Of a DNA stretch of 64,000 nt, positions 1-64,000 are shown one piece after another. Position numbers and translations under genes: made by a program. The stretch covers positions 1 to 64,000 of the IMG/VR virus record IMGVR_UViG_3300037882_001881, one strand, 5' to 3'. This stretch comes from a virus. The notes below the pieces were generated by a model. The model did not search any database. It was not told where the DNA came from and was given only the letters and a program-made list of their open reading frames with translations. How positions within the stretch are numbered: position 1 is the stretch's first letter; every line of letters starts with the position of its first letter.

Positions 1-158
1 CTGCATTCAGCCCTGATGGAGAGGGAGCCGCCCACGCTCGTCAGAACAGGCAGGCTGCATTCAGCCGTGATGTCGAGGTATCCACCCACGCTCGTCAGAG
101 TTCTCGCGTACTCCAAATTATCCTTCGTTACGACTAAATTTCCGTTGTGCTCGCTCAT
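1..158 (-). CDS. Repeat protein with LTSVGG repeats, 3' part cut by window edge
   Basis: The reading frame starts at ATG 158 behind an AAGGAG-type site and runs off the left edge, so only 52 residues are visible. After a 22-residue lead it has an 18-residue repeat, LTSVGGYLDITAECSLPV then LTSVGGSLSIRAEC, encoded by two 54-bp units (1-54 and 55-108). Such TSVGG repeats are known from leucine-rich-repeat-like proteins of phages and bacteria, where they are often used for binding. Its start overlaps the stop of the RuvC-like gene as ATGA, so the two are translationally coupled. The function cannot be told from this fragment. Confidence 0.7.
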   Translation of the reverse strand, partial: MSEHNGNLVVTKDNLEYARTLTSVGGYLDITAECSLPVLTSVGGSLSIRAEC

Positions 159-640
159 ATTCCTTCGCTCCTTATTCCGTCTGCCCACGTCACCGCCACG
201 GCGAGTGCTTGCATCGCGTGACCCTTCACGTAGTACAGTGGACCCGGTTTACTCTTGGTTCCTATCGCCAAAGCTCGACCAGGGCCGAAACGATCCAGAA
301 TCACCGCTCTCACGGCACTGTCACGTCCCGGCCCTGTCGATCCTCCGCCCCCCAGCAGATGACGCACAACATCCTTGCGAAACAGCCTGCGACCGTTCTC
401 TGATGCCGCCTCGGCGAACCGACCCGACCACCAACACGTCTCGAACGTCTCACTACCAACCCTGGCCCCGTAGCACGACAGCCACTCAACCACAACCACT
501 CCCTCGTACTGCTGAACGTGCTCGTGGATATAGCTCGGTATCAGGTAATTTTCGATCCCGTCAAACGCTACTCGCACCGCCTTGCCGACATCGTCATACA
601 CCACAAGGCCGCTTGTTTTCGTTCCAGGGTCGATCGCCAT
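155..640 (-). CDS. RuvC-like Holliday junction resolvase
   Basis: The protein of 161 residues begins MAIDPGTKTSGLVVYDD, the first RuvC motif with its catalytic Asp on strand 1. VVVVEWLS around residue 50 supplies the second acidic position, and the C-terminal helix KGHAMQALAVAVTWAD has the shape of the last RuvC motif. The length fits the family. I chose ATG 640, behind GAAGTGAG, over ATG 676, which has no spaced ribosome site and would overlap the upstream gene by 28 bp. The predicted role is to cut four-way junctions made by the recombination genes of this operon. Confidence 0.75.
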   Translation of the reverse strand: MAIDPGTKTSGLVVYDDVGKAVRVAFDGIENYLIPSYIHEHVQQYEGVVVVEWLSCYGARVGSETFETCWWSGRFAEAASENGRRLFRKDVVRHLLGGGGSTGPGRDSAVRAVILDRFGPGRALAIGTKSKPGPLYYVKGHAMQALAVAVTWADGIRSEGI

Positions 641-648
641 GATGAAGC

Positions 649-1080
649 TCACTTCGCACCCTCCCAGGAACGCCATTCCCTATTCAGGCCGTCCAGCAGT
701 CGAGAATTCACTTTGATTCCATTCATCCCAAGGAAGCGAGTCCAGAATTCTTTCGGTGCCCCGTTTAACTGGTCCCTGTTTCGGTCGATCGCTCGCTTCA
801 TCGGCAACCAATCTGACAGGGCCGTAGCCCTACAGCCTCGGCAGTTCGCCCTGGTCTTAAAGTCAGTGCTAAGCCAGTAGGCGCAGACCTCGCTGGCGAT
901 CTCTTTCAAATGCCTGCTCTTGGTCATCACGCCAGTCGCCATTCGCACCTTGACGATCACGTCTTTCAGAGACGCATTGATCGCCCACAGACGCTTGTCG
1001 TTGATCCGTAAAAACTCGCTGACCTTGAATCGTTCTTCGGGTTCTAGTGGTTTGAACCTTCTTTTCTTCTTCTCTTCCAC
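649..1080 (-). CDS. Hypothetical protein, 143 residues, GTG start
   Basis: The start is GTG 1080 with GGAGG eight bases upstream. The N-terminus is strongly basic (MEEKKKRRFKPLEPEE). The middle contains a Cys-rich turn (TRANCRGCRATAL) and the protein is otherwise mixed helix with many Arg and Trp. It ends nine bases before the preferred start of the RuvC-like gene and follows the SEC-C gene, so it belongs to the recombination operon. I do not recognise the family. A basic, compact protein here could bind DNA, but that is inference. Confidence 0.6.
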   Translation of the reverse strand: MEEKKKRRFKPLEPEERFKVSEFLRINDKRLWAINASLKDVIVKVRMATGVMTKSRHLKEIASEVCAYWLSTDFKTRANCRGCRATALSDWLPMKRAIDRNRDQLNGAPKEFWTRFLGMNGIKVNSRLLDGLNREWRSWEGAK

Positions 1081-1102
1081 GAAACAACCTCCTCGCAGAG
1101 AT

Positions 1103-1123
1103 CACCTCAGAACCGCTGAGGTG
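1103..1123 (-). promoter_or_regulatory. 8-bp hairpin just upstream of a ribosome site
   Basis: On the minus strand CACCTCAG and CTGAGGTG form a perfect 8-bp stem around a 5-base loop (CGGTT). It lies 23 bases before the GTG start at 1080, directly upstream of the GGAGG ribosome site, so it could affect translation or mark the intergenic junction. There is no T-run, so it is not a classic terminator. Confidence 0.45.
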
Positions 1124-1144
1124 CCGGACTTCACACGGAGTGGA

Positions 1145-1489
1145 TCAGCCGTGCGTTGTTTCGTTCAGCAGGGCCGAATCGTCGTCTCCCAGGACTTTTC
1201 CAGTGGAACGCGGCTCTGGCATTCGTCGTGTCATCACCGTCTCAATGTCTTTGTTGACGCAGCAACGCTTGTACTTTTTTCCGCTCCCGCATTTGCAGGG
1301 CGCGTTCAATCCGAGGTTAATCGTTCCCGAAGACCGATCCATCGGCTTACATCCATCGAGACGAGCGAAACGTATCACTCGACCCTGCGGCCCCTTATTC
1401 TTCGGAGGATTAGGCTTGTGCTTGCGGATCGAATCGACCACCAACCGGCCCGCTGTTCGTTCCATGAATCGCTGATAATTCTTGTCCAC
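1145..1489 (-). CDS. SEC-C motif zinc-binding protein
   Basis: GTG 1489 lies behind GGGAGA. The 114-residue product carries CKCGSGKKYKRCC (about residues 65-77), a textbook SEC-C zinc site as found at the end of SecA and in many small proteins. The N-terminal 60 residues are basic and the last 25 are polar. In other proteins the motif binds zinc and mediates protein or nucleic-acid contacts. The target is unknown here. It stands between a terminator (1509-1536) and the 143-residue gene, so it probably has its own leader. Confidence 0.75.
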   Translation of the reverse strand: MDKNYQRFMERTAGRLVVDSIRKHKPNPPKNKGPQGRVIRFARLDGCKPMDRSSGTINLGLNAPCKCGSGKKYKRCCVNKDIETVMTRRMPEPRSTGKVLGDDDSALLNETTHG

Positions 1490-1508
1490 GTTTCAAATCT
1501 CCCTGTGA

Positions 1509-1536
1509 ATAAAAACCGGCTGTCAGCTCCGCTGAC
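1509..1536 (-). terminator. Intrinsic terminator or leader hairpin
   Basis: On the minus strand GTCAGC-GGA-GCTGAC is a 6-bp hairpin with GGA in the loop, followed by AGCCGG and the run TTTTTATT. A wider pairing of CCGGCTG (1571-1577) with CAGCCGG next to the T-run is also possible. It would end transcripts from the ATPase operon or sit in the leader of the SEC-C gene, whose start is 20 bases further on. Confidence 0.5.
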
Positions 1537-2009
1537 TTCGGCCTCATGCCAATGGGGAACCTCATGCTCCCAGCCGGACTTCGCCCCCGTTATACTTGGG
1601 CATTGGGTCGATCAGGAATTGCACCCGATGTGACGGTCTAGGTGGATTTACAGTCTTCGGTCCCGTCAGTCGAAAACTCTCGTACCACGTTCTTAGTGCG
1701 TGTCCCTTTCACGCCGCCGACCCTGATCCTGCCGTTGTCTCGGTGGCAGGCCCGACACAAGTCCCTGTCGATCGGTAGACCACAAACGATCGACCAGGGC
1801 TGACATCGTTTCTATTTGCTTCTCATTGGACCGCTCCTTAATCGGGTGCCATCCGCGATCTTGCACGCACCGCCAGAACTGCGTCCCAACTGGACGCCTC
1901 CCATCCAAACCTGAGAGGACTTGTGGATTCGTTTTCGATGGTTCACGGATATGTTTTTATGCGGCCCCGAATCCGAGGGAGTGTTCTGCGTTCACACCAG
2001 ACGTTCTTC
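1537..2009. other. Gene-poor stretch with a possible broken zinc-finger ORF
   Basis: No complete gene is convincing here. On the minus strand, an open frame from 1811 to 1638 encodes VCGLPIDRDLCRACHRDN and a basic tail, which resembles the last zinc-binding part of an HNH domain (LCxxCH). It has no ATG, GTG or TTG start before the motif. Another minus frame (1908-1693) supplies a plausible upstream half up to about 1770. A frameshifted or decayed HNH gene would explain both. A 13-residue frame MPKYNGGEVRLGA lies at about 1563-1604. Confidence 0.3.
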
Positions 2010-3557
2010 CTATGTTTTCGACTTAATCCATTCCCGATACGACATTCCCTGCAACTTCGTGTCTGCTGCGACCGCCGTCAGAACGTAAGCACCCTGAGAC
2101 CGGATCATCTCGTCCAGGGCCGCAGCCGTGCTCGGTGCCATCTCTCCGAACGCCGCTTGAGGCAACGTCAGGAGTCGATTCTCCTTCAGGCACAGTGGCA
2201 CGATCACCTTCCATCGCTCCCCGTCCGACAGCTCGTCGAAATACTCATGGTCCGAACGATCCGACTCGATCACCAATCGGGTTTCGCCGTCGTCGTTGAC
2301 CAGAACTTCCAGAGGGCAATTAGGTATCTTCGCAATCGAGTCTCCCAGGACACTCATCACCTTCTTGGCACAATTTCTCAGGGACTCAGCCTTCTTTGTC
2401 AGCGTCTTCGCGATCTCTTCGTGCTCCGAGGCTTTCGCCTTCGCTGCGACAGCCACGCGGACGGTTCGCCCTGTGTCAATCGCCGCACTCGCTGCCTCAG
2501 CTCGAATAGCCGCTTGAGTAACCTCTTCCGGGGACCGTTCCGGCGGGACGGCACTCGCAATCGCCTCTTCCAGATGTGCTCGCTGCTCGACCGCCTTGCG
2601 AGCCGATTCAATCTGCTGAGCCGCTGACTCCCTCGTCGTCTTGAGCGTTGTCCGAGCGTCTTGCAAATCTTTTTCTCTGTTAGCCCACAACCCTCTCGCT
2701 GCCGCCAACTGCTGCTCCAGGGACTTGATTTCCGCTTCCGCCCACGTCAGTTGGGTAGACTTTGCATCGACCGCAGTTTCAGCATCGGCGATATCCTGCT
2801 CCGCTGCCGCAGTGATCCCCACCAGATCGACAACCGGCATCGCCTCCAGGGAACGCTGCGACGCTTCGAGGTTCGCTTTCGCGGTCTCCGTCGCCTTCAC
2901 CTCACCGAGCAATCGCTGATGATCAACGACAGCCTTCGTGTACTCCGCTGACAGGGCCGCTTCGTCGCACGGCTGAGTCAGATCGACCCCCTCGTACAAT
3001 TTCCGCTGGAACGCGACACAAGACTCCTGAGCCTCGGCGTCTTTCTCGACTGCTGCTGCCCCGGCATCCACCGCCCGCTTGACCCTGGATGCCAGTTCGA
3101 CAATGTCGTCGGTGATCGCCACCTTCGGACCTACAAGCTGATTCCACTCCGCTTCAGGGACGATCTCCTTGAAGTCGTCAACGCCGCCCTTCAGCCCTGA
3201 CAGTCGGCAGAGCGTCGCGATACGTGTCTTGTCCCGGATCGCCGGTGTTGCAAACTTCGGCCAGTGCAGGGACGTCAGGTCCAGATCACCAAGACCCTGG
3301 ACGGTCAGCTCCCCTTCCTCGCGGGTCGTGCGGCTAATCTTCAGGGTCTTTCCGCAGACCGTCGCCTCGCCGTTCTTACTGCCGTCACGCTTGGTCGGCT
3401 TCAGGGAAGTTTCGCCCTGAGTCGCCAACTCAACCGTCCTCAGGGTCGTACTCTTTCCGCTACCCTGCGGTCCCACCAACAGGTGCAACCCTGGCTCCGC
3501 TATCTCGTACCGAAACTCTTCGATCGGCCCCAGGTTCTTCACTTCAATCTCAGGCAT
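2010..3557 (-). CDS. SMC/Rad50-like AAA ATPase
   Basis: The 515-residue protein starts MPEIEVKNLGPIEEF and has a Walker A site GPQGSGKST near residue 31. A long coiled-coil middle (about residues 150-370) is rich in Ala, Glu and Gln. The C-terminal lobe holds the ABC-type signature LSDGER. This is the layout of SbcC/RecF-type ATPases. ATG 3557 was chosen because GAGGAG lies seven bases upstream. It overlaps the nuclease stop by 8 bp. In phages such an ATPase next to a RecE-type nuclease usually processes DNA ends for recombination or replication restart. Confidence 0.85.
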   Translation of the reverse strand: MPEIEVKNLGPIEEFRYEIAEPGLHLLVGPQGSGKSTTLRTVELATQGETSLKPTKRDGSKNGEATVCGKTLKISRTTREEGELTVQGLGDLDLTSLHWPKFATPAIRDKTRIATLCRLSGLKGGVDDFKEIVPEAEWNQLVGPKVAITDDIVELASRVKRAVDAGAAAVEKDAEAQESCVAFQRKLYEGVDLTQPCDEAALSAEYTKAVVDHQRLLGEVKATETAKANLEASQRSLEAMPVVDLVGITAAAEQDIADAETAVDAKSTQLTWAEAEIKSLEQQLAAARGLWANREKDLQDARTTLKTTRESAAQQIESARKAVEQRAHLEEAIASAVPPERSPEEVTQAAIRAEAASAAIDTGRTVRVAVAAKAKASEHEEIAKTLTKKAESLRNCAKKVMSVLGDSIAKIPNCPLEVLVNDDGETRLVIESDRSDHEYFDELSDGERWKVIVPLCLKENRLLTLPQAAFGEMAPSTAAALDEMIRSQGAYVLTAVAADTKLQGMSYREWIKSKT

Positions 3558-4470
3558 CGCCATACTCCTCATCTGCTGACACAGGACGACCCGCGTTATA
3601 GGTCGCCTGAGCCACATACCAGGGCTTCGGCTCCAGTAGCGTCAACTGAGACGCCTCTTGACGGTCTGGCCAAGCCTCTTCGGGACTCATTCCCCGTTTC
3701 TGTCGATTCAAACACTCCGCGAGGTCTCGCAATGACGCCTCGACGTTCCGTTGACCAACCCGCATCCACGTTGGACTCAGAGGCCACAGATACGCCCAGC
3801 CCTGCTTATTCACCACAAGATGCAGGAACTTGACCTGATGGCCCTGGTACTCAGGGACCGACAGCAAACCTCTCGTGTAAAACGCCGCCGAGAAGTCGTA
3901 TCCGTATGACCAAATTTGCTCGTTGAATTTGTTGCGATCCACAGCCATCGACGACTTCAGATCGACGATAACTCCACTGTCCGTCAGCCAGTCCAGTCGA
4001 GCCTTGCACTCGATCACCTGACCGTCGATCACCTCGTCCCACACAACTGTCTGCTCAGACATTCCGCCAGACTTCAGCAGGTTCTTACACAGGGTGTTTT
4101 TCATCACCGCCGACCACATCGTGAGAAGCTCCTTCTCTTCTCGCGGCTTAATCAACTGCTTCGGGTAAACCTCATCCTTTAGGTCTTTGTAGGCGTTCGT
4201 GTTTGTTCGCAGGTCCGTGACATGCCAGCTCTTCTTGTCTTCGAGGATCAACTCATGCAGCAGGGTTCCCAGCACCAAGCTCCGCTTTTTTTCTGCTGCC
4301 GCCTCTCGCTCTTCCTCTGTGACACCCATCTCGCCAGGGTTTATCACTTCCCTGTAGTAAGCTCTCGGACCCTGCGGAGTGTTCGTGAACAGCTTCAGGG
4401 TCGTAGACCTGACTCGCGTCTTTTCCGCCTCGTATTCCTCACGGCTCCAATCCAGAAATCGACCACTCAT
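3550..4470 (-). CDS. RecE-like PD-(D/E)XK exonuclease
   Basis: The 306-residue protein contains GTLLHELIL (about residue 72), matching the RecE GxxxH helix, then ECKARLDWLTDSGVIVDLKSS (about 152-172), with the catalytic Asp and the D-L-K motif, and a following Gln/Tyr helix (EQIWSYGYDFSAAFY). These fit the exodeoxyribonuclease VIII/DUF3799 family, which resects 5' ends of double-stranded DNA. GGAGG precedes ATG 4470, which overlaps the upstream stop as ATGA. It is coupled to the SMC-like ATPase downstream. Confidence 0.85.
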   Translation of the reverse strand: MSGRFLDWSREEYEAEKTRVRSTTLKLFTNTPQGPRAYYREVINPGEMGVTEEEREAAAEKKRSLVLGTLLHELILEDKKSWHVTDLRTNTNAYKDLKDEVYPKQLIKPREEKELLTMWSAVMKNTLCKNLLKSGGMSEQTVVWDEVIDGQVIECKARLDWLTDSGVIVDLKSSMAVDRNKFNEQIWSYGYDFSAAFYTRGLLSVPEYQGHQVKFLHLVVNKQGWAYLWPLSPTWMRVGQRNVEASLRDLAECLNRQKRGMSPEEAWPDRQEASQLTLLEPKPWYVAQATYNAGRPVSADEEYGDA

Positions 4471-4769
4471 TGAGCACCTCCGATGATCCTCGATTGATGC
4501 TTCAGCTTGACCCTGCGGATCGCTTCGTTGATCTCGTCCATCAGGTCTCGGTACTCTTCCGGAAGACAGTCAAGGGCCACTCTCGAAGAGAGGACTGACT
4601 TGATGTCACACATCGACCGATACGAGTATCCGCCCTGGTTTCTCGCGCAAACCTCAAGACGAACTACAGTTTGTCCTTCGCTGTGTCTTGGAATCGGCAG
4701 TCCGCTGATATCTGACACCAAGACGTCACACTCCTTCGCGACCCACTCAGCTTTCCTTACTGTCGCCAT
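4467..4769 (-). CDS. Hypothetical protein, 100 residues
   Basis: The start ATG 4769 has GGGAGA six bases upstream and lies inside the 3' end of csrA (23-bp overlap). The protein begins MATVRKAEWVAKECDVLV, has a central beta-like segment (TVVRLEVCARNQGG) and ends in a charged helix (LMDEINEAIRRVKLKHQ). I do not recognise the family. The tight overlaps on both sides place it in the recombination operon between csrA and the RecE-like nuclease. Confidence 0.65.
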   Translation of the reverse strand: MATVRKAEWVAKECDVLVSDISGLPIPRHSEGQTVVRLEVCARNQGGYSYRSMCDIKSVLSSRVALDCLPEEYRDLMDEINEAIRRVKLKHQSRIIGGAQ

Positions 4770-4935
4770 CTTGGTCTCCCTGAATATTGAGCCACACTTC
4801 TTTGCGATGGACCGCAACCCCTCGCGGTGCCTCGACCCCCAATCTCACCTTCCCGTTCCTGACCTCGATCACCGTGACCTCAACGTCGTCGCCGATCATC
4901 AGGGACTCATCCTTGATCCTCGTCAGTACCAGCAT
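4747..4935 (-). CDS. csrA: CsrA-family RNA-binding regulator
   Basis: The 62-residue product is full length for the family: MLVLTRIKDESLMIGDD at the start, then EVTVIEVRNGKVRLGVEAP and RGVAVHRKEVW. The residues used by CsrA for RNA binding are present: R6 in the N-terminal LTR strand and the VHRKEV strand with its Arg near residue 44. CsrA dimers bind GGA in hairpin loops of mRNA leaders and change translation or stability. GGAG lies 11 bases before ATG 4935. It sits directly after a tandem-HTH gene (29-bp overlap). Phage-borne csrA is uncommon. Leaders with ANGGA loops occur at 55.6-58.3 kb in this window. Confidence 0.92.
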   Translation of the reverse strand: MLVLTRIKDESLMIGDDVEVTVIEVRNGKVRLGVEAPRGVAVHRKEVWLNIQGDQDGDSKES

Positions 4936-5305
4936 CTTTCGGACTCCTTCCTGCGTTCATTCCCTGAGTCATCAGCCGCTCAAGGTCAGCCTTAATGATT
5001 CGTCGATGCCCCCTCGCGGTGCGGAACGATCGAACTTTGCCGTCGTCAGCCATTCGGGTAATCGTCCTCGGCGAGACTCTCAGCATTTCCGCCGCAACCG
5101 ATGGCGGAACACCCTCAAGAGCCTCGTCTTCCGGAAACGTGGTGAGCTTCGCGACGTCCTTCGAGGAGTAACGCATCTGGCCGCCTATCTTGACCCCGCG
5201 AATCACGCCGCTCTGGCTCAGATTGATCAGGGTCCAACGGCTCACGCCGATCACTCGGCAAACCTCTTTGGCTCTCATCAGGGCTGGACCATCGACCGAC
5301 ATCAT
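4907..5305 (-). CDS. Tandem excisionase-type helix-turn-helix protein
   Basis: The 132-residue protein has two HTH_17/MerR-like DNA-binding units. The first is RAKEVCRVIGVSRWTLINLSQ (about 11-31). The second is VPPSVAAEMLRVSPRTITRMADDGKVRSFRTARGHRRI (about 66-103), whose end is the typical wing of excisionases. Two units in one chain suggest binding to a direct or inverted repeat. GGGGAA stands before the paired ATGATG start. It is the first gene of the csrA-nuclease operon and could regulate it or act as directionality factor for the integrase. Which one is not decided by sequence. Confidence 0.75.
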   Translation of the reverse strand: MMSVDGPALMRAKEVCRVIGVSRWTLINLSQSGVIRGVKIGGQMRYSSKDVAKLTTFPEDEALEGVPPSVAAEMLRVSPRTITRMADDGKVRSFRTARGHRRIIKADLERLMTQGMNAGRSPKDAGTDEDQG

Positions 5306-5427
5306 CGTTTCCCCGGAACACTTAACTGCGTGGCTCTCACGGGGACGATTTGTATTCGATCTTTTCCTTCTGTCGATACGACTGTATTCGTTTTTGTGTG
5401 TATGCGGTTACACATCCACTCTCATCA

Positions 5428-5460
5428 ACACAGAACCACACAGAACCACACAGAACCATC
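5428..5460. repeat. 10-bp tandem repeat CAGAACCACA
   Basis: CAGAACCACA is repeated nearly three times without spacing (5431, 5441, 5451, the last ending in TC). It lies between the csrA operon start and the attachment core. Short direct repeats here are the usual form of integrase or excisionase arm sites, but no binding can be shown from sequence alone. Confidence 0.6.
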
Positions 5461-5503
5461 TTTTGGTCAATTTCAGAAAGATTTTTGGAGTCCGTCTTTC
5501 AAC

Positions 5504-5544
5504 AAAAAAAGGGCGCGTTCCGTTGGCGTTGGAACGCAGCCCTT
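5504..5544 (-). terminator. Intrinsic terminator downstream of the integrase
   Basis: On the minus strand GGGCTGCGTTCC pairs with GGAACGCGCCC (one bulged base), around a 9-base loop, and is followed by seven T residues. That is a strong rho-independent terminator. It would stop transcripts leaving the integrase before they run into the csrA operon promoter region. Confidence 0.8.
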
Positions 5545-5737
5545 TATGAAACATTTCGTGAAACATTCACCTGAAACAGTCGATATCTCAGTCTCTCAGC
5601 ACCATCTTTCACATCACTTTTCACACTATTTCTACATTTCGTCGGCCTCCGAAGCCGAAGGTTGTAGGTTCGATCCCTATCGAGGATAATAAGTTGCGTC
5701 TAGCGACTATGTGAAACATGCCTGATTTTGTTTCATA
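5545..5737. repeat. Repeated TGAAACA sites flanking the att core
   Basis: TGAAACAT occurs at 5547, 5560 and (as CTGAAACA) 5571 on one side of the tRNA-derived core, again at 5712 on the other side, and inverted as TGTTTCATA at 5729-5737. This spread on both sides of the core matches the arm-type sites of lambda-like attP regions. Confidence 0.5.
5642..5688 (+). other. attP core: 3' half of a tRNA-Arg(CCG) gene
   Basis: TCGGC and GCCGA form a 5-bp anticodon stem around the loop CTCCGAA (anticodon CCG). A T-arm follows (GTAGG, loop TTCGATC, CCTAT), then a 7-base acceptor strand. The 5' half of a tRNA is absent from the preceding bases. A tRNA 3' half beside a tyrosine integrase is the standard attachment core. 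It would restore the host gene on integration. The absence of a full tRNA suggests that the window represents the free phage or one junction. Confidence 0.85.
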
Positions 5738-6863
5738 ACTGCTTGGCAATCTCGACATTTTCGTCCCAAAACGAGTCCAAAACGGATGACGCATTGTTGC
5801 CAATGTAGTATGTTCTCGTCGTCTCGCTCGATGAGTGCCGCATTAGCGCCCCTAGCTGCATCTCATTGATTCGGCGAGATGCCCACCGTAACCCGAAAGA
5901 CCGTCGCAGATCATGAGCACTGGCATACTTCACCGTTCCATCGGGACGGCGATCCACAACCACGCCAGACAATTTCCCGATCCGGAATATAAGCTTCGAC
6001 AACTGGTCGGTATTCAGGACGCAATCAACACGTGTCGAGAGAACCTGGAACACAGGGCCGGTTCGATTTTCCGCCGGGACGGAGCTGATCAACGCCCAGA
6101 ACTCCGGAGCCATCGGAAACACCCTGGCCTGACCGGCCTTATCCATATCGTCAGGCATCACGAAGACCGGGTTCTTATACGTCGTCCAGTCCACATGGAA
6201 CGCTTCCCGGTCATCCCAGCTCAGGGTGCATTCGCTGATCCGCAGTCCGCTCAGCCACAGACCGCACAGCAGACGCTTGCACGCCTTCGCCCTCTCTGGA
6301 TGCTGTGTGTAGATTTGATCCGTCGCCTTCAGCATCAACTTGAACTCCGCTTCGGTCAGGGGCCGACCCTTGCTCTTCTTACGCAACCGAGGCATGTCGA
6401 AATCCACGGCGCTGCTCGTGAACCCAGCCTTGTTCGACCATCGCAGCAATCGCTTCGTCGCTCGCAGCAACTTGTGCTGCGTCGCCTTCCCCATCTCGTG
6501 CCGAAGAAACACGTCTCGCAGGGCTGCCAGCTTGTCCGGTCGGATAGCTTTGACGTCTTTGATATTCGCCTCCGCCAGCAGATTGAAGACCTGCCGGTAG
6601 ATGCACTGCGTGCTCGGCCTCATCTCACTCATCACCTGACGCTCGAACATCGACAGCATGGGCTTCAGGGGCGTCTCCGGGAGTTCCCTTGGCTCATTGC
6701 TCGTCTCGGTTCCATGCAGTCTCACAAACTCTTCTGCGGCTTCGTCGATGTTGCTCGCCAGGGGCAGACGCTTCACCTTCCGTTTGCCGTCCTTCCCCGT
6801 GAAACTGGCGACCCAACAACCCCTGGTCTGGTAGTAATAGACACTACTGCTTTTCTTCTTCAT
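5733..6863 (-). CDS. int: Tyrosine-recombinase integrase
   Basis: The 376-residue protein has a basic N-terminal arm-binding region, a core-binding SAM-like domain (about 75-165) and a catalytic domain. The catalytic residues are visible: Arg in LSGLRISEC (about 211), HDLRRSFG (about 317-324), LMRHSSSETTRTYY (about 341-354), whose last Tyr pair includes the nucleophile. The stop is 45 bp from the tRNA-derived core. GGGAGC precedes ATG 6863. It integrates and excises the phage at a tRNA-Arg gene. Confidence 0.93.
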   Translation of the reverse strand: MKKKSSSVYYYQTRGCWVASFTGKDGKRKVKRLPLASNIDEAAEEFVRLHGTETSNEPRELPETPLKPMLSMFERQVMSEMRPSTQCIYRQVFNLLAEANIKDVKAIRPDKLAALRDVFLRHEMGKATQHKLLRATKRLLRWSNKAGFTSSAVDFDMPRLRKKSKGRPLTEAEFKLMLKATDQIYTQHPERAKACKRLLCGLWLSGLRISECTLSWDDREAFHVDWTTYKNPVFVMPDDMDKAGQARVFPMAPEFWALISSVPAENRTGPVFQVLSTRVDCVLNTDQLSKLIFRIGKLSGVVVDRRPDGTVKYASAHDLRRSFGLRWASRRINEMQLGALMRHSSSETTRTYYIGNNASSVLDSFWDENVEIAKQL

Positions 6864-6874
6864 GGCTCAGCTCC

Positions 6875-7201
6875 CTATTTCCCTGGTTTGCGAGTTCGTT
6901 TCTTGGCACGACTCGGCAGAGGTTCTTTTGACTCGAAGACAGCCTTGATGTCGGCGACCCGGAACACCTCGCGGTGTGTTCCACTATTCACAGGGGTCAA
7001 GCCGTGCGTCTTCTTCATTCCCAACAGCGTTCGACGATCCATCCCGAACCACGCATTCAGGGCGTCGGCTGTGGTGTACTCGCGGAATGCCTCCGCTGTG
7101 GCCTCAATCAATCGTTCCCTGCGTAATCGAGCGATCTCTGCTCGCAGGGCCAGTAACTCCGTGTTTTCGTCCTCAAACGACCCGTCATGGTTCGTCTTCA
7201 T
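6875..7201 (-). CDS. Hypothetical DNA-binding-like protein upstream of int
   Basis: ATG 7201 has AGGAAAG eight bases upstream. The 108-residue product has an acidic start, a coiled coil (ENTELLALRAEIARLRRERLIEA), a helix-turn-helix-like segment (TTADALNAWFGMDRRTLLGMKKTH) and a basic tail (SRAKKRTRKPGK). It is 11 bases upstream of int in the same direction. Position and shape suggest a regulator or recombination accessory protein. No family was recognised with confidence. Confidence 0.65.
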   Translation of the reverse strand: MKTNHDGSFEDENTELLALRAEIARLRRERLIEATAEAFREYTTADALNAWFGMDRRTLLGMKKTHGLTPVNSGTHREVFRVADIKAVFESKEPLPSRAKKRTRKPGK

Positions 7202-7300
7202 GTGTGCTCTTTCCTTCGTCCGTGGGGTAGAATTTGGCTCGACAATCGAGCCACTCAGGGGAGAAATCAATCAGGCTCTCAACCCTGGCGGGAGGCGGAC

Positions 7301-7413
7301 GCGGCAGCATGGCAATCATTAGAGTGCGCCTTTCGCATTACAGTGCGGGGGGCCAAGCGTGGCTTCGTGTTGGACGCACGGAGCGACGGCTCTGATGATT
7401 GCCATGTTGCCGT
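7301..7413. repeat. Long inverted repeat enclosing a structured 75-base loop
   Basis: GCAGCATGGCAATCAT (7304-7319) and ATGATTGCCATGTTGC (7395-7410) are inverted copies with one mismatch and extend a few bases outward. The enclosed part holds more short stems, including CGTG/CACG around the loop TTGGACG (7366-7380). It lies between the leftward int genes and a rightward operon. It could be a small RNA, an operator or a recombination site. Confidence 0.6.
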
Positions 7414-7486
7414 TTGATATGTAAGGTTTCAAGCGTGCGACGTGTTGAATTTTTGACAAATCAACAAAAAGAGAGGTAATTACATC

Positions 7487-7735
7487 ATGGTCCCTTTTCC
7501 TAACTTACCAAATGACTCTTATCTTGACGCTGACGGAATCCGCAAACATGCCGGGGAAGTCCTCGCTGGCGTGACTATCTCGGAATCCCTCTCAGAGACT
7601 CAGTCCGAAGAGCTGACCGACGCTATCGAGCGATGCCCGCTACTGGTCGCTGGCAGGGACGAACGCTACTTCGCAGGGTTCAACGACGCGATCCAATTCG
7701 CCCTGGCTATCGTCGAGCGTTTCACCGGGGCGTAA
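7487..7735 (+). CDS. Hypothetical protein, 82 residues
   Basis: GAGAGGT lies nine bases before ATG 7487. The acidic product (MVPFPNLPNDSYLDADGIRKHAGEVLAG) continues with a helical middle rich in Glu and Ser and ends in a hydrophobic helix (FNDAIQFALAIVERF). It is the first gene rightward from the inverted repeat and is followed after two bases by a membrane protein gene. No family was recognised. Confidence 0.6.
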   Translation: MVPFPNLPNDSYLDADGIRKHAGEVLAGVTISESLSETQSEELTDAIERCPLLVAGRDERYFAGFNDAIQFALAIVERFTGA

Positions 7736-7737
7736 CG

Positions 7738-7944
7738 ATGTGGAAATCAATCGCGATCGCGCTGTGTTCCGCCGGGACAGGGTTCGGAGCGGGATGGTTC
7801 GCACACACTCCTGAGCCACCTGAAGACAGGTTTGAGATTGTGCAAATAGGGAGCAATCGCGGGTCATCCATGAAGATCAACAAACGCACCGGAGAAACGT
7901 GGTATCTCGACGGCCAGAAATTAGAGTGGAAGCGTGCGTACTGA
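7738..7944 (+). CDS. Small membrane-anchored or secreted protein
   Basis: The 68-residue protein starts MWKSIAIALCSAGTGFGAGWFAH, a single N-terminal hydrophobic segment with one Lys before it, then a soluble part ending KRTGETWYLDGQKLEWKRAY. It begins two bases after the preceding stop, so the genes are coupled. A one-base variant of the dispersed 13-mer (GTTCCGCCGGGAC, 7766-7778) lies inside the hydrophobic segment. Function unknown. Confidence 0.55.
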   Translation: MWKSIAIALCSAGTGFGAGWFAHTPEPPEDRFEIVQIGSNRGSSMKINKRTGETWYLDGQKLEWKRAY

Positions 7945-8320
7945 CCGCTCTCTGCGCGCAACATGCCCCATGCGTACAAGACCCTCCCTAGGCGGGTATC
8001 CTCTCCCCCATTCTTCACCACCCCGAATGCTCCGGCCCTGTCCCCTGCGCGCAAGTAGCGACATCAGCGAGTCAAGTAGTAGCAGTCATTCGGTAACGGA
8101 GCCAGAACGTGCGGAGCCGGACCACACAGCCGAGATTGAACAGGGTCAGTCTCGACTGGCCACGGCGATTATTGACGCTGCCTACCTACGGCGTACCGTC
8201 CCCAAACAGCCCACGGAACCACCCCGCTCGACCGTCCAGCGTCTCATACCCTGCGCCTCAGCGTTTTAATCGAACGTCTCAGGGCCGACGCTCACGCCTA
8301 TTGGGAGTCTGCACTCCCAA

Positions 8321-8389
8321 GTCCAGTGTCGAGAATCGAACTCGACTCACCCCTCCAGGGACCAGAGTCTGTTACACCGTCCCGCCGGA
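8321..8389 (-). tRNA. Degenerate tRNA-like element, Gln-like anticodon region
   Basis: On the minus strand the T-arm is perfect (TCGAG, loop TTCGATT, CTCGA), followed by acceptor strand CACTGGA. The first seven bases TCCGGCG pair with it except for one mismatch. Between them, GGTGTAAC looks like a D-arm and ACTCTGGTCCC like a Gln (CTG) anticodon loop, but the D and anticodon stems do not close. The 5' acceptor strand is supplied by the dispersed 13-mer. It is probably a decayed tRNA rather than a working one. Confidence 0.35.
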
Positions 8390-8391
8390 AC
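8379..8391. repeat. Dispersed 13-mer, intergenic copy
   Basis: Exact GTCCCGCCGGAAC in non-coding DNA at the 5' end of the tRNA-like element. See the finding on the dispersed element for the full list of copies. Confidence 0.9.
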
Positions 8392-8400
8392 GCGGTATAT

Positions 8401-8751
8401 CTACTCGCTCGGCCCGATGACCCTCTGCCATTTGGCTGATTCGTAATAGTTCACACTGGGCCCATCAGTGCACGCTAATCCCGCGCCTGGAATAGCAAAA
8501 AGCTTGATGCAATCCGGTTCGTCGTCTTTTGTCATCAGCATCCACCACCAACCCGGCCCGTCCGGCGCGTCGAGCCACTCCTCTGTAACCGGCCTCTCCC
8601 TCTCCGCAATCTCGGCCTCGGCGGCCATCACGGCTTGCCTGCACTCCGCTGTCGCCTGAGATTCCTCCCATGCTTCATCGTCCCCGACAGTGTTTTCATT
8701 GATCAGCGCTATCGCGGCATTTAGCAACCGCTCATTCACTGGTTGATTCAC
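8401..8751 (-). CDS. Hypothetical protein, paralogue of next gene
   Basis: GTG 8751 is preceded by GGGAGGT and overlaps the upstream stop as GTGA. The 116-residue product starts with an MNQPVNERLLNAAIALI segment, then has AAEAEIAERERPVTEEWL, and its second half is a compact GPGWWWMLMTKDDEPDCIKLF domain. The first part is nearly identical to a part of the next upstream gene, including a 51-bp perfect DNA repeat. The family is known only as hypothetical proteins. Confidence 0.65.
   Translation of the reverse strand: MNQPVNERLLNAAIALINENTVGDDEAWEESQATAECRQAVMAAEAEIAERERPVTEEWLDAPDGPGWWWMLMTKDDEPDCIKLFAIPGAGLACTDGPSVNYYESAKWQRVIGPSE
8575..8625. repeat. 51-bp perfect direct repeat, copy 1
   Basis: This block is identical to 9006-9056. 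It encodes the AEAEIAERERPVTEEW segment in both paralogous genes and marks a recent duplication or gene conversion. Confidence 0.9.
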
Positions 8752-9347
8752 GTTGCACCTCCCAGAATTCGCAGCAGTTCGAGCACGTCGCCGCGTTTTT
8801 TCAATTTCTTGAAGTTGTTGTGAAATGCAATCCACTCTCCATATTCTTCAACTGGACGTTCCCAGAACCCGTAAGACCCGTCGTTGCTGTAGACGAGAAG
8901 AACGTCGCCGTCTGGCCATATTTCCCTGTCGTCGAACACCAGAAGAGCAAGCTGAGAATCCTCAGACGCCGGAAGGAAAGTGGCCTTGAACCCCACCGAC
9001 TGCAACCACTCCTCTGTAACCGGCCTCTCCCTCTCCGCAATCTCGGCCTCGGCGGCGGTGATTGAATTCGATAGCTCATCTTGGACATCGAAATCAGCAG
9101 AACGCGACAAACTGCGGTACCTCTTCGCCGCGTTCAGCAGCCGCTCATTCACCGGCTGCGACTGCTGCTCACAGAATGCGTCTGCGAGAATAAGACAATC
9201 AGCAGCGTGCATCCCTTCAGCGATAAGCAAGTGTTCAAATTCCGCAAACACACCATCCGGTCGCTTATAAATCGTCGTCAGCAATTCACCTATTGTCGCC
9301 TTGAGATGACGCTTCCTTGCCGCTTCAATTTCCCGCATCGCCGCCAT
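8748..9347 (-). CDS. Hypothetical protein with duplicated PVTEEWL module
   Basis: The 199-residue protein starts at ATG 9347, whose A overlaps the upstream TAA. An N-terminal helical part (MAAMREIEAARKRHLKATIGELL) precedes the module shared with the downstream gene (QPVNERLLNAA and AAEAEIAERERPVTEEWL, about 66-120). A C-terminal beta-rich part (LALLVFDDREIWPDGDVLLVY, YGFWERPVEEYGEW) looks like a small binding domain of the kind that follows PVTEEWL segments in other phage proteins. Function unknown. Confidence 0.65.
   Translation of the reverse strand: MAAMREIEAARKRHLKATIGELLTTIYKRPDGVFAEFEHLLIAEGMHAADCLILADAFCEQQSQPVNERLLNAAKRYRSLSRSADFDVQDELSNSITAAEAEIAERERPVTEEWLQSVGFKATFLPASEDSQLALLVFDDREIWPDGDVLLVYSNDGSYGFWERPVEEYGEWIAFHNNFKKLKKRGDVLELLRILGGAT
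9006..9056. repeat. 51-bp perfect direct repeat, copy 2
   Basis: Identical to 8575-8625, in the same frame of the upstream paralogue. The flanking DNA on both sides is no longer identical. Confidence 0.9.
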
Positions 9348-9877
9348 TACACACCGCCTTTCTTTCGTGTTCGGTAAAGCTCGTAAATTGCTGACGCAAC
9401 TCCAGAGCCGTGTGACGTCATTTTTCCAATGATTGACCAACAGCACGTAGAGCCACCGCGACTGACGACATACTCTGCGTAGTCACAGATTGACCTCATT
9501 ATTTCAGGGAGATTAGTTAGCGTGTCGCGGAACGACTCCTTGTCTCCGTGAAGGTCACTCAGGACTTTTTCGAGTAATTCAGGGTCGCATCCATTCGATT
9601 GCTGCTTCTCCATCTCCGCGACTTTCGCCCGCAACCGCTCGAATTCTGCATGGTACTCAGGCCCGCAGAACTCGACGCCCTCATGGATCGCGACGGGGAG
9701 CGGTTGCAGGTCGCAGTCGTCGTCCTCGCGACACTCTCCATCCAATGTGTACGTGTCTCCATAGTTATCAATAACCGGAAACCCTGGTCGCTTCCCCGTC
9801 GCACAGACAATCTCAACTTCTTTTCCGCAACTCAAAAACTTCTGGCCAACCTCGATCGGCAGTTTGATCTCGCTCAC
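9347..9877 (-). CDS. Hypothetical protein, 176 residues
   Basis: GTG 9877 has GGAGA upstream and overlaps the sigma-gene stop as GTGA. An N-terminal beta-rich unit (IKLPIEVGQKFLSCGKEVEIVCATG, about 4-30) is followed by an acidic stretch, a coiled-coil (FERLRAKVAEMEKQQ, about 77-92) and a helical end with several Cys. No family was recognised. It is co-transcribed with the sigma factor and the two paralogous genes. Confidence 0.6.
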   Translation of the reverse strand: MSEIKLPIEVGQKFLSCGKEVEIVCATGKRPGFPVIDNYGDTYTLDGECREDDDCDLQPLPVAIHEGVEFCGPEYHAEFERLRAKVAEMEKQQSNGCDPELLEKVLSDLHGDKESFRDTLTNLPEIMRSICDYAEYVVSRGGSTCCWSIIGKMTSHGSGVASAIYELYRTRKKGGV

Positions 9878-10881
9878 AGGGTCTCTCCTTTCAGGGTCCA
9901 AATCCCGTCGCTCTCTTGGAATAGGTCCGAGTGCTTCTTCAGGCAACGTCGCACGACATCACGCTTGATGTTCAGCTTGATTGCGAGTTCTCCCGCACTC
10001 CATCCTCGCTGGCGAGCAATTCCTTGATCCGCAGGGCCAGTACGCTCCGTTTTCCCTTTGGGATTATCGCGTACTTGCTGATTCTTCTTTTCAGCATCCG
10101 TTCGGTAATCCCCAGCAAGCTCGCGGTACGGGCCTTGTGGTAGTGGCATTCTGACAGGGCTTGCGAGATGCGATCTCGCTCCACTTCGGCCAGAGTTCGT
10201 GTCTTTGTCGGTGGGCTTTCCTTCACGTTCGCACCTCGCTCGCATTCGTTTCAGAATAGAGGAATGAATCTGACTCACCCGTGACTCCGACAGACCCAGG
10301 CGAGCACCAATCACGCTCATTGTCAGGGACGACACGTAGTACAGTTGGATGATTTGCCTCTCGTCACCAGAGAGACCCTTCATCAACTCTTCCATGACCT
10401 CGGTCGTTCTTATTGAACGCTCTTGCGCTGCGAATGATCCGTCCGTCAGATCGTCCTTAAGCTCGGTGTCGTCTACTCCGTCATCGAATCGCTTCGTGTA
10501 CTCCAGGGAATAAACCCTGGCAGGGATCACCTCTCCGCTCTTTTCTCGGCGTCGCTCCAGGCGTGGAACCCAATCCCACTCGCGAATTCCGTCCAGAATC
10601 GCACCGAACAAGCGAGTTTGAGCGATCGACGTGAACGCGACTTTCCTAGCAGGGTCGAACCGCTGGACCATGTCGATCAACGACACGGCGGCATTTTCCT
10701 CCAGGTCGTCGAGTGCCGTTCCGACATCCACGACCAATTTCTTCTTGGCTCGATAGGCGATCTCCCTGGCAAACGGCCAGTAGTGTTCCACGAGCCGATT
10801 CCGATTTACCTCAGAGCGATCCGAGAAGTACGCCGCCCACAAGGGCTTCGCCTGCTCGTTCAACAGTGCATACTTTGTCAT
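9874..10881 (-). CDS. FliA/WhiG-type RNA polymerase sigma factor with C-terminal extension
   Basis: ATG 10881 lies behind GGAGGG. Residues about 1-110 form sigma region 2 (RLVEHYWPFAREIAYRA, LIDMVQRFDPARKVAFTS, RLFGAILDGIREWDWVPR). Residues about 165-220 form region 4 (LSGDERQIIQLYYVSSLTMSVIGARLGLSESRVSQ). This is the architecture of alternative sigma factors that redirect RNA polymerase, here probably to phage late promoters. After residue 225 the frame stays open but looks non-native until a winged-HTH-like end (WSAGELAIKLNIKRDVV). That middle part overlaps a Fis-like gene in another frame, so the true C-terminus is uncertain. Confidence 0.8.
   Translation of the reverse strand: MTKYALLNEQAKPLWAAYFSDRSEVNRNRLVEHYWPFAREIAYRAKKKLVVDVGTALDDLEENAAVSLIDMVQRFDPARKVAFTSIAQTRLFGAILDGIREWDWVPRLERRREKSGEVIPARVYSLEYTKRFDDGVDDTELKDDLTDGSFAAQERSIRTTEVMEELMKGLSGDERQIIQLYYVSSLTMSVIGARLGLSESRVSQIHSSILKRMRARCEREGKPTDKDTNSGRSGARSHLASPVRMPLPQGPYRELAGDYRTDAEKKNQQVRDNPKGKTERTGPADQGIARQRGWSAGELAIKLNIKRDVVRRCLKKHSDLFQESDGIWTLKGETL
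9972..10226 (-). CDS. Fis-type helix-turn-helix protein nested in the sigma frame
   Basis: GTG 10226 is preceded by GAGGTG, so it has its own ribosome site. The 84-residue product contains LAEVERDRISQALSECHYHKA and RTASLLGITERMLKRRISKYAI (about 12-54), the HTH_8 (Fis) fold with its typical ERxxIxxAL and LGIxRxxLxRR pattern. The last 30 residues (RIKELLASED) read like the start of a winged helix that continues in the sigma frame. It could be a separate activator or part of a frameshifted fusion. Confidence 0.65.
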   Translation of the reverse strand: MKESPPTKTRTLAEVERDRISQALSECHYHKARTASLLGITERMLKRRISKYAIIPKGKRSVLALRIKELLASEDGVRENSQSS

Positions 10882-10993
10882 TCTTGCGCCCTCCATCAAG
10901 GGACTATTTACAGGGATGGCCCACAAGTCAAACTCCACTAGTTCACTGTGTCCAAGTTGTCCAAATTTCGACAGTTATTACAGAGGCGTCAGC
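10882..10993. promoter_or_regulatory. Divergent promoter region between sigma gene and a plus-strand gene
   Basis: These 112 bases separate two diverging start codons and are AT-richer than their surroundings. TGTCCAA occurs twice nine bases apart (about 10950 and 10959), and TGTCCAAA again at about 21566 in another promoter-like gap. No clear -35/-10 pair could be fixed by eye. Confidence 0.4.
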
Positions 10994-11689
10994 ATGGAAA
11001 CTCCCACGAATCTCAAGAAGCGGCTCAACACTGAGGGTCGCTGGGCCGAGGCTTCATTAGCCTTCAACGAGATATTCGCCGAGAAGAAACAGACCATGCG
11101 TGCCGCAGTAGCCCGGCAGGCAACGTGGATCGAGCTAGGCATCCGTTTCCCGCCGCTGCTCGGCCCTGTCGGAGAACGCAAGGCTGCTCAATTCGCCGCT
11201 CGTAAACAGAAGGAGGAAAGACTGATTGCCACCCTCCCTGGTCGTGCCCCATTTCCTCCGGAACGCCCTTCCTTCCCTGCCGCAGAAACCGACTTCGAGA
11301 TGCCGACTGATGACGAACCTGCTGACGACGCCTCCGCATCACTGCCAACGGGCCTCCCTGTCGGTGACTCGAACTTCGACCGGGACTTCGAGTGGGCCTA
11401 CAACAACCTTGGTGCGGAGCTGGAACCATCCGCCGCACCATCTGGAGCCGCTTGGCTGCTCCGTGAAATCGGTCGCTCCCCGAAGGGCCGGGACAAATTC
11501 GTCGCAATGGCGCAGAAAACCCTATCCAAGAAGAACGACACCGAGAACGAGAAGAAGAACCGCGAAGATCGCTCTCGGCAATTCGCCCTACTCGATTCGA
11601 TCAAACGCAGCTTCGCAGGGCTGGAAGAACCTCGGCAGCGCAAACCTAAAGCGACTCAATCCGCCGTCGCAGAGTCTTGTACCCCTTGA
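10994..11689 (+). CDS. Hypothetical protein, 231 residues
   Basis: ATG 10994 has AGAGG nine bases upstream. The protein has a helical basic N-terminus (METPTNLKKRLNTEGRWAEASLAF), a Pro/Ala/Asp-rich linker (about 95-140), a structured part (FDRDFEWAYNNLGAELEPS, AAWLLREIGRSPKGRDKFVAM) and a charged tail. It runs against the giant minus-strand gene and overlaps its 3' end by 44 bp. It is a single rightward gene diverging from the sigma factor. No family was recognised. Confidence 0.6.
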   Translation: METPTNLKKRLNTEGRWAEASLAFNEIFAEKKQTMRAAVARQATWIELGIRFPPLLGPVGERKAAQFAARKQKEERLIATLPGRAPFPPERPSFPAAETDFEMPTDDEPADDASASLPTGLPVGDSNFDRDFEWAYNNLGAELEPSAAPSGAAWLLREIGRSPKGRDKFVAMAQKTLSKKNDTENEKKNREDRSRQFALLDSIKRSFAGLEEPRQRKPKATQSAVAESCTP

Positions 11690-14600
11690 GCGGCCTATTG
11701 AAATCCAGAGTCCCGTCGTCTCGTCGTTCGTACTTCCGCACCGTGCTCGGCGGCGTCCGACCAGGGTGCCGCCGGACATAGTCGGCCTGCTGCTCTCGCA
11801 GGGTCATTTCATCCAAGTCCCGGAGCATCTCTTGCTTCTGAGACGGGCTGATCGACCCCGGAAACTTCGGGAGACGATCCAACGCATCGAAGAACCCATC
11901 GCTCGCTGCGTTTCCGTGCTTCTCCTTGTATGCCTCACGGAACGATCGAACCATGTCCTCGCGTGTCTTAAATCGCTTCCTAAGCTGATCCCTGGCCGAT
12001 TCCACCGTGACATCGCCACCCTTCGCTGCATCGACGGCATCCTGAGCTTTACGCAGGGCGTTTTCGGCGTCCCTGCGGGCTTGTGGCGTTCGAGCATCTC
12101 GCAACGCCTTCTTCGCCTGATCGACCCCGACTCGAAGGAACTCCGGCGTCGTGTAGCCCTTCATGACACCGCTCGTCGCCTTCGTCCTGTCTTCGTAAGA
12201 CATCGCTCCGGCGGCTTTCAGGGCGATACTCTTCAGGGAGTCTTGTTCGCTGCCACCGTAGGTATTCAGTCCCGCACCGAAGAACGCCGCCGTTGCTGCC
12301 ACGAGACCCTGCGGATAACCAAGCTCCTGAACCGCCTCGACCATGTCCGCATACGCCATCGGGCTGTTTTCCGTGGCGATGTTCTGGAGTCCTTCCGTCG
12401 TCGTTGGATCGTATTCGCTCAGCTCCCTCGGTCGTTCCCCGATGACATCCTCTTTGAAGATGAACCGATTTAGCAGGGATGACATCGTCGGGTGCAAGCG
12501 AGACCTCACGAAGTTCAGAATGAGCTTCGCCTCGTCCGTCCCACCGAACGTCGATCCCAACGACGACACAACCCCGTCCTGAGCCTTCTCGTGCGACAGC
12601 AACCTCGTCAGCAACACGAGTATCTGCGACTCGCCGCCGAGCATGTCGATCCGAGTCCCCTTCGACTTCAGCTTCCCGAAGTCCGACGACCGTGTGTCGA
12701 GTTCCTGCGTGACCTCTTCGTCGTCATCACCGAGTGCCGCCAGGGCAAATCGCATCATCTGTGATAGCAAATACAACCCCGCCGCCGATTGAATGTACTC
12801 ACGTCCGATCGCCAAGCGAGTCTTAGCGGTCCCTGACCACAACGGACGACCGACAGCCAGCTCGATGCGGCTCATCGTGAACAGGGACGAATAGACCACC
12901 TTGTTGAGAACCTTCGCGACACCCGGATCGACGTTGCCGTGCCCTGTGAACACACCCGCCGCATTCGCCAACACCTTGACTTCCGCAGGCGATACTTTCC
13001 CCGGAACAGCCCCGATCGTGGACAACATGGAGTCCATCATGTCGGCCCTGGCGAGATTCAGGAACGCCTCTCCCGACGCCCCGAATCGCTTGACAATACT
13101 GCCGAGGACCGGAATCCGCTTGGCCCACTCGCCAATCATGATCTCCTCTTGCGCCGTCCTCTGATTCAGCTTCGTCGCAAACGGTATGTCCTTGTAGAAC
13201 CCTGCTTTTGCATTGGGGCGATCCAGAATCGACTGATTGATCTTGGACAGGGCTTCATTCGCGTTCCGCTGGAAAAGCACCGACACCGACTGTGCGATAG
13301 CGTTCGCCGCTCGCATCCAGTGACCCGACACGTACATCATGCCCTGCCGTCCGAACGGCGACATTTCGCCCGTCGAAACGATGTCCCTCCGGAAATCCCA
13401 GGCGTTACCGGCGAAGTCCTTGAACTTCTCCGCCGTCGTCCGGTTAGCGATCCGCCATCGCTCCTGCTCGTTGGCAAACGCCTCTTTCGCCTTTTCGATC
13501 TCGTATTGCAGGGACGCAGCCTTGTCGGTCAGCTTGCGTGGCTCCTTCGGTGGCTTGGGTCCGAAATCGCCCTGACTCATCCGCTCCTGCCAGAACCGCA
13601 ACCGAGCGGCCAGGGATCGTTCATACGCCGCCATCTGACGCTGCTCTTGCTCGCCAGACATCACCCGCAGCTCATTCCGTCGAGCGACCAGTTCGTCCCT
13701 GCGAGCCATCTTCAGGGCAATGGCAGGGTTCGATATCGGGAGCTTCGGCTGCTTCGGGGGCGGATACAGAATTCCCTTCGGGATATCGTCTTCCAACTGA
13801 GCGATCTGGCGGTCCAGGGCACGTTCCAACGCTGCCGCTCGCTGCTCGTCGGACAGTTCCTTCTTGCCGAAGATTTCGTCGTATTTCTTCTTCCATTCGT
13901 CTCGTTCTTTCCGAAGATCGTCCAACTGAGAGTCAGTCCGCTGAGCGGTCTTCGAGTGAACGATCGGCTCCCTCTTCCTGACCGCTTCTGAAAGATCGTC
14001 GATACGGTTACGCATCGCGATCTTCGCTGAATCCAACGCAGACTTCAGTTGAGTCTTCTCGTCAGCCTCCGTCTCTTCGATTTTCGCATTCTTCCTCGCC
14101 TCCGCTTTGATGCGTCGCAGCTTGCGTTGCTCTTCGCTGCTGGGACGTGACTCTTGGATCGCATTCGGTCGCTGGTTGTTCCGCCAGGACTTGATGTCTT
14201 CGAGGATTTGTAGTTGCGCCCTGTGCTCGGCCCTGATCTCTTCCTCGGACAGTCTTCGAGTCGGTTCATCCTTCCCGGACAGGATTCGACCCGTCTGCTC
14301 CAGGGTCAGTTCGGGCATCGCCTCGTGCAACAACTCATGCACCCCGGCGACCGCCTTGCCCCGATCCTCGGCACTCTTACCGAGTCCGTCACGTTCGATC
14401 ACAAACTGGTGCAGACGCTTGGCGACAGTGCCGATCGACGATGGATTCTCAGGGTCGATTTGATCCCTGATATCACCGACACCGTTCTCGGCGATATGCT
14501 GATCCCACACCTTCTTGAAGTCACCCCGCATCGACTCCGCTTCATCACCAACTCGCTTGGTGAACCGCTTCATCGCATCGACGAACGAGAACACGCCCAG

Positions 14601-17600
14601 CTCGGTATAACCACGAGCGATCTCGGTCAGGGCCAGGGTTAAATCGCCCGCTGCCGTCTCGATTGAGTAGACCTTCCCTTTCATCGCACCGAGCATCTTG
14701 AAGCCGTTCTCGATGCGTTTGCGAGCTTTCTCGATGCCCGTCTTCACAACATCCGTAACCGTCTTCGTCTTCTTCTCTGTCTCCACCTCGGCCACTGCTG
14801 CGTCGTGAACCTTCTCGATGGCCAGGGCTTGTTCCGCCGCCTCCCGTGCGGCATCGGACTTCTCGGCCCTGTCAACCGCCTCTATCACCTTCGCTTCCAT
14901 CTCCGCCCAACGGTCGAGGTCGGCCTGAGACGGTTCCGCATTGGCGTGTTCGGCCCTGTAGTTCATGATCATCCGAGCGACCGAGTAGTCCCGTTGGATC
15001 GCCGCCTTGCGGTGCGCCAACGCTCGACCGGCTGCTGTGCCGCCAGGGTCGAGTATTCCCAACAAGATCGCTTCTTCCGCCGCTCTGGCCCTGGACTCGT
15101 TCTGGAACGCGACCACCTGAGCGGCGTTCCCGTCCGCCGACGCTTCTGCCAATCTCCGCTGGCTCTCTTCGTAGGCGTTGATGACTTCCGTCTGGCGTCG
15201 TGATATCAGGGCGTCTTCGTAGTCGGTCAGGATGCGAGGTATCTCGACGAGGTCCGCAATCAAGCCGTCGATTTCTCCCTTGTCTGCTGCGTTCGCCCGC
15301 TCAGCTAAACGCTTCCATTTGTGCTCAGTGTGATCTCCCGCCAGGGTCCGATGCGGCAAGTCCATTGCTTCCCTGGTCGCATCAGAGTCGGCGTGCTTCG
15401 TCGCCAGTGGGTCAGGGATCGAGCCTTCTGGTGTTGCTCCATTTCCGGGTTCTTCCGGATTCTTCGGCGGCTCCTCGAAGAGCGTCGGCTGATCCGGCCC
15501 ATAGTCGTTTCCGGGTTCCTCCGGTTCCGTGTCCCGCCGGGACGCTCCCTCGTCAAACTCTGTGCTGGGGTCCAAACGCTTATCGACCGCCGCCATCTTT
15601 GCCCAGGTCGTCTTCATCAGGGGCCGGTACTGCTCGACCATATCCCCCATCGCCTCCGCCAACATCGACGAATACTCTGCGAACGTCAGTGCCCCGGCCT
15701 TAATCGCCTTGACGGTGACGTTCACGAACGCCGTTATCTGCTCAGGGCTGAACGACCCAAAGTTCGGCGATGTTGCACCGCCCGATAGTTTTGCCAGCTT
15801 ATCGACAGCCTCGCTGAACTCTTGCCGAGCCGCTTCCGCCTTGTCGGCGATCGTGTCCTTCGGGGCTGCGGCCCTGGCTTGCTCGATTTTTTGCTTCAGA
15901 GACTCCAGGGTCTCGTTCTTATCGCTGTGGTCTTGTCCAATCGGCATGATGATCCCGGCTAATTCTCCATCCTTGTAGAGAGTCAATGCCGCTTCCGCAC
16001 CCCACATCGGCGTCTTCTTAACGACACTCGGACGACCCCTGAACTCAAACCCATTCTTTGAGAGGTAGTTGTAGTAACCCTCGTCAACGTCGATCGTGTA
16101 CTCGCCGTCCGTCAGGACCGCCTTACCGATCATAAACAGGGTTGTGTTCTTCCCCTTGCTCTTCGGCTTGTCCGACAGCTTCTCGTGCCCCACCAGTGTC
16201 AACGGCACCGCACCCTTGGATGCCGCCTCGAACATCTCTCCGACGTTCTGAACCCTGCCTGAGTATCTCGCCATAACTCCGACCGTCTCGGCCCTGGTCT
16301 TCAGGGTCTTCGGCAACGCATCGCTGAGAATCACCCATCTCGCATTGCTGATCGCGGGCTTATCTCCCACCTTGGAGTTGATATAGCCCTCCTTACTGAG
16401 CATATCCGCGACGTTCGTTCGGTTCGGGACTGTGTCCGACCACGCCTTGCGAAACTCTTCGAGGTCCGCCGCTTCCTTGATCCCGTTCGCTGTCTTTGCA
16501 GCCGCCGCCTTGTCCTTGTTCTCCTGCGTCGCTTGCTGAACGACCCTTTCGTTCGTCCCTGCGTTGTACTTGTTGAGTTGCTCCCTGTAGTGCTTCTTGC
16601 GATACGAGTCCAGATGCGGCAGGGCTTCAATCGCCTTGCTCGCTCCCTCGTGCGACTTCGTGGCTTCCAGGGATCGAACCTCCCCGGAAATCATCTCCGA
16701 CAGCGACCGTGATCCAGGGAAGTCCATAATGTAGAGCGATGCGCTCCGAGCGGCTTTCTTGGCGTCTTCGCCGGTCAAACTCTGGCCCTTCGCTTCCTTC
16801 AGGGCCATCTCGTTGATCTGTTCACGCAACCGCTTCTGCTCGCCTCGCGAGCTGTCCGTATTCACGTCGGAGAGAATCTTGTGCCGAGCGGCAATCGCGT
16901 TCGCTTCGTCCTTACCCGTGGACGTCGAGCCTTCCGACTTGACCTGCGATTGCGTCGCCACGTCTTCGAGCCACATCAGCCGCTTCTTTTCTCGCAGACC
17001 GTCGTAGTCGTTGTCCGCTTTGTGCTTCGATATTTTCTCCCGGAGCTTGTCGAGCCGCTTGCTCAGGGACTCCTTCAACTTCGTTCCGTACCCTGCCTTC
17101 TGGTACTTCTTATCGAGGTCTTCGTACTCGTCGTCCATCTTCTGGATAGACTCATCCAGGGTCTTAACACGAGCCTCGATCTCCAATCGCTCCGGAGACC
17201 CAGGAACAGGGGTCGTCCGTTGATACGACGTCGGTTCTGTCCCTGCGGCAGAAGGCTCCGCAACAGTGATGTTTCGCTTGGCGTCCTTTTTGCCAGTTGG
17301 GTCTTCTGCGACCGCTACTCGATGCCCAGCGTTGATCAGCTTTCTAAGGTATCCTTCTAGTGAATAATACGGGAACCCGGCAGTAACTATGGCGTTCTTG
17401 TTATCCGGCCCTGCTCCACTCACCGTCAAACTTAGCCCCAGCACTTTCGAGGCAACTTTCGCATCATCACCCAGCAGCTTGTATCCATCCTCGTGACGAA
17501 TCACGACAATCGACCCCGGATACTGCTGCTTAACCTCTTCGAGCTTCGTTTGCCAGGGTTCTTTCTTTGGTCCTTGAGCGACCTCTGCCTTCGCAGGGAT

Positions 17601-20600
17601 CGGACCCTGCTTGTCCGCCAGATACGCCTTCACCCCTTCAAGCGACTCATTGGCCGATGGGCTGAACTTAGCCCGCTTGGTCAACATGCTGATGATCTCG
17701 TCGGGAGACATCGTCTTCAGGGACTCATCAATCGACTTCCGCAGGTTTTCGCTGATGCCAGTGGCGGGAGCATTTTCCGGCGGGACACTCTCCGGGACCG
17801 GAGCCGCTTCGGCGGTCTGACCCTGAGCCTTCTTTTGAAGATCGGGGTACTCCGCGAGAACCTTAGCTGGAACAGGAAACCCCAACTTAACGGCTCGCTC
17901 AACATCCATGCGATGTTCCTCGACGCCGTTTCCGTATTGCCCATCTTCTTCTGCCTGTGTCAACATCCACGAAGGCTTCACAACCACAGGCTTCCCCGCT
18001 GCCGCCGCTTCCTCGTTCTTAGCAAACCACTCTCCCTCGGCTTGGTTTCGCACCTGATCGCGTCCATTGTGCCACTTACCGGACGAGGTCTTGTACGACC
18101 TACCTTCAGACTCCGTCATATTGTCGAGGCGATGCTCAACCCAATCCTCACGAGTCATCTGCCAGGGTTCGAGCTTCGGAGCTTCAGCGGTCTGTCCCTG
18201 CGCCGGAGGCACATCTGGATTTGTGGGAGCGGGTGAGTCCTGACCCTGAGTCATCGCCTCGTACTGTGTCTTCGTAAGCGACTTTCTCCTGCGACCGTCA
18301 GGCGACGCCATGAAGTAGACCGGCTTCGTAACAGGGTTCTTTAGCTGCTCCGTCAGTTCCCGGAGTCTCTTCGTTTCCGGGTGGTTCTCGTTTCCGATCG
18401 GTGCCGTGTTCGCCAGTTGCTTACGCTCAGATTCGAGCTTCTTTTGCGCAGGGACGTCTTCAACCTCGGCGGTCCCTGGAGTCCACCCCTCGGAGACCAG
18501 AGGTGCGAATTGCTCACGTGCCGCCGCCATGTCCTTTGTTCGCTTTGTGTTCCTGGCTTTTTCAATCCCCGTCAATGGGGCAGGGTCCGAACCCTGTTCC
18601 GGCGGGACAGTAGCCACCCCGGCATCGGGACGAGCGGGAGCTGTGGCGAACCTCTCGTTGAACATTGATCGACCCATTGCTTTGAGTCTGTCAGCCGCCA
18701 GAGAGATCGCCTCTGCCGGACTGGTCTTCTTGCCAACAATATCCATTGACTCGGCGAACTTAGCACCCGTCCCTGCGTGCCACACAGCGTAGCCTTGCTT
18801 TGTCGCTTTCGCCTTTGAGCCTCTCGGACTGGTCAGCACGAAGACCTGATCTTCAAACCCTGGAAACGCTACCCCTTTACCGTTCACAACCACCCCGCCA
18901 GATTCAATCGGGATCGACGCTTCGATGACTGTCGGCGATGATACTTGCGGAGGATTTGATCGCCGCCCGAATGGATTCTGAGTCACATCCTTTCGCCCCT
19001 GTTCCGGCGGGACAGAAGCCACCCCGGCATCGGGACGAGCGGGAGCAGGAGAAGACTCCGGCAACGTCGGTTCCGATTCTGAACGAGGTGGCTCTGTGCC
19101 CGGAGAAGTAGCCGGTGAGCTACCCGTCTCACCGGCTGGCCCTGTCGGTAGCGAAGCGGCGGGGCTTGGTTCAGGGTTGTTCGGATGAAACTCCATCGCT
19201 GAGTCCAACTGCCGCCGCCAGTCTTTCGAGTCTACTCGAACTTGATCAACAGAGTTGTTGTCAATCCACCGTTCGGTCGCCTCGTTTGGAGCGTGGTCGG
19301 ATACTCGGACATGCTGACCGTTCGGCATCTGGTAGTAGCGGCTTCCGGAGTCCGATTGATTCTTCAGCACGCCGCCACGTTTCGCCATTTCATTGTGAAC
19401 TGATTCAAACGCTATGTCTTCGGGATGAACCTCTTCCTTGTATGACGGAGGCGGGGGTTTTTTGACGCCACTGGCAACTGCTGCTGCTACGGCTGAGACC
19501 GCTTCATCGGGATCAATACCAGCATCAGGTGCATTCTTGCGGACACGCTCTGTATCCCATCCGTTGTTGATGGCGATTCTCGCGAACCCTTGCAACTTTA
19601 CAGGTGGAGCGACATGATTTGTTGGGGCCGAGTCTCTCAGGGGTTGCTCGTCGGTGACTGCGGTTGCCGGAGCGTCAACACCTTGATTGCTCGGCTCTAT
19701 TTTTAGCCCAGGAGTCGCCTCCGACTCCTTCCGTTTGGCAATCTCTGCCGCGTGATCGAAGTCGGAGGCGTTTCTCACTGGTGGCAGCGTAGTAGGAGGC
19801 AGCGAGTCCGGGACTGTCTGAGTCCACGAACGCTGCTGATTCCTCGCCGCCGTGCGGTCTAGCAGCCTTTCCCGCCCTTGCCGCCCTTGCTCTTCTTGTT
19901 GTACTGGTACTTGCTCATTCGTGACCTCCGTATTCTCAGGGACCGTTGCTTGTGCCGCTGGAACATCCAGCAAGCCGTTGATGTAACTGTTCAGCTCGTC
20001 CTCGCTCATCTGAGAAAGATCGAGCGGTGGACTGGTCGGGGCAGCTTCGGGCTGACCCTGGACAGCAGATGGGATCACCTCCTCTCCGGAACTGGATGAA
20101 GGAACCGTCGTCTGTGCTTCCGTAGGCGGCACGAAGTCCGGTTGTGCTCCCGGTGACTTCAGGGCCGTAATGCGATTGTTATCGTCGATCGCCGCTTGTT
20201 CTTCAGGGCTGACCGCTGGTGTGTTATTGTTCCCGACATTGCTTTCGGGAACAGTCGTACCCTGTTGCTGCAACTGCTCCGCCAGGGCTTGACGCTGAGC
20301 CTGATTGGCTGGACCCTGCTTCAGCTCGTCCGGCAACGCCTCGTAGTTCTTCCGACTCGGCTGAGCGACGAACTTACTGACCGCCATTCGAGCGGCGTTC
20401 GGAGTGTTTGCGATCCCGGACATCATCGCCGCTTGAACTGCTGCCTCGGCGGCATTCTTGGCGAAGTCGCCGATCTCCATGTCAGGGGAGACACCTTCGA
20501 GCTTGCTCGATACGTCTTGCAAGATCGACGTCACCGCCTCTTCCGGCATTTCGGCCAGGGCGTCCTTTCCGATCTGCTTGGCAAGTTGTTTCCACGTCTG

Positions 20601-21473
20601 AGCGGCCACGCCCTGACCTGCGACTCGGCTTTCGGCTCCGAGGCCCGGAAACGCCTTCTGGAAGATCGCAGCAATACCACCCTCGAACAACGCCTGAGTC
20701 CCTGCGTATCGCAGCCGTGCGTTCCCCTTCAGCCCGGCATCCTCCGCTGTCGTCAGGGCTTGATTCCCAGCTTGCAGGGCCGCTCCGGCAATCTTCGAGT
20801 ACGCACCGCCGGGTGTCCCTGCCATCTGAGCGATATTCTGAACCACTCCGCCGTACATACCGCTTAACCACGGAGACCAGTCTTCCTCCCGCATCTGACC
20901 GCGAGCTTGCTGCATCTCCTGCGACTGTCGATTGAGTTCGTCCGCCGCTTCTCCGCTCCCTGTGAGCCTTGCGGCCAGGGCCACGAAGTCCGGGGCCGCA
21001 TTCAACGCACCGCCGACTGATTCTCGCACGAATGCGTTGTCCGGTGTGATCTGGTCCAGGGCCGCAGACATCCGGTCCTGCCGCTGCATCTGCTCGACCG
21101 CTGCCTGTCGTTTCTGAGCCTTCAACGCTCCCTGAGCCATCGGACCCTGATTCTGCATCCGATGTTGAGCGATCGCCCACACCTTAGCGACAGGGTCGTC
21201 ATACTGATCAGCGACTGACTTCTCGACCTCTTGCTGTTTGGTCTGTTCCTGTTCCTGCTCCTGAAGACGAAACTCCGCCTGACCCCACAATTGGGAGACA
21301 GGGTCCGGATTGTAAGCCTTCAAGTGCTGATCCAGGGCCGCTTGGCGACGAATGCGAACATTCTCAGTCGCCTGTTGCTGCTTGAGTCGCTTGTCGGCGA
21401 TCTCATCCACGGAGAACGGCTGGTACGGAACTCCAACTGCATCGTACCCACCGAGCTGAAACGTATCCGGCAT
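11646..21473 (-). CDS. Giant polyvalent phage protein, 3275 residues
   Basis: ATG 21473 lies behind GGGTGGAG. The N-terminal 350 residues are helical with amphipathic segments. A Pro/Ser-rich linker region (about 400-1300) is broken by small domains, one with SDHAPNEATERWIDNNS near 680. Residues about 1300-1400 resemble MutS domain I (LEEVKQQYPGSIVVIRHEDG, then TAGFPYYSLEGYLRKLINAG). Long coiled coils follow (about 1900-2650), then a hydrophobic C-terminal region. This mosaic matches polyvalent proteins that phages eject with DNA. I infer a virion or ejected protein. No nuclease or toxin motif was seen by eye. Confidence 0.7.
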   Translation of the reverse strand: MPDTFQLGGYDAVGVPYQPFSVDEIADKRLKQQQATENVRIRRQAALDQHLKAYNPDPVSQLWGQAEFRLQEQEQEQTKQQEVEKSVADQYDDPVAKVWAIAQHRMQNQGPMAQGALKAQKRQAAVEQMQRQDRMSAALDQITPDNAFVRESVGGALNAAPDFVALAARLTGSGEAADELNRQSQEMQQARGQMREEDWSPWLSGMYGGVVQNIAQMAGTPGGAYSKIAGAALQAGNQALTTAEDAGLKGNARLRYAGTQALFEGGIAAIFQKAFPGLGAESRVAGQGVAAQTWKQLAKQIGKDALAEMPEEAVTSILQDVSSKLEGVSPDMEIGDFAKNAAEAAVQAAMMSGIANTPNAARMAVSKFVAQPSRKNYEALPDELKQGPANQAQRQALAEQLQQQGTTVPESNVGNNNTPAVSPEEQAAIDDNNRITALKSPGAQPDFVPPTEAQTTVPSSSSGEEVIPSAVQGQPEAAPTSPPLDLSQMSEDELNSYINGLLDVPAAQATVPENTEVTNEQVPVQQEEQGRQGRERLLDRTAARNQQRSWTQTVPDSLPPTTLPPVRNASDFDHAAEIAKRKESEATPGLKIEPSNQGVDAPATAVTDEQPLRDSAPTNHVAPPVKLQGFARIAINNGWDTERVRKNAPDAGIDPDEAVSAVAAAVASGVKKPPPPSYKEEVHPEDIAFESVHNEMAKRGGVLKNQSDSGSRYYQMPNGQHVRVSDHAPNEATERWIDNNSVDQVRVDSKDWRRQLDSAMEFHPNNPEPSPAASLPTGPAGETGSSPATSPGTEPPRSESEPTLPESSPAPARPDAGVASVPPEQGRKDVTQNPFGRRSNPPQVSSPTVIEASIPIESGGVVVNGKGVAFPGFEDQVFVLTSPRGSKAKATKQGYAVWHAGTGAKFAESMDIVGKKTSPAEAISLAADRLKAMGRSMFNERFATAPARPDAGVATVPPEQGSDPAPLTGIEKARNTKRTKDMAAAREQFAPLVSEGWTPGTAEVEDVPAQKKLESERKQLANTAPIGNENHPETKRLRELTEQLKNPVTKPVYFMASPDGRRRKSLTKTQYEAMTQGQDSPAPTNPDVPPAQGQTAEAPKLEPWQMTREDWVEHRLDNMTESEGRSYKTSSGKWHNGRDQVRNQAEGEWFAKNEEAAAAGKPVVVKPSWMLTQAEEDGQYGNGVEEHRMDVERAVKLGFPVPAKVLAEYPDLQKKAQGQTAEAAPVPESVPPENAPATGISENLRKSIDESLKTMSPDEIISMLTKRAKFSPSANESLEGVKAYLADKQGPIPAKAEVAQGPKKEPWQTKLEEVKQQYPGSIVVIRHEDGYKLLGDDAKVASKVLGLSLTVSGAGPDNKNAIVTAGFPYYSLEGYLRKLINAGHRVAVAEDPTGKKDAKRNITVAEPSAAGTEPTSYQRTTPVPGSPERLEIEARVKTLDESIQKMDDEYEDLDKKYQKAGYGTKLKESLSKRLDKLREKISKHKADNDYDGLREKKRLMWLEDVATQSQVKSEGSTSTGKDEANAIAARHKILSDVNTDSSRGEQKRLREQINEMALKEAKGQSLTGEDAKKAARSASLYIMDFPGSRSLSEMISGEVRSLEATKSHEGASKAIEALPHLDSYRKKHYREQLNKYNAGTNERVVQQATQENKDKAAAAKTANGIKEAADLEEFRKAWSDTVPNRTNVADMLSKEGYINSKVGDKPAISNARWVILSDALPKTLKTRAETVGVMARYSGRVQNVGEMFEAASKGAVPLTLVGHEKLSDKPKSKGKNTTLFMIGKAVLTDGEYTIDVDEGYYNYLSKNGFEFRGRPSVVKKTPMWGAEAALTLYKDGELAGIIMPIGQDHSDKNETLESLKQKIEQARAAAPKDTIADKAEAARQEFSEAVDKLAKLSGGATSPNFGSFSPEQITAFVNVTVKAIKAGALTFAEYSSMLAEAMGDMVEQYRPLMKTTWAKMAAVDKRLDPSTEFDEGASRRDTEPEEPGNDYGPDQPTLFEEPPKNPEEPGNGATPEGSIPDPLATKHADSDATREAMDLPHRTLAGDHTEHKWKRLAERANAADKGEIDGLIADLVEIPRILTDYEDALISRRQTEVINAYEESQRRLAEASADGNAAQVVAFQNESRARAAEEAILLGILDPGGTAAGRALAHRKAAIQRDYSVARMIMNYRAEHANAEPSQADLDRWAEMEAKVIEAVDRAEKSDAAREAAEQALAIEKVHDAAVAEVETEKKTKTVTDVVKTGIEKARKRIENGFKMLGAMKGKVYSIETAAGDLTLALTEIARGYTELGVFSFVDAMKRFTKRVGDEAESMRGDFKKVWDQHIAENGVGDIRDQIDPENPSSIGTVAKRLHQFVIERDGLGKSAEDRGKAVAGVHELLHEAMPELTLEQTGRILSGKDEPTRRLSEEEIRAEHRAQLQILEDIKSWRNNQRPNAIQESRPSSEEQRKLRRIKAEARKNAKIEETEADEKTQLKSALDSAKIAMRNRIDDLSEAVRKREPIVHSKTAQRTDSQLDDLRKERDEWKKKYDEIFGKKELSDEQRAAALERALDRQIAQLEDDIPKGILYPPPKQPKLPISNPAIALKMARRDELVARRNELRVMSGEQEQRQMAAYERSLAARLRFWQERMSQGDFGPKPPKEPRKLTDKAASLQYEIEKAKEAFANEQERWRIANRTTAEKFKDFAGNAWDFRRDIVSTGEMSPFGRQGMMYVSGHWMRAANAIAQSVSVLFQRNANEALSKINQSILDRPNAKAGFYKDIPFATKLNQRTAQEEIMIGEWAKRIPVLGSIVKRFGASGEAFLNLARADMMDSMLSTIGAVPGKVSPAEVKVLANAAGVFTGHGNVDPGVAKVLNKVVYSSLFTMSRIELAVGRPLWSGTAKTRLAIGREYIQSAAGLYLLSQMMRFALAALGDDDEEVTQELDTRSSDFGKLKSKGTRIDMLGGESQILVLLTRLLSHEKAQDGVVSSLGSTFGGTDEAKLILNFVRSRLHPTMSSLLNRFIFKEDVIGERPRELSEYDPTTTEGLQNIATENSPMAYADMVEAVQELGYPQGLVAATAAFFGAGLNTYGGSEQDSLKSIALKAAGAMSYEDRTKATSGVMKGYTTPEFLRVGVDQAKKALRDARTPQARRDAENALRKAQDAVDAAKGGDVTVESARDQLRKRFKTREDMVRSFREAYKEKHGNAASDGFFDALDRLPKFPGSISPSQKQEMLRDLDEMTLREQQADYVRRHPGRTPPSTVRKYERRDDGTLDFNRPLKGYKTLRRRIESL
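18594..18640. repeat. 47-bp direct repeat, copy 1, containing the 13-mer
   Basis: Matches 18999-19045 with one mismatch and starts with the exact dispersed 13-mer (18596-18608). It encodes APARPDAGVATVPPEQG in a linker of the giant protein. Confidence 0.85.
18999..19045. repeat. 47-bp direct repeat, copy 2, containing the 13-mer
   Basis: Second copy of the 47-bp unit, again starting with the 13-mer (19001-19013). The encoded residues are APARPDAGVASVPPEQG. Confidence 0.85.
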
Positions 21474-21511
21474 GAGCCACTCCACCCTGAAAAGAAAGGC
21501 AACACCGCGAC

Positions 21512-21538
21512 TATTTATCGACCCGATCGCATTGTCAA
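21512..21538 (-). promoter_or_regulatory. Candidate sigma-70-like promoter for the giant gene
   Basis: On the minus strand TTGACA (21533-21538) is followed after 15 bases by TAAATA (21512-21517), about 40 bases before the giant gene's start. The spacer is two bases short of ideal. It lies in the only sizeable gap (98 bp) between the giant gene and the gene before it. Confidence 0.4.
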
Positions 21539-21583
21539 ACCCACTCAGGGTTCAGAGTCGATTGTGTCCAAATTATTGAACAT

Positions 21584-23239
21584 TTAGTTGATTCCCCATC
21601 CGGAAACCTCGTTCACATTTGGCCGTTGCGTCGCCGATCGTTTAACGCCGCCGGTCGGATCAATTCCTTGCTTCTTCAGGAACGCTGCCGCTTGCATCGC
21701 AATACGCTCTTCCGGAGAACCGGCGGGGGGCATCGCCCCTCCGAACTTCTTGGCGATCGCCCTAAGCGTCTGCAATGCCCCTTCTGTTTGCTGCTGATCG
21801 TTCGTGGGGGCCGGTGCTTTTTCCGGCGGGACGGAGCTGGGCTGACCCTGCCGCAACTGCATCACTCTCGGATCGACCGCAGGGCCGGGAGCACCCGGTT
21901 TCATCTGCTGAGGCGGAGCCATCGGCGGACGACCCTGCTGCAATGCCGCTGCCCGTGGATCACCTGCGGGCTGACCCTGCGACTGGCGGATCATCTGCAT
22001 CCCCTGAAGATACATGCTGGCCGCTTCAGGGTTCTTCTGCTGAAGCATTTCAAACGCCTGCTGCGGAGTCACCCCGTTCGCTTTCGCCGCTCGCTGCACC
22101 CAATCGTTGACTTGCGTCACATGCCGAAACAACTCCTGTGGATCGCCTTGCGTCGCACCCTCCTGCGTCTCCGGACCCTGGTCAGGCTTTTGTGGCCGCT
22201 GCTTACCGAGAAGCACCGCCGCATCTTGCTCCGCCTGCTCAACAGAGTCGTAATAGGGCACGTCGTCCGCTCCGACTTTCTTCGTTCGATTCAGGAGCTT
22301 CTGCGCTAAATCCGCTTTCTTTGCGTTGAACTCTCGCTCGACGTCTTCGGGGGTTCTGGCACCCTTCCCTGCCGCAGCCGCCGGGGGAGGCGGTGCAACA
22401 GCAATACCCTTCCCTGAGTCGTAGAAAATACGACCGTCCGGCATCGTCACGGATCGCTGCTTGACCTGCTGATCGAATGTCGTTCTTGGAGCGCTCGGAG
22501 CCACGCCTGACTTGCGAGCCAGATATTTGCCCATCGTTTGGCGGTACTGATTCTGGTCAATACTGCCGCTCTCCAGGGCGTCATCCAGGGCCGACATCTG
22601 CTGGTCGATCGACTCGACCTTCTTCTTGTCGCCCTCGCTGAAATCGTGCGTCTGCAACATCTGCCCGTTGCGTTGCTCGATCTGCATTTGCATCTGCCGC
22701 AGGTCGTCGTCCACCTTGTAGCCGTGGTTCGCTCCCGCTGCGATCAATCCCTGTTGGCCCTGCTGAGTCAACAGCCGAGAGTCGATGTTCCCTCGCTGCA
22801 TCGTCAGGGCCGAATCAATCATCCCCTTGTTGAGAGCCAGCGCCCGCTGATCGAGCATCCCTTCGTAGTTCTGGTTAATGTTTGCTGACGATTGAGCACC
22901 GATCAGATTCGCCTGACGCTGAGCAACCATATCCAGGGACCGCTCCCTGGCCTGTCGCTGCATGGGATCGTTTGCTTGGCTGTACTCGTCGTCCCTCGCA
23001 TTCTGCGCCTGTTGTCCCAAAAACGCTTGCTGGCTCGCTTGCTGAGCCGCCGCCGCTTGCAGGGCCTGAGCCTGCATCGCTTGACGAGCTTGCAACTCCG
23101 CATCTGCCTGTCGGCCCTGCATCCGCTGATCCGCCGCATACTGATTGCGACCGTAGAACTCACGGTTCATCGCATCAGCACGCTGCTGAGCATAAAGATC
23201 ACGTTCCGACATCGGACGAGCACCCACGAAACCTACCAT
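21584..23239 (-). CDS. Gln-rich coiled-coil virion protein
   Basis: ATG 23239 has AGGAGAG nine bases upstream. The first 200 of 551 residues are dominated by Gln, Ala and Met (AELQARQAMQAQALQAAAAQ), typical of long helical coiled coils. The middle has a short beta hairpin (RSVTMPDGRIFYDSGKGIAV) and the end is Pro/Gln-rich with a last helical domain. Helical, Gln-rich proteins next to the last tail genes are common internal or ejection proteins of podoviruses. The assignment is by composition and position. Confidence 0.6.
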   Translation of the reverse strand: MVGFVGARPMSERDLYAQQRADAMNREFYGRNQYAADQRMQGRQADAELQARQAMQAQALQAAAAQQASQQAFLGQQAQNARDDEYSQANDPMQRQARERSLDMVAQRQANLIGAQSSANINQNYEGMLDQRALALNKGMIDSALTMQRGNIDSRLLTQQGQQGLIAAGANHGYKVDDDLRQMQMQIEQRNGQMLQTHDFSEGDKKKVESIDQQMSALDDALESGSIDQNQYRQTMGKYLARKSGVAPSAPRTTFDQQVKQRSVTMPDGRIFYDSGKGIAVAPPPPAAAAGKGARTPEDVEREFNAKKADLAQKLLNRTKKVGADDVPYYDSVEQAEQDAAVLLGKQRPQKPDQGPETQEGATQGDPQELFRHVTQVNDWVQRAAKANGVTPQQAFEMLQQKNPEAASMYLQGMQMIRQSQGQPAGDPRAAALQQGRPPMAPPQQMKPGAPGPAVDPRVMQLRQGQPSSVPPEKAPAPTNDQQQTEGALQTLRAIAKKFGGAMPPAGSPEERIAMQAAAFLKKQGIDPTGGVKRSATQRPNVNEVSGWGIN

Positions 23240-23250
23240 CGAAGACTCTC

Positions 23251-24078
23251 CTAGAACCATCCGCTGTTGGCAAACGCTCCACCCTGACGATACGCACTAT
23301 TCCAGGGCAATCCGCCATCACCGCCGTTAAAGAACCCGTTTTCCCCGAACGCCGATCCGTACTCACCACCACCCAACCGTGACTGACTGGCCGGAAGATA
23401 ATCCTGCGGACCCATCATTCTTGACGCTGGGGTCGAACCCTGACCCACTCCGCTGCCGTAAGTGCCACCTTGACGCCCCTGGCCTACGGACATCGCCGAC
23501 CGCAACCGCTGTGTGTTCAGGGATGCCAACCGTGCGTCGTAGTCCGGCTTCGACAGGGCGATGTTCGCCGCTTGGTCCGCGTATCGTGCATCAGCAAGAT
23601 TCCGCGATGTATCCGCTGACGCCAACGCTTGTGCTCGACTCAGATTCACCTGAGCGTCCTGATTGTCGATTACGTTCTGCTGTTGCCCTAGAATTCCCAA
23701 CGCCGCATTCGCATCATCTCGACCGGCAACGGCACTCGGATCAATCCACTGCGACCCCCGATAACCTGCCGCCAGGGACGGAGGAATCGCCCGCATGTCC
23801 CGCTGTTTCTGGCGGAGCTGATTCAACACCCCTAGTCGCTGTGCCTGATTCGCTGACAACGCCGTTGTTGCGTTCGCGTTCGCTGAATCTACCGACTGAT
23901 TCGCTTGCTGGATCGCCGCATCCCTGGACAGGGACGCAACCGGAAATCCTAGCTGTTGAGCGAGGTATTGCTGGTACGCCAAGTCCTGTTGAGCGTTCAA
24001 GCTGGCCATCTCCGCACCGTAGTACGGATTCGTCATGTCTTGGCCGTTGCCCACCGCGATGTAAGTTGAACCCGACAT
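23251..24078 (-). CDS. Virion-associated protein, Ala/Gln-rich helix with Gly-rich tail
   Basis: ATG 24078 lies behind AGGAG. The 275-residue protein has a long Ala/Gln/Asn helical part (about 20-190), then a Gly/Ser-rich tail (GQGRQGGTYGSGVGQGS) and an aromatic end (GAFANSGWF). The next gene downstream is similar in composition. Such proteins sit between tail and ejection genes in many phage maps. No family was recognised. Confidence 0.55.
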   Translation of the reverse strand: MSGSTYIAVGNGQDMTNPYYGAEMASLNAQQDLAYQQYLAQQLGFPVASLSRDAAIQQANQSVDSANANATTALSANQAQRLGVLNQLRQKQRDMRAIPPSLAAGYRGSQWIDPSAVAGRDDANAALGILGQQQNVIDNQDAQVNLSRAQALASADTSRNLADARYADQAANIALSKPDYDARLASLNTQRLRSAMSVGQGRQGGTYGSGVGQGSTPASRMMGPQDYLPASQSRLGGGEYGSAFGENGFFNGGDGGLPWNSAYRQGGAFANSGWF

Positions 24079-24088
24079 TCACACGCTC

Positions 24089-25468
24089 CTATTTCAAGTA
24101 CCAATCGGCATTACCGTAGTCTGTTCGCAAATCTTGATTGCTGTTGAACGGGCCACCCTGGTAATAGTTCGGGATCGACTTCCCGGTGATCGGGTCTACA
24201 ACTGTCGTGAAACCGTCTTTGTTCGTCTGAGGATGCTCGATGGCCACTTCCGGCGACCCTGGCACATAGTCTCTCGCTTGAACCTCCGGCTGATACGCAA
24301 CCGCCGCTTTGCCGCCCTGGTAGTTGCCCCACTGATCAGGGAACGCCGAAAACAGGTCCAGATACCCCGACTTTCCGCCCCAAGGATCGTACCCCAAGTC
24401 GTAAAACGCTCCATCAAAGTAATCCGCAAATCCGCCGCCCGGTTTCCCTCGCGAGGAATACAGCAAATCCGACTGCCGAAACAGATTACTCGGACTGCTC
24501 GGATCGAGGTTCCACGAAGACCCGCCGTATGCGGTGATCATGTTCTGCTTGTGTTGCTCGAAGTACGGTAACCACGCATCAAGCTCGCTCCCCTTGTAGG
24601 TCTGCTTTTCCCCCGTCGCTCCGTTCGTAAAGGTCCAGGGTTCTTCCAGTCTGTTCTGGTAGTCTTGATTCACCCAATCGTTGTATTCTTGCTGACTCGG
24701 TGTGTAGTACCCTGCCGCCACCGCTGCCTGAGCTTTCACTTCCGGCTGGTATGCCACCTCCGGTTGTTCGGCGACCGCAGGAGCAATGACCTCCTTCCAG
24801 GCAGGGTTCACCGATTTCGTGGCCCAATCCGACTGATTCCACCATGAGTCTTGCTGTGCGGCCCTGTCCTGAGCCAACTGATTGAACTTCCCGTTCCAAT
24901 CGCCCATCCACTTGCCGTACAGGTTGTTCGCGACTTCCCCGGCAAGGTTCTGAGGAATCAGGGCGTTTTCAAGGAATGAATTGGCGTTTGCCTTGGCGGA
25001 TGTCAGTGTTCCATAGGGAAGGTAATCCAATGGATTCCCGGTCTTGCCACTCGCAGGGCCACCCCATTCGAGCTGATTGACTCCATAGGGATTTGAATTG
25101 TTAGCGACCCCTGCGTACTGATACGCGGACGGGATCGCACTACCCGCCATCGCCACATTGCGATCCACATACCCTGACCCTGAGTAATTAGCTGTCCCCT
25201 GACTGTTTGGAATGTATGCCGCTCGCTTATCTCCCTCGTCGCTCGGCAGAGTTCCGTTAATGACTTGGTTCAGATACGACAGGTATGACCCTTGCCGATT
25301 CGCCGCCAGGGTTCCAGTTTTCGTTGCCGCTGATGTTTGCTGCGTTGCCCCAGGAATCGACTGGTAGCCCCCTTGAGCCTGTTGACGAACAACCTGAGCA
25401 TACGGAGTCGAACCCGCATCGGATTCACCCTGCAACGGCTTGGAGTAATTATCGAAGGCCGTAACCAC
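24089..25468 (-). CDS. Hypothetical tail-associated protein, 459 residues
   Basis: GTG 25468 overlaps the upstream TAG by one base and has GGGGGCGGA just before it. The protein is rich in Tyr, Gln, Asn and Gly. YQPEVKAQAAVAAGY near residue 240 and YQPEVQARDYVPGSPEV near residue 390 are an internal repeat. Aromatic segments (WWNQSDWATKS, YDPWGGKSGYLDLFSAF) suggest a folded, exposed protein. It follows the fibre block, so a tail or adhesin role is plausible but unproven. Confidence 0.55.
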   Translation of the reverse strand: MVTAFDNYSKPLQGESDAGSTPYAQVVRQQAQGGYQSIPGATQQTSAATKTGTLAANRQGSYLSYLNQVINGTLPSDEGDKRAAYIPNSQGTANYSGSGYVDRNVAMAGSAIPSAYQYAGVANNSNPYGVNQLEWGGPASGKTGNPLDYLPYGTLTSAKANANSFLENALIPQNLAGEVANNLYGKWMGDWNGKFNQLAQDRAAQQDSWWNQSDWATKSVNPAWKEVIAPAVAEQPEVAYQPEVKAQAAVAAGYYTPSQQEYNDWVNQDYQNRLEEPWTFTNGATGEKQTYKGSELDAWLPYFEQHKQNMITAYGGSSWNLDPSSPSNLFRQSDLLYSSRGKPGGGFADYFDGAFYDLGYDPWGGKSGYLDLFSAFPDQWGNYQGGKAAVAYQPEVQARDYVPGSPEVAIEHPQTNKDGFTTVVDPITGKSIPNYYQGGPFNSNQDLRTDYGNADWYLK

Positions 25469-25704
25469 TATCCGCCCCCGTATCGCTTGTCTCGGTTTGG
25501 TGTCGGTTGAAACGTCGATCCGCTTCGCTTCGTCAACGAGAACGAACCCAATGCTCTCGTCAACGGTGCGAAACTGTCCGACTTCTGGCTGATGATCCCT
25601 GACCCCTGCTTCGCAACAGCGTCGGCACAGTCTTTCTGAGTGGCACCAGTTAGCCCGGTGTCAGAATCTCGCCACAGGTTTATTGTCGGGTCAAACGTAA
25701 TCAA
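25468..25704 (-). CDS. Small hypothetical protein, TTG start
   Basis: The product of 78 residues starts at TTG 25704, which overlaps the stop of the 2227-residue gene, with AAGG seven bases upstream. No ATG or GTG lies near. It reads ITFDPTINLWRDSDTGLTGA and ends with a Gly run, RYGGG. The tight coupling on both sides supports translation. Function unknown. Confidence 0.55.
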   Translation of the reverse strand: MITFDPTINLWRDSDTGLTGATQKDCADAVAKQGSGIISQKSDSFAPLTRALGSFSLTKRSGSTFQPTPNRDKRYGGG

Positions 25705-28700
25705 TTTCTTACCTTCGTCAGACCGACATTGATGCGTTCCATTGACCAAGGCCCGGACGACCTCGACCCCTTGAAGTAAATCACCCTGCCTCGCACTCGA
25801 CGGCGACTCACAATGTTGCTGTTGACGGTTCCGTAGCTCACCCCCGGAGAAGCCAATGCCGCCTCGGCAGTATCCCCGTACAACACCGACCACGAGGACA
25901 ACCCGGTCTGCTCCGCCATCAAGCTCTCGACGACAACTCGGCCAGGGAACTGACTCACAGGTCCGATCGTCACGTAAGACTGGTACGCCGTGTCGTCGTC
26001 AGTCGTAGCGCTCGGATTGAGATAGAGAATCCGTCCGTCCCTGGTTCCGAACCCTAACTTGCGGTCATTCGACGAATCACCATCCAGCGGAGTCACCGCC
26101 AATGGGTGCATCACATCGGTCGCAAACCGACACTTGAACCAGCCTTCGGTCCCGGCGTCGAAGAAGTACCAATACGGAGTCGCCGACAGGCTGTAAGGCG
26201 TCAGGAAGACATGCACCCCTTGCAGGTAGTTATCCCACATCAGGGACGGAACGTAGGCATCAAGATCGACTCCGATCATCCGCTCGACACCCAATGTCGT
26301 CAGACGGTCGGTCATAATCTGAGCGGGCGTGTTCAATCGCAGACGGTAGACACCGCCAGTTCGACCGAAGAAGTAAACCTGCCCCAACGGGTCTTTGCAC
26401 CACGCTCGACCGAACGCCATGCCGGTCCCTGCCGCCGAGGTAATCTCGTCGAACACCGCACCCGCTGCCGGATCGCCGCTCCACTGGTACAACCCGTTGT
26501 CACCCCCCAGGATCGCTAAGTCGTTGTTGTACGGAATCAGCCCGGTCATCACTCCGCCAGGAAACAACCCTGCCTTCGACAGATTCCCGTTGAACGGAGC
26601 ATCGACGTCACTGATTGACCCCGCCGCAGGGTACGACCAATTGTCCCAAGTGAATCGGCGAGTCGCCCAATAGTTCTGCGGATCGCCGTCCATGCCGAAC
26701 TGGACAACTCGATCCCGCCATGTTTCCACGCATCTCGGTGTCGATCCGTTCGCCGAAGGGAACGTCCCTGATGACGGCACCCACGCCTTCAATTGACCGA
26801 CCGAAGCGTCGTACATCAGCTTGTTCGTGCCGTCCGCAAACAGTACCAAATATCCGAGACTTGCCGCCCGAACAACCCTGGACGTGCTGAACGTCCCGCC
26901 GGAAATCGTCGCCGGACTCGTCCCGATGCTAACGTCGAACAGCTTGCCACCTGCGATTGCCAGGGTCGTCAGCACGTGAGCCGATGGGAGCCTGACATCC
27001 TCGACCGTGATTGCCAGAGTTGATGGCGTCACCGCTGCGTAATCCGCATCACTGGACGTCACCGAACTGGTGATCGACACCACGACCGGGCCTTCCGATG
27101 TCGCATCAGCCACCCCTGTAACCGTCAGGTATTGCGACGTCGCGTAGTTCGCCGTCGTGAACGTCAGGGACGAAGTGACCGTCGCCTGACTCACATCCGA
27201 GCTTGTGAAGTTCACAGTCACGTTTGACGTCGGAGCACGACCAAGACGCAACCCGATCTGAAGAGTCGATCCCTCCTTGACGGACCCTGCTGTCGCCCCG
27301 AACGTGTAGGCGACAGGGACATCCAGAACCGTGATCGTCAAATCACTCGGATTCAGCGAGTTGTAATTCGTGTCGCTCGACGACTGCGTGGTCGTGATCG
27401 TCACCGTCGAATCTGACGTCACCGTTCCGCTGGTAATCGTAATGAACTGGTCGGTCGATGCCGTACTGTTTGCGGCGAACGTCAGGGACGAAGGAGACAC
27501 CGTCGCCTTCCCTGTGTCTGAACTGGAGAAGCTGACCGTCACCGACGAACTCGGCGTCGATCCCAGCCGCAGTGGAATCTGGACCGTCGATCCACCCTCG
27601 TTGAGCGTCGCTGCCGTTGCCCCGAAAAGGTAGCTCGTGATCGAGTCGTCCACATTCACGAGCACATCTTGCGGGTCTACTGCCGCGTAACGTCGATCAG
27701 TCGTCACCACCGTTGACGAGACCGTCACCAAATCCGTAGACTCTGACGTCGCATCCAACACGCCAAACACGAACACGCTCTTGGCGGTCGAATAATCCGC
27801 TGCCGTCCATGATAACGTGACCGACGTCGCTTTCGTCCCTGTCTGTGAAGTCGCCAACAGGGCCGTTTGCGGCTTGTCGCTGGTGAACGTGACCGAGACC
27901 GTGGTTCCAGGGTCGGGAGCCACCCCCAACGTCACTGTGAAGCTGTCGTAGGTTCGCTCGGTGATGCTGAAGGCAGTCTTCGAGTACAGGAAGCTCGCCG
28001 GGCTTCTGCCGCTGATCCCGGTCGTGTAGTCGATCATCCGAACGTAGTTGGACACTCCGGCCCTGATATTCGCCGCCGCTGTGTAGCCGACCGTTGCCGA
28101 CCACAATTGCGTCAGGTCGTGACTCAGACCCACCACGTCCGCACTGCCGGTGTACCCCGCCGCGATCCAGCCCCACGGGGCAGGGGCGCACCATTCAAGG
28201 TTCGCGTTGGAGAGCGGATTTCCGGTCGCACCCGCTCCACCGTCCGACATCGAGAAGACTCTCGCATGAGGCGTCGTCCCTGCCGCCGTTCGATGCACAA
28301 CCAACGCCGTATTCGTATCGCCGTTGTAAGCCACCGACGAATACTGCTCCGCCCGCTGATCGACGATTGGGACTTCCTGAGCGCTCAACGTCTGCGATGC
28401 CACGCTTGACGATGTGATCGCTGTCGTGACTGCCGTTGGTGATGCCAGGGTGTTCGGGAACGGATACGTGGCAATCACGTCGTAACTGTTCGAGCTGCTC
28501 GGAGCCACTTGGTTGAACGTCGATAGTAAGACCTGAGTCTTATCTGACCGCTGGCCCATCGCAATCAACTGCTGAGGTGCCGTGACACAGGGTCCGGTGA
28601 ATGTCCCTGACGGCAACGCCACAAGTTGATCGGAGTCGATCGCTACGCCAGTATCGCACCGATACCCCTGGAGATGCGTCGTCGTGTAATCGCTGCTCGC

Positions 28701-31700
28701 CGTTGGGTACGACCCTGTTTCCGCGAGAACGATCCGAGGCGTCACTCCGTTCCCTGAAAGAATCGTCATCGCCCCGTGCCGAGCGACGTTCGCCGTACTG
28801 ACGCCAATCCCGTTGACGAGTTTTGGAGTCGCTGTGCCGCCCTTTGGGCCGATCACCAATCCGCCGGTTGCAGACAATAGCCCGGCACTCGTCATGGCCA
28901 ACTTCAACACCATCTGCTTGTCGTTACCGGAGACCGGGGCCGGTGTCGTAAAGTCGGCGATCGACATGCCCGTCAACGCACCAACCCAAATCCATACGAA
29001 CGAACTCGACGAATCCTGAACCGTCATGCCGTATATTGAGCTTCCTGCCGCAATCGTAAACAGGCTCGTTGCCGATGTAATCGCCGTCCCTGTTTTGTCC
29101 CTGACCTCGTACTGTACTTGCTGCTTCGAGGCAGTTCCGACCTGCGTCACAGGGGCATTCTGAGAATGCGTCGAAACCGCAGTATTGTTAATCCCGCGAG
29201 TCACCGTGAACGTGTTCGAGCTGATTGCCGTCACGCTCATCTGCTCATTGTCGATCTGGATGGTGAATGGCAACAGGGTCGAACCAGGGAACGACGACGC
29301 ACTTGCCACCGTCACCGATTGACCGCCCGCATTCGCCACGCCGCTCGCTGCATTGAAGTTCTTCGCAACGGTCGCACCCTGACCATGATTCTTTGCCAGG
29401 GCCGCAGTTCTCGTGACCGTCACCACACTGGTTGTCGTATTGATCGCCGTAACCGTCATTACTTCCGACTGAGCGGTCCCTGCATCCACAACGATTGGGT
29501 AGTTCGAGACCGTGGCGTTTCCGCTGGCGGGGGCGAACGGCAACAGGGCCGCATTCGTGACCGTCAGTGTCGTGTCGCCCGTGTCAGCAACAGTCGCCGT
29601 TCCAGTGGAACCAACCAGGGTAATATCCACCCCTGACGCATGGTCTACCACCTGAGTCCCATTCACTCCGCGAGTCACCGTGAACGTATTCGTTGACAGT
29701 GACGCAACGGACATCTCCTCGTTCTCAATGCGAATCGTGTAAGGCCCGGTCGTCGGAAATGTTGCCGCACTCGCCGACACAACGCTTGTGCTGGGAGACC
29801 CTGTCAGTGTCGTCGTGACCGGAGTCTTCAAGGCGACCGTGGTTCCGACCGTTGGGTGATCGACAGGGTTCGGACGAGTGACTGTCACAGTATTCGTCGC
29901 AATAGACGAAACCGTCATTTCCTCGCTCTCAACCTTGATCACATATCCGCCGGTCGCTGGCAGCAACGCTCCGTTATCGACCGTGAACGTCGTCACGTTA
30001 TTGGTCGTCAGGGTCGTGGATGAATACGTCGCCGCTGCCCCTCCAACAGCTACCGTATCCAGGGACACAGTAGCCCCGCTGAGGTGACTTGATATCGTCG
30101 TTGCCACTCCGTTCGACCCTGCGACTCCGCGAGCAACAATCGTCAACGAGGTTGAACTCGCCCTGGTGCAAGTCATCCGCTCAGTTCCCACCAGCACATT
30201 GAACTGACCGGACGTCGGAAATGTGCCGACACTCGGAGCCGTCACCGTCAGGGACGTAGCCCCCGTGCTCGTCACGGTTGTCGATGGGGATTGAACCAGG
30301 GTCACGGTAGCGTTCGCCGCATGGGCTGCCGCCGTCGTCCCGAACTGAGCACGCACCAAGCCGCTGAACGTCGTGGTTGAACCGCCCGTAACCTTGATGA
30401 TCTCGCTGTCTATCTGGACGTAGAAGAAATTCGTGGTCGTTCTCTGGCTTGGAAACAACCCCAAACTTGCGGAATCTGAAGCCATAACAAACGCCGTTGA
30501 CGCACTCGTCATCGAAGACGACAACTTCGACACGGCGAACATCGTGACCGTGGTACCCGTCTGATGATTCGCAGGGTCAGAAGTCACCGTCCCTGAACCA
30601 GAAACGTAATCGACCCCTCTCGTCAGGGTTGTCAGCGTGTTTGTGGCTGCTGTTCTACCTCCGACCCGAATCCGCTCGTTGTTGATCTGAATACCGAACG
30701 TACCGCTCGTCGGGAACCCTGCAAGGCTCGCCACCTTCAGGGCCGAAGTCTCCGCACTGGTGATCCCCGACAGAGCGTCAGCCGACAGTGCCGTGCTGGC
30801 ATACGGAACAACGCTAGCTCCGTAGGAATGAGCCGCCGGACTCCCTGAGCGAGTCACCGTGAATGTCTTCGTGGTCGTATTGAGTCCGCTCGCCCCGACC
30901 GTCATTACCTCGCCGTCCACCTGAATGCTGTACGAACCTGCGGACGCAAACGGGAATGGAGTCGTGCTCCCGACCGTGAACGTCGTCGCCGATGTGTTGA
31001 TCCCTGATGTCAGGGCCGCAGACAACGCCGCCGTCGCACTGCGGATCGTCGAACCCGCCGCGTGAGCCGCTGGAGTTGTGCTGTTGTAACCGCGAGTCGT
31101 TATGTTCAATCCGTTGCCAGTTCGCCCCGTACAAAGGATTGTTTCCGAGTCGATAGTCACACAAAACGCACCGCTGCTTGGGAATCCGCTCCCGTCAGCC
31201 ACAAGCAACGCACCCGATCCAGTGGTCCCTGATGCCAGCGAGCTGTCAAGCGTCGTGGACAGGGTCGTCTTGCCGTAGAGCGTCACCGCCGCTCCAGTTG
31301 GATGCCTCGTCTTTGTCGTGCCGTGTGACTCACGAGTTACCGTCAACGCAGTCCCGCTCTTAGCCGTCACCCGCATCAACTCGTTATCGACGCTAATCGT
31401 GAACGGGGCCGCAGGATAGAACGGAGCGGCACTCGACACATTCAGGGTCGTCGCACTGTCTGTCACCCCTGAATAGCACGCCGCAGACAACGACGTCGAA
31501 CCCACCAGTGTAACGGTCGCACCCTGATTGTGTGACGCCGCCTGAGTGTCGTTGTAGTGCCTGCTCGTCACGGACAACGAGTTACCCGTGACGCTCGCAA
31601 TCTTGATCTGTTCTTGATCAATCTGAACGACGAAGTTCGTCAGGGACACACCCGCCGGGGTCACAAACACAGCCCCGTTCGTGACCTGAATCGTCGTGTC

Positions 31701-32384
31701 GGAATCACTCAGGCTGCTGTAGACCGCCGTCGCCAACGTGCTCGATCCGCTGGCGTCCTTCGCCCTGGTCAAGATGACCGCTCGCCCGGTCTGAGTCCAC
31801 GCAGACGCCAAATACGTCGCCTTCGGATCGGTATTGCGGTACGCCGTCTTCGTTGCCGTCCAAACTCCGGTCGTCGCATTCTGGACCGGGGTAATCATCA
31901 CATACCCAGCATCAACGCCGTCACCCGGAAGAATGACCGTTCCGTCTCCCGCCGGATTCATCTGGAAGTTTGCCGCAGGGCCGGTCAAAGTCGTCGGAGC
32001 ACCTCCCGATGGCGGAGCACTCAACGCCGCCTGACCGGAAGCGGTCGAGCTGGCCACAACCGAGTTCGTCGTCGTCGGCCCTGGCTGCGGAGTAATCGTC
32101 GTGTTGGTCGGGACATTTCCCGCCGGAACGGTCCCCTGCGACGCATTCGCTTGAATCAAGCATTGGATCGCATTGCTGCCGTCCAGGGCCGCAGAATGCC
32201 GCGTCGATCCGTGCCGAGACCCACCACGTTTCCGCTTGGTCCGACTGTCGATCACCAGCATATTAAGCATGTCTGGTGACGTCGCCTGATCCTGGCGATA
32301 CAAGGCACTGCTCTCGTCGATCCCCTTCTCAGGGAACGGCAGGTCAATCGCTTGGTCGTCGCTCTGGTCCGGTTGATCGGGCAT
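25701..32384 (-). CDS. Giant tail or fibre protein with 11 beta repeats and three Calx-beta-like units
   Basis: The 2227-residue protein begins with a conserved-looking N-terminus (PFPEKGIDESSALYRQDQATSP), then a Ser/Thr linker. From about residue 225 to 1075 there are eleven repeats of 70-85 residues with the core FPxxGxFxIxIDxExMxVT, TVTRG and HxxGAxVTL. Residues about 1380-1700 hold three Calx-beta-like units (VTVSFSSSDTGKATVSPSSL, TLNEGGSTVQIPLRLG). The last 500 residues contain Trp-rich blades that could form a propeller. This is a long extracellular stalk typical of receptor-binding proteins. Confidence 0.75.
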   Translation of the reverse strand: MPDQPDQSDDQAIDLPFPEKGIDESSALYRQDQATSPDMLNMLVIDSRTKRKRGGSRHGSTRHSAALDGSNAIQCLIQANASQGTVPAGNVPTNTTITPQPGPTTTNSVVASSTASGQAALSAPPSGGAPTTLTGPAANFQMNPAGDGTVILPGDGVDAGYVMITPVQNATTGVWTATKTAYRNTDPKATYLASAWTQTGRAVILTRAKDASGSSTLATAVYSSLSDSDTTIQVTNGAVFVTPAGVSLTNFVVQIDQEQIKIASVTGNSLSVTSRHYNDTQAASHNQGATVTLVGSTSLSAACYSGVTDSATTLNVSSAAPFYPAAPFTISVDNELMRVTAKSGTALTVTRESHGTTKTRHPTGAAVTLYGKTTLSTTLDSSLASGTTGSGALLVADGSGFPSSGAFCVTIDSETILCTGRTGNGLNITTRGYNSTTPAAHAAGSTIRSATAALSAALTSGINTSATTFTVGSTTPFPFASAGSYSIQVDGEVMTVGASGLNTTTKTFTVTRSGSPAAHSYGASVVPYASTALSADALSGITSAETSALKVASLAGFPTSGTFGIQINNERIRVGGRTAATNTLTTLTRGVDYVSGSGTVTSDPANHQTGTTVTMFAVSKLSSSMTSASTAFVMASDSASLGLFPSQRTTTNFFYVQIDSEIIKVTGGSTTTFSGLVRAQFGTTAAAHAANATVTLVQSPSTTVTSTGATSLTVTAPSVGTFPTSGQFNVLVGTERMTCTRASSTSLTIVARGVAGSNGVATTISSHLSGATVSLDTVAVGGAAATYSSTTLTTNNVTTFTVDNGALLPATGGYVIKVESEEMTVSSIATNTVTVTRPNPVDHPTVGTTVALKTPVTTTLTGSPSTSVVSASAATFPTTGPYTIRIENEEMSVASLSTNTFTVTRGVNGTQVVDHASGVDITLVGSTGTATVADTGDTTLTVTNAALLPFAPASGNATVSNYPIVVDAGTAQSEVMTVTAINTTTSVVTVTRTAALAKNHGQGATVAKNFNAASGVANAGGQSVTVASASSFPGSTLLPFTIQIDNEQMSVTAISSNTFTVTRGINNTAVSTHSQNAPVTQVGTASKQQVQYEVRDKTGTAITSATSLFTIAAGSSIYGMTVQDSSSSFVWIWVGALTGMSIADFTTPAPVSGNDKQMVLKLAMTSAGLLSATGGLVIGPKGGTATPKLVNGIGVSTANVARHGAMTILSGNGVTPRIVLAETGSYPTASSDYTTTHLQGYRCDTGVAIDSDQLVALPSGTFTGPCVTAPQQLIAMGQRSDKTQVLLSTFNQVAPSSSNSYDVIATYPFPNTLASPTAVTTAITSSSVASQTLSAQEVPIVDQRAEQYSSVAYNGDTNTALVVHRTAAGTTPHARVFSMSDGGAGATGNPLSNANLEWCAPAPWGWIAAGYTGSADVVGLSHDLTQLWSATVGYTAAANIRAGVSNYVRMIDYTTGISGRSPASFLYSKTAFSITERTYDSFTVTLGVAPDPGTTVSVTFTSDKPQTALLATSQTGTKATSVTLSWTAADYSTAKSVFVFGVLDATSESTDLVTVSSTVVTTDRRYAAVDPQDVLVNVDDSITSYLFGATAATLNEGGSTVQIPLRLGSTPSSSVTVSFSSSDTGKATVSPSSLTFAANSTASTDQFITITSGTVTSDSTVTITTTQSSSDTNYNSLNPSDLTITVLDVPVAYTFGATAGSVKEGSTLQIGLRLGRAPTSNVTVNFTSSDVSQATVTSSLTFTTANYATSQYLTVTGVADATSEGPVVVSITSSVTSSDADYAAVTPSTLAITVEDVRLPSAHVLTTLAIAGGKLFDVSIGTSPATISGGTFSTSRVVRAASLGYLVLFADGTNKLMYDASVGQLKAWVPSSGTFPSANGSTPRCVETWRDRVVQFGMDGDPQNYWATRRFTWDNWSYPAAGSISDVDAPFNGNLSKAGLFPGGVMTGLIPYNNDLAILGGDNGLYQWSGDPAAGAVFDEITSAAGTGMAFGRAWCKDPLGQVYFFGRTGGVYRLRLNTPAQIMTDRLTTLGVERMIGVDLDAYVPSLMWDNYLQGVHVFLTPYSLSATPYWYFFDAGTEGWFKCRFATDVMHPLAVTPLDGDSSNDRKLGFGTRDGRILYLNPSATTDDDTAYQSYVTIGPVSQFPGRVVVESLMAEQTGLSSWSVLYGDTAEAALASPGVSYGTVNSNIVSRRRVRGRVIYFKGSRSSGPWSMERINVGLTKVRN

Positions 32385-33358
32385 CAGTCAGGGTCCATTG
32401 GATCACGCCAGCGCAAACTGCCCTGGACAAGTGGGTAAACATCACCGTTCGCCAATGTCGCCGAAGCGTAAAGCCGCTTGTTGACGACCGGCACTTGAAT
32501 CGACGTTACCGAATGCGGCACGTCGAAATGAATCGCCTGATCGACACCAAACGGCACTTCCACCGTACCGACAACAATGCTCCCGCCCCCTGCTATTCCA
32601 TCGGCTCCCTGGCCTTGCAGATACAGCCGAACGGTAGCGTCGGTCAGGTCGGGCCATGTTCCCAAGGAATTCGTGTACCGAACACTGTTACCATTGCGGT
32701 AATTGTGGTCGAAACCAATCAACAGGGTCAGCGGGTCCGCATTGAACGTCGTGACGGATATCCCCCCGGCACTCGGCATCCGACTACTGACCGCCGCATC
32801 CAACAGGGACAAGTCGATCCCTGTCGGGAAGATCGCAAACTTACTCGTCACATCTGGCGTCACCGCCCACGTGCTGCGAACCGTTGCCACACGAGCTGTC
32901 GAGTACCCTTCGATCAGATTGCTCTGCCCGGCCCCTGTCCCGTCATAGATGTAAATTGTGTGGTTCTGGTACAGGTCCAGGGTCGTCGGTGCCCCGCCAT
33001 CCAGGGTCACGGTCGTCGCCGTCCCGCCGGAACACGTCCCGTTTCGGACGATCGGCGAGAACTCAGTTTGGATCGCAATGTGTTGGTCACACCATTCGGA
33101 CCCTGCGGCATCCGAGAATATCACCGAGATGTTGTCCCCGGTCATTTCCGCTGCCGACAGACTGACTGTCACAATCTTGCCGCTGGCTGTCGGCAGGGTC
33201 GTAATGTTGCTCAGCGTGCCGCCGTCAACACGGACCTTAACATCCCCTGCCGCCAGAGTAGGCGAGCTTTGGAATGTCGTCCCTGTCGCCTGAGACGTCA
33301 ACACCGTCTCAAAGACAAACGCCTCTCCCCGTTTCGGTGGTGCGTAACTCAGCATCAT
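32384..33358 (-). CDS. Baseplate/fibre protein with BppU-like C-terminal domain
   Basis: The 324-residue protein starts with ATGATG behind AAAGG. Residues 1-190 are a beta-rich unit. The last 115 residues (NGNSVRYTNSLGTWPDLTDATVR, then FGVDQAIHFDVPHSV and SLRWRDPMDPD) match the end of the 447-residue protein at 35605-36948. That shared unit has the pattern of BppU-type N-terminal domains, which attach receptor-binding proteins. The stop touches the start of the 2227-residue gene (TGATG), so the two are coupled. Confidence 0.65.
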   Translation of the reverse strand: MMLSYAPPKRGEAFVFETVLTSQATGTTFQSSPTLAAGDVKVRVDGGTLSNITTLPTASGKIVTVSLSAAEMTGDNISVIFSDAAGSEWCDQHIAIQTEFSPIVRNGTCSGGTATTVTLDGGAPTTLDLYQNHTIYIYDGTGAGQSNLIEGYSTARVATVRSTWAVTPDVTSKFAIFPTGIDLSLLDAAVSSRMPSAGGISVTTFNADPLTLLIGFDHNYRNGNSVRYTNSLGTWPDLTDATVRLYLQGQGADGIAGGGSIVVGTVEVPFGVDQAIHFDVPHSVTSIQVPVVNKRLYASATLANGDVYPLVQGSLRWRDPMDPD

Positions 33359-33903
33359 CGAACCTTTCTGGCCAACAACTGGTATTCCGCGTCGATAACC
33401 TCCATCCGGTTACTGTAGATCGACAGGAACGGATCGACCGCCTGACGCACTTCCTGCATGACAGGGTTTCTCGCGTCATAATCATCCCACAGCAGGAACC
33501 CTCCAGGTGCCAGCAGCTCGTAACACAGAACTGACTCCAGGAGAGTTCTGTCCGGCTTATGACTACTGTCAATGTAGATCACATCCAGACTGCCCTGCGG
33601 TATCGCGTCACTTCTCACGAGAGACACGATATCCCCATCCATCCAGAACCCTTTCGGACCAGGGTTAGGCCATTCCAGAACGCCCAACTTCGACAGTCGG
33701 TCTACCGCCACCTTCTTCGCTTCAGGGATTGGAGTCCCCCCCCAATCCCAAATATCCACCCCGAAGTACATGGACCCAGGCCGGGCGAAAATAGACTCGA
33801 TTACCCGCACTGCCGTTGACGCTTCGTGGATACCGACTTCCAAGAATCGGACAGGGCCGTCATGCAACAGGTTGTTGATAAATACCTTTGCGCGATCTCT
33901 CAT
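33355..33903 (-). CDS. Class I SAM-dependent methyltransferase
   Basis: ATG 33903 lies behind GGGGGAG and overlaps the glycosyltransferase stop as ATGA. The 182-residue protein has RFLEVGIHEASTAVRV (motif I, SAM binding), MYFGVDIWD, LDVIYIDSSHKPDRTLLES and LAPGGFLLWDDYD. That order is typical of Methyltransf_24-like enzymes that act on sugars or small molecules. Its pairing with a glycosyltransferase suggests joint modification of a virion protein or host surface glycan. Substrate unknown. Confidence 0.75.
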   Translation of the reverse strand: MRDRAKVFINNLLHDGPVRFLEVGIHEASTAVRVIESIFARPGSMYFGVDIWDWGGTPIPEAKKVAVDRLSKLGVLEWPNPGPKGFWMDGDIVSLVRSDAIPQGSLDVIYIDSSHKPDRTLLESVLCYELLAPGGFLLWDDYDARNPVMQEVRQAVDPFLSIYSNRMEVIDAEYQLLARKVR

Positions 33904-34817
33904 GCGACACTCCCCCAATCCAAAAGCCGGGCCTTAGACGCCGACACTTCTTGCTCCACCCACTTCAGGGACTTCTTGTGTAGTTCGGCCCCGTAGAGCT
34001 TGCTGCCGGTGAATGATCGACAGTGGACAAGGTTGTGATCCTCGAACTTCTCGTAGTTCGTCTCGTGCCCGATTAGATGCGGCTTCATCCCCAAGGCGTT
34101 CAGGAGTAACCCGAACGACGTCTCCGTGTCTGGCCAGCCCATCGTCGATCGAGTTACACCAAACTGATGGTGCGATCGTTCAAAGGACCACGACGCCCCA
34201 ATCCTCAACAGGGTTGGTACGTCAAATAGCGTCGCCGTATGAGACACCATTCCTCGCCATTGACTAGTCAACCATTCCCTGGACGACATCTCGTATCCGA
34301 CCGCCACTGATTGCGTCGCTTCTTGAATCCTTACGAGTTCTTCCAGATAGTCTCGACGCTTCAGGAACACGTCGTCGTGCGTCGTGTAGAGGTATCTCGT
34401 GTGGCACGTCGCCAACGCCAAATCCAACGAAGCGCCAACTGGAGCAGACGAGTGCCGCCAAGCACGCGACCGAATTGAGTGAACCTCGACGTCGTCGGAG
34501 TCCGCGAACCGGCGATTCAGTCTGATCAGATTGTCCCACTCGCTACCAGTATCGACGATAATCACATAAGGACGTTCCGTCTGTGCCCGCAACAGGTCAA
34601 CGACAACCTCCAGTGAATCCGCTGGATCAAGCACCGCCAGCGTCGCGGTGATACGGTACTCCCACGGCTTCTTGGCCAAGCTCCCTTCCCACGGCAACGA
34701 CGACGTCGGACGATCCTTCAGCGGAGCTGTTCGATACGACGAACAGCCCCTCAGTTCTTCAGGGGCCGGAAGTGGCACCGCTTGCGATTTCGCACGATGC
34801 GGAATTTGACGACTCAA
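33900..34817 (-). CDS. GT-A fold glycosyltransferase, TTG start
   Basis: The TTG start at 34817 overlaps the upstream stop (TTGA) and has AGGAGG seven bases before it. The 305-residue protein has the family-2 pattern: RITATLAVLDPADSLEVVVD, PYVIIVDTGSEWDN, then RYLYTTHDDVFLKRRDYLEEL, where HDD is in the place of the metal-binding DxD. A second acidic site may be GWPDTETSF. It would transfer a sugar onto a glycan or protein. It lies among fibre genes and is coupled to a methyltransferase. Confidence 0.75.
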   Translation of the reverse strand: MSRQIPHRAKSQAVPLPAPEELRGCSSYRTAPLKDRPTSSLPWEGSLAKKPWEYRITATLAVLDPADSLEVVVDLLRAQTERPYVIIVDTGSEWDNLIRLNRRFADSDDVEVHSIRSRAWRHSSAPVGASLDLALATCHTRYLYTTHDDVFLKRRDYLEELVRIQEATQSVAVGYEMSSREWLTSQWRGMVSHTATLFDVPTLLRIGASWSFERSHHQFGVTRSTMGWPDTETSFGLLLNALGMKPHLIGHETNYEKFEDHNLVHCRSFTGSKLYGAELHKKSLKWVEQEVSASKARLLDWGSVA

Positions 34818-35605
34818 TATGCAACCTCCTGCACGTCCCCTACGATCGAATACGTCGGAGTTCCTGCCGCCGTCGTCGATACCAGCTTCCAGTAATGTCC
34901 CGCCGGGACAACGACAAACAACTGACCTCCTAAGACTGTCGAGGCCGTGCCAACTCGAAACGTCCCACGGACTGTCGTCGGAGGATTCGCCGAGTCGCAC
35001 AGCATCTCGATTTTTCCGTCTCCGCCAACTCCGGTACTGATTTGCACTGACGCCGACACCAGCGCATCTCGCGTTGTGCTGGGCCGGTACGCTGTTCCAA
35101 TCGCCGCACTCGCTCTAGGGCTGTTTGCTGGTCGCTGGTGCGACTCGGTCCAGCCACGGAACGTGGGCGAGCCGTAAACGTCGATGCTGGTACATAAAAG
35201 CTCTACACACAGAATCCCGCCAGCTTCCTGCGGCATGGTCGGCTCGTATCGTTCCACCCAATTGATAGTCCCGAAGCTCGACCCCCACGTAATCGAGTGA
35301 CCGCCCACCCCATCATCAATCAGCACGAACCGTGCCAGCTTACCAGGGAGCAATCCATCTTCCCCGTATCCGAAGTTCTCGACCTCCAGAGTCGTATTCT
35401 CGTCAACAGTGATCTCTTTGTGAGAACCGGCTGCGGCATCCATATCCAGGGTCGTCGTGGAAGATGTCGTGACGCTCTCCGACTTCCGAATACAGTCGAA
35501 CGTGAATGTTCCGTCCTCGTTGTCCGTAATCGCCTCGTCGTATCCAGGGACAAGGGCGTTTGCGAGACCAACCCCGCCTCCTGCATTCACAACCCGAATT
35601 CCCAT
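34814..35605 (-). CDS. Beta-rich fibre-associated protein
   Basis: The 263-residue protein begins MGIRVVNAGGGVGLANALV and is rich in Thr, Ser and Gly. It has beta repeats (TTLDMDAAAGSHKEITVDE, GHSITWGSSFGT) and ends with LGGQLFVVVPAGHYWKLVS, a segment common near the tips of phage fibres. It carries a symmetrical variant of the dispersed 13-mer (34897-34909). It starts inside the stop of the preceding gene, so it is part of the fibre operon. Confidence 0.6.
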   Translation of the reverse strand: MGIRVVNAGGGVGLANALVPGYDEAITDNEDGTFTFDCIRKSESVTTSSTTTLDMDAAAGSHKEITVDENTTLEVENFGYGEDGLLPGKLARFVLIDDGVGGHSITWGSSFGTINWVERYEPTMPQEAGGILCVELLCTSIDVYGSPTFRGWTESHQRPANSPRASAAIGTAYRPSTTRDALVSASVQISTGVGGDGKIEMLCDSANPPTTVRGTFRVGTASTVLGGQLFVVVPAGHYWKLVSTTAAGTPTYSIVGDVQEVAY

Positions 35606-36948
35606 CAGTCCGGCTCCAGCGGATCACGCCAACGAAGATTCCCCGCACTCAACGGGACCGTGTCTCCCGTCGAAAGAATCGCCTTCACGTAACATCGGCA
35701 CGGCACGCCTTCGGCGGTCATCGTTTGCGGAGCATGTGCCGACGTAATTGACTTCGGGACATCGAAGTGGACCCTGGAATCAACACCGAACGGCGAATCC
35801 ACCACGCCAATAATCGTTTCCGGTTCGCCGTCTCCCTGTAGCACCAGAACGACAGTTGCTCCTTTCAGGGATGGCCATGTTCCTTCAGGGTTCTCGATCA
35901 CAACGCCGTTCCCGTTGGCGTTCAGATAGTCGCACCCGATCAGAAACTCTTGGTCCTGATCAGGGACCAGCCATGAGGCACTCAGGTCGTGTTCTAGCGG
36001 GTCGCAGACTCTCAACCCTGCCAACACAAGCGGGAAGTACGTGTCGTCCGGCATCGTCGCCTTGACGTAGAGGCCAACCCCTCGCGAGCGTATCAACGTA
36101 GCCGTCAACTCACTGGCTACCTCGAAGCTCACCTGCGCTCCGGTTCCAGTAGGGATGTCTACCTGACCAACCACCGGGACCGGATCGGCCCTGGTTTGCA
36201 AGTACATCGTCACTTGAACGGCGGGATGACTCAGGTCCGGCCATGTCCCCAGCGTGTTCCTGAAAATGATCGGGTTGCTGTTTCTACGCTTGTAGTCGAA
36301 CCCAATCAGTATCTCGACAGGGCTTCCACAGGGCGTGGCGATCGCACTTCCGTTGACCGGATCGAACGAGCGTTCCGGCGGGACATACCGAGGTTCCTGC
36401 TGAGGTGGATTCAACGGAACCACAGAACCATACGTCAGGCGTATCCTCGCACCACCGCCAGTTCCGGCAACAAGTCCCGGCGTCAGGTTTGACCCGCCGC
36501 CACCCCCGCCTGGAGTCTGGCCATTGACGCCGTCAGACACGCCCGATACGCCACCTGCCCCGCCAGCGCCTCCATCCGGTCCAGGGGCAGTTCCTCCGTC
36601 GCCACCCGGATCGCCCCCGACAACACCCACTCCGCCCGCAGTGCCGCCCGCAACGAAGTCGTTTCCGATGCAGTTGACGACGTTCCAATCAGCCCGAACA
36701 TTGCCGCTCGCAAACTCCGTCATGCTCGACGTCGAGAGCGGGACACTGACAGTGTACATCGCACCGAAAGTGACCGGGTAATTGATTGTCCGTGCGTAAC
36801 CACCGGACATGCCGCCAGGGCGAGTCACAGCCGGGACATTATTTGCGGTCCCGCTGGACCCCATACTCCAGCACTCAACCACGTCTATCGACGTGATTCC
36901 CGCCGGAGGTGTCCATGTCGTCGAGGCGTCAAATATCTCGACAGCCAT
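35605..36948 (-). CDS. Fibre protein: Gly-rich N-terminal domain plus two BppU-like units
   Basis: The 447-residue protein has an N-terminal beta domain (WTPPAGITSIDVVECWSMG) leading into a Gly-rich segment (about 100-170), an arrangement known from phage adhesins and Gly-rich tail tips. Two related units follow, around residues 200-310 and 325-447 (NTLGTWPDLSHPAVQ; NPEGTWPSLKGATVV), each ending in LRxxDPLE. The second is the paralogue of the C-terminus of the 324-residue protein. It probably binds a receptor or attaches other fibres. Confidence 0.7.
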   Translation of the reverse strand: MAVEIFDASTTWTPPAGITSIDVVECWSMGSSGTANNVPAVTRPGGMSGGYARTINYPVTFGAMYTVSVPLSTSSMTEFASGNVRADWNVVNCIGNDFVAGGTAGGVGVVGGDPGGDGGTAPGPDGGAGGAGGVSGVSDGVNGQTPGGGGGGSNLTPGLVAGTGGGARIRLTYGSVVPLNPPQQEPRYVPPERSFDPVNGSAIATPCGSPVEILIGFDYKRRNSNPIIFRNTLGTWPDLSHPAVQVTMYLQTRADPVPVVGQVDIPTGTGAQVSFEVASELTATLIRSRGVGLYVKATMPDDTYFPLVLAGLRVCDPLEHDLSASWLVPDQDQEFLIGCDYLNANGNGVVIENPEGTWPSLKGATVVLVLQGDGEPETIIGVVDSPFGVDSRVHFDVPKSITSAHAPQTMTAEGVPCRCYVKAILSTGDTVPLSAGNLRWRDPLEPD

Positions 36949-36949
36949 C

Positions 36950-37267
36950 TCAGTGACCTGTAGCAGTAGCGTTTAGGCACGGACGACTTGCAATCGCGCG
37001 GTCGATCCGTTCAATGGCGTCCGCGTTCTGGCGAGCGTGTTCTTTAATCAGGGCGATATCAGTCGTCACCAGCTCGACACACTTCGTGAGACGCTCACTG
37101 TGATTCACCCTGGAGTCTGATTCAGGCTTAACGACCACGTGAAACCACGTCCGCAGGCCGTATCCGATCATTCCCAGCAAGACCGCCACGACCCAGGCCG
37201 CGAAGCCCCAATGAGTGCCGACATCTTCCAGAACTTTCGCCGCTTCTGCCGCTTGAGCCACAAGCAT
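36950..37267 (-). CDS. Small one-span membrane protein, holin candidate
   Basis: The 105-residue protein has a single hydrophobic segment (WGFAAWVVAVLLGMIGYGL, about 19-37) followed by a coiled-coil-like charged part. AAGGA precedes ATG 37267. One-span proteins with a cytoplasmic coiled coil in the fibre-lysis junction are often holins or lysis accessory proteins. No catalytic motif is seen. Confidence 0.5.
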   Translation of the reverse strand: MLVAQAAEAAKVLEDVGTHWGFAAWVVAVLLGMIGYGLRTWFHVVVKPESDSRVNHSERLTKCVELVTTDIALIKEHARQNADAIERIDRAIASRPCLNATATGH

Positions 37268-37290
37268 AACCGATCCTTCGTTACCAGGGA

Positions 37291-37626
37291 CTAAACCTTC
37301 AAGGAAACGTAAATCGTGCCCGCTGCATCCCCCTTGACTCGCAGGTATCTCGCCCCTGCCAGCGATGCCGGGATCGGATACCCTTTCCCGCCGCCCACAG
37401 ATTGCGTTACCGCTGCCGGAGTTGCCGCCGAGTCGTAAGCGGCGTAGTACGTCGAGTCGTCATTCGAGACATACCAAGTCAGGGTTGTAATCGACGTTCC
37501 CGATGGAACGAGCACCTCACCCTGAGAAAACCCTTGATAGGGGATCGTGGGCGTTGTCGTTTGACTTGTCGTCACCACGACAGTGATCTGGTCGTTGCCT
37601 CGTTCGATAACAACTGACTGTTCCAT
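37291..37626 (-). CDS. Small beta-rich virion protein
   Basis: The 111-residue product (MEQSVVIERGNDQITVVVTT, TWYVSNDDSTYYAAYDSA, RYLRVKGDAAGTIYVSLKV) alternates beta strands with Gly turns and looks like a small immunoglobulin-like or decoration domain. GAGGCGAGC precedes ATG 37626. It lies between a thioredoxin-like lipoprotein and the holin candidate. No family was recognised. Confidence 0.55.
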   Translation of the reverse strand: MEQSVVIERGNDQITVVVTTSQTTTPTIPYQGFSQGEVLVPSGTSITTLTWYVSNDDSTYYAAYDSAATPAAVTQSVGGGKGYPIPASLAGARYLRVKGDAAGTIYVSLKV

Positions 37627-37634
37627 GCTCGCCT

Positions 37635-38459
37635 CTATTTCTGCGACTGATTCCAGAGATGCACCAGAGTCTCAATCGGCACGTACTCGCCAATTGGCCG
37701 TTTCGTCCTCGGATCAACCCTGGTGTATGGCTTGCCGTCCCTCCCGATCCACGAATAGACCGGCAACGAACCAACATCCTTCACCCACTGCGGATGCCTC
37801 TCTTGTAATTCGGCATGAAACGGGATCGTTCCCAGCTTTTCAGCCGCATCGCACTCCGCTTTCGACTTCTTGCACAACCCACACCAGTCCGCCGCATAAA
37901 TGGTCATCACCGGCTTCGTCGAAGCGGCCCCGACTGCCGCATTGCTCCTCAAGCAATCGCAGTCAGTAAGACCACACCCGCAGGGACATGGTGTTTGGGA
38001 ATTGGATTCTGTCGGGTTGTCGAGCCACGTAAACTTGTAGGGATACCCGCCTGTGATCTTGGCGACCCCTGTCCCATCGGAGTTGATCGTCACCGCGTGC
38101 AGGGCCACACCGCCGATCATCCGTGCGATCCCGGTCTTGACGGTCGGAAACGGCTTGTCGAACGTAAACGTCCCTGACTCGTCACCCATCTGGTACTCAA
38201 CGCGAGTTCCCGCAGGAGCGTCTACCGTGACATTGTCCTTCTCGACGTGAATCGGCTTTTCCAGGGTGATGACGTTGTCGCTACCGATCCACCCTGCAAT
38301 CTCCGCAAACGTGTCCGCAGGCATCGACACACTGACGCTCGAACCTTCCTGTCCCGCCGGAACGTCGTCGTGCTCCACAATCGGCGGAGGGTGTCGTTCC
38401 CGCGGAACAGGGCTGGCACAACCCAGCGTTATCAGCAGCACAAACAGAAACCATCTCAT
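37635..38459 (-). CDS. Lipoprotein with thioredoxin-like domain
   Basis: ATG 38459 (TAATG with the upstream stop) has GGGAGG nine bases before it. The 274-residue product starts with a lipoprotein signal (MRWFLFVLLITLGC). After a linker carrying the 13-mer (VPAG) there is a beta-rich unit (about 40-160) and a Cys cluster (CPCGCGLTDCDC). The C-terminal thioredoxin fold (about 185-274) has WCGLCK as the CxxC site and SLPVY as the cis-Pro loop. It is probably an envelope-anchored thiol-disulfide protein. Its role in the phage cycle is unknown. Confidence 0.75.
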   Translation of the reverse strand: MRWFLFVLLITLGCASPVPRERHPPPIVEHDDVPAGQEGSSVSVSMPADTFAEIAGWIGSDNVITLEKPIHVEKDNVTVDAPAGTRVEYQMGDESGTFTFDKPFPTVKTGIARMIGGVALHAVTINSDGTGVAKITGGYPYKFTWLDNPTESNSQTPCPCGCGLTDCDCLRSNAAVGAASTKPVMTIYAADWCGLCKKSKAECDAAEKLGTIPFHAELQERHPQWVKDVGSLPVYSWIGRDGKPYTRVDPRTKRPIGEYVPIETLVHLWNQSQK

Positions 38460-38797
38460 TATTCGCCTCCCGTAAGCCACTTCCACAACATCGAGATAAT
38501 CTGGTACAGGGTCGGGATCATCTGAATAATCAACAGCACGGGTATCCCGTATTGCTGTCGGCACTCAGAATCAGGCATCGCACGGAAGTCGGACTCCACT
38601 TTGGCGACGCCCTGCTTGATCCGTTTCTCAGCCTCTTTCGCTCCGCACCCCATCGGCAGATTCACCGCTGCCCATTCATGCAACTTGTCGTGAATCGCCG
38701 CACCCGCACGAGTCCGATCCACGACAGGAGTATCCTTGCAGATGCCTCGACGACTCGCTTCATTCGACAACTTGGCCCCAAACGCAATACGGTCCAT
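38459..38797 (-). CDS. Small protein with C-terminal membrane segment
   Basis: The 112-residue protein starts at ATG 38797, two bases past the upstream stop (ATG 38809 is also possible). It has a soluble helical part (RIAFGAKLSNEASRRG, AGAAIHDKLHEWAAV) and a C-terminal hydrophobic helix (IPVLLIIQMIPTLYQIISML) near the end. C-terminal tail anchors of this type occur in lysis regions. No family was recognised. Confidence 0.55.
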   Translation of the reverse strand: MDRIAFGAKLSNEASRRGICKDTPVVDRTRAGAAIHDKLHEWAAVNLPMGCGAKEAEKRIKQGVAKVESDFRAMPDSECRQQYGIPVLLIIQMIPTLYQIISMLWKWLTGGE

Positions 38798-38798
38798 T

Positions 38799-39620
38799 TC
38801 AGCACACATCCCCTGGCTTCGACTCCGCCCAACTCTTCCTCTCAGGGACAATCTCGTCGATGCGATTGAATCCAAAGGCGCAGAAGTTCGGGTCTCGTTT
38901 CCATTCTTCCCACAAGTCCGGCATGACTCGCGAACGTCCGTGATCAGCCCACTGCTTACCGTGCGAGTTCTGAACGACCGGAACCAACACCCCGTCCACC
39001 GTATCCCACCCGACAACAAGCCGAGCGTGGTATCCTCGAAATGATCCCGATGTCCCGCAGCGACGATCTTCAATCCCCGTGCAAGCCTCCTGCCCTGACA
39101 TCCACTTCGTCCCAATGACAATGCAGCGAGGCATCGCATCAGTGATCCAGTTCAGGGCGATATCCAAATCGCGACAGTCGTACCTCGTGTTGCCGTGATG
39201 CCGATGCTTCAGGGCTTCTTCGTAAGCCTGACGCCGAAGAATCTGGCTGTATTCCTCTTGGAACGGACACGTCGTCTCAGTGCAACATCCATTCTCGGTT
39301 GCCGCCTGTAAAACCGAAACGATCGACGTACCGACGTCCCCTCGGAAACCACCGTGTATCTGTGCTGTGATGTAGGCAAACCGTCGCGAGAACCGAACTA
39401 CCTCGCCAGTCGCAATAAAGTTCGCGTGACTACAGGCCAGGGCTTTCGCGTGCCCCGCACACGAATTTGTTCGGCCCTGATTCTCGACTACCAACGGCGG
39501 AACCCAGCGAGGCGGGAGGCTACTGCGATCCACGACCCCGAATGACACGGGAACGCGAGCACACGAGTTGACCGTCGCCTCATGCGTGGCGTCAATCACT
39601 AAGCCAAGACCTTCGCTCAT
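38799..39620 (-). CDS. Papain-like (C1) cysteine protease
   Basis: The 273-residue protein carries the papain triad motifs in order: NQGRTNSCAGHAKAL (Gln and nucleophile Cys, about 48-62), GYHARLVVGWD (His, about 197) and VQNSHGKQWADHG (Asn, about 217). There is no signal peptide. Papain-type enzymes cut peptide bonds. In a phage this could process virion proteins, host factors or peptidoglycan peptides. It overlaps the upstream gene as ATGA and lies in the lysis/accessory cluster. Confidence 0.8.
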   Translation of the reverse strand: MSEGLGLVIDATHEATVNSCARVPVSFGVVDRSSLPPRWVPPLVVENQGRTNSCAGHAKALACSHANFIATGEVVRFSRRFAYITAQIHGGFRGDVGTSIVSVLQAATENGCCTETTCPFQEEYSQILRRQAYEEALKHRHHGNTRYDCRDLDIALNWITDAMPRCIVIGTKWMSGQEACTGIEDRRCGTSGSFRGYHARLVVGWDTVDGVLVPVVQNSHGKQWADHGRSRVMPDLWEEWKRDPNFCAFGFNRIDEIVPERKSWAESKPGDVC

Positions 39621-39802
39621 GCCGTCACCCTCTTGAACCCAAATATCCCCATCAACGCATCAGCCATCGCCACGTTCGGAAGCTGCTTCTTGCATTTGTG
39701 CTCGTGACACTTCCGGCACCAGGGACAGGTCTTGTTTCGCCCTCGGCAACTGCTATCGACCGCCTTCGATCCGGTCAGTTTCCGGCGGGACGTGCGACTC
39801 AT
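39617..39802 (-). CDS. Small basic zinc-binding-like protein
   Basis: The 61-residue product starts at ATG 39802 within the stop of the Tad1-like gene (ATGA). It has a basic Arg/Ser start (MSRTSRRKLTGSKAV) and a Cys/His cluster CPWCRKCHEHKC that could bind one zinc. It ends MADALMGIFGFKRVTA. A 13-mer variant lies in the first codons. Function unknown. Nucleic-acid binding is plausible. Confidence 0.55.
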   Translation of the reverse strand: MSRTSRRKLTGSKAVDSSCRGRNKTCPWCRKCHEHKCKKQLPNVAMADALMGIFGFKRVTA

Positions 39803-40167
39803 TTCAGGTTCGTCCCTTCGACACCGCGTGTCATTCGTTCTCGCGTTCTTTTCTGCAACCACATCATGCACTCTTGCAGTTTCGTCAGGGCGACAGCGTT
39901 CTCGCGACAAGCAAACTGCCCCGACTGAAATCCAACAAGGCGATCCTCAACGACAGCCAGCAACGCCTCGTTACTGAACCCGTTGAAACCGACCTCTCCG
40001 ATTGGACCGTTCTGAAAACTGATTATCAGTTCCTTGCGAGTAGTCTCGTCTTTTTGCAGAGACAGTTCGTATTCACGGCAGGCATTCCCCTGCCCTGGCT
40101 CATCAATAACCCGAATACAAATAGCCTCATTCAAACCATTCACTCTGTGACTTGTAACTTCTCGCAT
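39799..40167 (-). CDS. tad1: Tad1-like anti-Thoeris cyclic-nucleotide sponge (Acb2/Tad1 family)
   Basis: The 122-residue protein has IISFQNGPIGEVGFNGFSNEALLA and VVEDRLVGFQSGQFACRENAVALTK, then LQECMMWLQKRTRERMTRGVEGT. This run of motifs matches the Tad1 family as I remember it: FQNGPxxExGxNG, NEALLAIVxDRL, FACRENAxALTKxxEAxMWL and a GVxGT tail. Tad1 binds cyclic ADP-ribose isomers made by Thoeris TIR proteins and so protects phages. Members related by the hairpin domain also bind CBASS nucleotides. The ligand here is not proven. Confidence 0.75.
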   Translation of the reverse strand: MREVTSHRVNGLNEAICIRVIDEPGQGNACREYELSLQKDETTRKELIISFQNGPIGEVGFNGFSNEALLAVVEDRLVGFQSGQFACRENAVALTKLQECMMWLQKRTRERMTRGVEGTNLK

Positions 40168-40562
40168 TATTTCCCTGCCCTTTCGCTGGCCGCTGCTAGC
40201 TCTTCCAACACCGCATCGAACGCCGCTTGGTCGTTCTGATCGACCTTGTCGAGACGCTTCGACAGGGCCGCAGCAACCGGCTTCCAGCTCTCTGCCGATG
40301 CTTCGGCTCCTGCCTGCTCGATCGCCGCTTGCCTCTTTGAGTCATACCTAGTCCCTTTCAGGGCACGGAGCTTGACCGCACGAATGCGATCTCGTTCCTG
40401 TAGCGACTCGTAAAACACATCCCCCAACGTGCTCGACCCTGGCTTCTTCGGCTTCACAGGGTTCGTCGAGGTTTGAGCCACACATCCGACGCACAGCATG
40501 AGCACAGCGATCAACGCCGCCACCCGCTCGTAGAGGCCACGCTTGATGATTGTTCGACTCAC
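40167..40562 (-). CDS. Lipoprotein, outer-spanin-like candidate
   Basis: GTG 40562 lies behind GGGGGAGC and overlaps the upstream stop as GTGA. The 131-residue product has a lipoprotein signal (AALIAVLMLCVGC, about 15-27), a Pro/Lys linker and a long charged helical part. Small lipoproteins after a holin-like gene are often outer spanins, but this one is longer and helical. It may instead be a periplasmic lysis or superinfection protein. Confidence 0.6.
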   Translation of the reverse strand: MSRTIIKRGLYERVAALIAVLMLCVGCVAQTSTNPVKPKKPGSSTLGDVFYESLQERDRIRAVKLRALKGTRYDSKRQAAIEQAGAEASAESWKPVAAALSKRLDKVDQNDQAAFDAVLEELAAASERAGK

Positions 40563-40948
40563 TTCAGCTCCCCCTCCGTGATATCCTTACGCAGAGAGCC
40601 GAGTCGTTCCAAAAGCTCCGGTCGAATCGCGCCCTTCTTTGAGAGGATCGCCCCTGCGATCGTCACAAACGCCGTATCGACCACCAGGGCTTCTCTGTCG
40701 CCGTTCGTGATGTTGCTGACGATCGACCGTCCGGCATCAATCACGCTCGGAGACCGCAGCAGGGCAAACAGTCCGCCGCCCCCTGAAATCAACGCCATGA
40801 TCGACGAGACAATCCCGGTCGCAGTGACCCCTGTCGTCGCCTCACCAACCCCGTACATCACCGGAGATGCCGTCCCTGAGAACACCGCCGCACTGACTGC
40901 CGACACCCCGAAGCACACCGCAACAACCGCCTTACTGATACCGTTCAT
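40559..40948 (-). CDS. Two-span membrane protein, holin candidate
   Basis: ATG 40948 lies behind GGGAGGGAGATC. The 129-residue protein has two hydrophobic segments (AVVAVCFGVSAVSAAVF near residue 7 and GIVSSIMALISGGGGLFALL near residue 45), then a soluble tail. It overlaps the upstream small membrane gene as ATGA and the lipoprotein downstream as GTGA. The trio of two-span protein, one-span protein and lipoprotein is a common lysis arrangement. Confidence 0.6.
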   Translation of the reverse strand: MNGISKAVVAVCFGVSAVSAAVFSGTASPVMYGVGEATTGVTATGIVSSIMALISGGGGLFALLRSPSVIDAGRSIVSNITNGDREALVVDTAFVTIAGAILSKKGAIRPELLERLGSLRKDITEGELK

Positions 40949-41082
40949 GATCTCCCTCCCCATTTCGTGTCCCGCCGGAACACTTCCCTGAGACGCCGCT
41001 GTTCCTTCCTGTCCCACCACAGATGCTCGCCGACAAATGCCGCCAGAACACCCAGGACGCACACAATGCTGATCCAGCTCAT
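40945..41082 (-). CDS. 45-residue membrane peptide, spanin/lysis candidate
   Basis: The product MSWISIVCVLGVLAAFVGEH followed by LWWDRKEQRRLREVFRRD has one N-terminal membrane span and a basic helix, the shape of short inner-membrane spanins or holin partners. The ribosome site is weak (GGTGTCTT). It overlaps the next gene as ATGA. An exact 13-mer copy lies in its 3' part (40969-40981). It starts 12 bases after the hairpin at 41094-41123. Confidence 0.5.
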   Translation of the reverse strand: MSWISIVCVLGVLAAFVGEHLWWDRKEQRRLREVFRRDTKWGGRS

Positions 41083-41093
41083 AAGACACCAAA

Positions 41094-41123
41094 GACCAGG
41101 GTCCGATCGTTCGGACCCTGGTC
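41094..41123 (-). terminator. 13-bp perfect hairpin, CAGGG/CCCTG type
   Basis: GACCAGGGTCCGA (41094-41106) and TCGGACCCTGGTC (41111-41123) form a 13-bp stem around a 4-base loop. On the minus strand it is followed by TTTGGTGTCTT. It sits right after the stop of the 252-residue gene (41131) and before the 45-residue gene. It is the longest member of the CAGGG hairpin family and is probably a terminator or processing site. Confidence 0.65.
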
Positions 41124-41130
41124 GTATCAA

Positions 41131-41889
41131 TTAGGCCGCAACACCTTTGATGACAGCGAAGTTAATCACCATCAACGCATTGAGTGCATTTGATGCGTGC
41201 AAGTTAGTGATGACGACATCGAATGCCCCTGCCGAAACCTTTTGTACAGACAGGCTGACGGTTCCAGCGCCGTTGTAGGTCGTCGCCAGCACGACCACGT
41301 CAGTTGCCGCCACAGACGAATTCGTGACCGTGAATCGCTCTTCGGCACCAGCCGCCGTTGTCAACGCAACGGTCGTGATTTGCCCGGTTGGGGTATTAAC
41401 CGTCACGCCCGTCGAAGAACTCGTCGCTTGCGTGACGGCACCACCGGCACCAGTTCCGTAACCAACACCGCCAGTAGCGCTTGTGCTCTTAATGGACGTG
41501 CCCGTCAGGGTCGTCACATTCAACGCAGGTAACGCAATTCCGTCAGGGTTTCCTTCCAATCGCCACACATACGTTCGCAACCCCTGAGCACACGACACCA
41601 GATTGGCGACCTGCCCTGTTGCCGTGAACGCCATAGTGGTCGTCCCGGCTTCATCGTATGCGCTAGAAAACGTCACAGTGATCGTTCCGCCAACCACTTC
41701 TGAGCACAGGGCGACACGAATCCCGATGTCCGCAGGATCGGGCATCGTCCGAGATTCCGCGCCCGTAGAACTCAGGGCCACAACGCCGAGGTCTCGATCG
41801 ACTGCGATCGTCCCGGCGTTCCCTGGATCGGGGATACGCTTTTCCGTTTCGAGAAGTCTTTGCAGAACACCGGCTGGAGAACCTGACAT
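41131..41889 (-). CDS. Virion structural protein, beta-rich
   Basis: The 252-residue protein has a polar N-terminus (LQRLLETEKRIPDPGNAGTI) and a C-terminal beta domain with TSSSTGVTVNTPTGQITTVAL and EERFTVTNSSVAATDVVVL. The latter pattern is common in fibre or decoration proteins of diverse phages. It ends just before the strong hairpin at 41094-41123. Role in the particle is inferred from composition and position. Confidence 0.6.
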   Translation of the reverse strand: MSGSPAGVLQRLLETEKRIPDPGNAGTIAVDRDLGVVALSSTGAESRTMPDPADIGIRVALCSEVVGGTITVTFSSAYDEAGTTTMAFTATGQVANLVSCAQGLRTYVWRLEGNPDGIALPALNVTTLTGTSIKSTSATGGVGYGTGAGGAVTQATSSSTGVTVNTPTGQITTVALTTAAGAEERFTVTNSSVAATDVVVLATTYNGAGTVSLSVQKVSAGAFDVVITNLHASNALNALMVINFAVIKGVAA

Positions 41890-41972
41890 GGGAGAACTCT
41901 CTTTCTATTCCAATGGCCACCCGCAGGCAGCACTTTCTGTAACGGCGAACGCTCGCCGATCAACTCACCTAG

Positions 41973-43844
41973 TCACAGGGACACTCCGTTGAAGCTCACG
42001 TCCGTCAGCCTCCAAGACTGCCGCCACTCCCCATTCCTGTAATTATCGGACCTGTCTGAATTCGTTCCGATGTTTTCTGGAGCCATTTCCGACTGGTCCA
42101 TAGTGATCGACGCCGCCAGGGCCATCTGATACGGAGACACGTACTCGTTCGGCTTCACCAGGGACAAACACGCCAGCAACGCCGTCTCGAAGTGAGACGA
42201 TCCGCACATCGGGTACTTCCCGGCAGTCAACGGAGCGGGGTCGTACTTGACCCTGCCAACAAGCTGGTATGCTCGGTCAGGGCTGGGATAGAACGTGACC
42301 GCCCAGCGTGACCCATACGTTGAGTCCTGAGCCTTTTGCTTCAGGGCCGCAATCTGAGGGAAGCTGACGATATCCCACCGCTGCCGCCCCTCCGGAATCT
42401 GGTACTCTCCAACAAGCGGGACGCTCGTGTGGAATGCCAGATTGCCCGGTTTGAAAATGAGTGGCCCATCGAGACCGCCGAAGTTCGTCGGCAGGTCGTA
42501 ATCAACCTGAACCACCTTGTAAGTCGAACCTGACGTTATCGAGACACTCGTGTCCGTCAGGGTGATTTGTGTCGCACTGTCTCGTGACGCGATCGTGTAC
42601 CACGTCCAATCGACGATCAACACGCCGCTTGCTGCCCATGTCGGCCATGTTCCGCTCGTTAGAGTCACAACGCCCGCCGTGCAAGCAACTGTCCCTGTCG
42701 AATACGGTGCCACGGTCGTAATCGTGTACTCGCTCCGCAGGAACGACCACCGATGCTTCTGCTTCGTCTGCGGCGACAGGGCTTGATTGTAGAACGTCTT
42801 CAAGCCTCGCTGGATGAACGAATCCACCAAGCGGGTTTCCGCATCAGTCCACGTCAAGCGATTGGCGTTTTGCAGGGCCACCAGCCCCACTTCCTGCTGC
42901 AACCACTCGTAAGTACCGATCGTCGGAGCCGTGTAAGTGTAGGTGAGCGTCTGCGACTGCTTAACAGCCTTGTCGTGCTCGACACTCGCCATCAGCTTCG
43001 ACATGAACTCTTGAGCGAACGGCCCTGCCTGTTGGTTGTACCGCAGCTCCGCTTCCGCCTGACATGCCGCCAGGAACAGACCAGAATGAACCGACCCGCC
43101 TACAGGGTACTTGTTCGTCGGTGTCAAATCGTCCGGCTCGATACTGTAGTTGTACCGAACCGTGTAGCTCGCATCAGGCGTCGGATAGAAGATCGCCTCG
43201 AATCTCTGTCCTGTCGCCGAAACAAACGTCTTGGGCCTGATAGCTACCATCAGGGGAGCATCACTGGCGTTGCCCTGCGACTGATTCGCCCGCAGGGTCT
43301 TTTCATCCACAAGCTGGATCGGTTTTTCGACCGTTCCCAGCGAGTACGTCCAGTTCGTCGTCACCTGCCCGCAATCGTCCGGAAGATCGTAGTCCCAATC
43401 TCCATTCGTCAGGGACAGCGACGCCACTGGATTCAAGAACGACCATGCCCACGGCGGACTCGGAGGCGTGTTTGGATTATCGTTGCGAGGCAGGGGCGGA
43501 GGCTTTAGGAAGCGACGATACCCGTTGCCGACCATGTCCCGGATCGTCTTCCAATTAGACTCATCCGCTTGGAAAACGCAGTACGCCGAACTCGACAACG
43601 TGACCGAGGTCGTCAGCACAATTGCCGAATCGGAAGTTCGTGACGAAACCGTGTAGTACGCAGTCCCTACTTGCAGAATACTCCCACTCGCCACCCACGT
43701 TGGCCACGTCCCGCCGGAAACAGTAACCGTCGTACTGGCCGATGCCGACACCACCCCTGTCCCGTAGACCTCGCCAAGCCCCCACAGATCGGCGACTTGG
43801 CGAGCGACTTGTTCGTATCCAATGGACAGGGTCGGTTCAGCCAT
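41973..43844 (-). CDS. Connector/structural protein with internal duplication
   Basis: The 623-residue protein has two related halves. Each has a beta sandwich around GTWPTW (near residues 46 and 400), then a part with DYDLP and a further FYP-T/S-PD block (near residues 150-220 and 455-540). The first half also has WSFLN. Internal duplication in head-tail connector or tail-base proteins is known. It lies between capsid genes and lysis genes. No catalytic motif is visible. Confidence 0.65.
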   Translation of the reverse strand: MAEPTLSIGYEQVARQVADLWGLGEVYGTGVVSASASTTVTVSGGTWPTWVASGSILQVGTAYYTVSSRTSDSAIVLTTSVTLSSSAYCVFQADESNWKTIRDMVGNGYRRFLKPPPLPRNDNPNTPPSPPWAWSFLNPVASLSLTNGDWDYDLPDDCGQVTTNWTYSLGTVEKPIQLVDEKTLRANQSQGNASDAPLMVAIRPKTFVSATGQRFEAIFYPTPDASYTVRYNYSIEPDDLTPTNKYPVGGSVHSGLFLAACQAEAELRYNQQAGPFAQEFMSKLMASVEHDKAVKQSQTLTYTYTAPTIGTYEWLQQEVGLVALQNANRLTWTDAETRLVDSFIQRGLKTFYNQALSPQTKQKHRWSFLRSEYTITTVAPYSTGTVACTAGVVTLTSGTWPTWAASGVLIVDWTWYTIASRDSATQITLTDTSVSITSGSTYKVVQVDYDLPTNFGGLDGPLIFKPGNLAFHTSVPLVGEYQIPEGRQRWDIVSFPQIAALKQKAQDSTYGSRWAVTFYPSPDRAYQLVGRVKYDPAPLTAGKYPMCGSSHFETALLACLSLVKPNEYVSPYQMALAASITMDQSEMAPENIGTNSDRSDNYRNGEWRQSWRLTDVSFNGVSL

Positions 43845-43847
43845 GTG

Positions 43848-44624
43848 CTACTTCGCTCCCACATCGACGGGTTCGTGCTCGACAGGTATCTCGACCGCCA
43901 ATCGAACCTCGTCCGCCTCGAAGAGACTGAACCGATCCGCTGATTGACGGCTAGGGACTCGCACCTTCAGGAAGTCGGTCCCTTCATCCAGGCCCAGGAA
44001 GATTCCTTCCTCGCCGCTTTCCAGCCATACCGTCACTCCGGAATCCACCTTCGCCCATTCGCCGTCGAACTCCTTCGCGGACTCGACAACCTTCTCATCA
44101 GGGAACGTCGATTCTTCCTTCCGTTCCGCTGGCTGTTCCGGCGGGACGGAGGATTGCTCTTCCTCTTTCTCAGGGACATCCGGGATCACTTCGATCGGAC
44201 CCTGTGACGTCGGCTGAACCGGCAACGGAGCTTCTCGCAACCGAATCTGGCGATAGTCGAACTCTTGAGGCTCTCGCTCATCGTCGTGCATCGCCACCTT
44301 GACGAGATTGCAATGCAGCCCTTGGCCAACACTCATGAACGTCGCATCGCAGATGACCTCATTCGAGTCGATCCGCATAACACTTAACTTGGTCCCGACC
44401 GCCGTCCCTGCGAACGGATTCGCCGGAGGTGCGGCATCTTCTTTTACGGATTGAGCGACTGAGGCCAGCACGGCCAGCACATCGACAGATACCGGCCCTG
44501 ATGTTACGCGATGCTTGCACCGCAGGAATCGAGCCACCAACGACCGCAACTCCGCAGACGGGTCTTCGCCGCACATCTGCCGCAGGTCGTGCATGATTTC
44601 GTCTGGTAATTCCACCTGATCCAT
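43848..44624 (-). CDS. Hypothetical protein, 258 residues, with Glu-rich linker
   Basis: The N-terminal helical part (ELPDEIMHDLRQMCGEDPSAEL) is followed by a beta-rich unit (VMRIDSNEVICDATFMSV), an acidic, Pro-rich linker carrying an exact 13-mer (VPPE, 44135-44147), and a C-terminal beta unit (VWLESGEEGIFLGLDEGTDFL). It overlaps no gene but is only three bases from the connector gene. Its place between decoration and connector genes suggests a virion assembly role. No family was recognised. Confidence 0.55.
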   Translation of the reverse strand: MDQVELPDEIMHDLRQMCGEDPSAELRSLVARFLRCKHRVTSGPVSVDVLAVLASVAQSVKEDAAPPANPFAGTAVGTKLSVMRIDSNEVICDATFMSVGQGLHCNLVKVAMHDDEREPQEFDYRQIRLREAPLPVQPTSQGPIEVIPDVPEKEEEQSSVPPEQPAERKEESTFPDEKVVESAKEFDGEWAKVDSGVTVWLESGEEGIFLGLDEGTDFLKVRVPSRQSADRFSLFEADEVRLAVEIPVEHEPVDVGAK

Positions 44625-44666
44625 GTTCTCTCCCTGGTTGAAACCGAAGCGTTAAAGAATAGGGGA

Positions 44667-44700
44667 CCGGGTCGGCGGCCCGCGAAGCACACCGACCCGG
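44667..44700 (-). terminator. Hairpin after the decoration protein gene
   Basis: CCGGGTCGG (44667-44675) and CCGACCCGG (44692-44700) pair over 9 bp around a 16-base loop. A second small hairpin, GGGAG/CTCCC, lies between it and the stop at 44725. There is no long T-run. It probably lowers read-through from capsid genes. Confidence 0.5.
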
Positions 44701-44724
44701 CAGGGAGGATTTCTCCCGGTTCGA

Positions 44725-45471
44725 TTACAGGGCACCGTTCCAGACAGCGACACGGACTCGGTCGATGTGCAGAATCGGGTCGGTTGTCCCGGCTGACTGA
44801 CACACAAAACTTGGCCGTAGCAAGGCAGACGGGATGTTTGCCGTGGTTGTGATCGTGTTGGCCTTCAATGCTCCGTTCACGTAGAACGAAATCGTCGTCC
44901 GGTTCTTCACGATGAACCCCAACTTAACATAAGCGTCATCGACAGCCGTGTGAATGCTCGATGCCGTAGACTCTGCGGTACTCTGCGAGCACCCCAGAAT
45001 GACGCCGTCGTCCGTCACACTCTTAAACCCGATGAACTTGCTGGTGCCATCCATTGCACCTGACGCAATCAGGGTCGTGTCGGTCTCCGCCAGACCAGCA
45101 AAGAACTGCGGCCCTGTTGCGATGTCCGCCAGCTTGATGCGGGCCTCGTAAATCAACAGGCCGCTCTCCGGAGCCGAAATGAACTCCCCGGCAGTGCCGC
45201 CTAACTGCACATTGATGCCTTGATTGTCGGTCGTGCTGTTGCAGTCCGCCAACGCGACACCGCCCTCTTGGTCGTCCAACGCGAACGTGCCCGCCGTGGC
45301 CTGCGTCGCCGTCCACTTGCCAGTAGGCAAGTCAAAAAAATCATCCTCGAACAAGTAGCCGTCGATCCCATTTTTCAGGGCTTGAACGTCCACCTGATTC
45401 CAAATGATGGGAGAAAAATTCCGCGTGGTATCCGTTGACCGCGCGTAATCGAAATTAGAACTAGCACCCAT
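44725..45471 (-). CDS. Capsid decoration/lectin-like structural protein
   Basis: The 248-residue protein has the strand pattern of a laminin-G/concanavalin fold: FFDLPTGKWTATQ, YEARIKLADIATGPQFFAGLAE, KLGFIVKNRTTISFYVNGAL and HIDRVRVAVWN. Proteins of this shape directly downstream of a major capsid gene are often head decoration proteins that can bind glycans. AGGAC precedes ATG 45471. Confidence 0.65.
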   Translation of the reverse strand: MGASSNFDYARSTDTTRNFSPIIWNQVDVQALKNGIDGYLFEDDFFDLPTGKWTATQATAGTFALDDQEGGVALADCNSTTDNQGINVQLGGTAGEFISAPESGLLIYEARIKLADIATGPQFFAGLAETDTTLIASGAMDGTSKFIGFKSVTDDGVILGCSQSTAESTASSIHTAVDDAYVKLGFIVKNRTTISFYVNGALKANTITTTANIPSALLRPSFVCQSAGTTDPILHIDRVRVAVWNGAL

Positions 45472-45549
45472 AGTAAAGTCCTCGCTGTGAGGTTGATCTT
45501 GAAGAAACGGACCCTGGCATCAGGATCCACACGCATCGCACCCTGAGAA

Positions 45550-46611
45550 TTAGGCTCGGTACAGAACGAAGCCGCCTTCGCGTCGGTTCGTACACCAGAC
45601 TTGGCATGTCGAATCGACGTGAACCGCTCGCACGGTATGTCGGTCGGCCAACTGAATCGGGCCGGTTCGGACCATGTCACGCCCCTTGTGGAACGCGAAA
45701 TTGAACTTGCCCCAATTCACCCCGTAGAATGGGTTCGTAGTGTCGTAAGCCCGTGAATCCGATCGCGCGAACTCAGGGTTACGCACGACAGGGATTGAGC
45801 CAAGCGTCGGAGTCACGACGCCCGCCAGATCGGATTGCTCCGTCTTGCGTGCATCGAGGTACTTCGACAGCCCGTCGAGCAAGTCCCAGGTCGCGTAGAA
45901 CTCCCACTGCGGACGCCCACCGTTCAGGGTCTTGAATGAGTGCGGAGCCTTGAAATTCGTGAAGACCATCGCCTTCTTGAGCTTCGCGACCAAGTCATCA
46001 CGACTGACGACTGTGTATTGGCCCGTCCAATTTTTCCACTTGCTATAAGTGGTCGTCAGGATGTTTCCAGCACCCGCACTGAACCCTGATGGATCAGCAC
46101 CATTGAACCCTGGAGTCGTACTTGCGTACTTCTGAATCCAGAACTTGATGCCCTGGATGTTCGCAGGGTTCTCGGACGAATTGGTAGGACTTGACCAGAA
46201 CTGCTCTTCCATGTGCTGAAACCAGCCATTGTACATGGCGTGCTCACGCACCAGCAGGGCATCCACGATCACGTCCGGCTCATTGGACTGAAATTCCTCT
46301 TCGTCCGTGTCGTAAATGTAGTTGGTGGTCGTTTTGGCCCAATCGCATGACGCACCGATCATGTAATTTTCGACTTGGTATTGATCGCGTTGATAAACGC
46401 CGGTTTGCCGAGCTGCTCCCGAATTCGCAATCTGAGCCTTCCAGATTACGCGAGTCGAGCTTTTAATCGGCTTCTTTTTGTTCTTCAGGAAGCGCTCCGC
46501 AACGAGGTATTCCTGATTGTCCATCGACAGGTCTTCCCAGCCTTTGTCGCCGAGAGCCGTGTCGTAAGTCAGTTCCACAAGATCGTCGAGTTGACGAGGA
46601 GTTAAAGCCAT
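45550..46611 (-). CDS. Major capsid protein
   Basis: The 353-residue protein sits between a scaffold-like gene and a decoration gene, the standard order. It has an extended N-terminal helix (LTPRQLDDLVELTYDTALG), a long region with many Trp and Asn (WFQHMEEQFWSSPTNSSENPAN) and a C-terminal beta part (YGVNWGKFNFAFHKGRDMV, DRHTVRAVHVDSTCQVWC). The pattern matches HK97-fold capsid proteins of podovirus-like phages as I remember them. AAGGAAACC precedes ATG 46611. Confidence 0.8.
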   Translation of the reverse strand: MALTPRQLDDLVELTYDTALGDKGWEDLSMDNQEYLVAERFLKNKKKPIKSSTRVIWKAQIANSGAARQTGVYQRDQYQVENYMIGASCDWAKTTTNYIYDTDEEEFQSNEPDVIVDALLVREHAMYNGWFQHMEEQFWSSPTNSSENPANIQGIKFWIQKYASTTPGFNGADPSGFSAGAGNILTTTYSKWKNWTGQYTVVSRDDLVAKLKKAMVFTNFKAPHSFKTLNGGRPQWEFYATWDLLDGLSKYLDARKTEQSDLAGVVTPTLGSIPVVRNPEFARSDSRAYDTTNPFYGVNWGKFNFAFHKGRDMVRTGPIQLADRHTVRAVHVDSTCQVWCTNRREGGFVLYRA

Positions 46612-46623
46612 CTCTTGGTTTCC

Positions 46624-47712
46624 TTATGCTCTGTCAGCAGCGATTTTGGCGAAGAACTCTTGAATGCGTGGATGAGCCGCAACATTCCCTTCGTCTACCG
46701 GAATAGACTTCGCAGGGACCGTTGCTCGCCGTCCCTGACCCATAACGGTCTTAGACTGCTTGATCACCGCACTCGCCTTTTGCTTGGCCTGTTCGTGCTG
46801 GAGTTGTTTGCTGAATGCAATTTCGTAGGCCCGCTTTACAAGTTCGGGCGTTAAGGCAGGGTTCAAGCCACGCTGATGTTGCACTCGCTGAAGAACCTCG
46901 ATGTGCTCACGCATCGCAGCCAGATTTCGAGCTTGCGTCTCTTCCAGCGGCTTGTCTGGCGATCCAAACAACTCCGGACGACCTAGGGCGTCTATCCCCT
47001 GCAACAACGTCTGCGTATGGGCCATTTCAGCCTGTTGACGACGCTGATGAACCATCTGCTGCTCCTGCTCGGAGCGGTGGCGCAGATAGCCGTCGATGTG
47101 GTTCAGCTTTTGTTCCAGGGCTTCAGCCTTCTCGGCCTTCACAAGTGCGGTCTTGATGACGGCGAGCATATCCTCGTCCCATCCCTTGTCCCGCAAGTCC
47201 TGAATCTGATTCTCCACAGAAGGAACGGTCGCTTCGGGGGTCTCGTTTGCGGGCGGATTACTCGCCTGAGCTTCCGGCTTACCCTCAGCCGGTTTCTCTG
47301 GCGTCGACGTTGCAGGGGCAGGCGTCTGCGCCTTCAACATCTTTGCTGCTTCCCGATCCAGCAGCTTCGTCGCCCACGCGACTTGTTCAGTCGTCATCCC
47401 AGCGACATCCTCTTCGCTAAGTCCGTACTGACGAGCCATCTCAGCCAACTCCGGACTAATCTTCGGAGTCGCCTCTGCGTTGCCGGATTTCTCTTCGGCA
47501 ACGCCCTGTTCCGCCGGGACAGTGTCTTCACCCTGCCCTTTATCTGCGGGAGCCTCCGCTTCAGGAGTCTCGACCGCTTCTGGTGTTTCGTCTGACTGTG
47601 CCGCAGGGACCGTATCGTCTGATTCCGGTCGTTCTCGTTCCGCAGCACGTTCTACTGACGCCAAGAATTCTGGCGGCAGACTGCTTTCTTTTTCTTCCTT
47701 ATCCCCTGCCAT
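46624..47712 (-). CDS. Scaffolding protein
   Basis: The 362-residue protein starts at ATG 47712 behind GGAG. The first 190 residues are extremely acidic and rich in Ala, Glu and Pro. A coiled coil follows (KAEKAEALEQKLNHIDGYL, then EQEQQMVHQRRQQAEMAH), and a basic end (MGQGRRATVPAKSIP). This composition and its place just upstream of the capsid gene fit scaffolding proteins, which shape the procapsid and then leave. A variant of the 13-mer lies at 47508-47520. Confidence 0.75.
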   Translation of the reverse strand: MAGDKEEKESSLPPEFLASVERAAERERPESDDTVPAAQSDETPEAVETPEAEAPADKGQGEDTVPAEQGVAEEKSGNAEATPKISPELAEMARQYGLSEEDVAGMTTEQVAWATKLLDREAAKMLKAQTPAPATSTPEKPAEGKPEAQASNPPANETPEATVPSVENQIQDLRDKGWDEDMLAVIKTALVKAEKAEALEQKLNHIDGYLRHRSEQEQQMVHQRRQQAEMAHTQTLLQGIDALGRPELFGSPDKPLEETQARNLAAMREHIEVLQRVQHQRGLNPALTPELVKRAYEIAFSKQLQHEQAKQKASAVIKQSKTVMGQGRRATVPAKSIPVDEGNVAAHPRIQEFFAKIAADRA

Positions 47713-47730
47713 CACTCCGCTCCCGAAACG

Positions 47731-47761
47731 AAAAAAGACCGGCGGTTTTCCCGCACGGCCT
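47731..47761 (-). terminator. Intrinsic terminator before the scaffold gene
   Basis: On the minus strand GGCCGTGCGG and CCGCCGGTC pair with one bulge around GAAAA, followed by CTTTTTTCG. This is a rho-independent terminator between the 89-residue gene and the scaffold gene, so the scaffold and capsid genes may have their own promoter or need antitermination. Confidence 0.7.
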
Positions 47762-47868
47762 TCCACGAAAAGGCAGCGAAGTTCGTGGCTTCTCACCGAG
47801 GATCAGTCGGCTTCAGCCCATCAGCGATCGACCGTGAAGGTTGACCGCCGGTTCTTGTTTCAATTTGT

Positions 47869-48138
47869 CTATGTGATCCCCTTTTGCGTCCCCTCCAATG
47901 CGGCACACACCGATTGGACTCTCTCCAGTATTTCGGCAGGCGTATAAGTCGCGTACACTGGATTTGCGATTGCCTGACCAACAAAATACTCAAACTTCGA
48001 CAGACCCCCGAAGATATTCAGGGTCGCACCCGTCGCGTGCGGCACTAATTGATGTGTCGGATACGCCATCGGAGTATCGTGACACTGCACGTCGAAGGTT
48101 CTTTCCTGCCCAATTAACGGAACTCGATCCATACTCAC
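47869..48138 (-). CDS. Small hypothetical protein common in phages
   Basis: GTG 48138 overlaps the upstream stop as GTGA (ATG 48132 is also possible). The 89-residue protein has a beta-like start (MDRVPLIGQERTFDVQCHDT) and the segment GLSKFEYFVGQAIANPVYATYTP followed by a helix (AEILERVQSVCAALE). That segment is widespread in small phage proteins of unknown role. It lies between the 150-residue gene and the terminator before the scaffold. Confidence 0.6.
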   Translation of the reverse strand: MSMDRVPLIGQERTFDVQCHDTPMAYPTHQLVPHATGATLNIFGGLSKFEYFVGQAIANPVYATYTPAEILERVQSVCAALEGTQKGIT

Positions 48139-48587
48139 AACGCCCCCTGTTTCGCCCTGAACCGTTCGAGGATTTCTTTCTTCCTCTTCGGATCAACTCG
48201 CGGCTTTTTCTTCTCTGGTTTCTTGATCTCCACCCCTGCGCCGGTACGACCGGTCGCAACCATCCCTTTAGCGTCGAGATACTTCTTCCAGTTGCCTGGG
48301 CTGGCCCCTGAAACGCTCGCCAATCCATCCTTGGTGTCGTTCACAGTGATTCCGCTCAACCCCTGCTCTCGTATCCAATCGGCATGTTCCTTCGCCTGCG
48401 ATACTGGAATTCCCGCCGACAAGCTCTCGTGACCCGACCCCCAATAGCACTCGTGCCCACCGGGAGCCTTCCTCGCCTTCAGCATGTCGTCGAGAGTCGC
48501 CTTATCCTTATCGGCCCTGTCGGCTCGCCACTTATCCAGGGCCGCACCTTCGAGCCTTTCACCGTTGACGATCACTGCGTAGGACAT
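48135..48587 (-). CDS. Hypothetical protein, 150 residues, basic C-terminus
   Basis: ATG 48587 lies behind GAGGAGGGG. The protein starts MSYAVIVNGERLEGAALDKW, has a central part (GGHECYWGSGHESLSAGIPVS, GITVNDTKDGLASV) and a strongly basic tail (KKPEKKKPRVDPKRKKEILERF). The tail could bind nucleic acid. It is overlapped at its 5' end by the 40-residue gene. It lies between portal and scaffold genes. No family was recognised. Confidence 0.6.
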   Translation of the reverse strand: MSYAVIVNGERLEGAALDKWRADRADKDKATLDDMLKARKAPGGHECYWGSGHESLSAGIPVSQAKEHADWIREQGLSGITVNDTKDGLASVSGASPGNWKKYLDAKGMVATGRTGAGVEIKKPEKKKPRVDPKRKKEILERFRAKQGAL

Positions 48588-48694
48588 AACCCCTCCTCTA
48601 ACTCCGAAAACGGAGCCACGTCTGGCAGACTGAACGGCACAAGCTCGTCGAAGGTCTCGTGCTCCCAGGCCCGCGATAATCTTGTTTTTGTCAT
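48572..48694 (-). CDS. 40-residue acidic small protein
   Basis: ATG 48694 opens a 41-codon frame reading MTKTRLSRAWEHETFDELVP and FSLPDVAPFSELEEGLCPTQ. It ends 16 bases inside the next gene, whose GAGGAGGGG ribosome site is part of its coding sequence, a typical translational coupling. The ribosome site for this gene itself is weak (TGTGGTG). It is too short for standard gene calls, but amino-acid use and coupling favour translation. Confidence 0.5.
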   Translation of the reverse strand: MTKTRLSRAWEHETFDELVPFSLPDVAPFSELEEGLCPTQ

Positions 48695-48906
48695 CACCAC
48701 ATGAACCGATCACCTCAGTAATTTTTCCAATACATCGCACGACAAATTCGATACGATGACTCATCAAGCGATCTCATGAAACATAAGCACATTACTTGAC
48801 GAAACATCCATTGAATATCGCCAACACCCATGCTTTGCTAAAAACTGATCCCAGGTAAAACACAACTTAAGCCACTCTCTCCAATTCGATTTACTCGACA
48901 TCTCCC
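48695..48906. promoter_or_regulatory. AT-rich gap between portal and downstream virion genes
   Basis: This 212-bp stretch is clearly AT-richer than its surroundings and has no gene. It follows the portal stop and precedes the 40-residue gene on the minus strand. It probably holds a promoter for the scaffold-capsid block. TTGACG at about 48797 is on the plus strand and has no good partner. Confidence 0.45.
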
Positions 48907-50742
48907 CTACCCCTGATCGTTACTGTCGGACATCGCCGACATCGCCTGCATTCTCTGAACACGCTGCCCCTGCGGCGTATTCCCCCCGGAAACACTCTCT
49001 CGCACATAGTTCCGTGTCGTACTTGGCGACATTCCTGGACCGTCGCTGCTCGTCGCAGACGGCGGCACCGCTTGACCACCAAACTTGATCCACTGTCGCA
49101 GGGCCGGTTCGTCGAGGTACTCAGCCAATGTGTCGATCATCTGTCGGAAGTCGATCATTCCGCCCGCTGCCATCAACGGCTGCATCATCGGAGCGAACAC
49201 GGTCCCGACCAGCCCAATGAGCTTCTGTGCTCGCTCTGCCGGGGACTGATACCGCATCGAATACGGTTCAACGTTGTGCGAATACTGATCGAACTTGCCC
49301 TGTCGCTCGTCCGGAGTCCACGTGGCGTCGATCGGCACACTGACGCCCGGTATCTGCCGAGTCGCCGCGATCGTCTTTGTCTGGTCGTCCCACAGCATTG
49401 AGCACAGGGACCGAATGATTCCCGCCGTCCAGCCGACGACCCGCTGAGCCATCTTCGCATCGACCGCCGACACCTGCCCGTGAATCAGCTTGTCTTGCGT
49501 TGCCGTCGCTGCCTGCGGCCCCAATCCGTTCCTCGCGTCGAGATTCCCGGCCTGACGGCTGAACGCCCCTTCGACCACCTGATGGAACATCATCGTCTGC
49601 TGATCGACGCCGTTGAACGAGATTTCGCGTATCGCCTCCGGATTGTTCACCCGGACCATGTCGCCGTTCTTGGCTTCTTTGACGTTCTTGGCGTCGTTGG
49701 GATCGCCGGAATACGTCGCCATCGTCTTACGATTGACGGCATCTGAGGCCAACTTGCGCCACAGCTTGTTTCCCAACTCGTCGAGGTTCGCGAGGTGTTG
49801 AGCTGGACCCATCCCGATAACGGCATCCGGAACGTCGATAAACGTCAGCCGATGGAACGGCCCGTCTTCGTACTCCCAATCCGTCACCATCAGGGGCGGA
49901 AGCGTCTCGTCCCGGACGAGAATGACCCACTTCGATTCCCGCTTCAGGTACACATCGAGCAACGTCACCATCGGCTCGATATCATCGACGTCGGTCTCGT
50001 TCTTGCCCTGCTCGTCCGCCCGCTCTTGATGCTCGTACTTCCGATCCGACCACTTACTGTCAGCCTTGATCCGCTCGACAACCGCTTGGTCGAACCTCGA
50101 ATCCTCCCTGATTTCCGACAGTGGGACGCGGTACTGATGCGTCTCAAACCGAACTTCGTCGTCGCATGACGCCGTCATGTCAACCACATAGTCGTCGAGC
50201 GACACGCACCACGCCGACAGCTTGCCAGGGTCCACTTGGACCGTCTGAGGAACAATTTGCTGAGACAACTGGTACGCCACCCACGTTTCCGGCGGGTCGT
50301 ACATCCCTGGTTCCGGCGGAAAATCCGGATTCATAACATCGACATACTTCCGGCTCGGAACCCTCGCACACTTCACGACCGCAAACCCGAAGAACGCATC
50401 GAGCACACCCCGCTGAAGGACACCCTCCAACTTGATCTCTTCGATGAGCCGATTCGTGCTCGCCTCGTAATTCGCTGCGAACGCCGTCAATTCAGGGTAT
50501 TGCGTACTGATCGAGCACCGAGGCCGATCCCCTGCCAACGACATCATGTAGCTATCTGCTGCCAGGGCCATTTGGTTCGCAACCACAACCTTTTGGTGTT
50601 CGCTGGACGACCCGTACTTGTCCCCGATGTACTGTTTGACGAGCGCAATCCGGTTCTTGCGGAACGGACGAAGCATCTTCTCGCTCGTCTTCCACACCTT
50701 CCAGAATGACGCCAAGTCGTCAGGGCGAGTTAGATCAAGCAT
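48907..50742 (-). CDS. Portal protein
   Basis: The 611-residue protein starts MLDLTRPDDLASFWKVWKTSE behind GTGGAG and overlaps the upstream stop by 8 bp. It has FRKNRIALVKQYIGDKYG, a long helical core with PFHRLTFIDVPDAVIGMGPA and LDELGNKLWRKLASDAVNRK, and a C-terminal Met/Gln/Pro-rich tail (VQRMQAMSAMSDSNDQG). Length, composition and helical layout fit portal proteins of podovirus-like phages. It forms the dodecameric ring for DNA entry and exit, the docking site for TerL. Confidence 0.8.
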   Translation of the reverse strand: MLDLTRPDDLASFWKVWKTSEKMLRPFRKNRIALVKQYIGDKYGSSSEHQKVVVANQMALAADSYMMSLAGDRPRCSISTQYPELTAFAANYEASTNRLIEEIKLEGVLQRGVLDAFFGFAVVKCARVPSRKYVDVMNPDFPPEPGMYDPPETWVAYQLSQQIVPQTVQVDPGKLSAWCVSLDDYVVDMTASCDDEVRFETHQYRVPLSEIREDSRFDQAVVERIKADSKWSDRKYEHQERADEQGKNETDVDDIEPMVTLLDVYLKRESKWVILVRDETLPPLMVTDWEYEDGPFHRLTFIDVPDAVIGMGPAQHLANLDELGNKLWRKLASDAVNRKTMATYSGDPNDAKNVKEAKNGDMVRVNNPEAIREISFNGVDQQTMMFHQVVEGAFSRQAGNLDARNGLGPQAATATQDKLIHGQVSAVDAKMAQRVVGWTAGIIRSLCSMLWDDQTKTIAATRQIPGVSVPIDATWTPDERQGKFDQYSHNVEPYSMRYQSPAERAQKLIGLVGTVFAPMMQPLMAAGGMIDFRQMIDTLAEYLDEPALRQWIKFGGQAVPPSATSSDGPGMSPSTTRNYVRESVSGGNTPQGQRVQRMQAMSAMSDSNDQG

Positions 50743-50920
50743 GTTGCTCCACTTGCTGTTCGACCCTGTGCATCGCATCCCGCAGCAACGCCCAGCTCTT
50801 CGAGCGAGGGTCGTTATCCGTCAGGGCTGCAAACAAACAGTTGTGAGCACCGCAGGAGTCCTGAGTGGCAAACGCCAACATCAGGTCTATGAACTTGCGA
50901 GTACGTGCGATATTTCCCAT
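50735..50920 (-). CDS. Small hypothetical protein upstream of portal
   Basis: ATG 50920 has AGGGGG five bases upstream. The 61-residue product (MGNIARTRKFIDLMLAFATQ, then SCGAHNCLFAALTDNDPRSK and a helical end rich in Gln/Val) is coupled to portal by an 8-bp overlap. It directly follows a tRNA-like element. No family was recognised. Confidence 0.6.
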   Translation of the reverse strand: MGNIARTRKFIDLMLAFATQDSCGAHNCLFAALTDNDPRSKSWALLRDAMHRVEQQVEQHA

Positions 50921-50933
50921 GTGAACCCCCTAA

Positions 50934-51058
50934 ATGCAGAATGGTGGAATCGAACCACCCACGCCCACGTGCCAACTTAGGCTGGCTGCGGGCCGTCGCC
51001 TTGAACGTATTCCGCAAAGAGCCAGGGGCGGAGTTGCACCGCTCGGAGGGCGTTCTGC
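50934..51058 (-). tRNA. Over-long tRNA-like element
   Basis: On the minus strand the 3' end has a perfect T-arm (GGTGG, loop TTCGATT, CCACC) followed by ATTCTGC. GCAGAA at the other end (51053-51058) pairs with TTCTGC, closing an acceptor-like stem over about 123 bases, far longer than a normal tRNA. CCGAGCGGTGCAA resembles a class II D-arm, and GCCA/TGGC closes a loop containing CTAAG. It may be a degenerate tRNA, two fused remnants, or another structured RNA. Confidence 0.4.
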
Positions 51059-51183
51059 CACAACCCATCGCTACGAAAAGTCCCCGGCATAACATTTAGT
51101 TCGGCACAACCCGCAGCAATTAGAAATACATCCCCGGAATTTCTCCGATCTTATTCCTGATGTTCCGTCTGTTTTCGCCGAGC

Positions 51184-51196
51184 GTCCCGCCGGAAC
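51184..51196. repeat. Dispersed 13-mer, copy upstream of terL
   Basis: Exact GTCCCGCCGGAAC in the untranslated leader of terL, seven bases before its GGGAGGT ribosome site. Confidence 0.9.
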
Positions 51197-51217
51197 GCTC
51201 GCAGGGAGGTTTGCTCG

Positions 51218-53197
51218 GTGTTCGATCTTTTCAGCTTCAATTCTCGTTCCGCCGCCTTCACTGAATTGATGCGGCTCAACTCGACAGACTCGCTTCCCCT
51301 CGGCAAAACATCCCTGTTCTACAAGGCTCTCTGTCCGCCCGACCCTGAGCAGAACATCGACTACCGCAAACGAGTGATGGAACTCGCCTACGATCACCCG
51401 CAGGCCGAAGAGTACCGGCACCTCTTCTACACCCTGGCGTCCCGCGACATTCTCTTTTGGGTGAACACGTTCGTTTACACGCACTCGCCAAAAGACTTCC
51501 CCGATTCTCCCATCCGACCCTTCGCGACGTGGGAGAAGTACCAAAACCGCGACATCCTGAAGATCCAGGCCGCGATTGGTAACTACGACTTGACGATCAC
51601 CAAGTCCCGCGACATGGGCGCAACAAACATCTGCTTGCTCCCGATCCGGCATCGCTGGCAGTTCAAGGCCAACCAACGCTTCCTTCTCGCCTCCGAGAAA
51701 GAAGACCTTGTCGAAAAGTCTGGCGACATGCGTGCCCTGTTCGAGAAAATCGACTTCATCGACCGCTACATGCCGAACTGGATGCTCCCGACAGGGCGGG
51801 AACTCGGCAACTCCGACCCGCACCGCACGAACAAACATCTCGGCAACGCCGACAACGGTTCGACGATCGAAGGTGAGGCGACCGTCCGCAATCTCGGACA
51901 GGGCGACCGCTTGACCGCTGTCCTGATCGACGAATACTCCTCGATTCCCTTCGCCGAGCACATCGAGCGTGCCACCCGCGACGCCACAAAATGCCGTATC
52001 CGCAACTCGACCCCCAAGCCCCGTAACGCCGAGGGTGCAACCTTCTTCCGGTACTTCGACCGCGAGATGAAGCGTGACTCGTCCGACGACAATCCCCGCC
52101 TGATCGTCGAGCACTGGACCCAGCACCCGCTGAAAGCCGCCGGTCTCTACAAAATCGACGACAACGGGCAGAAGATCGTCCTCGACCCTGAAGCCTACGA
52201 TTGGCGACAGGACTTCCCATTCACCGAACGCAACAAGCCCCACTCCCCGTGGTACGACGAGCAGTGCGAACGTGCGAACTCGAAGGTGGAAATCTCCCAG
52301 GAACTCGATCTCGACTTCTACGGCCTTGGTCGCAGGGCGTTCGACGCCGACCTACTCTCGCGACTCCGTCTCCGAGCCAAGCCGCCTGCCGCGACCTACC
52401 AAGTGTTCCTCGACGACAACGGCAAGCTCCTGATTCTTCCGAACGTGGACGGCAACTTCCGTCTCTGGTGTCCCTTCGGATCGCAGGAACCACCCGTCTC
52501 GGACTACATCTTCGGCGAAGACATCGCCGCAGGGACCGCCGGGGACTCTTCCTCGAACTCCGCTATCTGCATCGTCGATGCCCGCCTGAAGCAAGTGGCC
52601 GGAACCCTGAAGGACAACTCGATCGACCCTGGCCGCTTCGCGCAACTCTGCTTCGCCCTCGGAAAGCTCTTCCACGACGCTTTCCACTGCCCTGAAGTGA
52701 ACGGCCCGACCGGGCAACAGTTCCTCGCCGCGATGATACCCCTGACGACGAACATGATCATTCGCGGGCAACACGTCGAGAACGAGCACTCCCGCAAGTC
52801 CAAGCGGTACGGCATCCACAACAACGACCGTGGCACCCTGCTACTCTCGCAGCTCCAGATCGACCTGCGGGACAACCACATACACATCCCGGACGAAGAC
52901 ACCCTCGACGAACTCGCCGAGTACGAAATGGCTGACGACGCGAAGTTCTCGCACGGCGGAGCAACCGACCCCAACTCCGCAGCACACGGCGACCTTGCAA
53001 TCGCAACCGCCGGTGCCGCCCTCGGTCTCCGAGAACGCCCCGCCCCCGATCCCCCGATCGACCTCACGACATCCCTGCCCGAACTCGGAGACTCCTTCAA
53101 CCCCGAAGACAACCCTGACGCCGAACTCTACTTCGGCTGCATGGCCTACCGAGACAAGCTCCGCGACAACTCAGGGTTCGATGCTTGGGAACCCTAA
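51218..53197 (+). CDS. terL: Terminase large subunit
   Basis: GTG 51218 lies behind GGGAGGT. The 659-residue protein has an adenine-motif segment (FATWEKYQNRDILK), a Walker A variant in TITKSRDMGATNICLLP (about 125-141), Walker B in LTAVLIDEYSSIP (about 233-245), and an RNase-H-type nuclease domain starting YIFGEDIAAGTAGDSSSNSA (about 432-451) with a last acidic helix in HGDLAIATAG. It packages DNA through the portal. It is on the plus strand, opposite to portal and capsid genes. Confidence 0.93.
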   Translation: MFDLFSFNSRSAAFTELMRLNSTDSLPLGKTSLFYKALCPPDPEQNIDYRKRVMELAYDHPQAEEYRHLFYTLASRDILFWVNTFVYTHSPKDFPDSPIRPFATWEKYQNRDILKIQAAIGNYDLTITKSRDMGATNICLLPIRHRWQFKANQRFLLASEKEDLVEKSGDMRALFEKIDFIDRYMPNWMLPTGRELGNSDPHRTNKHLGNADNGSTIEGEATVRNLGQGDRLTAVLIDEYSSIPFAEHIERATRDATKCRIRNSTPKPRNAEGATFFRYFDREMKRDSSDDNPRLIVEHWTQHPLKAAGLYKIDDNGQKIVLDPEAYDWRQDFPFTERNKPHSPWYDEQCERANSKVEISQELDLDFYGLGRRAFDADLLSRLRLRAKPPAATYQVFLDDNGKLLILPNVDGNFRLWCPFGSQEPPVSDYIFGEDIAAGTAGDSSSNSAICIVDARLKQVAGTLKDNSIDPGRFAQLCFALGKLFHDAFHCPEVNGPTGQQFLAAMIPLTTNMIIRGQHVENEHSRKSKRYGIHNNDRGTLLLSQLQIDLRDNHIHIPDEDTLDELAEYEMADDAKFSHGGATDPNSAAHGDLAIATAGAALGLRERPAPDPPIDLTTSLPELGDSFNPEDNPDAELYFGCMAYRDKLRDNSGFDAWEP

Positions 53198-53202
53198 CGC
53201 AG

Positions 53203-53886
53203 TTACGCCGCGACTGAACTCTTTGGAAACCAGTAGTCCATATTCTCCCACGCGACGGATTGCCACAACGCAAAGTTCTCGTGGTCGTCTCCGTACCACC
53301 CACACGCAAACGGAGCATGAGCCTCCACCAACGCGATCTCTCCGGTATCCAGTCTCCCAAAGTCCACCGCCCCTGAGAACCCCTCCGGCCACTCGATCCA
53401 AAGCTCTGGAGCAATAGAATCCTCGTTCTCGCCCTGATACCAACACGCGTCTACCACACATCCATCCGCGACGTAGTACCGCCACTCATCGACAAACTTC
53501 ACGACATCCGACAAGTAACACCAGACGTTCGGAACCCTCTCTCCGACAGTCAAAATCCGAGTCGGATGCTCGTCGCTCTTCCACGACTTTGCGTCCTTGA
53601 AAAACAACGGGGCACCAACGACTGTTCTTTCCCCAAAGTGTGACGGACGGAACAACGCCAACTCTCTCCGTCTCCAAGCCTTCAAGAACGTTGGGTAAAA
53701 ATCCTTCAGACCCAATGCGTCGTCGCCCAGCACTCGCTCGCAGAACTCCACACTCCCGATCGGGATGCAACCCGGAGGACACTCTTTCGCAGGGATACAT
53801 AAGACAGGTATCCCCAGCCTGCGTGCCCCTGCCGTAATCGCCATCTGCTCTCGCGACCAATTCCCTTGCTGAAGACAGAACTCCAT
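53203..53886 (-). CDS. ATP-grasp enzyme of the R2K clade
   Basis: ATG 53886 has AGGGGGAG six bases upstream. The 227-residue protein begins MEFCLQQGNWSREQMAITAG and has PPGCIPIGSVEFCERVLG, VWCYLSDVVKFVDEWRYYVADG, and GAVDFGRLDTGEIALVEAHA followed by PFACGWYGDD. These match R2K (DUF4343) ATP-grasp proteins as I remember them. R2K enzymes are proposed to ligate amino acids or peptides onto proteins and are found in phages. The substrate is unknown. It converges with terL and lies downstream of endonuclease VII. Confidence 0.85.
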   Translation of the reverse strand: MEFCLQQGNWSREQMAITAGARRLGIPVLCIPAKECPPGCIPIGSVEFCERVLGDDALGLKDFYPTFLKAWRRRELALFRPSHFGERTVVGAPLFFKDAKSWKSDEHPTRILTVGERVPNVWCYLSDVVKFVDEWRYYVADGCVVDACWYQGENEDSIAPELWIEWPEGFSGAVDFGRLDTGEIALVEAHAPFACGWYGDDHENFALWQSVAWENMDYWFPKSSVAA

Positions 53887-53963
53887 AACTCCCCCTAGAA
53901 ATCCCCTGCCGATCCGCCCCTTCGGACTCTTGTTCGTTCGCTTCCTCGAACTCATGGCTGCCA

Positions 53964-54536
53964 CTAAACATCCTCGGCATCGTAAACAATCCTGTACTCA
54001 CCGTTGTCTTTCTCCTTCGGCTGAACCCCAATCACCGGGAGCTTCTTCGGGTTCGCGTCTCGGAAAGCCCTATTCATCATCCCGCGACGAGTCTCGGCAA
54101 GACTGATCGCCTCCAAACGCTGGCGGTAGTTGTTGCGAACTTCTGCGTCACGCTGAGCAACCTGCTCTATGGATGTGCCAGACTGGTTCAGGTACGCCCT
54201 TGCGTGCATCAACAGTTTAGCCGAGTCCATAAACATCCCAAGTCCTGCATTGCATCGACCACACAAAAGCCCTCTCACCTTGCCAGTCTTGTGGCAATGA
54301 TCAACAACCAACTTGTCGCCGCACTCCATCGCACAGATAGCACACAGACCGCGACACGTCTCTCGCATTGCGGAAAATTGCTTTTCTGTCAGACCATACT
54401 TCGACAGTCGAGCTAAATGGTTGGCCCGTTTTGGGTCGCGAGGCGGGCGATCCTTCTTAGAACGACCTGACCTGCGACACTCCTTCTCCAACTCCTTCAC
54501 GCTCGCCAGGAACGCATTTGACATCGTCGTTCTCAT
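53964..54536 (-). CDS. Recombination endonuclease VII-like
   Basis: The 190-residue protein has the endonuclease VII/HNH zinc core: CAICAMECGDKLVVDHCHKTG then VRGLLCGRCNAGLGMFMDS (about 65-103), with two CxxC pairs and the catalytic DHCH. The C-terminal part is helical and polar. Endonuclease VII resolves branched DNA before packaging. ATG 54536 with AGAGGG was chosen. It overlaps the ribbon-helix-helix gene by 80 bp in another frame. It lies next to terL, which fits its role. Confidence 0.85.
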   Translation of the reverse strand: MRTTMSNAFLASVKELEKECRRSGRSKKDRPPRDPKRANHLARLSKYGLTEKQFSAMRETCRGLCAICAMECGDKLVVDHCHKTGKVRGLLCGRCNAGLGMFMDSAKLLMHARAYLNQSGTSIEQVAQRDAEVRNNYRQRLEAISLAETRRGMMNRAFRDANPKKLPVIGVQPKEKDNGEYRIVYDAEDV

Positions 54537-54669
54537 CAACAAGCACCCTCTCTAAATACTCGTCAACAGCCCTTCGGACCAACTCAGATACACCCAAACC
54601 CTTGACGCGAGACAAGGTTCTGAGCGACTCGATCTGCGAATACGCTAGGTGGAAATTAACCCGCTTCAT
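54457..54669 (-). CDS. Ribbon-helix-helix protein (CopG-like)
   Basis: ATG 54669 lies behind AGGAGGG. The 70-residue product starts MKRVNFHLAYSQIESLRTLS and continues RVKGLGVSELVRRAVDEYLE, the beta-strand and two helices of the RHH DNA-binding fold. The rest is an acidic and polar tail. Such proteins bind operators as dimers and often control their own operon. Its 3' end overlaps the endonuclease VII start. Confidence 0.75.
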   Translation of the reverse strand: MKRVNFHLAYSQIESLRTLSRVKGLGVSELVRRAVDEYLERVLVDENDDVKCVPGEREGVGEGVSQVRSF

Positions 54670-55071
54670 GAACACCCTCCTGTTTAGATCGGGATAAAAG
54701 GTGTGTATGAGTAGCACACTTCAGAAAATGCGAAAAGTCATCGTGGGGAGGAGTGAGGTTAGGTAACGGTACCCGGCGTCCGAAGGGGTGGGGGTCTGGT
54801 TCACTTTCCGGGGCCGAAGTTTTCCCAGGCCGACCCAGCCACGCCCACGCCTGCCGCTCGATCTCCGACCCATGTTTCGCTGTCCATGCGTCGCCAAGTC
54901 CTTTCTAGACAACAAGATAGACACACCGACCACGTGCAGCCTTAGGCCACAGCAGCCCACGCCTATAGCTCGCAACCCTCTACGCACCAACGACTTGACG
55001 CCACGAAGCGAAAGCGTGTTTCATAGACCGAGCACCACCCAGCCGGATCGCTGTCAGTAGTTTCCCCTTCA

Positions 55072-55122
55072 GCAAAATGCTACACTTCTCGCTCCGAGAG
55101 TGTTGCAAAATGCTACACTTCT
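55072..55122. repeat. 18-bp direct repeat with 33-bp period
   Basis: GCAAAATGCTACACTTCT occurs at 55072-55089 and 55105-55122. The gap holds the inverted repeat CTCGCTCCGAGAG. Three helical turns separate the copies, so proteins bound to both would face the same side. It may be the operator for the ribbon-helix-helix protein or an iteron pair. Confidence 0.65.
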
Positions 55123-55126
55123 TGCC

Positions 55127-55139
55127 GTCCCGCCGGAAC
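55127..55139. repeat. Dispersed 13-mer, intergenic copy
   Basis: Exact GTCCCGCCGGAAC directly downstream of the 18-bp direct repeat. Confidence 0.9.
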
Positions 55140-55377
55140 ACCGCCGCCGAAACCGAGCAATCTCTAGCCACTCCCACCTCTCCTTCCTCCGTATCGCTCG
55201 TCACGTGTCCCGCTTTTGTCCCGCCGTTGGCCCATTGCCTTCACCGCTCACCAGTTCCACTCCTTGGCCTTCTCCGTTCCGCGTCTGCTCTCCCTTGCCT
55301 GTCTCTCTTCTCTCTTCCTTCTACGCCTTCGTTCGCCAGGGTCCGAGCCTTCCGCCTGCCCTGCTCTCGCCCGCTTC

Positions 55378-55390
55378 GTCCCGCCGGAAC
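55378..55390. repeat. Dispersed 13-mer, intergenic copy
   Basis: Exact GTCCCGCCGGAAC in the pyrimidine-rich stretch, 239 bp apart on centre from the copy at 55127 if measured start to end, and in the same orientation. Confidence 0.9.
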
Positions 55391-55553
55391 ACCTCACCGC
55401 TTCACCGCTCCGGGCCGCTCGCCCGTCTCCGTCTCTTGCCGCCATGTCCGACCGTCCCGATCGACCTCTCTTTGTCCACTTTTCTACATTCTGACAAATT
55501 CTCTCACTCTGGCGTTGACTGAATCTCGATCATCTGCTCTATTACGCCTCGCC

Positions 55554-55598
55554 AGGGTCCAACCCTCCCTGCTCAGTGCCGCACGTCACGGATCGTGC
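55554..55598 (+). promoter_or_regulatory. Leader with CAGGG hairpin and ANGGA-loop hairpin
   Basis: AGGGT/ACCCT (or CAGGG/CCCTG) forms a first short stem at 55554-55571. A second stem GCACG/CGTGC (55581-55585, 55594-55598) closes the 8-base loop TCACGGAT, which contains ACGGA. It ends 14 bases before ATG 55613. The loop is almost identical to that of the leader at 58241-58258. Confidence 0.6.
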
Positions 55599-55612
55599 CG
55601 AGAAACGCCGTC

Positions 55613-55801
55613 ATGTTCTCCGCCCTTGCTCCCTGCTTTAGCTCAACCAAACTCTGGTTCGTTCACGTCCCGGTCAATCGTGCTATGTGGTCTCTCGTGT
55701 GCCACGCTCGCCAGTATGGCAGCGGCCAGGGCTGGAACGCTGAGCAAACCGCCGCACTCCACGAGCACTACCAAACGCTCATTGCTCTTGCTTCGTTCTA
55801 A
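55613..55801 (+). CDS. Small hypothetical protein, 62 residues
   Basis: ATG 55613 follows the two-hairpin leader. The product reads MFSALAPCFSSTKLWFVHVP, has AMWSLVCHARQYGSGQGWNA and ends in a helix (TAALHEHYQTLIALASF). The ribosome site is weak (GAGAAA), which fits translational control by the leader. It is followed after six bases by the next hairpin. No family was recognised. Confidence 0.5.
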   Translation: MFSALAPCFSSTKLWFVHVPVNRAMWSLVCHARQYGSGQGWNAEQTAALHEHYQTLIALASF

Positions 55802-55807
55802 TCTTCA

Positions 55808-55862
55808 ACAGGGTCGGAACGCTCCGACCCTGTCGATATATCCCGTGAGTGATGGACCTCAC
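55808..55862 (+). promoter_or_regulatory. Two-hairpin leader with ATGGA loop
   Basis: ACAGGGTCGGA (55808-55818) and TCCGACCCTGT (55823-55833) form an 11-bp stem around ACGC. Then GTGAG (55845-55849) and CTCAC (55858-55862) close the loop TGATGGAC, which contains ATGGA. The start codon is at 55885, behind AAAGGG. The order and spacing match the leaders at 55554 and 58203. Confidence 0.7.
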
Positions 55863-55884
55863 ACCGATCAGAAAGGGCACACAA

Positions 55885-57492
55885 ATGCCGACAGTCACCT
55901 ATTCCCCCGAAGACAACAAAATCCGCCTCTATGTTGGCAGGGTTCCCCGCGACGAGTACGAGACGCTCAGGGCCGCAGGCTTCGTCTCCACCCCCAAACA
56001 GAACTGCGATTTTGTCGCCACTTGGACCCCTGGACGCGAAGACCTCGCGAAAGAGTACCTTGAAGACGGTGAAGACATTGGCGACGAGGACTACAGCCCT
56101 GAAGAGCGTGCCGCCGACAGGGCCGAACGCTTCGGAGGCTATCGAGACAAGCGAGCCACTGAAGCCGGTGCCGCTGCTGATGTGTTCGAGTCAGGGCCGC
56201 AGGCTTTCGGCTCCCAATCTCTCGCCAGGGCCGAGCGTCAGGCCCGCCGACACGATCGGCACCGCGTCTACGCTGTCTCTCAGTGGTCTAAGGCTGAGTA
56301 CTGGCAGCAACGCACCGCCGGAGTGATCGCCAACGCTCTCTATAAATCCTCGCCGCATGTTCGCAGGGGCCGCATCTTGACCCTCGAAGCCGAACAGCGG
56401 AAACAACTCGCGTCGATCGCAGAGTCACAGGCGCGATACGATGCTTGGCACCGACTCGCCACGATGGAAGGAGCCGACGACATGCTTCCGCTCAACGAGG
56501 ATGGCTATGTCTCCGGCGAGCTGAACCCAGCCCAACGGCTTGCCTGCACGCTCGCCAATCACGGCAACGGCTGGTCCTCATTCTGGCACCCTACATGCGA
56601 AGCCGCTAACGAGAAGTCGAGGGAGGTCCACAAGACCTACGGCGCAGGGTTCAGCCCTTACGACCTGTTGACCAAGACCGTTTACATTGGCACACAGTTC
56701 GACCGCCTGACACCACGCCAAGTCGCCCAGCTCTACGTCAACAAATACACGAACCCAAGCAACCCCGGCACACACTCGCAACGATGGGCGAGCCATTACG
56801 AACTTCGCTTAGAGTATGAAAACGACATGCTTGCCAACGAGGGCGGAATGGTCGGCGAAGCTGACATCGAGGTCGGCGGTTGGATTCGTGGCGCAGACAC
56901 AGAAACTTGGCTGCGACGTCTGCCTGCTGTTACGTGGCACCAAATCCAGGGAATCTCTCGCTCACCAAAGACCAAGCGAGTCACGAGCGTTAAAGTCAAC
57001 GGCTTCACCCGCAGCGAAATCGAGAAGAACAACGGAAAGCCAGTCTTGGTCAGCGTCAACATCGAGCGTCTCGGCGAAGGTTGCTACAGGGCACCGACAG
57101 ACGAGGAGCGGGCCGCATTCTCAGCCACAAAGAAAACCCTGAAGGCTGCGACGCCATCAACCCCGACAATCAATCCCACTCTCAAAGATGCTCAAGCCCT
57201 TCAGGACTTTTGGAACGCCGAAGCTCTTTCCGGCGGGAAAACGACCAAGGTCGTCGAGGTACGCCAGATGACACAGGCGGAGTTCAGCGGTCGCCTCAAG
57301 CATGAGCACGCCCAAATCTCTACGCACACCCTCGGAGGCCAACGCCTCAAGCTACGCACTGCCAGGGGCGGAGGCTTCTACGATTACCGCGCCGCCCGTC
57401 AAGTTATCGTCCTGACCGACAAGCCGCAGAAGTCATTGCCTCCCAATTGGGCCGTCGTCGAAACCTCAACGCCTGAACTCGTCGAGGCGTAG
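55885..57492 (+). CDS. DUF3560-type protein, 535 residues
   Basis: AAAGGG stands before ATG 55885. The N-terminal 60 residues form a small unit (YSPEDNKIRLYVGRVPRDEY). Residues about 75-150 are charged helices with QAFGSQSLARAERQARRHDR and WSKAEYWQQRTAGVIANALY, the DUF3560 signature seen in phage and plasmid proteins. The rest is mixed with several Trp and Arg clusters and no recognised enzyme motif. DUF3560 proteins often lie near DNA-modification genes, as here (a methyltransferase follows). Function unknown. Confidence 0.7.
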   Translation: MPTVTYSPEDNKIRLYVGRVPRDEYETLRAAGFVSTPKQNCDFVATWTPGREDLAKEYLEDGEDIGDEDYSPEERAADRAERFGGYRDKRATEAGAAADVFESGPQAFGSQSLARAERQARRHDRHRVYAVSQWSKAEYWQQRTAGVIANALYKSSPHVRRGRILTLEAEQRKQLASIAESQARYDAWHRLATMEGADDMLPLNEDGYVSGELNPAQRLACTLANHGNGWSSFWHPTCEAANEKSREVHKTYGAGFSPYDLLTKTVYIGTQFDRLTPRQVAQLYVNKYTNPSNPGTHSQRWASHYELRLEYENDMLANEGGMVGEADIEVGGWIRGADTETWLRRLPAVTWHQIQGISRSPKTKRVTSVKVNGFTRSEIEKNNGKPVLVSVNIERLGEGCYRAPTDEERAAFSATKKTLKAATPSTPTINPTLKDAQALQDFWNAEALSGGKTTKVVEVRQMTQAEFSGRLKHEHAQISTHTLGGQRLKLRTARGGGFYDYRAARQVIVLTDKPQKSLPPNWAVVETSTPELVEA

Positions 57493-57498
57493 CAGATG

Positions 57499-57552
57499 GC
57501 AGGGCTGAGCCGTTCAGCCCTGTAATGCACTCCGGCGGAGCGTCCCGCCGGA
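57499..57552 (+). promoter_or_regulatory. Two-hairpin leader before the methyltransferase
   Basis: CAGGGCTGA (57500-57508) and TCAGCCCTG (57514-57522) form a 9-bp stem. Then TCCGGCGG (57531-57538) and CCGCCGGA (57545-57552) form an 8-bp stem around AGCGTC. The second arm is part of an exact 13-mer copy (57542-57554). The start codon is at 57579. Unlike its neighbours, its second loop has no GGA. Confidence 0.6.
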
Positions 57553-57578
57553 ACGGTCCAAAGTCCGAGGCTCTCACC

Positions 57579-58214
57579 ATGTCACGATCCACCGGAATCC
57601 TCCGCCTGCGGCACCTTCGCGAAGTCACCGAGGCCAGGGCCGAAGAGATGGCCGCTCAGGCTCCTCGCTTCCAGAGACTTACCCGCGAAGACTCTGCCCC
57701 ACGGGCTATCTCGTCGTTCAATCTCTTTCAGACTCCGCCGTCACTTGCTGCCAGGGTCGTAGCCTTGCTCGGTCGCACTGGCCGCACCCTGGAGCCGTCC
57801 GCCGGTCTCGGTCGCCTTTACCTCGCCGCCCGTGCTGCTGATCCATCCTCGCCCTTTGTGCTAGTTGAGCAGTCGCCCGACTGCTGCGGTGAGCTTTACA
57901 GGGCCACAGCAAACGACCACGACTGCCGGTTGATCCAGGGCGATTTTCTCGCCCAATCACCAACTTCGCTCGGACTGTTCGATTGCGTTGTGATGAATCC
58001 CCCGTTCAAGATGGGGCGAGACGTCAAGCACATCGAGCACGCTTTGCGGTTCCTCGCCCCTGGTGGTCGCCTCGTCTCGATCTGTGGCACAGGGTCGAGA
58101 CGTCAACCGTTGTTCGATCGTGCCTCCCAAGTGATCCCACTGCCGCCCGGCTCATTCCGTTCCGAGGGGACAGGGGCCGAGGCTTCGATTGTTGCTTTCG
58201 ATCAGGGCCGGTAG
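57579..58214 (+). CDS. DNA N6-adenine methyltransferase-like
   Basis: ATG 57579 has GAGG nine bases upstream. The 211-residue protein has a SAM-binding motif (RTLEPSAGLGRLYLAARAAD, about 72-91), a second strand (FVLVEQSPDC), and the catalytic CVVMNPPFKMG (about 143-153). NPPF marks enzymes that methylate exocyclic amines, usually adenine N6 in DNA. There is no clear separate target-recognition domain, so specificity is unknown. It could protect phage DNA from restriction. A nuclease partner is not adjacent. Confidence 0.8.
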   Translation: MSRSTGILRLRHLREVTEARAEEMAAQAPRFQRLTREDSAPRAISSFNLFQTPPSLAARVVALLGRTGRTLEPSAGLGRLYLAARAADPSSPFVLVEQSPDCCGELYRATANDHDCRLIQGDFLAQSPTSLGLFDCVVMNPPFKMGRDVKHIEHALRFLAPGGRLVSICGTGSRRQPLFDRASQVIPLPPGSFRSEGTGAEASIVAFDQGR

Positions 58215-58258
58215 GTTCCAGCCCTGTCTCCCCACGTGCCGCAGGTCACGGACCCTGC
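58203..58258 (+). promoter_or_regulatory. Two-hairpin leader with ACGGA loop
   Basis: CAGGGC (58203-58208) pairs with GCCCTG (58221-58226). Then GCAGG (58241-58245) and CCTGC (58254-58258) close the 8-base loop TCACGGAC, which contains ACGGA. The AAAGGA ribosome site follows at once and the start is at 58274. CsrA bound to this loop would be within reach of the ribosome site. Confidence 0.7.
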
Positions 58259-58273
58259 AAAGGACTATTCGTT

Positions 58274-58489
58274 ATGCCAGCACAACGCACAATCTTAGGC
58301 GCAGACTGCGACTGCCAGGGCTGCAACGTACCGCTATTTGCCGGGGAGGTCGGATATCGAGACCCGGAGACAGGGATCGTTGCCTGCTCCCCTGCTCATC
58401 TGGCCGACGCAGTTCAAGAGCGTGAGGATTTTGATTTGATCGCTCTGTTTCACTACAATTTCGACCAGGGCGGGAGGGTTCTAGCGTGA
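58274..58489 (+). CDS. Small Cys-containing protein, 71 residues
   Basis: The product begins MPAQRTILGADCDCQGCNVP and has a second part (ETGIVACSPAHLADAVQERE), with four Cys that could form a zinc site, and ends with a polar segment. The start follows AAAGGA and the ACGGA-loop hairpin. Its stop overlaps the start of a 29-residue membrane peptide as GTGA. Function unknown. Confidence 0.6.
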   Translation: MPAQRTILGADCDCQGCNVPLFAGEVGYRDPETGIVACSPAHLADAVQEREDFDLIALFHYNFDQGGRVLA

Positions 58490-58575
58490 CACTTGGCACC
58501 CTGCTCGCTCTACTCCCTGTTGCCGCTGTCTTGGCCGCAGGGCTGATTGCTTCGTTTGAACATCCAGCCCGATAA
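58486..58575 (+). CDS. 29-residue membrane peptide
   Basis: GTG 58486 has GGGAGGG seven bases upstream, a very strong site, and overlaps the preceding stop. The peptide reads VTLGTLLALLPVAAVLAAGL followed by IASFEHPAR, a single membrane span with a short tail. Such tiny phage proteins can act on membranes or host enzymes. It is too short for usual gene calls. Confidence 0.55.
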   Translation: MTLGTLLALLPVAAVLAAGLIASFEHPAR

Positions 58576-58592
58576 CATCAAAGGAAACGACC

Positions 58593-58793
58593 ATGAACTA
58601 CGAAGTACGAACCGCGAACCACATCGAAAACACCGACCTTGACGGCGAAGTCTTTGCCACGCGAGAGGAAGCCGACCTGGCCGCTGCAATGGTTCGCTCC
58701 GATTACGGAGCTACCAAAAACGAATGCGACGTGTGCGAAACCAGCAGTGCGGTGACTACGACTTTCGCGGACTGGAACGCGAAAGGGTGGTAA
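58593..58793 (+). CDS. Small hypothetical protein, 66 residues
   Basis: AAAGGAAAC lies before ATG 58593. The product begins MNYEVRTANHIENTDLDGEV, has a helix (ATREEADLAAAMVRSDYG) and a CDVC pair, and ends FADWNAKGW. The strand-helix pattern suggests one small domain. No family was recognised. Confidence 0.6.
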   Translation: MNYEVRTANHIENTDLDGEVFATREEADLAAAMVRSDYGATKNECDVCETSSAVTTTFADWNAKGW

Positions 58794-58861
58794 CACGCAC
58801 ACCGCCCAGCATCCTGATCTAGCGAACGCATCAAAAGGCATTGCGGCATTGCTTAATTTCA

Positions 58862-58887
58862 CAGGGCTGGTACGCTCCAGCCCTGTC
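58862..58887 (+). terminator. 10-bp CAGGG hairpin followed by T-run
   Basis: ACAGGGCTGG (58862-58871) and CCAGCCCTGT (58878-58887) pair perfectly around TACGCT, followed by CTATTTTTC. It is probably an intrinsic terminator of the preceding genes. Compared with the hairpin at 55808, two stem pairs are changed on both sides, which shows that the pairing is conserved. The next start is at 58930. Confidence 0.7.
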
Positions 58888-58929
58888 TATTTTTCTCCCG
58901 CCGGTGAGGGACCGACAAAAGACAACTAT

Positions 58930-59349
58930 ATGACCAACTCGGAAACCCACACTCTGCCGCGCACGGGGCAACCGCCGCTCCGTGTCGTCGGCACACTCGT
59001 TTACAGGGCCAGCAGCAGGCAGACCCCAACAAAGAAGGGTCGGCCCCTGGAGACTCGCTGGCATGAGCTGTCGGTCTATCTCTCTGAGTCCGGCCAGACG
59101 GTCGGTCACATCAGCTATCGCACCGAGTGGCCAGGGGAACTTGACGACGCATTGGCCAGGGTCGCTCCGATCCCTGACCTCGTCCGTTGGCTCGAAGACC
59201 ACGACCCGACCGGAGCCGTTGTCGGTTTTCCGGCGGGACGGGGATTTGCCGACCGCCAGTCGGCCCTGCTCACAGCGGTCGAACACGGGTACGATCGTGC
59301 CCTGAGTGAGCTGCTCGCAGGGCTGGGAGTGACCGAAACCGTCGAATAG
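58930..59349 (+). CDS. Hypothetical protein, 139 residues
   Basis: The product starts MTNSETHTLPRTGQPPLRVV and has a beta-rich first half (YRASSRQTPTKKGRPLETRW, ELSVYLSESGQTVGHISYR), then GELDDALARVAPIPDLVRWL and a helical end. A 13-mer variant encodes FPAGRG (59227-59239). The ribosome site is weak (GGGA too far upstream). It is the last rightward gene of the leader-carrying group. No family was recognised. Confidence 0.55.
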   Translation: MTNSETHTLPRTGQPPLRVVGTLVYRASSRQTPTKKGRPLETRWHELSVYLSESGQTVGHISYRTEWPGELDDALARVAPIPDLVRWLEDHDPTGAVVGFPAGRGFADRQSALLTAVEHGYDRALSELLAGLGVTETVE

Positions 59350-59356
59350 TCATCCC

Positions 59357-59369
59357 GTCCCGCCGGAAC
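59357..59369. repeat. Dispersed 13-mer, intergenic copy between converging genes
   Basis: Exact GTCCCGCCGGAAC, 7 bp after the stop of the 139-residue gene. It is followed by CGCGGGAACGCGGG. Confidence 0.9.
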
Positions 59370-59429
59370 GCGGGAACGCGGGACAATCTTAGGCGCAGAT
59401 TAGGCTGCGGCAATGCAGTGTAATCTGCG

Positions 59430-59792
59430 TTATGCCGATCCAAGAAGCTCGATCGCCGTTCGCAGCGACCGTGCCCAGCCATGAGCCGTGTTTCCCGCCG
59501 CGAGACTTTGACCCACGATCGCCTTTCGCACACTTGCCGGCGTCGATTTCGGCAAGTCCCAATCTTCCAAAAACTCAGACGGCATTCCTTCTCCGCGAAC
59601 CATCTCGGCAGCCACCTTGACCAGCAGACTTTTTGCTCGCTCCACCGGACTCAGCGGACTTGGTGGCTCAGGCTTCCGCACGACCCGCGTGTCTTGCGAG
59701 CCGCACTTGGTGCAGAGCACATGCGGCACGATGTTGTCTTCGTGCTCAGCCGTGTTTCCGCAATCCCAACATCGTCGTTCGTGTAACGGCAT
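59430..59792 (-). CDS. Zinc-ribbon protein, 120 residues
   Basis: ATG 59792 lies behind GAGGAAA. The protein begins MPLHERRCWDCGNTAEHEDN and VPHVLCTKCGSQDTRVV, two CxxC pairs of a zinc ribbon of FmdB type. A helical part (SPVERAKSLLVKVAAEMVRG) and a C-terminal helix follow. Zinc ribbons of this type bind nucleic acid or proteins in small regulators. Its target is unknown. Confidence 0.6.
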   Translation of the reverse strand: MPLHERRCWDCGNTAEHEDNIVPHVLCTKCGSQDTRVVRKPEPPSPLSPVERAKSLLVKVAAEMVRGEGMPSEFLEDWDLPKSTPASVRKAIVGQSLAAGNTAHGWARSLRTAIELLGSA

Positions 59793-59886
59793 AACAATTT
59801 CCTCTGCCGGACTGGGGTTAATCTTCTCTGACAGTTCTCGTTCTCTTCCTCGCCGGTGACTCATCGCCAGCCGGCAAGGAAAAGCG

Positions 59887-60234
59887 TTATGCGTCAAACT
59901 CACCCAACCCAAAAAGCAACTCTTCCACTTCCTTCATCTCGCAGTTGTCCGCATGCTTCCACGGTCGCGTTGGACTCCCGACAGTGTGGCACATGCGACA
60001 CGTTTGGAAGTCACTCCCATGTACTCCGAAAGAATCCTTTGGGCACATCTTGTCGTACAAACGCTGCAAAACGTCGTGTGTACGTGTGTCCCATCCGCAT
60101 TCCATGCAGACATGCCCCATGAAGTCTTCGCCTGTCTGCTCGTGCAGCGCGTCCCATGCGGCCAGGCCACCAGAACAATGCGGTTCGTTTGAGCCGCGAT
60201 CTTCTGGCTGTTGGTCGTCAATCGTGTCTTCCAT
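59887..60234 (-). CDS. Cys-rich hypothetical protein, 115 residues
   Basis: ATG 60234 has AAAGGTGAGAG upstream. It has an acidic N-terminus and two CxxC pairs (MGHVCMECGWDTRTHD and FQTCRMCHTVGSPTR), plus His residues (AWDALHEQTGED), so it probably binds zinc. The end is helical and acidic (NCEMKEVEELLFGLGEFDA). No family was recognised. Confidence 0.6.
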   Translation of the reverse strand: MEDTIDDQQPEDRGSNEPHCSGGLAAWDALHEQTGEDFMGHVCMECGWDTRTHDVLQRLYDKMCPKDSFGVHGSDFQTCRMCHTVGSPTRPWKHADNCEMKEVEELLFGLGEFDA

Positions 60235-60371
60235 CGTCTCTCACCTTTCGCGGCCAAACGACCGCAAGCGTTCCAAAGACTCAAATACCCTACCGCTGTC
60301 TTGATCCGGGTCAGACCTTCGTCTCGACGCTCTGCGTATCAGCGGCCACGATCAGAGCACCATCGGTTGTC

Positions 60372-60614
60372 TCACTTCCCGGCGGGCCGCTTGTCCAATT
60401 CTTTCTCGGCCAAGATCGCCGCCACGTCGTCGATGTGCAGGCAGTCGCACAAACAGGCGTAGTCGTTCGCCGCTTGAATAATCGCGATGTTGCCGTTGCA
60501 GTGGTCATTGCCCGGAACCGCGCTGTGAAGAACTCCGAAGGACTCAACCTTCCCGCCTTGGAGCTTCACGATCTTATCGCCGTTGTGGGCTTCTCGCCCG
60601 TTTCTGTAGTGCAT
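60372..60614 (-). CDS. Small hypothetical protein, 80 residues
   Basis: ATG 60614 lies behind AAGGGAG. The product begins MHYRNGREAHNGDKIVKLQG, a beta segment widespread at the start of small phage proteins, then has several Cys (DYACLCDCLHIDD) and a charged end. The 137-bp gap to the gene below has no gene. The function is unknown. Confidence 0.6.
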   Translation of the reverse strand: MHYRNGREAHNGDKIVKLQGGKVESFGVLHSAVPGNDHCNGNIAIIQAANDYACLCDCLHIDDVAAILAEKELDKRPAGK

Positions 60615-60709
60615 CTCAACTCCCTTGCTTTGGAACAACTGCATGAACGGGACCGGTTCACGCTGTTTGAAGTAGTAGGCCGCAGTCCCCGGCCCGTTCT
60701 GGTTGCAAC

Positions 60710-61045
60710 CTAAAACGTCTTCCCGCCGTGCATTCGTTCCCGGCCCCGGTTCATAGCCATCTTTGCCACGATCGCCTCGCCGACTCGCCACCCGCGAGCA
60801 CATGCGGCATCCATTATCCGGATCACCACATCGGCAAGCTCGGCCTCGACGCCCTGGAACTCAGGGACTTTGTCGTCAGGGCCGTTACCGTGTCGCAACG
60901 CTTCCAGTGCCTCGGACAGTTCCGAGTGCATCAGGGCGATCATCTCGCCGTCGTTGCGATCCCTGTCCCACCAGCCTTTTTCCCTGGCTGTCTCGTGGAC
61001 CTCTCTGGCTGTCTCACGCCACGTCTCAACAAACAAGTTTCCCAC
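60710..61045 (-). CDS. MazG-like NTP pyrophosphohydrolase
   Basis: GTG 61045 lies behind GGGGAG. The 111-residue protein has MIALMHSELSEALEALRHGN (helix with ExxE), then FQGVEAELADVVIRIMDAAC (ExxxD), the metal-binding motif of MazG/dUTPase-like enzymes. They hydrolyse NTPs to NMP and pyrophosphate. Phage forms may lower (p)ppGpp or remove modified nucleotides. It lies in the small-gene block before SSB. Confidence 0.85.
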   Translation of the reverse strand: MGNLFVETWRETAREVHETAREKGWWDRDRNDGEMIALMHSELSEALEALRHGNGPDDKVPEFQGVEAELADVVIRIMDAACARGWRVGEAIVAKMAMNRGRERMHGGKTF

Positions 61046-61059
61046 ACCAAGCTCCCCTA

Positions 61060-61323
61060 CTAAGAGTCCGACTCTTCTCGTAATTCACACCGTTGGCAGT
61101 AGATACAAAATCGACACTCGATCTGTTTTCCCTGGCGGTCCTCGCGAGCTGTCCACGGTCCATAACTGTGCTCTACGCAACTCGTCGAGTAAACCGGGGC
61201 GTACTCCAATTCAACCTCGAATTTGAAACCGCACTTCTCGCACTCCATCTCACCGATATCGTCCTCGTGAAGTCCTGTCGGCTGATGCTCGTGCTCGCAC
61301 TTCGGGCAGTCGATTGTGTCCAT
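61060..61323 (-). CDS. Zinc-ribbon protein, 87 residues
   Basis: The product begins MDTIDCPKCEHEHQPTGLHE and has MECEKCGFKFEVELE, two CxxC pairs of a zinc ribbon, then IECRFCIYCQRCELREE with further Cys. The two clusters suggest two zinc sites. GGAGAGAGG precedes ATG 61323. It lies between the SSB and MazG-like genes. No family was recognised. Confidence 0.65.
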   Translation of the reverse strand: MDTIDCPKCEHEHQPTGLHEDDIGEMECEKCGFKFEVELEYAPVYSTSCVEHSYGPWTAREDRQGKQIECRFCIYCQRCELREESDS

Positions 61324-61341
61324 TCCTGCCTCTCTCCCCTG

Positions 61342-61794
61342 TTAAAACGGAACGTCTCCATCACCGCCCGGCGGAGGGAACGCCCCTGCCGCTGCGTCGT
61401 AGTCAGGGCCATCCCCTTGATTGTTCGGCTCTTGTTGCTGACGAGGTGATCCACCATCACCCTTGCTGCCGAGCAACTGCATTGAGTCGCCGATAACCTT
61501 CAGTTTGCTTCTTTTCTGCCCTGACTCCTTATCCGTCCACGAGTCGAGCGACAGCTTTCCGCAAATCAGAATTGCCGACCCTTTGCGGCAGTATTCGGCA
61601 CATACCTCGGCGGTCCTATTCCAAAGAGTCACATCCACAAACACGCACTTCTCTACCATCTCCCCAGACTTAGCTTTGTACTTCTCGTTTATCGCCAATC
61701 CAACCTCAGTAACCGCCGCACCTCCAGGGGTGTACTTCAATTGAACATCGCGGGTTAAATTTCCCATAAGAGTTACTTGATTCAGGCTTGGCAT
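61342..61794 (-). CDS. ssb: Single-stranded DNA-binding protein
   Basis: The 150-residue protein starts MPSLNQVTLMGNLTRDVQLK (beta strand 1 of the OB fold with GNLTRD), has the Trp-containing VFVDVTLWNRTAEVCAEYC and a Gly/Gln-rich linker, and ends in the acidic tip GGDGDVPF, which recruits partners. AAGGAG precedes ATG 61794. It works with the recombination and replication proteins. It overlaps the upstream gene by 13 bp. Confidence 0.93.
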   Translation of the reverse strand: MPSLNQVTLMGNLTRDVQLKYTPGGAAVTEVGLAINEKYKAKSGEMVEKCVFVDVTLWNRTAEVCAEYCRKGSAILICGKLSLDSWTDKESGQKRSKLKVIGDSMQLLGSKGDGGSPRQQQEPNNQGDGPDYDAAAGAFPPPGGDGDVPF

Positions 61795-62465
61795 TCTTGC
61801 ATCTCCTTGCGTTGTCTTGTTCTCTTTGGCGGCATTGTAAATATCACACCCACTGCCAAACCAATTTTGAGGCGATGCCTCGCAGTCGAGTACGGAACAT
61901 TGTAAATCTCGCACCACTCTTTGAGGCACCTAGTGACGCCATCTATGGCTATCATCCTGTTGTCCCTTCTGTTTCTCTGCTGCTCCTTCTTTGTTGCCCA
62001 TCGACAGTTTCCAGGCTCGTAATTGCCGTTCATGTCAGGCCATCTGTCGAGCGTTTTTCCTTCGGGACGAACTCCCATATCGCTCAAAAAGTCCTCGAAT
62101 GAATTCATCCATCTTTCACACACGGTTATACCGCGACCACCATAGCTACTGTATTCCGTGGCCTTTTCATTTGTGCATCGTGCCTTCATCGTTGCCCACG
62201 TATAATAAGTCCCCGACTTGTGCATTCCGTGCTTCACATTCCTCCTGCCAAATCGTTCCTCTCTCAGGCATCCACAGTGACCAGTTATTTTTGCTGATCC
62301 ATGCTGTAGGATGATCGTGCCTCCACAATCACAATTCCACATCCAGTGATACGCTGCTTCACCTCTTCTCTCATGGGGGAGCTGTGCCACCAAGAGTCCG
62401 CACCTCACTCCTTTTATATCTCTGTACTTATTAACAGATACCTCTTTGCCTGACGCATCTTTCAT
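61782..62465 (-). CDS. Homing-endonuclease-like hypothetical protein
   Basis: The 227-residue protein has a zinc-ribbon-like start (WNCDCGGTIILQHGSAKITG, then HCGCLREE), followed by HGMHKSGTYYTWATMKARCT, SSYGGRGITVCERW and LDRWPDMNGNYEPGNCRWAT. Those last motifs are the common core of a large phage family related to HNH/AP2 homing endonucleases. The gene is AT-richer than its neighbours, lies between a terminator and ssb, and overlaps the ssb start. It is probably a mobile gene. Confidence 0.7.
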   Translation of the reverse strand: MKDASGKEVSVNKYRDIKGVRCGLLVAQLPHERRGEAAYHWMWNCDCGGTIILQHGSAKITGHCGCLREERFGRRNVKHGMHKSGTYYTWATMKARCTNEKATEYSSYGGRGITVCERWMNSFEDFLSDMGVRPEGKTLDRWPDMNGNYEPGNCRWATKKEQQRNRRDNRMIAIDGVTRCLKEWCEIYNVPYSTARHRLKIGLAVGVIFTMPPKRTRQRKEMQECQA

Positions 62466-62480
62466 GCTCGAACTCCAACA

Positions 62481-62525
62481 AAAAACCGTTGGCTAAACGA
62501 CTAGCGGATCGTCCAACCAACGGCC
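62481..62525 (-). terminator. Intrinsic terminator
   Basis: On the minus strand CCGTTGG (62518-62524 as CCAACGG on plus) and CCAACGG pair over 7 bp around a 24-base loop and are followed by six T residues. It ends transcripts from the HNH-like gene before the homing-type gene. Confidence 0.75.
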
Positions 62526-62608
62526 AAGCTCTGCTTTCGCAGAGATGTGAATTTTGAAGCCGCCGCTAGACAGCTTCCGTTGGAATCGGCACATAGAGAA
62601 ATCTGTTA

Positions 62609-63181
62609 TTACTTCTTTAGCAGCAACCACTGAATCATCTCCCTTTTGTAGTTCTCGTATGGCTCAGGGAGCTGACCCTGCGCCTCTAACCAATCGACAA
62701 ACGGCACTCCCACGATCTTGCTCAACACGTCGGCGTCGAACTCTTTTGGCAGGGCCGGATCAATCTGGATGCCAGCCAGCTCGGTCAGCATCTCGTTATG
62801 CACCTGCTTCTGAAACTTGGCGTAGAGGCAGGCCATGCGGAACTCGTTCGGTGCCTTGTCGTGCCCGTAACTGTGAGCCGCCGCCCCGACTATGATCAGG
62901 TTCGTCCGCATCTCCTGCTCACGAGTCCCTCGCCCGAAGATGTGATGCACCTGCTTCTCGCTCGGCCCGTTCCAGCACAGGGACCACTTGTGCCACACCA
63001 GCCCGTCGAGGTACGCACTGACCTCGCAGTGCGATACCTCCTGATGGTACGCCACGCAGGCCAAGGTCCGAGCCTTCTTTACCGACAGGGTTCTCTGCGC
63101 CGCAAGAATGTCGTCCGTGTCGTAGGCACGCCCCAACGCTTCGTTCCTGTCCTGCTGATCCATCAGGCTACCTCGGTCCAT
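62609..63181 (-). CDS. HNH-like nuclease protein
   Basis: The 190-residue protein (start 63181 behind GGAGCGAG; ATG 63163 also possible behind GAGG) has VHHIFGRGTREQEMRTNLII followed by VGAAAHSYGHD (about 92-122), which matches the HH...N...H layout of HNH nucleases, without the usual zinc Cys pairs. The C-terminal helical part is long. In phages such proteins act in DNA processing or packaging. It overlaps its neighbour upstream as TAATG. Confidence 0.7.
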   Translation of the reverse strand: MDRGSLMDQQDRNEALGRAYDTDDILAAQRTLSVKKARTLACVAYHQEVSHCEVSAYLDGLVWHKWSLCWNGPSEKQVHHIFGRGTREQEMRTNLIIVGAAAHSYGHDKAPNEFRMACLYAKFQKQVHNEMLTELAGIQIDPALPKEFDADVLSKIVGVPFVDWLEAQGQLPEPYENYKREMIQWLLLKK

Positions 63182-63450
63182 TATTTCTCGCTCCGTGCAT
63201 CAGGGTCCGTCACGTCGTCGCTTGTCTGTCCCGCCGGAACGCTGTCACTTGCCGGGGGCGACTTCTGGTCGTCGAGGATCGCCTTTAGCGTCGCGTTCGC
63301 CTGTCGCCGGGGGTCTGGTCCCTCCGCCTCCGGTCCCTGCGGATTGACTGCGGTGAGCAGCAGCAGCAGGTTTGCCACCGTTTCCACCGCTCTCACCTCG
63401 TGGCTGTCCAGCTTGGGGATGTTCTGTCCGTTTTGGATCAATACTCGCAT
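63181..63450 (-). CDS. Hypothetical protein, 89 residues
   Basis: ATG 63450 opens a frame reading MRVLIQNGQNIPKLDSHEVR and VETVANLLLLLTAVNPQGPE, then an Arg/Ala part and a Ser/Asp-rich tail carrying the exact 13-mer (VPAG, 63228-63240). The ribosome site is weak. It overlaps another frame (63245-63772) by 206 bp, and this frame looks the more protein-like of the two in that part. Confidence 0.5.
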   Translation of the reverse strand: MRVLIQNGQNIPKLDSHEVRAVETVANLLLLLTAVNPQGPEAEGPDPRRQANATLKAILDDQKSPPASDSVPAGQTSDDVTDPDARSEK

Positions 63451-63772
63451 TCTCAGGGTTCTTTCGTTCTGAGGCAGGAGCAACCGGCCCTGACTCGATC
63501 TTTGGTACGTCTGGCGCAGGGACTTCCTGAGCCAGTTCAATTGCATCCATCTCCGACAGCACCGTGCGTATCGACTCACGGGCGCTGATCGAAAGCCAGG
63601 GTTCTTTGTTTCCGACCAACAACCGCATTCTGGTCATCAACCGGGACTTTCCGCTGTCCCGTCTCGCCCTGATCACCAGGGCTGCCATCTCCGTCGCCGT
63701 CAGGGACGACTTCTCCAAAAGTTTCTGCCCCAACATCAGGGCCACACTGTCCGCCTCGGTAAACTCCCGCAT
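63245..63772 (-). CDS. Hypothetical protein, 175 residues, overlapping two neighbours
   Basis: ATG 63772 has GGAGAGGG upstream. The first 85 residues are well formed (MREFTEADSVALMLGQKLLE, ATEMAALVIRARRDSGKSRL, EPWLSISARESIRTVLSEMD). The rest is Pro/Gly/Arg-rich low complexity, where it overlaps the 89-residue frame. Either the tail is a disordered extension or a frameshift joins the two. No family was recognised. Confidence 0.5.
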   Translation of the reverse strand: MREFTEADSVALMLGQKLLEKSSLTATEMAALVIRARRDSGKSRLMTRMRLLVGNKEPWLSISARESIRTVLSEMDAIELAQEVPAPDVPKIESGPVAPASERKNPENASIDPKRTEHPQAGQPRGESGGNGGKPAAAAHRSQSAGTGGGGTRPPATGERDAKGDPRRPEVAPGK

Positions 63773-63971
63773 ATCCCTCTCCGAACACTTCCAATGGGCA
63801 ATCAATCAACCGAGTCGGCAGGAAGCCGAGCCACTCACCAGGGCGATTCGAGTCCAGGGGAGGACCATTGAACGTGCAGAAGTGTTGCTCGCCCTGATAA
63901 TCAGCCTGCGGCACTCCTCGCATCGCGAGAAGATGCTCGCAGCCCTGGCGGGACCGCAGTTTCTCTATCAC
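63576..63971 (-). CDS. Hypothetical protein near the right edge
   Basis: GTG 63971 opens a 131-residue frame starting MIEKLRSRQGCEHLLAMRGV and continuing with FCTFNGPPLDSNRPGEWLGF. Its last 65 residues overlap the start of the 175-residue gene and become Gly/Asp-rich. The ribosome site is poor, so the true start may lie beyond the window. No family was recognised. Confidence 0.4.
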   Translation of the reverse strand: MIEKLRSRQGCEHLLAMRGVPQADYQGEQHFCTFNGPPLDSNRPGEWLGFLPTRLIDCPLEVFGEGYAGVYRGGQCGPDVGAETFGEVVPDGDGDGSPGDQGETGQRKVPVDDQNAVVGRKQRTLAFDQRP

Positions 63972-64000
63972 AATTCAACGTCCCGACCAGTGGCTAAACT

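Follow-up and report, generated by a model that had tools for sequence, protein, structure and literature searches.

Three hairpins in the leaders of a small plus-strand gene module of this phage stand an even chance of being RNA operators for a protein of the CsrA family, and the protein most likely to read them would be the CsrA encoded by the phage itself. The window, i.e. the whole stretch of DNA analysed, covers 64 kb of a virus record 68.8 kb long. Its minus strand carries the identified phage genes, and the hairpins are found in a plus-strand module at 55.6–59.3 kb, in which small ORFs accompany genes for a DUF3560 protein and a methyltransferase. As originally predicted, and exact to the letter, each hairpin consists of a 5-bp stem and an 8-nt loop of the formula T-C/G-A-Y-GGA-Y, positioned 14–22 nt before an ATG (Table 1). 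The same genome carries csrA, located more than 50 kb from the hairpins on the opposite strand, and a parallel leader is present in a second csrA-bearing phage, the prophage G002.

Table 1. Features of the csrA region and of the plus-strand module in the 64-kb window.
Feature	Position	Strand	Remarks
csrA, 62 aa	4747..4935	-	PF02599, E 7e-24; overlaps end of excisionase-like gene
Excisionase-like HTH_17 gene	4907..5305	-	PF12728, phrog_66
Tyrosine integrase	5733..6863	-	PF00589, phrog_1
Hairpin 1	55581..55598	+	GCACG[TCACGGAT]CGTGC; 14 nt 5' of ATG 55613 (62-aa ORF)
Putative 62-aa ORF	55613..55801	+	no family match; gene status uncertain
Hairpin 2	55845..55862	+	GTGAG[TGATGGAC]CTCAC; 22 nt 5' of ATG 55885 (DUF3560 gene)
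DUF3560-domain gene, 535 aa	55885..57492	+	PF12083; target in common with prophage G002
Twister-P5 self-cleaving ribozyme	57491..57568	+	RF02684, 41.4 bits (gathering score 37.6)
Methyltransferase gene, MTS/DNA-methyltransferase type	57579..58214	+	PF05175, phrog_6263
Hairpin 3	58241..58258	+	GCAGG[TCACGGAC]CCTGC; 15 nt 5' of ATG 58274 (71-aa ORF)
Shine-Dalgarno-like AAAGGA	58259..58264	+	second GGA, 12 nt past the GGA of hairpin 3
Cys-containing 71-aa ORF	58274..58489	+	3' of hairpin 3; no family match

The pairing of the three hairpins is very likely real. Stem pairs 2, 3 and 4 differ on both sides between the copies while the loop is kept, and all 15 of the 15 cells remain paired, as had been claimed from inspection, the covariation being 0.93 compared with 0.36 in shuffles, albeit from only three sequences. 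Between hairpins 1 and 3 a C-G pair is exchanged for G-C with pairing retained; these two also have a common 5' flank, the 23-nt element GTGCCGCASGTCACGGAYCSTGC, and are therefore probably duplicates and not fully independent of each other. Calculated in the leader context, the stem pair probabilities were 0.53–0.98 for hairpin 1, 0.63–0.99 for hairpin 2 and 0.28–1.0 for hairpin 3, and the minimum-energy fold of the 80-nt leader omits hairpins 1 and 3, which in the folding model thus face competing folds. The loop of hairpin 2 holds an ATG (55852, plus strand) that shares the reading frame of the DUF3560 gene and could serve as another start, placed within the putative CsrA site; the start at 55885 is the one favoured by homologues. 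Because of this in-frame ATG, hairpin 2 is missed by strict 'first ATG' leader scans. A reading of the hairpins as DNA operators was ruled out, since the arms vary between copies while the loop stays.

The presence of a phage csrA, also part of the original prediction, was confirmed by a score of 81.3 bits against PF02599 (cut-off 27). The RNA-contact residues L4, R6 and R44 are retained in the protein, which can be aligned with CsrA/RsmE chains of solved structure (2jpp/2mf0 RsmE). Its gene stands in the order tyrosine integrase, excisionase-like gene, csrA and exonuclease VIII-like gene, and the succession HTH_17, csrA and nuclease is found also in the relative G003. Since the csrA region holds an integrase and an excisionase-like gene, the phage is probably temperate, with planctomycetes as its probable hosts. 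The leader of csrA contains no AYGGAY hairpin and only the Shine-Dalgarno-type AGGAAGGAG, an ordinary ribosome-binding site, so that the term 'self-regulating' applied earlier to the system is not supported. Nor is the suggested control between lysogeny and lytic growth borne out, as the genes behind the hairpins form a DUF3560/methyltransferase accessory module and not a known switch; it is csrA that adjoins the integrase and excisionase-like genes. In G003 a c4-2-like antisense RNA (L012, 12372-12441, plus strand; 36.9 bits against a gathering score of 41) lies directly 5' of csrA and overlaps the excisionase-like ORF.

CsrA-controlled leaders are well known, and an ANGGA core is common to CsrA proteins. 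All three window hairpins lie in 5' leaders and display A(N)GGA in their loops, two of which read ACGGAY. RsmE binds with high affinity to ANGGAX hexaloops placed directly on the stem, including ACGGAU, while SL1 of RsmZ has an 8-nt loop made up of ACGGAU and two further nucleotides and is bound about tenfold more weakly (PMC4005645). The hexaloop, the high-affinity form without which binding is still possible, is not seen in the three window hairpins, whose loops are all of 8 nt, and is present in the G002 leader only. Judged by their sequences, the window loops are of the SL1 kind, having an ACGGAU-type core plus two extra nucleotides, and the G002 loops are of the hexaloop kind. Unlike SL1, however, the window hairpins belong to mRNA leaders and not to a sponge RNA, and their loops have both extra nucleotides on the 5' side.

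In the glgC leader a CsrA dimer bridges a hairpin and the Shine-Dalgarno sequence, with a tolerated spacing of 10–63 nt between the sites (PMC7652899). The window leaders resemble such CsrA/RsmA-repressed leaders in having GGA in the loop of a 5'-leader hairpin, to which leader 3 and the G002 leader add a GGA in the Shine-Dalgarno sequence. They differ from the glgC type in that the loops are of 8 nt and not 6 nt, that leaders 1 and 2 are single-site (in the window a Shine-Dalgarno GGA occurs only in the leader of 58274 and is lacking in those of 55613 and 55885), that target genes and regulator are both phage-borne and that the window sites are predictions. A role as CsrA sites has been proposed also for the AYGGAY hairpins of the TwoAYGGAY RNA (PMC4333381). 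The window hairpins share the AYGGAY loop with this RNA (RF01731), and the G002 leader carries two such hairpins; in contrast to the free RNA, those of the window are in leader position, and the RF01731 covariance model gave no match in the window (E up to 5) or in L010–L014 (E up to 0.5). With regard to the regulator, csrA is found on many phages and plasmids and had been catalogued in 30 phages by 2020; according to the review concerned, its role there still needs loss-of-function tests (PMC7366521). Compared with the phage-borne csrA genes in the papers found (e.g. of the Pseudomonas F116 type, RsmM), the window phage is alike in bearing csrA and differs in bearing candidate cognate leader sites as well; in the open-access literature no report was found of a phage that bears csrA along with cognate sites for CsrA.

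Relatives were collected by alignment-guided scans, which yielded 80 DUF3560 loci in genomes and, in viral contigs, 80 of DUF3560 and 57 of csrA. Full-record searches of the DUF3560 virus records found csrA only in the window, G002 and G003 and, marginally, in G573. The prophage G002 resides in the genome of a planctomycete, and its csrA precedes the DUF3560 gene by about 1 kb. The leader of the latter gene contains two hairpins, CCGC[ACGGATT]GCGG and GCGCCC[ACGGAT]GGGTGC, located 43 and 18 nt 5' of the ATG, followed by the GGA of the Shine-Dalgarno sequence; the GGAs of the three sites (positions 1648, 1672 and 1689) are 24 and 17 nt apart. It reads as a textbook CsrA leader. Compared by eye, the window and G002 leaders are alike in the motif alone, which suggests that the motif recurred and was not simply inherited. 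Two DUF3560 genomes came out of searches through 392 and 170 genomes of planctomycetes, one of them having a leader that matches G002.

Among the 48 DUF3560 leaders from viral records tested for csrA, AYGGAY hairpins were present in two of the three csrA-positive records and in none of the 45 csrA-negative ones (Fisher p=0.0027), the window being included as the discovery case. Without it, the association is 1/2 versus 0/45 (p about 0.04) and is carried by a single prophage; some csrA-negative assignments may be wrong because the records are fragments. The original prediction had named csrA-bearing phages lacking leader hairpins as the observation that would speak against it, and this is in part what was observed: G003 has csrA and no hairpin before its DUF3560 gene, whereas G002 has both. 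In about 1 Mb of csrA-positive viral contigs, moreover, leader GGA motifs were hairpin-enclosed no more often than control motifs, so csrA phages do not in general share the arrangement. AYGGAY clusters were counted in the window, G002 and G003, as compared with 0–1 record for each control, a result that is suggestive only. G003 also contains a very stable hairpin, CGGGGCA[ACGGA]TGCCCCG (L115, 15492-15510, plus strand), 41 nt 5' of a gene start and within the end of the preceding gene; it may represent an additional CsrA site or chance. Two candidates from the viral contigs were rejected. L016, from a scan with the single CsrA protein, is a spurious match inside a tail-tape-like gene, and L017, the sole match of the exact-pattern hairpin scan, lies in a coding region with its stem unpaired; the sequence of hairpins 1 and 3 is thus found in no other viral contig searched.

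The hairpins might have arisen by chance, as a duplicated 23-nt element joined by one fortuitous hairpin, an explanation we consider quite improbable. The full formula, comprising five Watson-Crick pairs and the loop, occurs three times on the plus strand and not at all on the minus strand, as against a mean of 0.01 and a maximum of 1 when the window was dinucleotide-shuffled 200 times. For each leader taken singly, a GGA hairpin with dG <= -3.5 was reached in 0.3–1.4% of shuffles. By itself, the loop word TSAYGGAY is not enriched in the window (28 observed, 22.9 expected), which favours chance and places the signal in the pairing. The common flank of hairpins 1 and 3 is likewise what a duplication would leave, and in a motif-blind test, accepting any family of three hairpins with 8-nt loops and 5-bp stems within 3 kb, 3.75% of shuffles succeeded, so that a hairpin family as such is only moderately surprising. 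The remaining weight is borne by the match to a known recognition motif, by the position in leaders and by the comparison with relatives: all three hairpins stand 5' of ATGs, the exchange of C-G for G-C between hairpins 1 and 3 leaves pairing intact, and G002 repeats the pattern with independent sequence.

Real hairpins could also serve as some other RNA element, namely a 5' stabiliser of the mRNA, the target of an unknown RNA-binding protein of the phage or a ribosome standby site, with the GGA of the loop being incidental. This would fit with the copy number of only three, two of them probable duplicates, with leaders 1 and 2 lacking a Shine-Dalgarno GGA, and with the Twister ribozyme as another RNA element in use in the same module; it is rendered unlikely by the conserved A-GGA centre of the loop on variable stems and by the recurrence of the loop core in the unrelated-looking G002 leader. 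Similarly unlikely, and nevertheless a real rival because planctomycete genomes hold several csrA copies (seven in G015, which is the genome of L029 and carries a DUF3560 relative, and four in G016), is that host CsrA proteins read the operators, so that the growth state of the host would control the accessory genes and the phage csrA would act on host mRNAs or elsewhere. The residence of prophage G002 in a planctomycete genome and the core shared among CsrA proteins agree with this explanation, which does not, however, predict that hairpins track csrA of the same record (2/3 versus 0/45, in small numbers).

From the evidence in favour of the phage's own CsrA we infer that a CsrA protein binds the hairpins, that repression is the direction of its effect and that the phage protein is the one that binds. 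CsrA would be produced from the integrase/excisionase/csrA region and would recognise the ANGGA loops of the 5' leaders in the accessory module, where its targets would be the DUF3560 gene, the small ORF that contains Cys and, possibly, the ORF of 62 aa; once bound, it would lower ribosome access or mRNA stability. Because leader 3 and the G002 leader have a GGA in the Shine-Dalgarno sequence, a CsrA dimer could bridge the hairpin and the ribosome-binding site there, as in glgC, and repression would be strongest for ORF 58274 and the DUF3560 gene of G002. Of the CsrA-leader interpretation as first proposed, the core is supported by a phage CsrA with Arg44, hairpins of the right type, the parallel in G002 and their absence from the 45 csrA-negative records. 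The parts on self-regulation and on the lysogenic or lytic role found no support, and the reader may be either the phage CsrA or a host CsrA.

It is plausible that a known mechanism, the CsrA operator, is met here in a new setting, a csrA-bearing phage. More tentatively, and with somewhat less confidence than an even chance would express, CsrA of a temperate phage and its own operators on the phage genome may form a private post-transcriptional regulon, the outline of which would be common to at least two planctomycete-type phages with DUF3560 as the common target. The phage probably regulates genes of its own at the RNA level, which had already been suspected as a use of phage CsrA. With the candidate sites and the parallel csrA-positive leader, it could be tested directly and at little cost whether phage CsrA controls phage genes and not host genes only; if so, CsrA leaders would be extended to planctomycete phages.

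As for the module itself, no DNA match was obtained for it; its DUF3560 protein, like the portal protein, has no relative among annotated phages, and ORF 58274 has none in viral contigs. L015, a near relative with 97% at the portal, is a fragment of 5.6 kb that does not include the hairpins. The Twister-P5 ribozyme retains the core elements GCAGA, GUAAUGC and CGGUCC and sits between the DUF3560 and methyltransferase genes, with a counterpart in the equivalent position (1684-1748) of the 52%-identical relative L010; it would cleave the operon mRNA immediately 5' of the methyltransferase start. Terminator-like intergenic hairpins that start with CAGGG and end with CCCTG recur on the plus strand of the window at 55808-55833, 58197-58222 and 58862-58886, and the ribozyme contains a similar stem, CAGGGCTG/CAGCCCTG. 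The sequence ACAATCTTAGGCGCAGA is present twice on the same strand, at ~58288 inside ORF 58274 and at ~59385 between genes.
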